Source of the DNA: Catenulispora pinistramenti
Lineage (GTDB): Bacteria; Actinomycetota; Actinomycetes; Streptomycetales; Catenulisporaceae
Direction of reading: 5' to 3'
NCBI RefSeq assembly: GCF_018274385.1
Contig: NZ_JAAFYZ010000100.1
Location: 1-34,874 of the forward strand
Length of the DNA: 34,874 nucleotides
Of the stretch, positions 1 to 34,874 are shown piece by piece. The notes beneath the pieces were generated by a model that saw only the letters and a list, made by a program, of their open reading frames with translations, did not search any database and was not told where the DNA came from. A program made the position numbers and the translations under genes. Within the stretch, counting starts at the first letter, position 1; every line of letters begins with the position of its first letter.

Positions 1-411
1 GGACCACCCGCCCCGCCGCCGCTGCCAGTCGATGAACCGCGCCACCGCCCGCTCCGCGGCGATCCGCTCGTACACGTCGGCCGCGTCAGCGAGATCGGCA
101 TCGGCATCCGTGCCCTGGATCCGCTGCGAGGTGAACACCAGCCGCCACGGCCGCTCCCGGTTGTCCTTGCCCTCGACCGGCTCCACGAAGCCGTACTTCG
201 CCAACTGCCGCAGATGGTGCGACGCCAGCCCGTGACTGATGCCCAGCTCCCGCGCCGCGTCCGCGGTCGTCAGCCGCCCCTCCCGTCCCATCAGCTCCAT
301 GAGATCGAGACGGATCGGATGTGCCACCGCGCGGATGACGGTCGGGTCGTCCAGCACCAGCCAGCGCTGACCGGCCGGGGGCCGCGGGTCGTTCGATGAT
401 TCCAAGGACAT
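1..411 (-). CDS. Winged-helix (ArsR-like) transcriptional regulator, 3' end outside window
   Basis: The frame reads from ATG at 411 to the window edge, giving 137 residues without a stop, so the C-terminus is missing. Residues about 20-85 form an ArsR-type winged helix: the stretch VIRAVAHPIRLDLMELMG is the usual first helices, followed by an HTH (TTADAARELGISHGLASHHL) and a wing with KDNRERPWRL. The acidic region after it (GTDADADLADAADVYE) probably starts the dimer or ligand part. It is likely a repressor that binds its own promoter, because two near-identical 24-bp palindromes sit over and just upstream of the start codon. No metal-binding cysteine pair is visible, so the ligand is unknown. 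Family assignment is firm; the role is inferred. Confidence 0.85.
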   Translation of the reverse strand, partial: MSLESSNDPRPPAGQRWLVLDDPTVIRAVAHPIRLDLMELMGREGRLTTADAARELGISHGLASHHLRQLAKYGFVEPVEGKDNRERPWRLVFTSQRIQGTDADADLADAADVYERIAAERAVARFIDWQRRRGGWS

Positions 412-421
412 GCTTGGAATC
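398..421 (-). promoter_or_regulatory. Putative operator 1 (24-bp palindrome)
   Basis: Perfect 9-bp arms GATTCCAAG and CTTGGAATC are separated by 6 bp. The site overlaps the ATG of the winged-helix gene and matches the second site at 440-463, which fits autorepression. Confidence 0.6.
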
Positions 422-439
422 ATCGAAGCAGCATGCTGA

Positions 440-463
440 GATGTCAAGCATGTGCTTGGAATA
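440..463 (-). promoter_or_regulatory. Putative operator 2 (imperfect copy of operator 1)
   Basis: Read on the minus strand it has the same ATTCCAAGCA...CTTG core as operator 1. Its centre lies 42 bp from that of operator 1, about four helical turns, so two dimers could bind on the same DNA face. Confidence 0.55.
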
Positions 464-501
464 GGATGCCGCGCTAAACCACGACGAGGCGTTCACCGCC
501 C

Positions 502-699
502 GTGCAGGCCGGCGGGGTGCTGGCCGCAACCGCGAGCGAGCGGCTGTACTGGCTGGTGCGGGACGGGTTGGCGCTCTCAGAAGAAGTGCAGGCGGTGTCG
601 CAGCCATGGCGGAAGGCCGGGAGAGCAGACCTGACGACAAGCGCGGTGCAGGAGCGGCTGGCCGCCTATGTCACCGCCCTGATGGACGCGCTGGGGTGA
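502..699 (+). pseudogene. Small unassigned frame, possibly a gene remnant
   Basis: A GTG-started frame of 65 codons has protein-like composition (SERLYWLVRDGLALSEEV then ERLAAYVTALMDALG, amphipathic helices). It has no visible ribosome binding site and no recognised family. It could be the tail of a decayed helical protein or a chance frame. The rest of 464-770 holds nothing else I can assign. Confidence 0.25.
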
Positions 700-770
700 G
701 CACTGGGCTGAGCAGGCCCGGGGTCGCGGCGCGCTCTACGCCGCGTGCCAAGCACCAAGGCGGGTCACCG

Positions 771-1718
771 TCACACGAGCAGCGCCTGGAGCTCCGGCAG
801 CCGGTCGAACAGGTCGGGGAGGCCGCGCAGGCCGTTGCGCACGGACTCGTGCGACAACGCGAGGTCAGGGCCGGTGCTCGCCTCGACACCGGCGAGGCAC
901 CGCAGGATGTTCCACCTCGTGTGCCCCAGCCAGCCGCCGGTCATGAACACGAACCAGCCTGGACCGGACGGCGGCAGCGCTCCGCCCCCCGCGACATAGC
1001 CGTCGAGGACCGAGCGGAAGACAGCCGGCCTGATGTCGTCGAAGCCAGGTCCCTTCGCCAGGCTCAGGGCGGTCGAGCCGAGCTCACCGGCCAGGTCGAG
1101 CATCCCCGAGAGCTCCCAGTCGAGCACCACCGGCCGGCCCTGCCTGGCGAGCAGGTTCCACGGGTGGACGTCCTTGTGGGTCAGCACGACGGGGCCCGGC
1201 CGTTCGCAGGTGTCGACGAAGTGGGCGATCGCGAGGAACGTCTCGACGTGGGAGGCGAGTTCGTCAGCCCACGGCTGTCCGGTCGCCGCCGCCCGCGCGG
1301 CGAGCTCGGGCCAGTCCCGTGGCGTCGGCTCCTCAGCCGACCCGTGGGTCCACGCCACGTCGAGCGCGTGGACGCGCGCGAGGATCTCACCGATCTCGAA
1401 CGCGTACGCCACAGGCACCGGTGCTTCGGGCACCGTTTCTCCCTCGGCCCATCGGTGGACGAGCATGTGATGGCCGGCCGAGATCGGCTCCGGCATCGGG
1501 ATGCCGGCGGCGAAGGCCGCCCGTTCGAACCTGAACACGTCCTCGACGCGATAGGTCCAGCGGCGGTCGACGAGGTTCAACTCCTTCACCGCGAACGACC
1601 CCTTGTCGGTGTCCAGCCGGTACACCCGGTTGGCGAACCCGCCGTGGACGCGGACCATCGGCCCGATCGGCGTGCCGAGCTGCGAGAGATTCATCGTGCC
1701 GAGATGCGAAAGATCCAT
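771..1718 (-). CDS. Aminoglycoside phosphotransferase (APH)-like kinase
   Basis: A 315-residue protein kinase-like fold of the APH/choline kinase type. Lys45 in FAVKEL fits the ATP-binding lysine. HKDVHPWNLL (181-190) is the HxDxxxxN catalytic loop with Asp183 and Asn188, and VVLDWE (197-202) carries the metal-binding Asp200. It starts 6 bp after the stop of the ROK gene, so the two are probably one transcript. In that setting it may phosphorylate a sugar or other small hydroxylated compound taken up by the neighbouring transporter; resistance to an aminoglycoside is the family alternative. The first 16 residues are an internal duplication (LSHLGT, LSQLGT) caused by a 24-bp tandem repeat, so a second in-frame ATG exists at 1694. 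The family is certain, the substrate is not. Confidence 0.88.
   Translation of the reverse strand: MDLSHLGTMNLSQLGTPIGPMVRVHGGFANRVYRLDTDKGSFAVKELNLVDRRWTYRVEDVFRFERAAFAAGIPMPEPISAGHHMLVHRWAEGETVPEAPVPVAYAFEIGEILARVHALDVAWTHGSAEEPTPRDWPELAARAAATGQPWADELASHVETFLAIAHFVDTCERPGPVVLTHKDVHPWNLLARQGRPVVLDWELSGMLDLAGELGSTALSLAKGPGFDDIRPAVFRSVLDGYVAGGGALPPSGPGWFVFMTGGWLGHTRWNILRCLAGVEASTGPDLALSHESVRNGLRGLPDLFDRLPELQALLV
1671..1718 (-). repeat. 24-bp tandem duplication at the kinase start
   Basis: Units 1671-1694 and 1695-1718 are identical at 21 of 24 positions. Each ends in an in-frame ATG on the minus strand, so the gene has two stacked start codons. Confidence 0.85.
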
Positions 1719-1724
1719 TGCGAC

Positions 1725-2915
1725 TCAGCCCCGCGCCGCGGCACGCTCGAAATCAGCAGCCCACTGATCAAGCCCCGCCTCACTCAAGACCACATCCAGT
1801 CCCGCGGCAGCCGCCCCGATCAGAGCGCTGTCATCACCGAGCGACGCCGCCCGCAACGGAATCGGATCGGCCCGCCGGAACTCCATCAGCCCGTCCAGAT
1901 ACGCCGCATCGAAGTCGTCCTGCGCAGCGGCCCTGATCAGCGGAGCCAGGCCGCCGAGCGTCACCACATCCGGATCGTGCGCGTTGACCAGCCCGGCAAC
2001 ACCGCAGGCGAGCGCGTCGGCCACCCGCCGCACCGCGGCAACGGCGTCCGCATCGCCACCGCGCTCAGCCCGCTCCAGCACCTGGACAGCGAACGCCCGC
2101 GGATCGTCAGGCTGTCCGACCCCGAGGTGGCGAGCCAAAGCCCTGCCGTCGACCTCGTTGTCCCAACACCCACGCGCTCCGCACGGACACCGCCGCGAGC
2201 GATCGCCGAACGGCATATGCCCGTACTCGCCGCCGGCGCCGCTTCCCCCGACCGCCGGCACGCCGTCGATCACCAGCACCCCGCCCAACCCCACCTCGAC
2301 AGTCAGATACAGCACGGTCCCGGCCCCGACCCCGGCGCCGCCCCGCGCCTCGGCCAGCCCGGCGAGCGTCGCGTCATTGCCGATCACCAGGGGAGTGGAC
2401 TCATCCGGCAGGATGGCCGTCAGATCGGTCGGCTCCCACCCGAGCGTCGTCGGCCGCACCAGGCGCCGGTCGCGCACCACCCCCGCCGCGTTGACCGACA
2501 CCGCGCGCAGCCGACGTCCATACCGCCGCTTCACATCCCGCAGCGCATCAGCGATCTCCCCGACGACCTGCGGCTCAGTGCCGTGCCGACGCGGCCCGGC
2601 CAGGACCGTCGAAGGACGCCCGTCGATGCCGGACACCGCGCACCGCCACCCCTCGTAACGCACCTCGACAACCGCGACGAGCGGCCCGCGCGGGTGGGGG
2701 AGGAGCCGGGTCGTCGGCCGCCCGCGCCCGACCGCCGGCGCCGGCACCTCGTCAAGCAGGTCCAGCGCCCGCAACCGGGCGGTGATCTCCGTCGCCGAAC
2801 CGCTGCCCAGCCCCAGCCGGCGCGCGGCCTCGGCCCGGGTGCCGCCCGGCGCGCGCCGGACCTCGTCCAGCACCCCGAGCGCACCCGACCACCGGGCGTC
2901 GCGGGCTCTTGTCAT
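1725..2915 (-). CDS. ROK family transcriptional regulator / sugar kinase
   Basis: A 396-residue ROK protein with a MarR-like winged helix at about residues 10-60 (TRAEAARRLGLGSGSATEIT) followed by the sugar-kinase fold. The kinase part keeps the catalytic Asp181 in IGNDATLAGLAEARGG, the GGEYGHM motif (228-234) and the zinc-binding CPCGARGC (243-250). It is therefore a NagC/XylR/Mlc-type protein with an apparently intact sugar pocket. A good Shine-Dalgarno (GGGAGCAGG) precedes the ATG. It is divergent from the HAD/transporter pair and shares a 57-bp region with a palindrome, so it most likely represses that pair and responds to the transported sugar or its phosphate. Whether it also phosphorylates sugar is open. 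Confidence 0.93.
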   Translation of the reverse strand: MTRARDARWSGALGVLDEVRRAPGGTRAEAARRLGLGSGSATEITARLRALDLLDEVPAPAVGRGRPTTRLLPHPRGPLVAVVEVRYEGWRCAVSGIDGRPSTVLAGPRRHGTEPQVVGEIADALRDVKRRYGRRLRAVSVNAAGVVRDRRLVRPTTLGWEPTDLTAILPDESTPLVIGNDATLAGLAEARGGAGVGAGTVLYLTVEVGLGGVLVIDGVPAVGGSGAGGEYGHMPFGDRSRRCPCGARGCWDNEVDGRALARHLGVGQPDDPRAFAVQVLERAERGGDADAVAAVRRVADALACGVAGLVNAHDPDVVTLGGLAPLIRAAAQDDFDAAYLDGLMEFRRADPIPLRAASLGDDSALIGAAAAGLDVVLSEAGLDQWAADFERAAARG

Positions 2916-2935
2916 CCGACCTGCTCCCTTTTAAA

Positions 2936-2948
2936 CTCGATCATCGAG
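2936..2948. promoter_or_regulatory. Putative ROK operator between divergent arms
   Basis: Perfect inverted repeat CTCGAT-C-ATCGAG sits in AT-rich flanks (TTTTAAA on the left, GATATTA on the right) between the ROK and HAD genes. AT-rich palindromes in a divergent region are typical ROK targets. A possible -10 (TATTAC, 2951-2956) for the HAD gene follows it. Confidence 0.55.
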
Positions 2949-2972
2949 GATATTACCCGACAGGAGCGCCAC

Positions 2973-3650
2973 ATGCCCGCCTCCCATGGCACCCACCCCC
3001 TGAAGATCGCGGCCGTGCTCTTCGACATGGACGGTACGCTCGTCGACTCCGACGCCGCCGTCGACCGCGCCTGGATCACCTGGTCGGAACAGTACGGCGT
3101 CGACCCGGCCGTCCCGCTGGCCATCGCCCCCGGCCACCCGGCGGACGCCACCATCGCCAAGATCCTGACCGACAGCGACCCCGCGGCGATCGCCGAGGCC
3201 GCGGCCCAGCAGCTGGCGTTGCAGTACGACGACCTGGCCGACGTCGTCGCCATCGACGGCGCCCACGAGCTGATCGCCTTCCTCGACGCGCGCGCCCTGC
3301 CCTGGGCCGTCGTCACCAGCGCGGATCAACGCCTGGCCAAGCTGCGGCTGGCCGCGGCCGGCATCAGCCCTCGGATCCTCATCACCACCGACGATATCGA
3401 GGCGGGTAAGCCGGATCCGGAGGGCTACCTGCGCGCCGCCGAGCTGCTGGGCGTCGCGCCCGAGGACTGCCTCGTCGTGGAGGACGCCGAGCCCGGCGTC
3501 GCGGCGGGCCGGGCGGCCGGGGCGACGGTCGCGGCGCTGAAGGGCGTCCCCGGCGACATACAGATCGACGGCCTGCGCCGCGTCATAGAGTTGATCAGCG
3601 AATCGGTCAGCGAGTCGACCGCCGAGCCGACCACCGAGCCACAAGCATGA
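2973..3650 (+). CDS. HAD-superfamily phosphatase (beta-phosphoglucomutase-like)
   Basis: A 225-residue HAD hydrolase of the subfamily with a helical cap after motif I. Motif I is FDMDGTLVD (17-25) with nucleophile Asp18 and acid/base Asp20; motif II is the VTSA threonine/serine (115-116); motif III is Lys146 in AGKPDPEGY; motif IV is VVEDAEPG (168-175). This pattern fits sugar-phosphate phosphatases and mutases such as 2-deoxyglucose-6-phosphatase or beta-phosphoglucomutase. The ATG at 2973 follows AGGAG at a good distance. Its TGA overlaps the ATG of the transporter (ATGA), so the two are translationally coupled. The tail (SESVSESTAEPTTEPQA) is a low-complexity extension. A role in handling a phosphorylated sugar tied to the transporter is inferred. 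Confidence 0.93.
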   Translation: MPASHGTHPLKIAAVLFDMDGTLVDSDAAVDRAWITWSEQYGVDPAVPLAIAPGHPADATIAKILTDSDPAAIAEAAAQQLALQYDDLADVVAIDGAHELIAFLDARALPWAVVTSADQRLAKLRLAAAGISPRILITTDDIEAGKPDPEGYLRAAELLGVAPEDCLVVEDAEPGVAAGRAAGATVAALKGVPGDIQIDGLRRVIELISESVSESTAEPTTEPQA

Positions 3651-4687
3651 CCACCCTGCTTCTCTCGCTCGCCATCGTGGTGTCGTGGGGCTCATGGATC
3701 CCGGTGGCGCAGGCGGTGCCGGGAGCGAAGCAGTCCACGAGGACGTTCTCCGTAACCGCCGGCAATCTCGTCTTCGCGACGATCGCGTTGTTCGTCGGGG
3801 GGAGTGCGGGGCAGGTCGGTCTCGGCTGGAAGGAGTTCTGGCTGCCGCTGGCCGGAGGCATGGTGTGGGCGCTCGGTAGCTTCTGCGCGTTCCGGGCCAC
3901 CGAGCGGATCGGGCTGGCGCGGGCGGCGGGTACGTGGACTCCGCTGAACATCATCGTCGCGTTCGTGTTCGGGGCGCTGCTGTTCAGCGAGCTCAAGGGA
4001 TTCAGCGCGGGGAAGTACGCGGCCTTGGGCGGCTGCCTCGTGCTGGTGCTGTCGGGCGTGTTCCTCATCATCGGCTCGCAGGGTTCGAGTGAGAACGGTC
4101 CTGCGACAGCCGATGGTGATCGTCGCGCTGCTCCCGGGCCCGCACTCGGCCCCGCTGGTGGTGCTTCCGCCACCGCTATCGCGACCGTTGTCGCGGCACC
4201 GGCCGACACCACAACCACAACCAGTGCCGCTACCGCTACCGCTGACGCGCAGCCGCGGGCCCACCGGATCGGGCTGATCTACGCTCTCGGGGCCGGCCTG
4301 CTGTGGGGCGGGTACTTCATTCCCGCGCAGTGGGCCCACGTGCCGTCCCAACTCGGCAACTTCCCGCTGGCCATCGGCATGTTCGTCGCGGCGGCCGTCC
4401 TTGCCGCACGTGAGGGTGGTCTGGTGGTGCTGACGCCGCGTCCTCTGGGCGTGCTGCTTGGCTCCGGCCTCCTGTTCGGCATCGGCAGCGTGGCCCTCCT
4501 CGGGCTGGTCAGCCGGGTCGGCACCGGAGTCGGGTTCACGATCGCTCAATTGAGTCTGCTGGTGAATGCCGGAGTCGGTATCTGGGTCTTCAAGGTGCCG
4601 GCGCCGGGGTCCAAGGCCGCCAAGACGGCGATCGCGGGAATTCTGCTGGCTGGCGTTGGGGGAACGGTTATCGGTGCTATGCGGTAG
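3647..4687 (+). CDS. GRP/GlcU-type sugar transporter (DMT superfamily)
   Basis: A 346-residue membrane protein with about ten hydrophobic segments in two halves. Each half opens with a conserved motif: SWGSWIPVAQ near residue 14 and LWGGYFIPAQW near residue 224. These pseudo-repeat motifs are typical of the glucose/ribose porter family, which moves sugars with protons. The halves are joined by an unusually long Ala/Thr-rich loop (about 150-205, with a run of five Thr) expected in the cytoplasm. The start overlaps the HAD stop. With ROK, HAD and the APH-like kinase it forms a compact sugar uptake and processing unit. The sugar cannot be read from the sequence. Confidence 0.9.
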   Translation: MTTLLLSLAIVVSWGSWIPVAQAVPGAKQSTRTFSVTAGNLVFATIALFVGGSAGQVGLGWKEFWLPLAGGMVWALGSFCAFRATERIGLARAAGTWTPLNIIVAFVFGALLFSELKGFSAGKYAALGGCLVLVLSGVFLIIGSQGSSENGPATADGDRRAAPGPALGPAGGASATAIATVVAAPADTTTTTSAATATADAQPRAHRIGLIYALGAGLLWGGYFIPAQWAHVPSQLGNFPLAIGMFVAAAVLAAREGGLVVLTPRPLGVLLGSGLLFGIGSVALLGLVSRVGTGVGFTIAQLSLLVNAGVGIWVFKVPAPGSKAAKTAIAGILLAGVGGTVIGAMR

Positions 4688-4783
4688 TTCTATGCGTTCT
4701 CTCCGCGACTATGCCTCAGATAACGGGCCCTAAACTTCTTCAGAACTAGATAGTCCCGATCCCGTTCCCACAACCTCTAGGGA

Positions 4784-4798
4784 GCCGCCTTCGGCGGC
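4784..4798 (+). terminator. Probable transcription terminator hairpin
   Basis: GCCGCC-TTC-GGCGGC forms a tight GC stem about 100 bp after the transporter stop, followed by a pyrimidine-rich stretch (CTCTTCTCCT). Position and shape fit an actinobacterial terminator. Confidence 0.6.
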
Positions 4799-4891
4799 AC
4801 TCTTCTCCTAAAACCAAGGCGAGTCGCGGTGGAGCGTGGGGGAGTAGTGCCCACGCTCTCCGTGCAGTGACGTGCTCTTAGTACGCCGAAA

Positions 4892-5458
4892 TCAGTGCGC
4901 CGAAAGCTGATGGCAGCTCGCCGCCGGAACCGGCCGGCCGTGATCGGAGGTCATGCAGGACGGTGCGCCCCAGATCGCCATCGGCATGACCGTCGCCAGC
5001 GAACCCACGACCGCCGCCGCCACCAACCCGGCGGCACGTCGGCTGAAGGACAACTTGCGGGACCGAACACGTGGCGTAGCCACGGGCTCCGATACTTCTG
5101 CTGCTGTAGCTGGTTCTGTAACCGCAGCAGCAGAAGTCAGCGCAACCATCGGAGCTACCGCAGTTACGGTAGTCACCGCGGCCACCGGAGCAGTGACCAC
5201 GAGCGCGACCTCGGCCCGCCGCCGGCACCACGCCTCGACGTCGCCACCGCACGCCCGCACGTATCCGGTGAGCACACCGACCGACGGCAGTCCGGCTCCG
5301 CTCGCCGCGGCGGACAACGCCGACGGCGAGTAGCCGGCGGCCCTGCTCATCTCCCGGTACGTCGGCGCGCCGGCGAGGCGCCGGAGTTCGCGTAGGTCGA
5401 CTGCCAGCCGTGCCACCGGTCCGGACTGCGGGTCCAGCTGTTTCTCCAGTCGGCCCAT
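4892..5458 (-). CDS. HTH domain protein with C-terminal membrane segment
   Basis: A 188-residue protein. Residues about 15-75 form an XRE-like helix-turn-helix (LRELRRLAGAPTYREMSRAAGYSPSALSAAASG) of the kind common in actinobacterial helix-turn-helix domain-containing proteins. An Ala/Val/Thr-rich linker (84-128) follows, then a single hydrophobic segment (about 142-163) and a short tail outside with two Cys. AGGAGG precedes the ATG. A DNA-binding or partner-binding domain tethered to the membrane suggests a sensor role, but the ligand is unknown. The linker is encoded by a striking nested DNA palindrome (5086-5172). The DNA-binding domain is well supported; the function is not. Confidence 0.8.
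   Translation of the reverse strand: MGRLEKQLDPQSGPVARLAVDLRELRRLAGAPTYREMSRAAGYSPSALSAAASGAGLPSVGVLTGYVRACGGDVEAWCRRRAEVALVVTAPVAAVTTVTAVAPMVALTSAAAVTEPATAAEVSEPVATPRVRSRKLSFSRRAAGLVAAAVVGSLATVMPMAIWGAPSCMTSDHGRPVPAASCHQLSAH
5086..5172. repeat. Nested inverted repeats inside the HTH gene
   Basis: Three stems share one axis: GCTCCGAT/ATCGGAGC (5086-5093, 5148-5155), ACTTCTGCTGCTG/CAGCAGCAGAAGT (5094-5106, 5125-5137) and GGTT/AACC in the loop. An adjoining hairpin CTACCG/CGGTAG lies at 5155-5172. All are within the linker coding region. Confidence 0.85.
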
Positions 5459-5562
5459 CGAGATGCCTCCTCATACGTTCACGCCGTCAGAATTGTCTAC
5501 GGTTTGTACAGCGGCCGGGTTCCCGTTTGCAGATCAAAAATCCGCATCGTCTGCTGGTACGC

Positions 5563-6276
5563 ATGCCGAACAAGAGACCATCCGCATCCCGCCGCGCCGA
5601 GAACGCGCGCCAGAAGGCCGAACGGCTCCGGGCTGAGCAGCGCCGTCGTGAGCGGAACCGCCGCGTCATGATCGCCAGCAGCGTGTCGACGTTCGTGGTG
5701 GGTGCCGTGGCGCTGGCGGTCGCGTTCTGGCCGTCGGGCTCGGGCTCGGGCTCGGGCACGGCGAAGGCGGCGTCCCCGCCCGCGTCGGCGACGCTCGCCC
5801 CGGCCGGTCAGCTGACCGGCGCGCCGGTCGACGGCATCCAGAGCGGGGCGATGGAGCAGCTGGCGTTCCACATCCACGCGCATCTGCAGATCTACGTGAA
5901 CGGCCAGCAGAAGCAGCTGCCGTACGGCATCGGCATCGAGCGCCCGTACCAGATGACGACGGACGCCGACGGCAACCCCTTCGCCGAGGGCGGCAAGGCG
6001 ATCTACTGGCTGCACACGCACGATCAGTCCGGGATCATCCACATGGAAGCGCCGATCCAGGTCCAGTTCACCCTCGGTGAGTTCTTCGACATGTGGGGCC
6101 AGCCACTGACCACCAGCCAGGTGGGTCCCGCGCACGGACAGCTCACGGCGTTCGTGAACGGCAAGACGGTGTCCGGTGACCCGCGCGCCATCGCGCTGAA
6201 CGCGCACGACGTCATCCAGCTTGATGTCGGGTCTGTGGTTCCGTTTCAGAGCTACACGTTCCCAGCGGGTCTTTGA
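5563..6276 (+). CDS. Membrane-anchored His-rich protein, conserved in actinobacteria
   Basis: A 237-residue protein. A highly charged Arg/Glu helix (residues 10-35) is followed by one membrane segment (36-56), a Ser/Gly linker and an exported domain. That domain has two histidine clusters, FHIHAHLQIYVNG (102-114) and YWLHTHDQSGIIHME (148-162), then FTLGEFFDMWG. The motifs suggest metal binding, for example copper or zinc, but no enzyme family is recognised. The ATG at 5563 is chosen because it opens the charged N-terminus; the Shine-Dalgarno is poor, so leaderless translation is possible. It is convergent with mraY, with only 9 bp between the stops. Metal binding is inferred from the histidines. 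Confidence 0.82.
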   Translation: MPNKRPSASRRAENARQKAERLRAEQRRRERNRRVMIASSVSTFVVGAVALAVAFWPSGSGSGSGTAKAASPPASATLAPAGQLTGAPVDGIQSGAMEQLAFHIHAHLQIYVNGQQKQLPYGIGIERPYQMTTDADGNPFAEGGKAIYWLHTHDQSGIIHMEAPIQVQFTLGEFFDMWGQPLTTSQVGPAHGQLTAFVNGKTVSGDPRAIALNAHDVIQLDVGSVVPFQSYTFPAGL

Positions 6277-6285
6277 CGGTTTTCG

Positions 6286-7482
6286 CTACCGGACCGTGGT
6301 CCCGCCGGCGTAGAAGACGGTGATTCCGGCGATGACGAACAGGCCGCACAGGATCCAGAACCGTACGACGACGGTGGTTTCGGACCAGCCGACGAGTTCG
6401 AAGTGGTGGTGCAGTGGCGCGATCCTGAAGATGCGTTTGCCGCCTCGGTAGCGGAAGGAGGCTACTTGCAGGACGACTGAGACGGTGTTCATGACGAACA
6501 GTCCGCCGATGAGGGCCAGCAGCAGCTCGGTGCGGGTGCAGATGGCCAGGCCGGCCAGGGCTCCGCCGAGGGCCAGGGAGCCGACGTCGCCGAGGAAGAT
6601 CTGGACCGGGGCGGTGTTCCACCACAGGAACGCGAAGCAGGATCCCATGATCGCGGCGGCGACGATGGCCAGGTCGAGCGGGTCGCGGACCTGGTAGCAG
6701 CCGGCCGGGGGGCCGGCGGGTCCGACGGCGGCGCAGGATTGGCCGTGTTGCCAGACGCCGATGAAGACGTAGGCGCCGAACACCATGGTGCAGGCCCCGG
6801 CGGCGAGTCCGTCGGCGCCGTCGGTGAGGTTGACGCCGTTGGAGGCGCCGGCGATGAGGAAGCCGGCCCACAGGACGAACAGGATGGGCCCGATGGTCAG
6901 TGCGGTGTCCCGGTAGAACGAGATGTGGGCGGAGGCGGGGTGGTAGCCGTGGCTGTTCGGGAAGTGCAGCGCCGCCACCGCGAAGACGATCGCCGCCGCC
7001 CACTGCCCCACGAACTTCGCGCGCGCCCGCAGCCCGAGCGACCGTCCCCGGAACACCTTGAGCAGGTCGTCGACTCCGCCGACCACACCCATCGCGGTCA
7101 TCAGCAGCAGGACCAGCACCCCCGACGCCGACGGACCCTGGCCGGTGACGAGCTTGGTGGCGACGTAGGCGAGCAGCGTGGCCAGGACGATGACGATGCC
7201 GCCCATCGTCGGTATGCCCCGCTTGGCCAGGTGTGCCTGGACGCCGTCGGTCCGCACCTGCTGTCCGACGCCCAGGCGCGTCAGGATCTTGATGGCGGCC
7301 GGGGTGCCGGCGAAGGTGAAGACGAGGGCGAAGCCCGCGGAGTACAGGACGCCGCGCATCTGCAGGTGCCCGGCCGGGGCCGTGCCCAGCCCCAGGTTTA
7401 TGCCCGTGCCCGTGCCTGAGTTCGGCGGTGGTGATCCAAGAACAGCTGAGGCTGCGGCGGCTATGGAGTGCGGGAACGTCAT
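6286..7482 (-). CDS. mraY: Phospho-N-acetylmuramoyl-pentapeptide-transferase
   Basis: A 398-residue integral membrane enzyme with about ten helices. It transfers phospho-MurNAc-pentapeptide from the UDP precursor to undecaprenyl phosphate to form lipid I. Diagnostic motifs are intact: the DDxxK site (Asp138, Asp139, Lys142), NLTDGADGLA (218-227), FLGDVGS with Asp299, and the HHHFE loop (358-362). Compared with usual family members it has about 41 extra Ala/Gly/Pro-rich residues at the N-terminus. The usual start would be Met42 (7359), but only the 7482 ATG has a plausible Shine-Dalgarno (GGAG). None of the normal cell-wall cluster neighbours (murE, murF, murD, ftsW) is here, so this may be a second copy. 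Such extra copies can matter for resistance to nucleoside inhibitors of MraY; that is inference. Confidence 0.95.
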   Translation of the reverse strand: MTFPHSIAAAASAVLGSPPPNSGTGTGINLGLGTAPAGHLQMRGVLYSAGFALVFTFAGTPAAIKILTRLGVGQQVRTDGVQAHLAKRGIPTMGGIVIVLATLLAYVATKLVTGQGPSASGVLVLLLMTAMGVVGGVDDLLKVFRGRSLGLRARAKFVGQWAAAIVFAVAALHFPNSHGYHPASAHISFYRDTALTIGPILFVLWAGFLIAGASNGVNLTDGADGLAAGACTMVFGAYVFIGVWQHGQSCAAVGPAGPPAGCYQVRDPLDLAIVAAAIMGSCFAFLWWNTAPVQIFLGDVGSLALGGALAGLAICTRTELLLALIGGLFVMNTVSVVLQVASFRYRGGKRIFRIAPLHHHFELVGWSETTVVVRFWILCGLFVIAGITVFYAGGTTVR

Positions 7483-7620
7483 CAGGCTCCGTACTTCGGT
7501 TCGGCTGGTCGCGCGTCGGCCCCCGCAGCCGGCCGAATCGGCGTGGTCAAAAGAGTGACTGCATCCTAATGTTCGGTGCGGGACTGCGGTGCGTGATCAC
7601 GCTGCTGGAGCCCGTGCGGC

Positions 7621-7668
7621 GACGAGCTCCCGGCCGACAAGCTCCCCGGCCGACGAGCTCCCCGATCC
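7621..7668 (+). repeat. Short tandem repeat upstream of the TIGR02569-like gene
   Basis: Three consecutive copies of GACGAGCTCCCCGGCC-like units of 15-17 bp, ending about 20 bp before the GTG start. They vary in length by single bases, so they are not coding in one frame. Confidence 0.6.
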
Positions 7669-7687
7669 CCGAGGCGAAGGACATCAG

Positions 7688-8554
7688 GTGGCAAGCATTC
7701 CCGGACCCGAAGTTCTCGAGGCGTTCGGGCTTTCCGGCCCCGTAGTGCCGCTTCCTGGCGGGGAAGGGCGGTCCGTCCGGGTCGGCGCTGCGGTCCTGAA
7801 GCCGGCCGACGGCCGGGAGTTCACCGACTGGCTCGGCGAGACGATGTCGGGGATCGTCGAGGACGGCTTCCGGGTCAGTCGGCCCCTCCGGGCGTCAACC
7901 GGCGCCTGGCAGCATGCTGGCTGGACCGCGTCCGGCTACGTGCCGGGAGCGGAACCCGATCACGAGGCCGAGCCCCGCTGGCTGGAGATCATCGAGGCCG
8001 GGCGGGCCTTCCATCGTGCGCTGGCGACCGCCCCGCGTCCGGACTTCCTGGACCGGCGTGCCAACTGGTGGCAGACCGGCGACTACGTGGCCTGGCAGGA
8101 ACGGCAGCCGGACCTCGTGTCCGGTCTTCAGGCGAGCTACGACGACCTGGCCGCGCTGATCACCCCGCTTCCCGGATCGGCCCAGGTCACGCACCAACCC
8201 GCACCCCAATTGATCCACGGCGACCTGACCGGCAACGTCCTGTTCAGCGCAGGCCTGCCCCCTGCGGTCATCGACTTCTCGCCGTACTGGCGTCCCGCGG
8301 CCTTCGGCGAGGCGATCGTCGTCGGCGACGCGCTCATCTGGCACGGCGCCGATGCCGGCCTGGTCCGTGACCTCATGTCCGACCGCGGACCCGGCTTCCT
8401 TCAGTACGTGGCGCGCGCCGTCGTCTTCCGGCTCGTCACGACCAGCGAGCGGGTGCGGAGCCAGGCAGCCGAGCAGTCGGCGTCCACCGCGCGCGAGGTC
8501 CGCAGGTACGAGCGGGCGGCGAGCCTGGTCGCAGGCCTGGCGCGCGCCGTTTGA
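7688..8554 (+). CDS. TIGR02569-like kinase-fold protein
   Basis: A 288-residue actinobacterial protein related to aminoglycoside phosphotransferases. It keeps LIHGDLTGNVLF (175-186) with Asp179 and Asn183, and VIDFSPYWRP (194-203) with Asp196. The HGDLTGNVL and FSPYWRP wording is typical of TIGR02569. The GTG at 7688 follows GAAGGA and matches the usual family length; an upstream frame extends further but reads through a tandem repeat. Substrate and pathway are unknown for the family. It is convergent with the PHP gene. Confidence 0.85.
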   Translation: MASIPGPEVLEAFGLSGPVVPLPGGEGRSVRVGAAVLKPADGREFTDWLGETMSGIVEDGFRVSRPLRASTGAWQHAGWTASGYVPGAEPDHEAEPRWLEIIEAGRAFHRALATAPRPDFLDRRANWWQTGDYVAWQERQPDLVSGLQASYDDLAALITPLPGSAQVTHQPAPQLIHGDLTGNVLFSAGLPPAVIDFSPYWRPAAFGEAIVVGDALIWHGADAGLVRDLMSDRGPGFLQYVARAVVFRLVTTSERVRSQAAEQSASTAREVRRYERAASLVAGLARAV

Positions 8555-8605
8555 TGCGGGGGATGTGGAGCTGGTCGGTGTGCGGAACTGGCCGGTGTTG
8601 GGTGT

Positions 8606-9595
8606 TCAGGTCAGGATGATGGGGTTGCTTAGCGCGGCCATGCGTCCTTCGGGGTGGCGTACCTCGATGCGGATGAACGCTGATTCCGCGGCGGTGGTGT
8701 GCCACTGCACGGTGCCTTCGCCTGTGTCGGGTAGCGGTGCGCTGTGTATCTTGCCTTGCACGGTGTGGAAGCTGACGACGCCGGAGGGCACGCCGCGCAT
8801 GTCCACCCGGGCCACGGCCGGTTCGCCGCCGGTCGTCAACCGCTCGCCGATCCCGGCGGTGTGATTGCCGGCTGAGACCGTCAGGGATAGCTCGACAGCG
8901 GCTGATTCGGCGATCCAGCTGTGGCCGGCGCGGATGCCGGCGAGGATCGCGTCGGTGCTGAGTTCTTCGGCGAGTACGACGGTGTGTGCGATGCCGATCT
9001 GGCTCTGAAGGTGGGTGTCGCTGTTGCCGATTGCCGGCCGCCACCGCTCGTGGTGGATGTCGGCGGCCAGGGCGCGGCCCCATTCGGCCAGGGCGGTCTC
9101 GTTGTCGGCTTGCCAGGGCAGCTCTGAGCTCCAGGGGCCGTTCCACACTTCCACCGCGTCCAGGCCCTGGTACGGGTACATGAACGTGCCGGAGGCGTAG
9201 GGCGCGTGCGGGTGGGCGGCCACGCACAGGCCGCCGGTGCTGTGGACTTCGTCTAGATGGCGTTGGAGGATCTCTTCGCGTACTCCGTAGTTCCAGTCGA
9301 TGACCTGTCCGGCGGGTATGCCGAGTGCGAGCCAGTGCCCGGTGCGGGTGGTGACTTCTTCGCCGAGGATGACCAGCAGATCGTCACCGGCATGTTGCCC
9401 CCAGGCGCCGTGGGCGTCGGAGGCGTTGTGCTCGGTGGTCGCGAGGAAGTCCAGGCCCGCTGCCCGGGCCTCGGCGGCAAGCTGCTGCGGTGTGAGTTCG
9501 CCGTCGGAGTACACCGAGTGCACGTGGAGGTCGCCTCGGTACCAGCCGCGGCCGCGCCCAGCAGCCCGTGTCGGGGGGAAATCTGGTTCCGGCAT
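8606..9595 (-). CDS. CehA/McbA-type PHP domain metallohydrolase
   Basis: A 329-residue PHP-fold enzyme with all metal ligands visible: GDLHVHSVYSDG (21-32; His24, His26, Asp31), TTEHN (His56), the GEE site (79-80), AAHPHAPY (His128, His130) and GNSDTH (Asp193, His195). This order fits the CehA/McbA group, which includes carbaryl and McbA-type hydrolases, with a phosphodiester or phosphomonoester substrate in other members. A C-terminal beta-rich part (about 225-329) looks like an accessory domain. There is no signal peptide, so it acts in the cytoplasm. GGAG sits 5 bp before the ATG. The substrate is unknown. Confidence 0.9.
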   Translation of the reverse strand: MPEPDFPPTRAAGRGRGWYRGDLHVHSVYSDGELTPQQLAAEARAAGLDFLATTEHNASDAHGAWGQHAGDDLLVILGEEVTTRTGHWLALGIPAGQVIDWNYGVREEILQRHLDEVHSTGGLCVAAHPHAPYASGTFMYPYQGLDAVEVWNGPWSSELPWQADNETALAEWGRALAADIHHERWRPAIGNSDTHLQSQIGIAHTVVLAEELSTDAILAGIRAGHSWIAESAAVELSLTVSAGNHTAGIGERLTTGGEPAVARVDMRGVPSGVVSFHTVQGKIHSAPLPDTGEGTVQWHTTAAESAFIRIEVRHPEGRMAALSNPIILT

Positions 9596-9600
9596 GTGTT

Positions 9601-9801
9601 CTCCAAGGCCGTGGGGTGCAGCAGGAAGGCGTCGAGTTGACCGGTGGCGACGAGCAGGCCGCCGTGGCAGGTTCCAGATCCGGTGGACGGTTTGGGTATC
9701 GGCACGGCCGCGGGGTCAGCGCTCATCCAGTTCAGTGCCGGCCGGGTGGCCTTGGCGTGGGCGGCGAGTCGCGCGGCGACGGCGCGGCTGGCCGCAGGCA
9801 T
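9601..9801 (-). pseudogene. Possible coding remnant upstream of the PHP gene
   Basis: A minus-strand frame reads protein-like sequence (CHGGLLVATGQLDAFLLHP) between the conserved gene at 9732-10862 and the PHP gene. The GQLDAF wording is faintly like a C-terminal part of inositol-monophosphatase-type proteins, but it breaks off and overlaps both neighbours. It is either a gene remnant or a shadow. Resemblance is weak. Confidence 0.22.
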
Positions 9802-10862
9802 GGATCATCTTGCAGCGCTGGCAGCGGCAGGGGCACACGCTCCCGCGCCCAGGTGCGGTCGCTCGCGGTCGGGGTGGTGCGCCACCGTGCGCGCAGCACG
9901 CCGTCGGCGTCCGGCAGGACGGCGGTGAACAGCGGCCGGCGGTCGTCTTCGGTGATGGGCAGGACGGCGATCGCGCGCGCGTCGGCGAGCCGGGTGGCTG
10001 TCAGCGCCTCGAACTGGGTGTCGTCGGCGATGGTGCTGGCGATGCGGCCGTCGCTGTTCTCCCAGACGATTTCCACGGTGTCCTGGTCAGGGAGCGCGGC
10101 CAGGGCTGCGGTGACGTCTGTGGACAGGTCGGGCCAGACGGTCAGTCGCGCGCGGGGGGCGAGTCGGGCGCGCACGGCGTCGAGATTGCGGCTGGTGAGG
10201 CGGTGCCACCGGGAGACGTTCAGCAGGTGGCTCTCCTCCAGGATCGCGGCCTCGCCGTCGGCCACCGACGTGTGCAGCCGGGCCCAGAAGTCCGCGTCGG
10301 CGGGCCGCTGCACGCCGGTCTCGTCGTAGGCGTCCTCGTAGGCGTCCTCATACGGTGAGGCGGCCAGCGGCTCCGGGAACAACCCGAGCTCGCGGGTGCG
10401 TGCCACGGCATCGTCGCAGGGCTCGGTGCTCCCGAGGTACATGTACTGGTCCCAGCCGATGTGCACGAAGAATCTGTCCTCGACCTCCAGCGAACAGAAC
10501 GCCCCGTTGTCCCGCAGCATGGCCCGCACCAGCTCCACGCCGGTTTCGACCGACACCTCGGCGCCGTCGTGGAAGCCTGCCAAGTCCGGCGGGAACAGTC
10601 CGGTCAGCCCATGGCCTTCAACCGCCGGCTCCAGCCCGAAGTGGGCAAAGCCCGGCGCCAGGCCCGGCTCGCGGATGGCCAGGCGATCGATCCCGGTCGA
10701 TGCCGCGAACGCCGCCACCGCCTGAAGGTACGCGGCCTCCACGGCCCCGTGGTCGCTGACCGAGTCCTCGGCGCCGACGTAGTGGCCGTGTTCGTCACGC
10801 TCGGCCGGGTCGTACTTGGTGATGCGGTACACGTACGGCAGGGCTCCGCGCTGCGCGGTCAT
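9732..10862 (-). CDS. Conserved actinobacterial protein of unknown function
   Basis: A 376-residue soluble protein. The N-terminus (GALPYVYRITKYDPAERDEHGHYVGAEDSVSDHG) matches a recurrent actinobacterial hypothetical family; a conserved FFVHIGWDQYMYLGS follows near residue 135, and a short acidic tandem repeat (YEDAYEDAYDE) near residue 175. The start at 10862 is chosen because the conserved block begins just after it; an upstream frame is longer but overlaps the HEAT gene. The last 35 Pro/Arg-rich residues look non-conserved and may reflect read-through after loss of the original stop. It is divergent from the HEAT gene with 36 bp between starts, so the two probably share a promoter region. 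No enzymatic motif was recognised. Confidence 0.75.
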   Translation of the reverse strand: MTAQRGALPYVYRITKYDPAERDEHGHYVGAEDSVSDHGAVEAAYLQAVAAFAASTGIDRLAIREPGLAPGFAHFGLEPAVEGHGLTGLFPPDLAGFHDGAEVSVETGVELVRAMLRDNGAFCSLEVEDRFFVHIGWDQYMYLGSTEPCDDAVARTRELGLFPEPLAASPYEDAYEDAYDETGVQRPADADFWARLHTSVADGEAAILEESHLLNVSRWHRLTSRNLDAVRARLAPRARLTVWPDLSTDVTAALAALPDQDTVEIVWENSDGRIASTIADDTQFEALTATRLADARAIAVLPITEDDRRPLFTAVLPDADGVLRARWRTTPTASDRTWARERVPLPLPALQDDPCLRPAAPSPRDSPPTPRPPGRH

Positions 10863-10898
10863 ACCCCGAGCGTACGGGAGAAAGCCGCTGGAGAAGCG

Positions 10899-13800
10899 AT
10901 GAGCCTCCTGGCTAGCATCACGCAGGTGACGACGTACGTGGAGCTGGACCAGATACACGACCGGCTCCTGACGGAACCGGCCCCGAGCCAGATCGAACTC
11001 GCCGAACTGGCCGCCGCGCTGCCGTCATCCGTGCAAGGGCGGCCGGACCGGCCCGAGCAGCCCGAACGGCCCGAGTCGGCGCTCCTTCTGGCCGGGCTCT
11101 ACGAACGCCTGTGGCACCACCGCCACGCAGAACCGCGCTGGCCCGACTGGCGCACAGCCGACCTCCCCATGCGCGTCCGTATTGCCTGGCTGCGCGCCGA
11201 AGTCCTCAACGAACCCGCCGTCATCCGCACCGAACCTCGCGCAGAACTGCTCTACCAGACCCTGCGCCAGCTACCCATCACCAGCGCGCGCCGTCCCGAC
11301 CGCCTTGTGGCGGAGCTGGCCGGCAGCCCCGACCCGGTGTTGCAGCGCGAGGCACTGCGGCTGGCCCGGGAGGGCCTGTATGCGGCGTGTCTGTCTCCCG
11401 CGCTGGTCCGCACGCAGGCGGTCGGCCTGCTCGAGTCCGGCGATGACAGCGTCGTCATCTCCGCCCTCGATCTGCTCGCCGAACCGTGGGCCGCGCTGGA
11501 GCCGCTGCCGGCCGGCTTGTTGTCCGGTGGCCTCGTGTCCGACGCCGCCCTAGCCGCCGCAGCACGTCACGGGCACCGGGACACGCTCTGGAACGTCGTC
11601 GAGGATCCCGCCCTGCCGTCCTCCCTTCGACGCCTAGCCATGCAGCTGCTCGGCGACCTGGCGACCCGTATCGACATCAGTGATCTGATCACGCTCGCCG
11701 CACAAGACCCGCTGCTGTTCGGCACCCCGGTGCTGGAGTGCCTGCGCGGCCTGCACCGGCGTGGACACTTCCTCGATGAGCCAGACGTCCCGGGGCTGCT
11801 CAGCATCGCGCTGGCCGACCACACCATTGCAGCGCAGGATGCCGCGACGATCCTGTTCACCAGCCGACATATGGCGTTCCGGCAGCTCACAGCCGTAGCG
11901 GCCGACGACCCGACCTGGCCCCGACGCCTGGACCTGCTGATCGCGCTCGACAGCCAGGCCCGCGGGGAGGTCCCCGTCGGCGAGGCGATCGCCCGGATCC
12001 TGCCGCACGCCCCGAGACCCGAACCCTTCCTCGCCGCGATCCGAACCCTGCGCCACGTCGACGCCGAAGACGCAGTGATCGCTCTGCTGCCCACGGCGCC
12101 CGCCGCCGCGTTGAGCACCCTGGAGGCCATCGGCGCGCGCCGGACTGTCGCAGCGCTGTGGGCAGGCCTCGGATTCGGACTCGAGCCCGCACTCGCCTCG
12201 GTCGAGGACGAAGATGCCGGTGCTGGTGCCGGTGCCGATGTGGGTGCCGGTGCCGATGTGGGTGACGGTGCGGGCGAGGGCAGCGGCGGCGTGGGCGGGG
12301 GCGAGTCTGAAGGCACGGCCGGTATCGCGCCCCACCTGCGTCCGCACCGGAACCAGGCCCTGGAGATCCTGTGGCACCTGACCCGTGACCTCGGCCGGCG
12401 CCACGCCCTGCTCGACCGCCTCGATCCCGCCGACCTGCCGCCGCGCATCGCGGCCGACCTCGGCGGCCCGGACGAGCGCGAGCTGGTGCTGCTCAGATCG
12501 CATCTGGACCCGGACAAGCCGGTCGCGGGCCTGTGCCGGCTCGCGGCCAGTGGCGGCGTCGGCACGGTGCCGGTCATCGCCGACATCTTGATGCGGATCG
12601 TCGCCGAGTTGGCGGCATCGGCATCGGTGGCGTCGTGGGAGCCCGGCGCCGCCGGCTGGCGCCTCGACAGCGAAGCCCAGACCGGCGAACCGGTGGTCCC
12701 CGAAGAGGTGGTGAACGCCGTCCGGGACATGGGCCGCCGGCTCCACGCCCGCGGGAAGATCAGGCCGTCGTGTCTGCTCGACGCGCCGACGCCGCAGGCC
12801 GCCGGCGACGCACTGGTCGCGTCCATGGCACTGGACCTGCTGGACCGGCCGGGAATGTCAGCCGCCGAACAGGCGATCCTGCTGGAACTCCTGGTCCGGG
12901 TGCCCAGCCCGCAGACCCGCCCTCGGATACCCCGCCTGCTACGCAGCCCCGATCAGCACGTCCGCAAGCACGCCATCAAACTGCTCATCGGCGACGGCAC
13001 CGGGAACGACGCGCAGGCGTTGTCGGCGACCCTGATCAAGCTGACGTCCGCCGGGGACGCGCCGACAGTCCGGCAAGCCCTGCTGGCACTGGGCCAGGCC
13101 GAGGCACGTTGGGCCGCCGCAGCCATCGCCGACTGCCTGGACCACCCGACCATGAACATCAAGAAGACCGCCGCCGAGGCTCTGGTGCTGGCGGGTACGC
13201 CTGAGGCGGTACCCAAGTGCCTGTTCTGGCTCGGGCACCACGACAACCCGGGCTTGCGCGCCTCACTAACAGACGCTCTGCGCGCGATACTCGGCACCGC
13301 CTACGCAGCGACGCTCCTCGCGGCCGCCGAATCCGCAACCGAATCCGACAGCGAATCCGCAACCGTAGCCGCCAGCGGCGACCGAACCCGGCGACTGCTG
13401 CTCGGCGGGCTCGACGGCGAACTGTCGGCGTCCTCGGTGCTGGCCCTGGAGGAGCAAGGCTCCACGCTCGTGCCGACGCTGCTGGCCCTGGTGGCGGCGC
13501 GCCAGATCTCGTTGGCAGCGGGCCCGGTCGACGTGCTCACGTCGGCGTTCGCCAGGCACGGCATCGAACAGCCGATCCGGGAGCGTCCGCAACCCAGCGC
13601 CGACGCCGACCGGGCCGCCAGGGCCCTGCTGGCCGCAGTCTGGGATCCGGCGGTCGCGCTCCGGATAGCCGAGGCACCGGTCCCGCCTAGCAGCCAGTGG
13701 CTGCAAAGGCTGCGTCCGATGCTGACCGACTGGTTACGGCTGGCTGATCACGAACCCGTGGTCAGGGCTCGGCTGCCGCACTTGTTCCCGGCGCCTTGGT

Positions 13801-15641
13801 CTGACGGGGACCTGGCGTGCTTCGCTCGCTGCGCGCCGGTCCTGCGCGATGGCCTGGCTCAGGCTGCGAGCAGTGACAGCGGCTGGTTCATCGCAGTGTT
13901 GACCGCCATCGCCCCGCGGCTGTCCGCTGTCGAGAAAATGGCGGTCGTCGACGTGGTGCGCGCGCTGGAGCCAGCCACTTCCGCGGCTACGGCAGCTGAG
14001 TCCACTGTGACGCTGCTTCGCGCCTGCGACGCCGTGCTGCTCCTCGCCGACGTCGACCAGGCCCTCGCTGCGGCCAGGCTCTGCCCCGATCCGGCGCGCG
14101 CCGAGGCCACCGTGTTGCGCGAGGCCTTCACCGGGACCACCTCAGAGATCGCATCAGACAGCCAGGCGCGCGCCACTGCCGCCGAGTCCTGGCGCGTCGA
14201 TCTGGTCACTGCCATCCGCACCCGGGACACGCTGGAAGCGTTCCGTCGCCGCACCGATGCCGTGCCTGCTCTCCCGGACCGTCTTGCCGCGCTCATCGAC
14301 GTCTTCGCATCCGCCGGCGCGCAGGCCCGTGCCGGTCTTCTTGACTGGATGCTCGCGATCCAGCCTCTGGACGTGCCGTCCTGGACGGTCGCCGAACTCG
14401 CCCGCGCACCGATGCCGGCAGCGCGGATTCCGCGCGCCGACGATCTCGACCAGCCGCGCTCGGGCGCGCAGCGGGAGCGGCTGTTGGCGATGTTGGCCTC
14501 CCCGGATCGCGAGCGCCGCGATAGCGCGGCCCGGATCCTGCGGACGTGGCCCGAGCCCGATATCGGGCTTGCCTTGCTGCGGCCTTATCTGCGTGGCGAG
14601 ATCGACTTGGGCGATCGGATCGACGTGGATGCCGACGTCGTCCTAGTCAGCGCGGTGCGCACGCTCAGTGGGGCGGAACTGCGGGCCGACGGGATCCGAC
14701 CTGACAGGGTACTGAGCGCGGCCTGGGAGTTGCGCCCGGAAGACACGGAAGTCCTGGTCCCGCTGCTGTTGGGCTGGTGGCAGCAGGGTCCGCCGGTCGT
14801 CCGTGAACAGGTGCGGGGCTTCTTGCGGCGCGCCGACGGGGATTTTCTGGCAGAGGTCCTTAGCAGCCGTCTGGAGGCGGGTGAGTGGGGCTTCGTTGAG
14901 CTGCTGTCAGGGCGCCCCTTGCTCCGTACTCCGCTTCTGACCGGGCTTTGTGAACGGCTCCGGTCCGAAGGGCAGGCAGCGCTTGCGGACAGCGTCGTTC
15001 TCATCGACGGTCCGCTGCGTGGCCCGGATGCCAAGCAGCAGGACGTCGCGGCACTGACGGTGCTGCGTGACCACGCGCAGGTCCCGAAGCCGTCGCACGG
15101 GTCTTCGCGCGCGGAACTGCTCGGCCTTGCCAGGTCCGGGCAGCCAGATCAGATCCGCCGGGCACTGCTGCGCCTGGCCGAGATGCCGATTGTCGACAAA
15201 ACCGGCCAGGGCCCTGACCCGGAGGAACCACAAGACCCGCAAGCCTTGCAAGACCTGTTGGCCGAGCTGCTGACCCACCCCAAGCCCAAGGTCCGGCTCC
15301 AAGCGCACCGCACCGCACGCCGCCTCCTGGACCGCGACACCTACCTGCGGCACACGGCGATCCTGCTGACCGACCCGCAACCGGACGTGCTCCGCATGGC
15401 GATCCGCACGCTCAGCCACGCCGGCTGGGAACCGGCGATCCCCGCAATGGTCGCCCTGCTCGAACATCCGCACCCGACCGTCCGCGCCGAGGCCGCATCC
15501 GGGCTCGCCAGGATCGGCGCCCCGGCAGTCCCTGCCCTGCGCCGGGCCGCCGGCCACGCCCGCCCCGACAAGCGGGGCGGTTACACCGCGGTGCTGGAAC
15601 GGATCGAGGCTGCGGACATCGGAGTTCCGGGACAGCGGTAA
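10899..15641 (+). CDS. Giant HEAT-repeat protein (1580 aa)
   Basis: An all-helical solenoid with HEAT-like repeats through most of its length. The clearest are near residues 700-790 (HVRKHAIKLLIGDG, TVRQALLALGQAEARWAAAAIADCL, NIKKTAAEALVLAGTPEAVPKCL) and the last 110 residues (VRLQAHRTARRLL, VLRMAIRTLSHAGWEPAIPAMVALL, TVRAEAASGLARIGAPAVPAL). A Gly/Asp-rich linker (about 440-470) and a Ser/Glu/Thr patch near 810 break the solenoid. No catalytic, membrane or export motif is visible, so it is probably a cytoplasmic scaffold or recognition protein. GGAG sits 5 bp before the ATG at 10899; the alternative GTG at 10926 is weaker. A hairpin follows the stop. Scaffold function is inferred. Confidence 0.85.
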   Translation: MSLLASITQVTTYVELDQIHDRLLTEPAPSQIELAELAAALPSSVQGRPDRPEQPERPESALLLAGLYERLWHHRHAEPRWPDWRTADLPMRVRIAWLRAEVLNEPAVIRTEPRAELLYQTLRQLPITSARRPDRLVAELAGSPDPVLQREALRLAREGLYAACLSPALVRTQAVGLLESGDDSVVISALDLLAEPWAALEPLPAGLLSGGLVSDAALAAAARHGHRDTLWNVVEDPALPSSLRRLAMQLLGDLATRIDISDLITLAAQDPLLFGTPVLECLRGLHRRGHFLDEPDVPGLLSIALADHTIAAQDAATILFTSRHMAFRQLTAVAADDPTWPRRLDLLIALDSQARGEVPVGEAIARILPHAPRPEPFLAAIRTLRHVDAEDAVIALLPTAPAAALSTLEAIGARRTVAALWAGLGFGLEPALASVEDEDAGAGAGADVGAGADVGDGAGEGSGGVGGGESEGTAGIAPHLRPHRNQALEILWHLTRDLGRRHALLDRLDPADLPPRIAADLGGPDERELVLLRSHLDPDKPVAGLCRLAASGGVGTVPVIADILMRIVAELAASASVASWEPGAAGWRLDSEAQTGEPVVPEEVVNAVRDMGRRLHARGKIRPSCLLDAPTPQAAGDALVASMALDLLDRPGMSAAEQAILLELLVRVPSPQTRPRIPRLLRSPDQHVRKHAIKLLIGDGTGNDAQALSATLIKLTSAGDAPTVRQALLALGQAEARWAAAAIADCLDHPTMNIKKTAAEALVLAGTPEAVPKCLFWLGHHDNPGLRASLTDALRAILGTAYAATLLAAAESATESDSESATVAASGDRTRRLLLGGLDGELSASSVLALEEQGSTLVPTLLALVAARQISLAAGPVDVLTSAFARHGIEQPIRERPQPSADADRAARALLAAVWDPAVALRIAEAPVPPSSQWLQRLRPMLTDWLRLADHEPVVRARLPHLFPAPWSDGDLACFARCAPVLRDGLAQAASSDSGWFIAVLTAIAPRLSAVEKMAVVDVVRALEPATSAATAAESTVTLLRACDAVLLLADVDQALAAARLCPDPARAEATVLREAFTGTTSEIASDSQARATAAESWRVDLVTAIRTRDTLEAFRRRTDAVPALPDRLAALIDVFASAGAQARAGLLDWMLAIQPLDVPSWTVAELARAPMPAARIPRADDLDQPRSGAQRERLLAMLASPDRERRDSAARILRTWPEPDIGLALLRPYLRGEIDLGDRIDVDADVVLVSAVRTLSGAELRADGIRPDRVLSAAWELRPEDTEVLVPLLLGWWQQGPPVVREQVRGFLRRADGDFLAEVLSSRLEAGEWGFVELLSGRPLLRTPLLTGLCERLRSEGQAALADSVVLIDGPLRGPDAKQQDVAALTVLRDHAQVPKPSHGSSRAELLGLARSGQPDQIRRALLRLAEMPIVDKTGQGPDPEEPQDPQALQDLLAELLTHPKPKVRLQAHRTARRLLDRDTYLRHTAILLTDPQPDVLRMAIRTLSHAGWEPAIPAMVALLEHPHPTVRAEAASGLARIGAPAVPALRRAAGHARPDKRGGYTAVLERIEAADIGVPGQR

Positions 15642-15685
15642 CGGCGGTAGCGGCGGTAGCGCCAGCGGTGCCGGCAGCCGCAGCA

Positions 15686-15720
15686 CGGGCTCGGGCTGCC
15701 GCGGACCCTGCCCGAGCCCG
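15686..15720. terminator. Bidirectional terminator between HEAT and amidase genes
   Basis: Perfect 11-bp arms CGGGCTCGGGC and GCCCGAGCCCG with a 13-nt loop, placed between two convergent stops (15641 and 15782). It lacks a T tract, as is usual in high-GC genomes. Confidence 0.7.
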
Positions 15721-15723
15721 ATA

Positions 15724-15791
15724 GACAGGGTCTGACAGGGTCTGACAGGGTTCTACCCGCGTCGGTTTGACAGGGCTCTACCTACTTCGGT
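15724..15791. repeat. Tandem repeats across the amidase stop codon
   Basis: Units of 10 bp (GACAGGGTCT) at 15724 and 15734 run into a 24-bp unit at 15743-15766 that is repeated with 20 of 24 identities at 15768-15791. The second copy contains the amidase stop. Confidence 0.75.
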
Positions 15792-17233
15792 GCCTGGAAG
15801 CCGCCGATCGCCTCCTCGAGCAGTTCGGCCAGCCGCAGCGGCGTGCGGTCCTCGAACATCGGCCCGATGAGCTGCACCCCCACCGGCAGGCCCTCGGAGG
15901 ACAGGCCCGTGGGTATGGCGGTGGCGGGCAGGCCGGGCATGGTGGCCAGACCGGCCCAGACGATCTGGTCGAGGTACGGGTACTCGGCGCCCTCGATGTC
16001 GATGTGCCGCTCCAACAGGTTGGCGGTGTGGTCGTGCGCGAACGCGGGCGTCGGCGTGATCGGGCACACCACGGCGTCGAACTCGGCGAACAACTGCCGC
16101 CAGCCATGCCGGTGCAGTTCGCGACCGCTGTTCGCCTCCATCCAGTCGCTGTGGCTGAACACCACGGCGCGCAGCCGCGCAGCACTCAGGCTCTGGTCGT
16201 CCGCGGGCAGTGCGGCGACGCGCGCCCGCAGCTCCTCCAGCGCTTCGATGGGGAAACGCGCGCGGGTGCCCGAGAGCAGCAACTGCGTGTAGAGCCTCGC
16301 GGCCTCGGCCAGGTCGGGCAGCAGCCGACTGTGCCGCTCTACCCGGGCGCCGCCGTCGACCAGCGCGGCGGCCACCCGGTCCACGCCCTCCCGCACCGCT
16401 GACCCGGTCGCGATGAGCGGATGCTCGTCGAGCACCAAGACCCGGAAGTCACCGAGCCGCTCGTGCCGCGCGGCAGGCAGCCTCAGGTCGTAGGCGACGC
16501 CGAGCGTCAGCGGATCCGGCCCGGCCATGACGTCGAGCAGGAGCGTGAGGTCGCGGGCGGTACGCGCCATCGGGCCGACGACGGCGAGGTCGAGATCGGA
16601 CGGCAACGCCGGCGCGGTCGGCGGGACCATGCCGCGGTTGGCCACCAGCCCGAGCGTCGGCTTGTGTGAGTAGACACCGCAGAAGTGCGCGGGGGTCCGC
16701 AGCGAACCGGCGATGTCAGAACCGATCGACAACGCGCCGAACCCGCACGCCAGCGCCGCCGCCGACCCGCCGGAGGACCCGCCGGCCGTACGAGTGTGAT
16801 CCCACGGGTTGTTGGTGGTGCCGTAGATCTCGTTGAAGCTCTGTATATCTTGCAGCCCCAACGGCACATTGGTCTTACCGAGCACCACCGCCCCGGCAGC
16901 CTTGATCCGCGACACCTGCACAGCGTCCTCGGACGGCACAAAGTCCCGGTACTCCGGTATACCCCAGGTCGTGGGCAGCCCGGCAATGTTGTAGGACTCC
17001 TTGACCGTCACCGGAATACCGAGCAGAGGCCGCTGCTCACCACGGGCGCGCGCCTGGTCGGCCCGGCGTGCGGCATCCCGAGCACGATCGAAGTCCGGCA
17101 CGCAGATCGCGTTGATCGCCTCGTCGTCCCGCTCGATCCGGGCGATCGCCTCGTCGGTCAGCTCCACCGAGGTCACTTCACCGGCACGCAACGCGGCTGC
17201 GAGTTCTTCGGCCGTCTGATAAGTCGATTCCAT
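15782..17233 (-). CDS. Amidase signature family hydrolase
   Basis: A 483-residue serine amidase. The catalytic triad of this family is complete: Lys78 in GIPVTVKES, the cis-Ser Ser153 in TAGGSSGGSAAALA and the nucleophile Ser177 in GSDIAGSLRTPA. The spacing (75 and 24 residues) equals that of fatty acid amide hydrolase. It hydrolyses a carboxamide or ester; members range from indoleacetamide hydrolase to nonspecific amidases. No GatB or GatC is nearby, so it is not the tRNA amidotransferase subunit. The ATG at 17233 starts at the conserved N-terminus; a GTG at 17284 would add 17 residues. It is divergent from the HEPN gene. Cytoplasmic; substrate unknown. Confidence 0.93.
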   Translation of the reverse strand: MESTYQTAEELAAALRAGEVTSVELTDEAIARIERDDEAINAICVPDFDRARDAARRADQARARGEQRPLLGIPVTVKESYNIAGLPTTWGIPEYRDFVPSEDAVQVSRIKAAGAVVLGKTNVPLGLQDIQSFNEIYGTTNNPWDHTRTAGGSSGGSAAALACGFGALSIGSDIAGSLRTPAHFCGVYSHKPTLGLVANRGMVPPTAPALPSDLDLAVVGPMARTARDLTLLLDVMAGPDPLTLGVAYDLRLPAARHERLGDFRVLVLDEHPLIATGSAVREGVDRVAAALVDGGARVERHSRLLPDLAEAARLYTQLLLSGTRARFPIEALEELRARVAALPADDQSLSAARLRAVVFSHSDWMEANSGRELHRHGWRQLFAEFDAVVCPITPTPAFAHDHTANLLERHIDIEGAEYPYLDQIVWAGLATMPGLPATAIPTGLSSEGLPVGVQLIGPMFEDRTPLRLAELLEEAIGGFQAPK

Positions 17234-17439
17234 GGGTCCGAAGCTAGCGGCCTGCCTCAGAGGACATAAAATGCCTTTTCGCACAACGGGCTGGATGTCT
17301 CAATACCCATCGTGGTCTTCCCCCCGCGGCCGACGCGCGACCGCCGAGGCCACCCCTGTGGCACGATGTCAAAAATTCGATCACCCGTGGTCGCGGCGAC
17401 CTAGCCCGGCGGCGCTACAGCAGAGATTGGCACACGCGC

Positions 17440-18675
17440 ATGGCAGCAATAGCAACGCCGCCGGCAACCGAGGAATTCGCGGCGTTCACCCGTAACCTGG
17501 ACTACGCCCGCCGGATAGTCGACACCGGTCTGGCCTTGAGCCAGCTGCCGATGGCCAAGCCCGACGCGAACGACGACTTGTACCGCGCGGCCTGGGTCCA
17601 GGGGGTGAGCGCGCTGGACCACTGGCTGCACGAGGAGCTCTACCGCCGCATCGCCGCGATCGCCGATGACCAGTACGCCGACCGGACACGCTGGTTCCGC
17701 GAACTACCGCTGCCAGTCGGCGCCCTGGAGGACGTGCACTTCGGGAAGCTTCCACTTCCGCAGGCCGTGCAGGCGGCGGCAACCGCCAAGCTGGAATTCG
17801 TGACCCTGCTGAAACCCGACCGGATCAAGGAAGCGCTTCGGCTGGTCACGGACGTGGTTTTGTGGGAGCGCGTCGCGGACGTCTTCAACGCCTGGGGTCT
17901 TCCCGCGGGACGGCACGACTCCAAGGGCGTCCAGGACCGGCTCAAGTCCGTCGATGAGCGTCGGAACCGGATCGCGCACCGCACCGACCTGATCGACGGC
18001 AGCCTGACCGAACGCACCGGGATCACCGCACAGGACGTGACCGAGGCGATCGATTTCATCAACCACCTCGGCTTGGCCATCACCCAGGTTCTCGGGCCCG
18101 ACGTCGACATGCCGCCCGGTGCCGCTGACGACGCCGCCGACCGGGATTCCTTCCGGAAACGGCTGCGTGCCTGGAACCTGCCCGCCGCCGTCGACGCCGT
18201 CATCAGACTGCTCCGTGACTGGGCCGCCGCTGGCGCAGACCTGCACTACCACCTGCCCGAGCGCGCCACCTCGAAAGCCACGCTCATCGTCTCGGCCCCG
18301 GACAGCCCGCAGTCATGGCAGATGTCGGTGCTCACCCACGACGGACGACCCGGCAGCATCGAGATCCCGGCCCAGCTCCTGGCCGGCCGCCCGCTGCTGT
18401 CAGACGTGGTGGTGCGCGACGAGCTGCGCGAGCGGATCGAGGCGTTAGTAGACGCCGCCGACGCCGCCGCGGACCGGACCGACGCCCCCACGACGATCCC
18501 GCTCACCGCCGACGGCGTCGAGGCCGTCGAGGAAGTGCTGTCCTGGTACCGGGACGCAGCCGAGGAGATCCTGTTCATCAAAGGCAGGGGGCCGACGCCC
18601 GCGGCCGGGAGTCGGGTACCGGGCTTACCGTGTTCGAGGGCTCGACCGCCCGCGCGACAGCCACCGCCTCCCTGA
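17440..18675 (+). CDS. HEPN-domain protein, frameshifted before its DUF4357 tail
   Basis: A 411-residue reading frame. Residues about 10-200 resemble the RiboL-PSP-HEPN type: a long helical region with DERRNRIAHRTD (172-183) carrying the RN-x3-H motif (Arg175, Asn176, His180), the signature of HEPN RNases. A second region (about 220-375) has a beta-rich middle and ends in EEILFIKGRG, the usual start of a DUF4357-linked motif. After a run of five G (18587-18591) the frame turns into a Pro/Arg-rich tail (PTPAAGSRVPG) that is not protein-like, while the minus-one frame continues as ADARGRESGTG and a full DUF4357 domain to 18905. So the natural product was probably 488 residues. HEPN proteins often cut RNA in toxin or defence systems; that role is inference here. 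Confidence 0.82.
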   Translation: MAAIATPPATEEFAAFTRNLDYARRIVDTGLALSQLPMAKPDANDDLYRAAWVQGVSALDHWLHEELYRRIAAIADDQYADRTRWFRELPLPVGALEDVHFGKLPLPQAVQAAATAKLEFVTLLKPDRIKEALRLVTDVVLWERVADVFNAWGLPAGRHDSKGVQDRLKSVDERRNRIAHRTDLIDGSLTERTGITAQDVTEAIDFINHLGLAITQVLGPDVDMPPGAADDAADRDSFRKRLRAWNLPAAVDAVIRLLRDWAAAGADLHYHLPERATSKATLIVSAPDSPQSWQMSVLTHDGRPGSIEIPAQLLAGRPLLSDVVVRDELRERIEALVDAADAAADRTDAPTTIPLTADGVEAVEEVLSWYRDAAEEILFIKGRGPTPAAGSRVPGLPCSRARPPARQPPPP

Positions 18676-18905
18676 CCGGCGACTACGCCCGGCAGCGCGA
18701 GAACCTGATCGCCCGGCAGATCCTTGTGCCGTGCGGATACGACCCCAGCCGGCTCGTCCTGACCGCCGACTTCCGTTTCGCCTCGCCGTCGGCGGCAGCC
18801 TCCGTCCTGGTCGGCGGTTCGGCCAACGGCCAGGAGGAGTGGCGCACCACCGAGGGGCGCACCCTCAAAGAGATCCGTCTGCAGCGCGCCGCAACGGACC
18901 GTTAG
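18591..18905 (+). pseudogene. DUF4357 domain, displaced C-terminal part of the HEPN gene
   Basis: Reads ADARGRESGTGLTVFEGSTA, then FASPSAAASVLVGGSANG, QEEWRTTEG and RTLKEI, the hallmark order of DUF4357. It has no start codon or ribosome binding site of its own and fits seamlessly in the minus-one frame behind the HEPN frame. A one-base loss in the G run or a minus-one ribosomal slip (GGG re-pairing with GGG) would both join the halves. Confidence 0.8.
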
Positions 18906-19024
18906 CGGCTGGATCCATGGCGCGTCCGTGCAATGTCTCATCAGGTTGTCCCGCCGCGACGTAGTTGATCGGTATGCTTTCCCGCTCGCGGATGCCGTGA
19001 TCCGCAGCCGTGGCTGGAGGGGCA

Positions 19025-20941
19025 GTGGCGAACATAGGCGAAGCCGGTGGCGGCGGGTCCGATCGCGATCATGCCGAGCTTGAGGTGCGGCGGTGCCGAG
19101 CCAACCTGGCATCCGGCGACCTCGCCCACGCCGCCGTCCATCTCGGCCGGGCCCTCGCGCACGAACCCGCCGCCGAATCCGCATACGCGTGCCTCGGTGA
19201 ACTCGCCGACGCCGCCGGATCGTTCGAGGCGGCGTGCGAGCTCTTCAAGGGCGACGGCACCTCCGTCGCACCCGGGAACGCCGCCGCGATCACCGCGCTC
19301 CTTCCGGGGCAGGGACGAGTATCCGACGCGGTGGAGTTGCTCGGTGCCCTGGTCGCCGCCAACCCGGCCAAACCGTGGGCTGCCGCGCCGTGGTTCAGCC
19401 CAGACCTGGCGCTATCGCTCCCCGAGATCTCCATCGGCCAAGCCGTGACCGCCGTCTGGAAAGCGATCGGCAACCCGGCGCCGCCCGAGACTGCACGAGC
19501 GCTTACGCCGTGGCTGGCGTTGGCCCGCACTGCCGCATCGCGCCCAGGCCTACGTGCCGACGTCCTGTGTGCCGCCTCGGCCCTGGCCAGGCGGCTCGGA
19601 GCGCATCAGGACGCCATCGACTGGTGCCGGAGGGCCGAGGAGCGCGACAAGCAATCACAGGGGGTGGCATCACAGCACACGCTGATCATGCTCGGATATG
19701 CCTACCGCGACGCCGGACAGCCCAGCCAGGCGATCGAGGCCTGGACACGGGCCAGCGCGAGGAAGCCCGCCAATGCCGATCTCATGCTCGACCTCGCGGA
19801 CATCACGTTCGACCAGGGTGATTTCGCCCAGTCTCAGCGTTGGGCCGAGCGCGCCGCGGCGCTGAACGGCTCCTCGCCCAAGGCGCGAGCCGCACTACTG
19901 GCGGCCCAGTTCCGCGCCGACGGCGATCCGGTCGACCTTGTCGCGGACATCGCACCCCTGATAGCCCTCGCCGACTTGTCCGCGGCGCACCCGGACTCGT
20001 CCTACATCCGCCGCTGCGTTTCGCGAGCCTGCGACGGCGCGCCGTGGCTCAGGATGGTTCCGCCACCGACCGAGGCGATCTGCGCAAGCTACGGGGAACT
20101 GACGCGGATCGAGGAATCGGGCGAGGGCCGGATCGAGTCCGTTCGGTCATACATGACCTCCCTTGAAGCGCCGACCGCGATGAGCCTGCACCGCGCCCGC
20201 TTCCCCCAAGCCTCGATCGAAGTGGGGCCCGTGATCGAACCGGACCCACGCGTCCCGGTAACGACGGAGTTCGGGTCGCCGCTGTGGAGCTACGACGGCA
20301 CCGAGGCCACCGCGACAGTTCCACCGCCATCCACGGCAGCCCTCGAAGTCGTACACACCATCGCCACGGGAATCTGGGCAGATCCGCTGGTCGCCTACGA
20401 CAAGGCAGCCGGATTCGGAGCGCTGGACACCACCGCGCTTCTCGGGCTGCTCGCCCACATGCCGGCACCGCGGGAGCCCTCATGGGTGGCGATCGGGCGC
20501 GAACACCCGCTGAACTGGCAGCGGTTCGCCCAGGTCTGGGTATGCGTCGGCATCCTGCACCACCGGACCGACGAGCCCTGGCCACAGTCCGCGCGGCGCG
20601 CGCTCCTGCTTCGCCTGCTGTTCGGGCCCGAAGACTGGACCGTCGAGGCGGCCGCGTTCGCCCTGTGCGTCAGTGCTTGGCGCTTCCCGGCTCAGCGCGC
20701 CGAAGTCGCCGAGGTCATCGGGCAGCGGTACCTGCACGCGGCCAAGGCCGTCGGCCGGCGTCCGACTCAGCTCCACGATCCACTCGCGCGCATCCTGCTG
20801 ATCTGCCCGGACGTCGACCCCGAGATCGCGCGTCAGGCACGGACGGCGCTGGCCGAGGAGCGCGAGGCGGCGGACGCGACCGATGTCGGGCAGCTGAAGG
20901 AGTCGCTGCTTCGCAGGTGGAAGCGCCGCAAGGACGGATAG
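19025..20941 (+). CDS. Large TPR-repeat protein
   Basis: A 638-residue helical protein. TPR-like units are visible at the N-terminus (RCRANLASGDLAHAAVHLGRALAHEPAAESAYACLGELADAAG, quoted only as the unit order) and centre (HTLIMLGYAYRDAGQPSQAI then ANADLMLDLADITFDQGDFA). The second half (about 350-638) is helical with a conserved-looking block rich in Trp (EPSWVAIGREHPLNWQRFA). No enzyme motif or membrane segment is seen. GTG at 19025 follows GGAGG at a good distance; a GTG at 19010 is less likely. It lies 119 bp after the DUF4357 stop on the same strand and could share its transcript. It is probably an adaptor for protein-protein contacts. Confidence 0.82.
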   Translation: MANIGEAGGGGSDRDHAELEVRRCRANLASGDLAHAAVHLGRALAHEPAAESAYACLGELADAAGSFEAACELFKGDGTSVAPGNAAAITALLPGQGRVSDAVELLGALVAANPAKPWAAAPWFSPDLALSLPEISIGQAVTAVWKAIGNPAPPETARALTPWLALARTAASRPGLRADVLCAASALARRLGAHQDAIDWCRRAEERDKQSQGVASQHTLIMLGYAYRDAGQPSQAIEAWTRASARKPANADLMLDLADITFDQGDFAQSQRWAERAAALNGSSPKARAALLAAQFRADGDPVDLVADIAPLIALADLSAAHPDSSYIRRCVSRACDGAPWLRMVPPPTEAICASYGELTRIEESGEGRIESVRSYMTSLEAPTAMSLHRARFPQASIEVGPVIEPDPRVPVTTEFGSPLWSYDGTEATATVPPPSTAALEVVHTIATGIWADPLVAYDKAAGFGALDTTALLGLLAHMPAPREPSWVAIGREHPLNWQRFAQVWVCVGILHHRTDEPWPQSARRALLLRLLFGPEDWTVEAAAFALCVSAWRFPAQRAEVAEVIGQRYLHAAKAVGRRPTQLHDPLARILLICPDVDPEIARQARTALAEEREAADATDVGQLKESLLRRWKRRKDG

Positions 20942-20961
20942 GCGACTGTGAACTATGAACT

Positions 20962-21007
20962 GTGATCGGACGCGGTGATGTAGCGATCGGCCCGCGCGCC
21001 CGATCAC
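20962..21007. terminator. Possible terminator hairpin between TPR and hydrolase genes
   Basis: Arms GTGATCGG (20962-20969) and CCGATCAC (21000-21007) flank a GC-rich 30-nt loop between convergent stops. The right arm overlaps the last codons of the hydrolase. The long loop lowers confidence. Confidence 0.35.
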
Positions 21008-21687
21008 CGTCGCGCGGAGCGCAGCCGCTGGTGAACCACGTCGGCGACGGCGGAGGTCCGGCTCAGGAACGGCGAGTGGCTGCACTGCCACGTCTGCGAG
21101 CTGTCGCAACGGGCTGCGAAGCGGGCGACGAGCGAGGCGGGGATCGCGTGGTCCTCGCATCCGCCGATGTAGAGCGACGGGACGTCACGCCAGCTCACGC
21201 GACTCGGGGCCGCCGCGAAGATCGACGCGGGCTCGGGACGCAGAAGCTCCACGGCGCGCGCCGCCGCGGCGTCATCCACATCCCCGTAGAGGTTGCCCCG
21301 GGCATCGGCGGGGTCCACACCCAGGCGGCCGGCATCGTCGGGAACCAGGGCCAGCCCCCTCGGCGGGGCGCCGTCGTGCTGCTCGACCTCGGCGAGGAGC
21401 TGGGCCGGTGACTCGCCGGCGTCCAGTAGCCAGGCGGTGAGGAAGACGATTCCGGCAGTGCCGCGCACCGTGGCGGCCGTGACCCCACCGAAGGAGTGCC
21501 CGAGCACCAGCGGGGCCTGGTCCGCGTCGGCCACGATGTCCTCGACGAGGGCGGTGCTATCGGCCAGGGACAGCTCGTAGAGATCGGGCACCTCCACGCG
21601 CAGACCTCGTGAGCGCAACTCGTCGGAGAGGCCGTCGTAGTGGGCAGGCTGGTGCCACGCGCCGTGCAGAATGATCACGTCCGTCAC
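21004..21687 (-). CDS. Small alpha/beta hydrolase
   Basis: A 227-residue alpha/beta hydrolase. The oxyanion motif HGAWH (8-12) follows the first strand, the nucleophile elbow is GHSFGG (63-68, Ser65), the acid is probably Asp179 in GGCEDHAIP, and the base His204 in CSHSPFLS. Length and the HGAWH/SHSPFLS wording match the short esterase-like members (salicylate esterase or methylesterase type) found in actinobacteria. No signal peptide, so cytoplasmic. It is convergent with the TPR gene. The substrate is unknown. Confidence 0.9.
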   Translation of the reverse strand: MTDVIILHGAWHQPAHYDGLSDELRSRGLRVEVPDLYELSLADSTALVEDIVADADQAPLVLGHSFGGVTAATVRGTAGIVFLTAWLLDAGESPAQLLAEVEQHDGAPPRGLALVPDDAGRLGVDPADARGNLYGDVDDAAAARAVELLRPEPASIFAAAPSRVSWRDVPSLYIGGCEDHAIPASLVARFAARCDSSQTWQCSHSPFLSRTSAVADVVHQRLRSARR

Positions 21688-22033
21688 GGCGGCAGCCTAT
21701 GCGCGGGCCAGGCGGGCCGCGACGCGCGTGTTGAGGAAGGTGCGCTCAGGACTGGCTGACTGCGGGCGGCTGACCCACTCGTGGTTCACATGTAGTGCAC
21801 TCGTAGTGCACCACGGCGCGAGCGGCTAAGAATCAGTCTGAAGAATCAGTGATCTCGGATTGGCCGACTGCCTCATCTGGTGCGTAGCCGCAGGTCTGGG
21901 GAGCCAGTCGCGGGCCTCGTCGCTGTCCGGATCCAAGTCCTCAGGTCACGGCGGCTTCTGGAACCCTCCGCCGAGATCGCCAGGCCGGGAAACCGCATCG
22001 ACTCCGACACTCCGGTCAAGCAACCATAGACAG
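21688..22033. other. Gene-free stretch with two direct-repeat pairs
   Basis: No convincing gene in 346 bp. GTAGTGCAC occurs at 21792-21800 and 21803-21811 (11-bp pitch), and AAGAATCAGT at 21828-21837 and 21841-21850. Both could be protein-binding sites in the region upstream of the small gene at 22034. Confidence 0.5.
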
Positions 22034-22414
22034 ATGACGCCCACCAAAACCGCCGCCGTTGGCCTGCACGACGCCGCCGCTTTGTGGAGCGTCGGGCATC
22101 GTGGGGCGGCCCAGAACGTCGTCCGGGTCGCCTGCGACGCCCTCGTCGCCGGACTCGACAGCCCCACCCTCGGCATCCTCGCGGCGCTGACCGCCAACGA
22201 GGCCGACCTGGAGGTGCCCGAACTGCTCCCCATCGTGCTCGATGAGCTGGGACTTCCTCCCCTTCCCCGAGACAGCGTCGCCGGCCACGCCTCAACCACC
22301 TTGCCGGATAATCCGGCTACGACGCTGACTATGTCACCGAGCGCTTCGATAACATCGTTGCCGCTGCCCGTAGTCCTGTGCGCGTTGCTCTTGCCGGCCA
22401 GAGGACCCAGGTGA
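22034..22414 (+). CDS. Small hypothetical protein, probably decayed
   Basis: The first 70 residues (ALWSVGHRGAAQNVV, CDALVAGLDSPTLGILAAL, ELLPIVLDELGLPPLP) resemble the N-terminal half of a recurrent actinobacterial hypothetical family. The gene at 29811 is a distant relative ([30 protein letters not shown]). After residue 85 the frame becomes Thr/Pro-rich and loses similarity. A different frame from 22318 reads YDADYVTERFDNIVAAARS, which looks like the true C-terminal part. An internal deletion plus a frameshift therefore seems likely. Function unknown. Confidence 0.5.
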   Translation: MTPTKTAAVGLHDAAALWSVGHRGAAQNVVRVACDALVAGLDSPTLGILAALTANEADLEVPELLPIVLDELGLPPLPRDSVAGHASTTLPDNPATTLTMSPSASITSLPLPVVLCALLLPARGPR

Positions 22415-22482
22415 CCTGCGACGGCGAGGCGGCGAAATGTCCGTGGTAGAGGCGAGTCCGGAATACGACGCACTCCACGGTG

Positions 22483-23151
22483 TCAGGGCGATCGTGGGAG
22501 CGAGGCGAGGATGGCGTCGAGACCGAACTCGAAGACGTCCCGCTGGGTGAAGGTCGGGAAGTCGACGGTGGTGGCGTGCATCGCCGGGTACACCTCGGCC
22601 GGGAGCCGGGCCCACTGTTGGCGGACCCGTTCCCAGTGTTGCGGGTCTTCGTCCCAGGCCCGGCGGACGGGGTAGAGCGTGGCGCAGCCGAGGACGAAGC
22701 GGATCAGCGTGGCCAGCAGGCCGATCGCCGTCCGGTGGTCGACCCGCAGTCGCGCCAGGCGGGCGTAGATCTGCTCGGACATGCGGGCCTCGACCTCGCC
22801 GACTCCGTCGGAGGGGGTGTTGATCTGCAGGATGGCCGGGTGCGTGATGAACAGCTCGAAGTAGGCGTGCATCACCTGCCGGAGCCAGGCGATGTCGTCG
22901 AGGTCGGGGTCGGGCCACTGGAATCGGCTCAGCAGCTCCGCGGTGACCGCGAGGAGGATCGCGTCCTTGTCGCGGAAGTGTGTGTAGAGCGACATCGGGC
23001 GGACGCCCAGTTGGTCGGCGAGCCGGCGGATCGTCACCGCGTCCAGTCCGTCGCGGTCGATCAGTTCGATCGCCGCGTGGACGATGGCCTCGGGGCTGAG
23101 GGTGCCGCGGGGTGCGCGAGTGGGCGTTGTCTTGTGCCTGGGCGACGACAT
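22483..23151 (-). CDS. TetR family transcriptional regulator
   Basis: A 222-residue TetR/AcrR regulator. The N-terminal HTH reads EAIVHAAIELIDRDGLDAVTIRRLA then LGVRPMSLYTHFRDKDAI, with the typical SLYTHF recognition helix. The rest is a helical ligand domain of the TetR_C type (FLITHPAIL-like, LLATLIRFVLGCATLYP). ATG at 23151 is preferred because AGGAA lies 6 bp upstream; a GTG at 23178 would add nine residues. It is divergent from the S9 peptidase and the intergenic region holds a clear palindrome at 23191-23211. It most likely represses the peptidase operon and itself. The ligand is unknown. Confidence 0.93.
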   Translation of the reverse strand: MSSPRHKTTPTRAPRGTLSPEAIVHAAIELIDRDGLDAVTIRRLADQLGVRPMSLYTHFRDKDAILLAVTAELLSRFQWPDPDLDDIAWLRQVMHAYFELFITHPAILQINTPSDGVGEVEARMSEQIYARLARLRVDHRTAIGLLATLIRFVLGCATLYPVRRAWDEDPQHWERVRQQWARLPAEVYPAMHATTVDFPTFTQRDVFEFGLDAILASLPRSP

Positions 23152-23190
23152 CGGGGTTCCTGATTCGTTCGAGACCACAACTCCATCAAT

Positions 23191-23211
23191 GTACCGTACG
23201 CTGTACTGTAC
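23191..23211. promoter_or_regulatory. Putative TetR operator
   Basis: GTACCGTAC-GCT-GTACTGTAC: two 9-bp half-sites, each itself built of GTAC pairs, symmetric except for one position per arm. It lies between the divergent TetR and S9 peptidase starts. Confidence 0.7.
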
Positions 23212-23240
23212 CTGGATCGAGACCGATTCCAGGAGGCCGG

Positions 23241-25550
23241 ATGTCCGCGGACGCGCTGCCCACCACTGCCTACGACCGAGCTGAGCGCCTGCTTCTGCAC
23301 AACCGATCCCGGCTCGCCCTGCGGGCCAAGGTGAAGCCCGTCTGGATCGGCGGCGGCGAGAGGTTCTGGTACCGGGTCGAGACCGAGCGGGGCGGCGAGT
23401 TCGTGCTGGTCGACCCGGCCGCCGGGACCCGGGGGCCGGCGTTCGACCCCGAACGGCTCGCCGCCGCGCTGGCGTCCGCCGCCGGGCAGCCGGTCCAGCC
23501 GTACGCGCTGCCGTTCCGGACAGTCGAGTTCACCGACTTCACCGACTTCACCGACTTTACGGACGGGACGATCGCGTTCGACGCGTTCGACGCGCGCTGG
23601 ACCTGCCGACTGGCCGACTACCAGTGCACGCGGGACGAGGAGCACGTGAAAGCCTCACCGCTGGAAGTCGCCTCGCCGGACAAGAAGTGGGCGGCGTTCC
23701 GCCGCGGCCACGACCTGTGGGTGCGTTCGGCCGAGACAGGCGAGGAGTTCGCGCTCACCACCGACGGCACCGCGGACCGGAGCTACGCGGCCCAACCGGA
23801 CGCGGCGGCCCCCACGCATCTGCTCGGCAAGCTCAGCCTTCCGGAGATGCCGCCGGCGCTGCTGTGGTCGCCGGACTCGGCGCGCGTCCTCACCCACCGC
23901 ACCGACCAGAGCGATGTCGCCCTGATGCACCTGATCGAAGCCGTGCCGCCGGACGGCGGCCGGCCGCGCCTGCGCAGCTACCACTACCCGATCCCCGGCG
24001 AGCCGGTGGCCCGCGGCGAGTGGATCGTCTTCGACGTCGGGTCCCGGACCGCGACACCCGCCAAGACCGACCCGTTCCTGCTGCCCTACCTGTCGCCTTT
24101 AACGCTGAAGAAGGCGTGGTGGGCCAAGGACAGCGCGGCCGTCTACTACCTGGATCAGCCCCGTGACCTGCGGACATTGCGGCTCCACGCACTCGACCCG
24201 GCGACCGGCGAGGTGCGCACACTGATCGAGGAGCACAGCGACACGCGGGTGGAGGCCGCGCAGGAGATCGTCCAGAAGCCGATCGTGCACGTGCTCGCAG
24301 GCGGCCGCGAGGCGCTGTGGTACTCCCAGCGCGACGGCTGGGGGCACCTGTACCGCTACGAGGACGGGGTGATGGTTCAACAGCTCACCCGAGGGTTGTT
24401 CGCGGTGCAGGAGATCGTGCACGTCGACGAGGCGGAACGGGTCGTGTACGCCGTCGTCTCGGGGCTGGTCCAGGCCGACCCGTACCGGCGGTCGCTGGTC
24501 CGGGTCGGCCTGGACGGTGGCCAGACCGCCAAGCTCACCGACGACGATCTGGACCATGTGATCACCGCGCCGGAACACGGCCGCTGGTTCGTCGACTCCG
24601 CGTCCACGGTCGACACCGCGCCGAGGATCGCCGTGCGCGACCGGGGCGGAGCCGTGCTGGTCGAGCTGGAACAGGCTGACATCACACCGCTGCTGGCCGT
24701 CGGCTGGACGCCGCCGGAACGGGTCAGGACCCTGGCCGCCGACGGCGTCACCGAGATCTACGGCGTCCTCTACAAGCCCCACGGCTTCGACGCCGCGCAA
24801 CGCTACCCGGTGATCGACCACCCCTACCCGGGCCCGCAGATCCACCGGGTGGCGGCCTCCTTCGACCCGGGTGCGTACGGCTACGACGCCGAGGCGGTGG
24901 CGGCGCTGGGCTTCGCGGTGCTGGCCGTCGACGGCCGCGGAACTCCCGGCCGGGACAAAGCCTTCCACGACCACGCCCACCGCAACATGGGCAGCGCGGG
25001 CTCGCTCGAAGACCACGTCGCGGCGCTGCGCCAACTCGCGCAAACCCGTCCGTGGCTGGACCTGGACCGGGTCGGCGTCTTCGGCATCTCCGGCGGGGGA
25101 TTCACCACCGCCCGCGCCCTCCTGGCGTTCCCCGACTTCTACAAGGTCGGCGTGGCCGAGGCCGGCAACCACGACAACCGCCTCTACCACGCGCTGTGGG
25201 CCGAGACCTACGACGGACCGTTCGACCCGGACGCCGGGGCCCGGCTGTCCAACACCGAGCTGGCCGGGAACCTGACCGGGAAACTACTGCTCGTCCACGG
25301 CGACATGGACGACAACGTGACGCCGCACCTGACTATGCGCCTGGTCGACGCGCTGATCGCCGCGAACAAGGACTTCGACCTGCTGATCGTCCCCGGGGCC
25401 GAGCACAGCTTCCTGGGCCGCAACAGCTACGTCACCCGCCGCCGCTGGGACTACCTGGTGCGCCACCTCATGCACCGCGAGCCGCCGGCCGGCTACCGGC
25501 TGGCGGACGTCCCGCTCTCCCTGGAACTACTCGAAGCCCTCTTCAGCTGA
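23241..25550 (+). CDS. S9 family (DPP-IV/prolyl oligopeptidase-like) serine peptidase
   Basis: A 769-residue two-domain peptidase: an N-terminal beta-propeller (about 1-500, with blades around VASPDKKWAAFRRG and LLWSPDSARV) and a C-terminal alpha/beta hydrolase. The triad is visible: Ser617 in FGISGGGF, the Asp in HGDMDDNV (686-693) and His722 in PGAEHSF. It would release dipeptides or cleave short proline-containing peptides. AGGAGG lies before the ATG at 23241. No signal peptide is obvious, so it is probably cytoplasmic. A 9-bp DNA repeat (23529-23564) encodes four TDF-type units near residue 100. It is followed after 19 bp by the beta-lactamase-like gene, likely in one operon under the TetR regulator. 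Confidence 0.93.
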   Translation: MSADALPTTAYDRAERLLLHNRSRLALRAKVKPVWIGGGERFWYRVETERGGEFVLVDPAAGTRGPAFDPERLAAALASAAGQPVQPYALPFRTVEFTDFTDFTDFTDGTIAFDAFDARWTCRLADYQCTRDEEHVKASPLEVASPDKKWAAFRRGHDLWVRSAETGEEFALTTDGTADRSYAAQPDAAAPTHLLGKLSLPEMPPALLWSPDSARVLTHRTDQSDVALMHLIEAVPPDGGRPRLRSYHYPIPGEPVARGEWIVFDVGSRTATPAKTDPFLLPYLSPLTLKKAWWAKDSAAVYYLDQPRDLRTLRLHALDPATGEVRTLIEEHSDTRVEAAQEIVQKPIVHVLAGGREALWYSQRDGWGHLYRYEDGVMVQQLTRGLFAVQEIVHVDEAERVVYAVVSGLVQADPYRRSLVRVGLDGGQTAKLTDDDLDHVITAPEHGRWFVDSASTVDTAPRIAVRDRGGAVLVELEQADITPLLAVGWTPPERVRTLAADGVTEIYGVLYKPHGFDAAQRYPVIDHPYPGPQIHRVAASFDPGAYGYDAEAVAALGFAVLAVDGRGTPGRDKAFHDHAHRNMGSAGSLEDHVAALRQLAQTRPWLDLDRVGVFGISGGGFTTARALLAFPDFYKVGVAEAGNHDNRLYHALWAETYDGPFDPDAGARLSNTELAGNLTGKLLLVHGDMDDNVTPHLTMRLVDALIAANKDFDLLIVPGAEHSFLGRNSYVTRRRWDYLVRHLMHREPPAGYRLADVPLSLELLEALFS
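23529..23564 (+). repeat. 9-bp tandem repeat in the S9 peptidase gene
   Basis: TTCACCGAC three times and then TTTACGGAC, in frame, encode Phe-Thr-Asp repeats. The length can vary without shifting the frame. Confidence 0.8.
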
Positions 25551-25569
25551 CGTGGAAAGGACCCTCCCC

Positions 25570-26910
25570 ATGCCCACCTTCACTACCCGCGCCCTCCAAG
25601 ACCTCTGCGACCACAGCCGCGAGCAGCTCGGCATCACCGGTGCCCAGGTCGCCGTCTTCAGCGGCGACGGGCTCCTTCAGGCGGTGTCCGGGACCGCGAA
25701 CGCGGAGCTCGGCACGCCGGTCACCGACGACACCGTCTTCCAGATCGGTTCCACCACCAAGGTCTACACGGCCGCGCTGGTGATGCAGCTGGCCGACGCC
25801 GGCCTGGTCGATCTCGACGCGCCCGTCACGCGCTACCTGCCGGACGTGCGGCTCGCCGCCGGCGAGCAGTGGCGCCGGATCACCCCCCGCCAGCTGATGT
25901 CGATGACCAGCGGCCTGGACAACGGTCCGTACACCGACACCGGGCGCGGCGACGACGCCGTCGCCCGTTACATCGACCTCCTGGCCGACATCCCGCTCAC
26001 TTTTGCGCCGGGATCGTCCTACGGCTACAGCAACGCCTCGACGAACGTATCGGGGCTGCTGATCGAGGCGCTCACCGGCCAATGCTGGGACGAGGCACTG
26101 CGCGACCGGCTGCTCGGGCCGGCCGGGCTCGTCGAGTCGGTCAGCCTGTTCGAGGACCTGCCCTACCATCGCGTCGCGGTGGGCCACGTCGACGGCGTGG
26201 TCCGGCCGTGGTGCTTCGCCCGCGGATGCGGCCCGGCCGGCTCGTCACTGGCGACCACGGCCCGCGACCTCGCCCGCTTCGGAAGCCTCTTCCTGCGCCG
26301 GGGCCTGGCCGAGGACGCCACCGTCCTGCTGTCCGCCGACGCCGTCGCCACCATGGAGTCACCGCAGGTGGGCGTCCCGGCCCGGGTCTTCGCCGACTCC
26401 TGGTGCGTGGGCCCGTACCGCAAGGTCTGGGACGGCGTGGAGGTGTTCGGACACAGCGGCACCACCCCCAACGGATCGTCCTGCCTGCTCTGGGTGCCGG
26501 CCCTCAACGTGGCGGTGGCGACGATCGTGAACACCCCGCACAAGGGCTACCCGTTCGCCGACACGGTCTTCGACGTGGTTTTCCGGGACTGGCTCGGCGT
26601 CGCGAAACCGCAACGGCCCGTCCCCGTACCCGGCCTGGAGACCGACGTGTCCGCGTACACCGGGACATACGACGCGCACGGCGTCCACTACGCGGTCACC
26701 GCGGTCGCCGGCACCCTGCTGTTGGACGCCCACAGCACCGGCTCCGAGAAGATCCACACCGAGCTGCTGCCGATCGCCGACCACCGCTTCCTGCCCGCCG
26801 ACGACGCCGTCACCAGCCACCACACCTGGGACATCGCCTTCACCATCGGCGCCGACGGGCAGGCGACCCTGCTGCACAACGGCGCGTTCGCCGCCCGCCG
26901 CACCGCCTGA
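25570..26910 (+). CDS. Serine hydrolase of the beta-lactamase/class C family
   Basis: A 446-residue penicillin-binding-protein-like hydrolase. The STTK tetrad (61-64, nucleophile Ser61), YSN (153-155) and HSG (295-297, replacing KTG) are all present, as in class C beta-lactamases, EstB esterases and D-aminopeptidases. A further domain (about 340-446) is lipocalin- or barrel-like, as in D-aminopeptidase DAP relatives. There is no signal peptide, which argues for an intracellular esterase or peptidase rather than a secreted antibiotic-resistance enzyme. ATG at 25570 follows GGAAAGGA. Paired with the S9 peptidase it may process the same peptide substrates; that is inferred. Confidence 0.92.
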   Translation: MPTFTTRALQDLCDHSREQLGITGAQVAVFSGDGLLQAVSGTANAELGTPVTDDTVFQIGSTTKVYTAALVMQLADAGLVDLDAPVTRYLPDVRLAAGEQWRRITPRQLMSMTSGLDNGPYTDTGRGDDAVARYIDLLADIPLTFAPGSSYGYSNASTNVSGLLIEALTGQCWDEALRDRLLGPAGLVESVSLFEDLPYHRVAVGHVDGVVRPWCFARGCGPAGSSLATTARDLARFGSLFLRRGLAEDATVLLSADAVATMESPQVGVPARVFADSWCVGPYRKVWDGVEVFGHSGTTPNGSSCLLWVPALNVAVATIVNTPHKGYPFADTVFDVVFRDWLGVAKPQRPVPVPGLETDVSAYTGTYDAHGVHYAVTAVAGTLLLDAHSTGSEKIHTELLPIADHRFLPADDAVTSHHTWDIAFTIGADGQATLLHNGAFAARRTA

Positions 26911-27244
26911 CGGGCGGAGACTCCGCAGGTCATAGGAGTACGCAGCAGCTGCTCCAGCACGCAGAAGCTGTACGCCTTCCAGTCCACCGTGCCCGGCTCC
27001 AGGTGCGGGGCGGCCAGCACCAGGCAGGCGCCGCCAGGACCCGGTCAGCACCGAGGCATCGATCTCGGCCGGGCCCGCAAGATCATGGCGGCGGTGCCGT
27101 CGCCAACCAGGTCCTCGGCCATCGCGGCGCCGGCGTGGATCCCGAGGCGGGGTTGTTCAGCCATGGCCGGGTGTCGCCGCCGAGGTCGGGGTGCCGTTAA
27201 CCGCCACGGCCGGCGCGTGCCGGAAGACCGGGAACCGGGGCGGG
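26911..27244. other. Gene-free stretch, transposon scrap only
   Basis: No intact gene in 334 bp. The left part holds the Tn3-like fragment at 26940-27020. The right part has only short interrupted frames on both strands and looks like degraded DNA between the hydrolase and the kinase gene. Confidence 0.5.
26940..27020 (-). pseudogene. Fragment resembling a Tn3-family transposase
   Basis: A minus-strand piece of about 27 codons reads LAAPHLEPGTVDWKAYSFCV then LEQLLR. The KAYSFCVLEQ wording resembles the Tn3 transposase region that continues to a HLKRRDVF-type motif, which is missing here. Only a scrap remains, so the match is tentative. Confidence 0.4.
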
Positions 27245-27856
27245 TCATCGGGGTCCGGCGTACTCCTTGTCAAGCCACCCGCAGACCACGTCGGCCACCT
27301 CGGCCGCGGTCAGGCCCGTGGTCTCGACCACCAGGTCGGGGTCCTTGGCCTGTTTGGGGAGAGTGTTCTGGTGCAGGGACAGGCCGGTCGGGTGGGCGTG
27401 GCGGCGGTGCCGGTCGGCGAGCTGCTCGTCGGCCACCGCGAGCTCGACGACGGCGATGCGCGCCGTCCCCTCGTCGCGCATCCGGCGCAGTCGGGCCTGC
27501 AGATCGTCGTTCACGGCCGGCTCGAAGGCCTGGCCGTCCACCACCACCCCGACGCCCGAGGCGAGCATCGCCACGATTGCCGCGTTCATCGCGTAAAGCA
27601 TGGCCAGAGCATCGGGGCCGTTGTCGATCCGCCGCGCCCCCGGCATATGCTCCACATTCTGATAGGTGAACCCTTGGGAGGCGTGCCGGGCGTTCTTCAC
27701 GCCTCCGGCCCACTGCCCCGGCACCATCCGATAAAGCTCGTCGACCCCGAACCGCAGCAGCGGCTCCTCCCAGTACTCCTGGATGGCTTCTGCGAGGGTC
27801 GACTTGCCGACCGCGGACGGGCCGGTGAGGACGACGCACAACGGAGCCTCAGTCAT
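27245..27856 (-). CDS. Chloramphenicol phosphotransferase-like P-loop kinase
   Basis: A 203-residue P-loop phosphotransferase. Walker A is GPSAVGKST (12-20), with FGVDELYRM just after the second strand, where Asp39 fits the catalytic base of the chloramphenicol 3-O-phosphotransferase family. The later DGQAFEP and a basic lid (RHRRHAHPTG) also fit. It may modify a small hydroxylated compound or a nucleotide; resistance is possible but not shown. ATG at 27856 is chosen because GGAAGA precedes it. It stands alone in accessory DNA between transposon remnants and a palindrome-bearing intergenic region. Confidence 0.85.
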   Translation of the reverse strand: MTEAPLCVVLTGPSAVGKSTLAEAIQEYWEEPLLRFGVDELYRMVPGQWAGGVKNARHASQGFTYQNVEHMPGARRIDNGPDALAMLYAMNAAIVAMLASGVGVVVDGQAFEPAVNDDLQARLRRMRDEGTARIAVVELAVADEQLADRHRRHAHPTGLSLHQNTLPKQAKDPDLVVETTGLTAAEVADVVCGWLDKEYAGPR

Positions 27857-28008
27857 CGGTCTTCCATTTCTATTCTGTGGCAACAGCTACGTGAGGAATT
27901 TGCGCGAGCGGCCGGCCGCCACCGGCGTCCACGTTGCGATGTTGCAGTTCGCTGTCCTGCGGGAACTCCACTTCGATATCAGTGAAACTGCACGAGGTGT
28001 CACATCGC

Positions 28009-28026
28009 AGGTCACTGCGGTGACCT
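28009..28026. promoter_or_regulatory. Palindrome upstream of the kinase gene
   Basis: AGGTCAC-TGCG-GTGACCT, perfect 7-bp arms. A GTCAC half-site lies 11 bp to its left, so three related half-sites sit on one DNA face. A regulator site for the minus-strand kinase gene is plausible. Confidence 0.45.
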
Positions 28027-28149
28027 CACCGCGCCGGGTACCGCAGCGCGGTCCGGGCTCGCAGCGGGCCGTTCCCGAACTCCCGCCACGTAGCAAGGGA
28101 CTCTCTCAGCAGCGGGTGAGTCGCGTTGATCGCTCGGCTATGCCAGCCG

Positions 28150-28965
28150 TTACTCCACCGACTTCCCCATTGAACGTCTGCGGCCAGCCACCTCATGGAC
28201 GTAGCGCTCCCATTCGTCAAGGAAGTCCTCGGCAGCCGCGAGTCCGTCGTGACGGACCAACTCGCCGACCCAGTCCCTGGTCATCCGCGAGTAGGTGCGG
28301 CCTCGCGATGTACGCAGCCATACGCTCGCCGACTCGCGGCTTTCGCCGTCGAGCACCAGGCTGAACTGGTAGAGACGCTGGGAACACAGACGTGAGTCCT
28401 GAAGAAGAGTCGCTTTGTCCTTGCCACAGCGCCGGAGTTCCCACGAGATCCCGGAGGGCGATCGGCGTGTCTCGGCAGGCTCGCCTTGGTCCAGCAAGGC
28501 CAGCGGGTGCGCGGGCACCGGCGCAAGCGGCCTGTCGGGGTCCGGCTTGTCGAACCAGATCCCCTGGGCGATGGCCTCGACGAACTCGTCGTGGAAGCTG
28601 AAGAGGTAGTGCTGGTGGGTGTCCAGCAGCGGGGTCTGGTAGTGATGGTTCTCGTAGGCGTGGCGTTCGGCGAGCCACGGCGAATCGGAGACTTCGTAGA
28701 CCCAATCTCCGTACGTCGCCGGTGCGGTGAGTAGCTCGGCGCGTGGATAAGGCAGGTGCTCGCCGCGCGATCCACGAACGGCGTCGAGTCCTTCGAACGT
28801 CACCCGCCCAAAGCCGCCTTCGTTGTAGGGCAAGGGGAAGTAGATGGCGTTCGGCGGGTAGTCCTCGTCTTCGGGAAACATCGGCAGGTGACCGTAGGCC
28901 AGTCGCGGGGAGAGCACCGAGTCTGCCTGAATCGGAACCGTGAGCGGGTGAGCGATCGGGGACAT
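28150..28965 (-). CDS. Conserved hypothetical protein
   Basis: A 271-residue soluble protein with distinctive aromatic and acidic blocks: PRLAYGHLPMFPEDEDYPPNA near residue 20, HQHYLFSFHDEFVEAIAQGIWF near residue 117, and a basic C-terminal third (ISWELRRCGKDKATL, LDGESRESASVWLRT). The HQHYLFSFHDEFVE wording recurs in actinobacterial hypothetical proteins, but I know no function. No membrane or export signal is visible. The stop of a broken upstream frame lies 10 bp before its ATG, so it was probably the second gene of an operon whose first gene has been cut away. Confidence 0.72.
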   Translation of the reverse strand: MSPIAHPLTVPIQADSVLSPRLAYGHLPMFPEDEDYPPNAIYFPLPYNEGGFGRVTFEGLDAVRGSRGEHLPYPRAELLTAPATYGDWVYEVSDSPWLAERHAYENHHYQTPLLDTHQHYLFSFHDEFVEAIAQGIWFDKPDPDRPLAPVPAHPLALLDQGEPAETRRSPSGISWELRRCGKDKATLLQDSRLCSQRLYQFSLVLDGESRESASVWLRTSRGRTYSRMTRDWVGELVRHDGLAAAEDFLDEWERYVHEVAGRRRSMGKSVE

Positions 28966-28975
28966 GCAGGGAAGG

Positions 28976-29062
28976 CTACGTCAGCCGCAGGACGGACGCT
29001 CCATCGAGCCACAGCATGCAGTCGGGGTCGCCGAACATGGGCCTGATGACGGTAGGACGCTC
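28976..29062 (-). pseudogene. 3' end of a truncated upstream gene
   Basis: On the minus strand NERPTVIRPMFG then DPDCMLWLDGASVLRLT and a stop lies 10 bp before the conserved gene at 28965. It reads like the end of a globular protein. It loses coding character at the GTTCC repeat cluster, as if the mobile segment had replaced the rest. Confidence 0.4.
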
Positions 29063-29162
29063 GTTCCGGAACCTTGGAAGTGGAACGGACCACTGAGCCG
29101 TCCGAAGGGACCTGACAACCCGTCCTTCGCCGTTCCACAAACAGTTCCACAACTAGAGTTCC
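29063..29162. repeat. Cluster of GTTCC/GGAAC repeats beside the recombinase
   Basis: Palindrome GTTCCGGAAC (29063-29072), inverted pair GTGGAACGG/CCGTTCCAC (29080-29088, 29130-29138), direct pair GTTCCACAA (29132-29140, 29144-29152) and a further GTTCC at 29158. The density and position suggest a recombination or operator site for the serine recombinase. Confidence 0.5.
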
Positions 29163-29226
29163 GAAATCCTGTTACAGCCATGACTTCCGGTACGATTTCG
29201 GCATCGCCCTCGTCGACACCCATCCG

Positions 29227-29814
29227 CTGCGCGGACTCGACCTCGGCTATGCCCGGGTCTCCACCAACAAGCAGAGCCTGGAGCGCCAACTCGACGCCCT
29301 CGGCGCCGCAGGTATCCCGGCCGAGCGGATTTACACCGACAAGAAGACCGGCGCGACCGTCGACCGCGAAGGCCTGACCGCCCTGCTGGCCTACGCCCGA
29401 CACGGGGACACGATCGTGGTCCACACCCTCGACCGCCTCGGCCGGAACCTGCGCGAGGTACTCAACCTCGTACACGACCTCGCTGAACGCGGCGTCGGAG
29501 TCAGGTCGCTTGCCGACCCGCTCCCGATCAACACCTCCGACGAAGGCATGGGTCGGGTCGCTTTCCTGCTACTGGCACTGTTCGCAGAGATGGAGCGGAC
29601 CTTCACCGCTGAGCGGGTCACCCACGCCCGGAGTGTGGCCGAGGCCGCAGGCCGTCGCGTCGGCCGTCCGATCGCTCATCCCGCCGACAAGATCGAGTAC
29701 GCGCGGCTGCTTAAGGCGCAGGGCGAGAGCCTTGGCAAGATCGCCGCCGAGACTGGCATCCCGAAGACGTCGCTCCACCGCTATCTGGAACCCTTCCTTG
29801 AGGGCCAGCGATGA
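29227..29814 (+). CDS. Serine recombinase (resolvase/invertase type), start unresolved
   Basis: A full-length small serine recombinase: [19 protein letters not shown] at the N-terminus with the nucleophile Ser codon at 29260, then the arginine-rich [15 protein letters not shown], the [13 protein letters not shown] hinge and E-helix, and a C-terminal HTH ([22 protein letters not shown]). It would cut and rejoin DNA at paired sites, as a resolvase or invertase. The frame is open from 29116 but has no ATG, GTG or TTG before the domain; a CTG at 29227 is the only near-cognate start close by. Either it uses an unusual start or its 5' end was cut by a recombination. Its TGA overlaps the ATG of the next gene, so three genes are coupled. 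Confidence 0.75.
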
Positions 29815-30365
29815 TCGATCACCGCGAGCAGCGCAATGACGAGACGCCGACGCCGAACATCGTGGGGGCGTGGTTCGTCCTCGGTGCCGCAGCCTCCGAA
29901 CGGGTCCCCTGGTGGGCCGGGCAGTGGCTGGCCGAGGGCCACGACGGACCAACGCTTCGAGAGCTGGCCGGCCTCAACGGCCGCGACCCGCACGCGGTGA
30001 CCGACCTCCTACCAGCGGCCCTGGCGGAGCTGGGCGTCAGCATGCCGACCACCGTGACAGCGGCCGCCAGCGAAGCCTTCCGGTACACCGCCGAACTACA
30101 CCTTTCCGGGCAGGCCAGTGCACGGTGGGTCGCGCAACAAGTCGAACAGATCATCATCCGCACCGACTACAGCAACGAGGTCTTCGACCTCCCGCTCGGG
30201 CTGATCTACGGAGTCGACGACGAATGGGAGGGTGGCTGGGGCCGGACAGTTGAAGAGCTGAAGGCCGACATCCACGCCAAGTGCGTCGAGCAACTCCTCG
30301 GAAGCAGCATGTCGTCCAGCGCCATCTCCACCGTGGATGGCAACGCCGGCGCCGACGGTGAGTAG
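29811..30365 (+). CDS. Hypothetical protein coupled to the recombinase
   Basis: A 184-residue helical protein. The block [17 protein letters not shown] then [19 protein letters not shown] is a distant relative of the first half of the small gene at 22034 and of a recurrent actinobacterial hypothetical family. The later part ([28 protein letters not shown]) is Trp/acid rich; the tail is low in complexity. ATG overlaps the recombinase stop, and AAGGAGG for the next gene lies directly after it. It is probably part of the same mobile cassette. I do not recognise a function. Confidence 0.75.
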
Positions 30366-30375
30366 AAGGAGGTAC

Positions 30376-30546
30376 GTGGCGAAAGGCGTGCCAGGCGGTT
30401 ACCAGGTCTGGGACAACAAGGGGCACCGATGGTGGGGAGACCTCTACGAGCTTTGTCCTGACGACCTGCTGATCGAACTGAACGGCGGCGCGGACCCCGA
30501 GAAGATCACTGCTCTGCTCAAGTGGTACCGGGCGCAGAAGCGCTAG
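30376..30546 (+). CDS. Small 56-aa hypothetical protein
   Basis: GTG at 30376 lies 3 bp after AAGGAGG, an excellent ribosome binding site that decides this start. The 56 residues include YQVWDNKGHRWWGDLYELCPDDLL and end with a basic KWYRAQKR. It is Trp-rich and compact, and it follows the previous gene by 10 bp, so it completes a three-gene transcript. No family is recognised. Confidence 0.7.
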   Translation: MAKGVPGGYQVWDNKGHRWWGDLYELCPDDLLIELNGGADPEKITALLKWYRAQKR

Positions 30547-30579
30547 ACCGCAGCCCGATCCGCCCCATTGCACAGGATT

Positions 30580-30823
30580 TCAGACGTCCGTGCATAGGAC
30601 TGCGGGGCTGGACAGCCGGGCCACGGTGACCGGCCCGGCGGTGGTCTTGACCGTGGTCGGGCAGTAGCCGTTGCGGTGGCCGGGCCGCGTTGGGCGCTCG
30701 GAAGCGACAGCGACCTCGGCGCGCTGGTAGCGGGCGCGGCCCAGGAACGCCTCGACCTCCGCTTCCAGAGCGGTCTGGATGATCAGCCGCGCCCCGAGGC
30801 GGGCCACGTCCTCGACCGCCCGT
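30580..30823 (-). pseudogene. Truncated IS256-family (mutator) transposase fragment
   Basis: The piece reads VARLGARLIIQTALEAEVEA, FLGRARYQRAEV and GHRNGYCPTTVKTTAGPVTV, the standard N-terminal region of IS256-type transposases. It starts abruptly at 30823 and diverges after VTVARL (about 30600), so both the start and the catalytic DDE part are lost. Confidence 0.85.
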
Positions 30824-30825
30824 GA

Positions 30826-31222
30826 TCATTTACACCGCAGTCAGGACACGACCCGCGTCAAGGACGCCACCCGCCAGTACTGGACCCTGGCCCACGTCGA
30901 CGGCCGCCGCTATCTCGACCGCCCTGTTTACATCTTCACCAGCGGAACGACCTTCTCCGGCGCCGAGGAGATTGCCTACAACCTGAAGGCCCAGAAGCGG
31001 GCGACGCTGATCGGCGAGACGACCCTCGGCGGCGCCCATCCCAGTGAGTGGTACCCGCTGACGCCGCACATTACGGTCACCATCCCCAACGCCCGCTCAA
31101 TCAACCCGGTCACCGGGACCAACTGGGAGGGCGTGGGCATCGAGCCGGACGTGGCGGTGAGCGCAGACGAGGCCTTCGACGTCGCATACCGACACGCTCG
31201 CGACGAGGTCTCTAGCGGCTGA
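30826..31222 (+). pseudogene. 5'-truncated S41 (tail-specific) peptidase
   Basis: The C-terminal third of a TSPc-type S41 protease: RQYWTLAHVDGRRYLDRPVY, then IFTSGTTFSGAEEIAYNLKA carrying the catalytic Ser in TSGTTFSGAEE, the KRATLIGETTLGGAHPSEW block and INPVTGTNWEGVGIEPDV. The propeller/PDZ-like front part is missing. The coding piece begins exactly where the IS256 fragment ends (3 bp away), so it was cut off by that element or by a later deletion. Confidence 0.85.
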
Positions 31223-31499
31223 CCCGGCCTGTCAGCGATGCTCAAGAGGACATCGACATCGCCGACGCTCGCATGAAGCTCCTCATCGCGGCGCGTCGAG
31301 CTTGGCCGTGCTTGGGGTGTAGCGCGTCTGTTGGTCCGAGAGCTGACACCACAGTCAAGTCCCATGAGCCGTCATCGATCGCTGCTGCCCTCTCTTAGTA
31401 ATACGCGCGACCGCTGCGCCCAGTTCCCTATTCGGACTGTGATATTCCTCCAAGTTGTCGAAGCTTCCGGCCCGTGGTCTACCTGGGCATACTCCAGCC

Positions 31500-32171
31500 G
31501 TGACTGATTCCGCGGATTTCGAATGGGACCCCTTCGGCACCCTGCACGCCGCGCTGTGGATCGGCGGAGCGCAGTGGGCCGGCAAGTCCACCGTCTCCAA
31601 CATCCTCGCCGCCCGACACGGCCTGACGGCATACCACTACGACTACCACGACGCCCGAGGCCACCTGGAGCGTCGAGCCGCGCGCCGGGCCCGTGCCGGT
31701 TCGCCCTACGCCGAATATCCCGGCCCGGATTGGGCGGGCTCGACGCCGGGCGCACTGGCCGAGGAGTGCATGGCCATCTTCAACGATCGACTCGAATTCG
31801 TATTCGACGACCTGCGCGCGCTCGTGAGCCCGCATCCGGTGCTGGCCGAGGGCTTCGGCCTGCGCCCCGAGGTACTCGCACCCATGCTCGACGCACCCGA
31901 CCACATGATCGTCATGGTGCCGACCGAGGAGTTCCGGCAACACCAGATCCGCACTCTGCCACGCGCCAGCGCGTTGAACGTCGATGTGGGCGACCCTGTG
32001 CTCGCCCAGGCGAACCGCGTCGAGCGCGACCGGCTACTCGCCGAACACGCCGTACGCGCAGCACGGGAACACGGCGTGCACGTCCTGGAGATCGACGGCT
32101 CCCGCGACGCCGAGGCAGTAGCCGACGACGTCGCGAGACACTTCGCCACCCATCTCAAACCACGCACCTGA
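31500..32171 (+). CDS. P-loop ATPase/kinase-like protein
   Basis: A 223-residue P-loop protein with Walker A GGAQWAGKST (22-31) followed by YHYDYHDARGHLERRAARRARAG, a lid-like basic helix. A later LVSPHPVLAEGFGLRPEVLAPML and HMIVMVPTEEFRQHQIRT fit the core and lid of nucleotide/small-molecule kinases. The GTG at 31500 opens the conserved part; the ribosome binding site is poor, so leaderless translation is possible. It is distantly similar in type, not in sequence, to the chloramphenicol phosphotransferase-like kinase at 27245. Substrate unknown. Confidence 0.8.
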   Translation: MTDSADFEWDPFGTLHAALWIGGAQWAGKSTVSNILAARHGLTAYHYDYHDARGHLERRAARRARAGSPYAEYPGPDWAGSTPGALAEECMAIFNDRLEFVFDDLRALVSPHPVLAEGFGLRPEVLAPMLDAPDHMIVMVPTEEFRQHQIRTLPRASALNVDVGDPVLAQANRVERDRLLAEHAVRAAREHGVHVLEIDGSRDAEAVADDVARHFATHLKPRT

Positions 32172-32217
32172 CCTCACGGCTAAGTTCTAAGAGCCGGCAT
32201 GCCGGGGAATCAGCGTC

Positions 32218-32619
32218 TCAGCAGTCACTTGTCGGTTGGCCGTAGCTTCCCGAGCGAGGGGCCTTATCTGGTGCGCGCCGGTGTGGAGCAAGCAGTACGT
32301 CGAGCTTGTCGTAGCGGGCGTTGGTTCCTCCGCGGCCAGGCTGGCTGTCCTGATTGACCATCCCTGCTTCAAAGCGCTCGTTCCACCTCGCAAAGATCGC
32401 CCACTGCTCGCGCTCCAGCGCTAGGGCGTCTTCGCTTGCTGCCCACACGTTGTATTCATCGGCCTCGTCGGCGGCGTCATAGTCCTTGCCCTCGAAATAG
32501 TGGGGCACACCGTCGACATCCGCGAGTCCCGCCCGAGGCCCGTCGCACCACTCCAGTTCGACGTATACACGCTCGAACCCATCCGCGATCAACCGCGCCT
32601 CATCCCAGGTCTCAGCCAC
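32218..32619 (-). CDS. Small acidic conserved hypothetical protein
   Basis: A 133-residue protein. RVYVELEWCDGPRAGLADVDGVPHYF (residues 17-42) and ALALEREQWAIFARWNERFEAG form a block that recurs in actinobacterial hypothetical proteins; the centre is Asp/Glu rich (DYDAADEADEYNVW). The start is GTG at 32619. The size and acidity resemble immunity-type small proteins, but this is only a guess. It is convergent with the P-loop gene, 46 bp apart. Confidence 0.72.
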   Translation of the reverse strand: MAETWDEARLIADGFERVYVELEWCDGPRAGLADVDGVPHYFEGKDYDAADEADEYNVWAASEDALALEREQWAIFARWNERFEAGMVNQDSQPGRGGTNARYDKLDVLLAPHRRAPDKAPRSGSYGQPTSDC

Positions 32620-33046
32620 ATCAGCAGGCTACCAATGGCGTATCCGTGCCTTGCCCGAGCACGAGACGAAGAGCCGCCGGGGCCTACTTGTCACTTCGCG
32701 GGAGCTTCGGGAGCGGAGGGCCATTACGACTGCGGGCGCCGGCAAGCAAGGCGTCTCCCAACGCTCGAACCCGGAGGCGACAGCCAGCAGGCTGACCTGG
32801 GGCGAGACATCTTCGTGCAGGGCTGCCGGGACGTTTTCCTGCCGATTGGTGGACAGATCCGTGCAGGTTGTAGGACGGTTCCGTGCCGCTTCTGGGAGTC
32901 CGATGTACTGGCGGCATCGCTCTGACCTCGGACGGGGCAACTCATGCAGATCCGCACATGGATGTCCTGTCCCAGCAAGCGTGGTCGGTCGCCGCGTGGC
33001 TGACCTTGGGGACGCCCAGTCGGGGTGGGACGGGGTCGAGGTTGCC
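32620..33046. other. Gene-poor stretch before the left repeat cluster
   Basis: Several frames stay open but none shows a recognisable domain, a good ribosome binding site or consistent codon bias. It reads like eroded coding or insertion-sequence DNA. Together with 33047-33345 this makes about 725 bp without a gene. Confidence 0.5.
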
Positions 33047-33182
33047 GTCCCGCTGGATCTGGTCGCTCTACGAAGAGTTCTGAAACGTCCCGCTCAATGT
33101 GGTCGCTGCCGACGTTCGTCTCGTGACGCCAACCTGCACCGTTACATCGCTACGGCCGCTGTCCCGTCTCACTGGAGTTGGC
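33047..33182 (-). repeat. Left cluster of IS21-like terminal repeats
   Basis: GTCCCGCTGGATCTGGTCGC (33047-33066) and GTCCCGCTCAATGTGGTCGC (33087-33106) match at 17 of 20 positions with a 40-bp pitch. A third, GTCCCGTCTCACTGGAGTTG, begins at 33161. On the minus strand they read as GCGACCA...CGGGAC units matching the cluster at 34631-34738. Multiple terminal repeats of this kind are known for IS21-family elements; the family call is inferred. Confidence 0.6.
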
Positions 33183-33207
33183 ATATCACGCGCGTGCGAC
33201 CAGGAGC

Positions 33208-33261
33208 GATGCCAGGTTCGATGAGACGGACGGCTGGCGTCGTCTCATCGAACCTGGCATC
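33208..33261. repeat. Perfect 21-bp inverted repeat (hairpin)
   Basis: Arms 33208-33228 and 33241-33261 are exactly complementary over 21 bp, beginning GATGCCAGGTTCGATGAG, with a 12-nt loop. It sits just inside the left repeat cluster. It could be a strong terminator, a small hairpin element or an end of a deleted transposon. Confidence 0.85.
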
Positions 33262-33345
33262 CTCTGCGCTCCGACCGACCAATCGTGTGCTGCGAAGACT
33301 TGCCGCAGGGGTGTCCGGGACGGGCGCCGGTAGGATCTTGTGGCA

Positions 33346-33573
33346 ATGGATGTAAGTGCGGGAGCCGGGTTGGTCCTGATCCCGCCGGGACAGGTGATCC
33401 TGTCGGATTGGCAGACGCAGCGCAGCTGGCTGGTCGAGGTCGCACCGTACGAACTCACAGCGTTCCCCGTCACCCGTGCACTCTACGCAGAGCTCATAGG
33501 TCGGTGGCCCGGGTCATGCTGCCGTTCGAACCATTCGGCGCGGCTGGCCCTGTTGATCTTCGATTGGAGCTGA
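33346..33573 (+). pseudogene. Truncated formylglycine-generating-enzyme (SUMF1)-like fragment
   Basis: The first 50 residues read LVLIPPGQVILSDWQTQRSW then VEVAPYELTAFPVTRALYAEL, the start of FGE-sulfatase domains found in actinobacterial one-domain proteins. The frame then turns into unrelated residues and stops, so the catalytic Cys-containing C-terminal part is gone. TAGGAT lies 10 bp before the ATG, which would fit a leaderless promoter. Confidence 0.7.
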
Positions 33574-33619
33574 CGGCCCGGCTCACCCGTGTCATTGTTG
33601 CTCGCGAGAGGTGGAGCGG

Positions 33620-34042
33620 ATGTCGCAGGACGACCAGCTGAACGATCAGGACGCAGCGGGCGCCGGAGCGGCCGCGCAGAATTTTTTCGACGAGATGCGC
33701 CGGTGGGAGGAGTGGATGGAGTCCTGTCGGCGCGACACCACGCATGCCGAGCAACTGGCGGCAGTGAAGACGGTGTTCAACAAGTATCTGGCGAAGAGGG
33801 CGCTAGCTCGGCACCAGTCGCGCTACGAAGCGCTGTGCTTCGGCACGCCGCCGGAGTTCGGGGGGCCGATCCTCCGCGTCGAGCAGGAAACGCCGGGGAA
33901 GTGCTGGGTCTACGTGCCGGAGGGACTGATCGGCGGCGAGGCCCGATACGCCATGGTGCGCGAGGACGGTGCGTGGAAGGCCGCGTTCAAGGAAGTCGAC
34001 GTTGCCCTGACGGGCAAGTGGAAGCGGTGGCTGGATCTCTGA
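33620..34042 (+). CDS. Small hypothetical protein, possibly NTF2-like immunity protein
   Basis: A 140-residue protein with a helical N-terminal half (NFFDEMRRWEEWMESCRR, VFNKYLAKRALARHQ) and a beta-rich second half (PEFGGPILRVEQETPGKCWV, RYAMVREDGAWKAAFKEVDV). The order and the final WK-containing strand resemble NTF2-like immunity proteins. ATG at 33620 follows GGAG. No toxin gene is visible beside it. It is bracketed by the two inverted repeat clusters. The family suggestion is tentative. Confidence 0.65.
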   Translation: MSQDDQLNDQDAAGAGAAAQNFFDEMRRWEEWMESCRRDTTHAEQLAAVKTVFNKYLAKRALARHQSRYEALCFGTPPEFGGPILRVEQETPGKCWVYVPEGLIGGEARYAMVREDGAWKAAFKEVDVALTGKWKRWLDL

Positions 34043-34630
34043 CGGCTGGCGGGGCGGACGGGTCCCGTGGAGGCGAGATAGCGCCGGCCACGGGTTTCCA
34101 AGCAGGGCAAGGTAAACAGTCCCGGTTCGGGCTCGGTCAGGATGCCTGGGCTGACGAGGTGCTTGGCCTTAGCCCGGATGCCTTCGACTTACGTCGGCTC
34201 AAGGCCGGTGGCCAGGGCATGGCAGGGCTGCACGGTTCGGAACCCGTCCCCAGTTGCACAGGACCAAGGGGGGCCGCCGCTGTGCTCGGCGACGCGACGC
34301 CCTGGTCAGGTCGGCTTGTTCGGCGTCTGGCCGACCGCACCCGAGCCTCGCGCGAGCCGACGAGGCTGCGGTTCGAAGGTGTGCCAGTGCGACACCGCCC
34401 AGGCCAGGGGCTGGCCGATCGCCAGCGGCGTGATCGGGGGCGGACGCCGGCAGTTGGCGTTACTGGACCTTCCACCAACTACCAGGCTGGCTATCGGCAG
34501 CATTACCAGCTCGCAGCCTGACCGTCGAAGCCACTCCCAACCCCTCCGGCAGCCTCGCCGAGGTCGGCAAACGTTCGCGTCAGGTGTCGTGAGACTCGGA
34601 CCTCGCCCTAAGAATCCGCGACGGTGTAGT
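34043..34630. other. Gene-free stretch before the right repeat cluster
   Basis: Nearly 590 bp with only overlapping low-quality frames on both strands. None has a recognised domain or a ribosome binding site. It may be eroded insertion-sequence DNA; I see nothing else to assign. Confidence 0.5.
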
Positions 34631-34738
34631 GAGAATCTGCCACAACGGCTGAGACGGGACAGCCGCGACCAGGTCTAACGGGATAGAACCGCGTACGCGG
34701 CCAGGTTCAGGGGGAACCGGCCAACTTCAGCGGGACAG
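34631..34738 (+). repeat. Right cluster of IS21-like terminal repeats
   Basis: Units TGAGACGGGACAGC (34650-34663), GCGACCAGGTCTAACGGGAT (34665-34684), GCGGCCAGGTTCAGGGGGAA (34697-34716) and GGCCAACTTCAGCGGGACAG (34719-34738) share a GC..CCA...GGGA core. The first is an exact inverted match to 33158-33171. The order of units mirrors the left cluster. Confidence 0.6.
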
Positions 34739-34785
34739 GACAATGGAGATGGCTTACAACCACCCGCCCGTCCCCCGCCTCTCGT

Positions 34786-34813
34786 CCTCCGCATAACGTG
34801 CATTATGCGGAGG
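34786..34813. promoter_or_regulatory. Palindrome near the right edge, operator-like
   Basis: Perfect arms CCTCCGCATAA (34786-34796) and TTATGCGGAGG (34803-34813) with a 6-bp spacer. TCCGCA...TGCGGA palindromes are used by some IclR-type regulators; this assignment is a guess. It lies upstream of a possible ATG at 34869. Confidence 0.5.
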
Positions 34814-34849
34814 GCATTGCCTTGCGCAGCATTACAGAGTTGCGTTGCA

Positions 34850-34864
34850 TTGCATGTATTGCAA
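34850..34864. promoter_or_regulatory. TTGCA palindrome at the right edge
   Basis: TTGCA-TGTAT-TGCAA with further TTGC motifs just to its left (34822, 34840, 34845). It directly precedes the possible ATG at 34869, so it may control a gene that lies outside the window. Confidence 0.4.
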
Positions 34865-34874
34865 GGTAATGAAA

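Follow-up and report, generated by a model that had tools for sequence, protein, structure and literature searches.

A stand-alone extra mraY in Catenulispora pinistramenti, born of duplication and probably encoding a working second translocase I

In most bacteria MraY is essential, and it is also an antibiotic target. Here we report that Catenulispora pinistramenti carries a genuine extra mraY, the product of a lineage-specific duplication, that probably encodes a working enzyme; a conditional isozyme is our best guess for its role. The gene lies on a 34.9-kb contig of the 11.46-Mb genome, and we analyzed this contig at its full length of 34,874 nucleotides (the window). mraY is usually single-copy in the sampled phylum, yet one family of soil actinomycetes duplicates it repeatedly, and the family is therefore natural material for asking what purpose a second lipid I synthase serves and whether it protects against MraY inhibitors. 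Should the gene be merely a spare, it would add modestly to genome annotation. Searches of the open-licence literature for Catenulispora mraY, for MraY together with vanHAX, and for a second, duplicated or paralogous MraY turned up no account of the window gene among the papers listed.

The open reading frame that an earlier note on this DNA had placed at 6286-7482 was confirmed exactly, on the minus strand, which that note had left unstated. The protein passed the cut-off of the mraY equivalog model and also matched Pfam PF00953 and MraY_sig1 in the profile scan. The closely related mraY of Catenulispora pinisilvae NH11 is 95% identical to it. The features of the gene are as follows, with residues of Aquifex aeolicus MraY taken from an alignment to that protein and comparison genomes given as G numbers.

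6286..7482, minus strand: extra mraY (phospho-MurNAc-pentapeptide transferase), 398 aa; TIGR00445, 282.6 bits against a cut-off of 192.05
7487..7490, minus strand: Shine-Dalgarno-like GGAG before the ATG, the same in G008
7360..7482, minus strand: N-terminal extension, codons 1-41, before MRGVLY; G008 has a similar one, G005 and the housekeeping copies have shorter ones
7066..7071, minus strand: Asp pair D138-D139, equivalent to A. aeolicus D117-D118
6811..6831, minus strand: Loop C, N218-D224, equivalent to N190-D196, with A223 at the L195 position
6586..6597, minus strand: Loop D, F296-D299, equivalent to F262-D265, with L297 at the M263 position
6403..6411, minus strand: HHH motif H358-H360, equivalent to H324-H326

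The catalytic motifs are intact, as the earlier note had held: all the active-site residues that we compared with A. aeolicus MraY are kept. In A. aeolicus numbering, the kept residues include K70, T75, D117, D118, K121, N190, D193, D196, N255, F262, D265, Q305, H324, H325, and H326, and we take D117, D118, N255, and H326 to have catalytic or active-site roles. The comparison covered 23 positions (the Asp pair, the Mg Asp, the HHH motif, and the uridine pocket), namely 13 inhibitor contacts named in the accessible part of PMC6606608 and 10 further positions of our own choice. Twenty of the 23 carry the A. aeolicus residue, the exceptions being L195A, K125G, and M263L; the last two are among the 10 further positions, and K125 varies in other rows of the alignment too.

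The start of the gene is credible, since the GGAG sits 5-8 bases 5' of the ATG and the leader is nearly identical in the relative G008. This start places 41 residues before the methionine of MRGVLY. The earlier note had called such an extension unusual, which holds against the aligned Streptomyces copies but not within the genus: the Catenulispora housekeeping proteins have ∼25 residues in this region, ending in LQMRGVLY (7/7 copies compared), and the G005 extra copy has ∼21. Because these copies have their own versions, the extension is best read as a feature that came for the most part from the genus's housekeeping copy and grew longer in the window clade; a new domain is ruled out by the shorter version common to housekeeping copies. 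When aligned to 8g01, which we take to be E. coli MraY, the N-terminal region of 8g01 was merely ∼19 residues shorter than that of the window protein.

No mur or fts gene was found near the window mraY, in agreement with its earlier description as stand-alone. A tblastn search of the window (E 1e-5) with 14 Catenulispora queries other than mraY, covering mur, fts, ddl, and van genes, gave no match. A Pfam scan of 30 readings from the window (29 of its 155 listed ORFs and one open-ended reading) likewise showed no mur, fts, ddl, or van protein. The immediate neighbors are listed below.

5410..6276, plus strand: convergent neighbor, 288 aa, with a weak CU044_5270 family match far below the cut-off; beside mraY in G008 too
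7589..8554, plus strand: divergent neighbor, 321 aa, TIGR02569-like with a score of 100.3 bits (cut-off 136.75); not present in G008
8606..9595, minus strand: CehA/McbA-family metallohydrolase (PHP), lying upstream of mraY and sharing its strand; kept in G008

The convergent gene ends 9 bases from mraY. A segment of ∼1 kb (window 7593-8601) with the TIGR02569-like gene is present here and missing from the same site in G008. We also considered the divergent 321-aa ORF as a nucleoside-resistance kinase and rejected it, on the grounds of the TIGR02569 score below cut-off, no credible PDB match, and its absence from G008. Among the scanned ORFs in the rest of the contig, we saw an amidase, a prolyl oligopeptidase, an APH-family kinase, proteins of the ROK, HEAT, and TPR types, a HAD hydrolase domain, and a protein with a beta-lactamase fold. 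A resolvase fragment lies at 29416-29814 and an NTF2-fold immunity protein (Imm-NTF2) at 33611-34042, close to the contig end; searching the window for tRNAs and Rfam families yielded no match.

The second mraY that the earlier note proposed looking for in the cell-wall cluster is present. It is full-length, lies on contig C652 in the order ftsI-murE-murF-mraY, overlaps murF by 4 bp, and encodes a protein 63% identical to the window MraY; the same gene order was seen in 7/7 Catenulispora housekeeping loci retrieved (L048-L054). The window gene is thus an extra copy. Its being the sole mraY of the genome is ruled out by the copy at C652 beside murF, murE, and ftsI, and a simple relocation is ruled out by the housekeeping gene still in place there. 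The cell-wall cluster of this genome is split after mraY between the C652 part and C658, which carries murD, murG, and a murC-like ligase gene; in two genomes of the related genus g2 (L055 and L056) the cluster is in one piece.

To place the extra copy, we compared it with other MraYs in two trees. In the 51-row tree, the window clade (the window copy, G008, and one of two G005 extras) was sister to the Catenulispora housekeeping mraYs with support of 100/98. The 53-row tree, sampled more widely, gave the same sister placement at 100/98, with a Catenulisporales MAG joining the housekeeping side. Over the tree columns, the window copy is 97% identical to G008 and 72% identical to the G005 extra. 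A second class of extra mraYs, from G001, G003, G005, G007, and G009 together with g2 genomes G010, G012, and G013, groups with two g2 housekeeping copies. Forcing both extra classes together lowered the log-likelihood by 64 (p-AU 0.0004, in a test on 43 rows, 10 of the 53 having been dropped as long or distant, with groups picked after the first trees had been seen), which rules out one common extra-mraY family across Catenulispora. Beyond the family, the 53-row tree pairs each of the G230, G420, and Trebonia extras with the housekeeping copy from the same genome, unites the Pedococcus and G303 extras in a separate clade, and puts the G018 extra among Streptomyces rows; the placement of the G431 extra is unsure, as are those of some long-branched rows, and G139 and G201 were left out. 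These separate placements within and outside the family indicate repeated duplication, that is, extra mraYs that arose more than once.

Extra mraYs are the rule rather than the exception in the family of the window genome. We found one in 10/14 family genomes and in 10 of the 11 that are at least 95% complete, as against 7/397 other sampled genomes of the phylum (10/11 versus 7/397, Fisher p 7e-15, uncorrected for relatedness). Among 398 phylum genomes of at least 95% completeness, 389 had one mraY match, eight had two, the window genome among them, and the remaining one gave no match. No extra copy was found in Catenulispora G002, G004, and G006 (81%, 90%, and 77% complete) or in G011, a 98% complete genome of another genus of the family; one of the ten positive family genomes, G001, has an estimated contamination of 6%. 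The other extras resemble the window gene in standing alone: none of the 14 queries matched the ten other family extra-copy loci (L037-L046) or, within ∼1.5 kb, six of the seven second copies from other lineages, the locus of the seventh (G201) being too short. Three stand-alone mraYs elsewhere adjoin unrelated genes.

We then compared the window genome with G008 for signs of selection. For the extra mraY, dN/dS was 0.20; the housekeeping mraY gave 0.011, murF 0.16, and the convergent neighbor 0.18. The corresponding dN was 0.0247 for the extra mraY and 0.0012 for the housekeeping gene, ∼20-fold lower. The extra mraY is therefore under purifying selection at a level like that of its neighbor and much weaker than that on the housekeeping copy. 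It has also changed at positions that are invariant across 48 rows outside the window clade (e.g., G130A, V163A, A293V, M297L, and T300V), and F136, two residues before the Asp pair and F in 98% of the same 48 rows, is G here.

Overall, we favor with some confidence a paralogue of the housekeeping mraY, born by duplication in the Catenulispora lineage, that most likely encodes a working second translocase I; the window gene is a real extra MraY, and a second lipid I synthase isozyme is our best reading of its role. The duplicate now lies outside the cluster of division and cell-wall genes. In favor of this reading are the two full-length mraYs of the genome, the sister placement in both trees, the kept active-site residues, the dN/dS of 0.20, the spread of extra mraYs in the family, and the start signal and leader found in G008 too. 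The extra enzyme, like the housekeeping one, would make lipid I by moving phospho-MurNAc-pentapeptide from UDP onto undecaprenyl phosphate. It may be separately controlled and active under different conditions, and its retention may reflect, for instance, a demand for lipid I during development, in stress, or when MraY is attacked. Against this reading we count the ∼20-fold higher dN, the changes at otherwise invariant positions, F136G, and the four family genomes without an extra copy.

Compared with the Catenulispora housekeeping MraY, the window protein belongs to the same family (TIGR00445), keeps the checked active-site residues, and has the same kind of extension; however, its gene lies outside the mur/fts cluster, evolves faster, and carries class-specific residues, and the identity is 63-66%. 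The other extras, those of the second family class, Pedococcus cremeus, Trebonia kvetii, and the Streptomyces-like G018, are likewise full-length and accompany a housekeeping copy in the genome, and those that stand alone likewise have no mur query match nearby, but they have other origins in the tree. A second MraY as such is less novel, since Planctopirus limnophila (Planctomycetes) has mraY1 and mraY2 in one genome, either of which can be deleted singly according to the accessible text of PMC10632474. That precedent comes from another phylum, and the same text describes nearly all of the precursor pathway as non-essential in its screen.

The earlier note had suggested a resistance copy. As considered here, the dosage or lower sensitivity of an extra MraY would protect against nucleoside antibiotics of the strain or its neighbors. 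The window genome does have two full-length mraYs, and dosage resistance by this route is plausible by analogy, because mraY overexpression in S. aureus raised the tunicamycin MIC up to 32-fold, as stated in the accessible part of PMC11277991. At the L195 position of the uridine pocket, the window clade has A and the second extra class has Q or E, and I occupies the F262 position in two extra MraYs of that class, G007 (L041) and G009 (L043); F262 stacks on uracil. However, among the 13 contacts that the accessible part of PMC6606608 names, the other 12 (full set K70, T75, N190, D193, G194, L195, D196, F262, G264, D265, Q305, A321, and H325) are unchanged in the window copy, L195A being the sole difference, and A at this position is also present in the G012 housekeeping copy. 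The F262 position is F in the window copy and Y in Catenulispora housekeeping copies. Nor did we recognize a nucleoside-antibiotic pathway in the scanned ORFs of the 34.9-kb contig or in 10 ORFs scanned in the 20 kb around the G005 copy. For self-resistance of nucleoside producers, the accessible parts of the literature describe CapP/Cpr17 phosphotransferases, a proposed N-acetylation, the transporter TunIJ, and the methyltransferase TunM, and do not name a second MraY. No result of the analysis linked the gene to antibiotic resistance, and we consider target duplication possible but unlikely as its explanation.

Catenulispora also has extra ddl and murF genes, and an extra murG in 2/10 genomes. 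It is conceivable, though we think it improbable, that the extra MraY serves a separately regulated second lipid I branch with an extra Ddl, MurF, and in some cases MurG, which would provide a distinct pool of precursor for resistance or for a stage of development; the family would then have recruited an extra MraY on at least two independent occasions. A narrower version would make it the lipid I synthase of a depsipeptide-precursor branch with VanHAX, a second MurF, and a second MurG. VanA scored above the NF000206 cut-off in 8/10 Catenulispora genomes, vanX-vanA-vanH lies beside murF or a murF-like reading in all six loci read, and the window genome itself has vanHAX (C50), a ddl-murF pair (C117), and a murG-like gene (C639). 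The extra mraY shares with these glycopeptide-resistance genes of actinomycetes the presence of additional late-precursor enzymes in one genus, but it is unlinked to them: no van, mur, or ddl query matches its locus or those of the ten family relatives. A VanA match (E 1e-130) was found in 0/10 extra-mraY genomes outside Catenulispora, so the co-occurrence within the genus is explained by genus alone; conversely, G002 has VanA and no extra mraY was found in it, and only two of the ten Catenulispora genomes have the second MurG. The lack of linkage and the 0/10 count weaken the partnership as a general link, and we regard this narrower version as very doubtful. At the same E value, VanA was above cut-off in 2/46 genomes of other orders (G014-G059).

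Ongoing decay of a redundant copy would fit the much faster evolution of the gene and its changes at otherwise invariant positions. The frame is nevertheless intact, the checked active-site residues are kept, dN/dS stands at 0.20, and relatives are retained in G008 and G005; we judge decay very unlikely. An MraY-fold enzyme with a changed substrate, such as another sugar phosphate or polyprenyl phosphate, would account for the long stem (0.43 in the 51-row tree and 0.34 in the 53-row tree) and for class-specific substitutions such as F136G and L195A, but is hardly credible given the score above the mraY equivalog cut-off and the conservation of the HHH motif and of the uridine and Mg contacts except L195.

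The van and precursor-enzyme loci of the genus had features of their own. G003, which we take to be C. acidiphila DSM 44928, has vanX-vanA-vanH with a divergent murF, and its vanH and vanA are separate ORFs. This locus agrees with the vanHAXRSY reported for C. acidiphila in the accessible part of PMC8698665. On C50 of the window genome (L167, 8119-10146), the VanH and VanA models fall in one continuous 675-residue frame with vanX next to it, and the murF-like reading beside vanHAX is interrupted. On C117 (L151, 467-3114), the second ddl overlaps the second murF on one strand, a pair also seen in G008 and G001. The second murG-like gene of C639 (L150, 8700-11092), whose MurG score is just under the cut-off, overlaps a gene for a LegB-like dehydratase. 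Finally, in G010 (L155, C405, 5274-13313), alanine racemase and Ddl models share one 938-residue frame, adjoined on the opposite strand by a second murF and a second murG, forming an unusual precursor-enzyme cluster.
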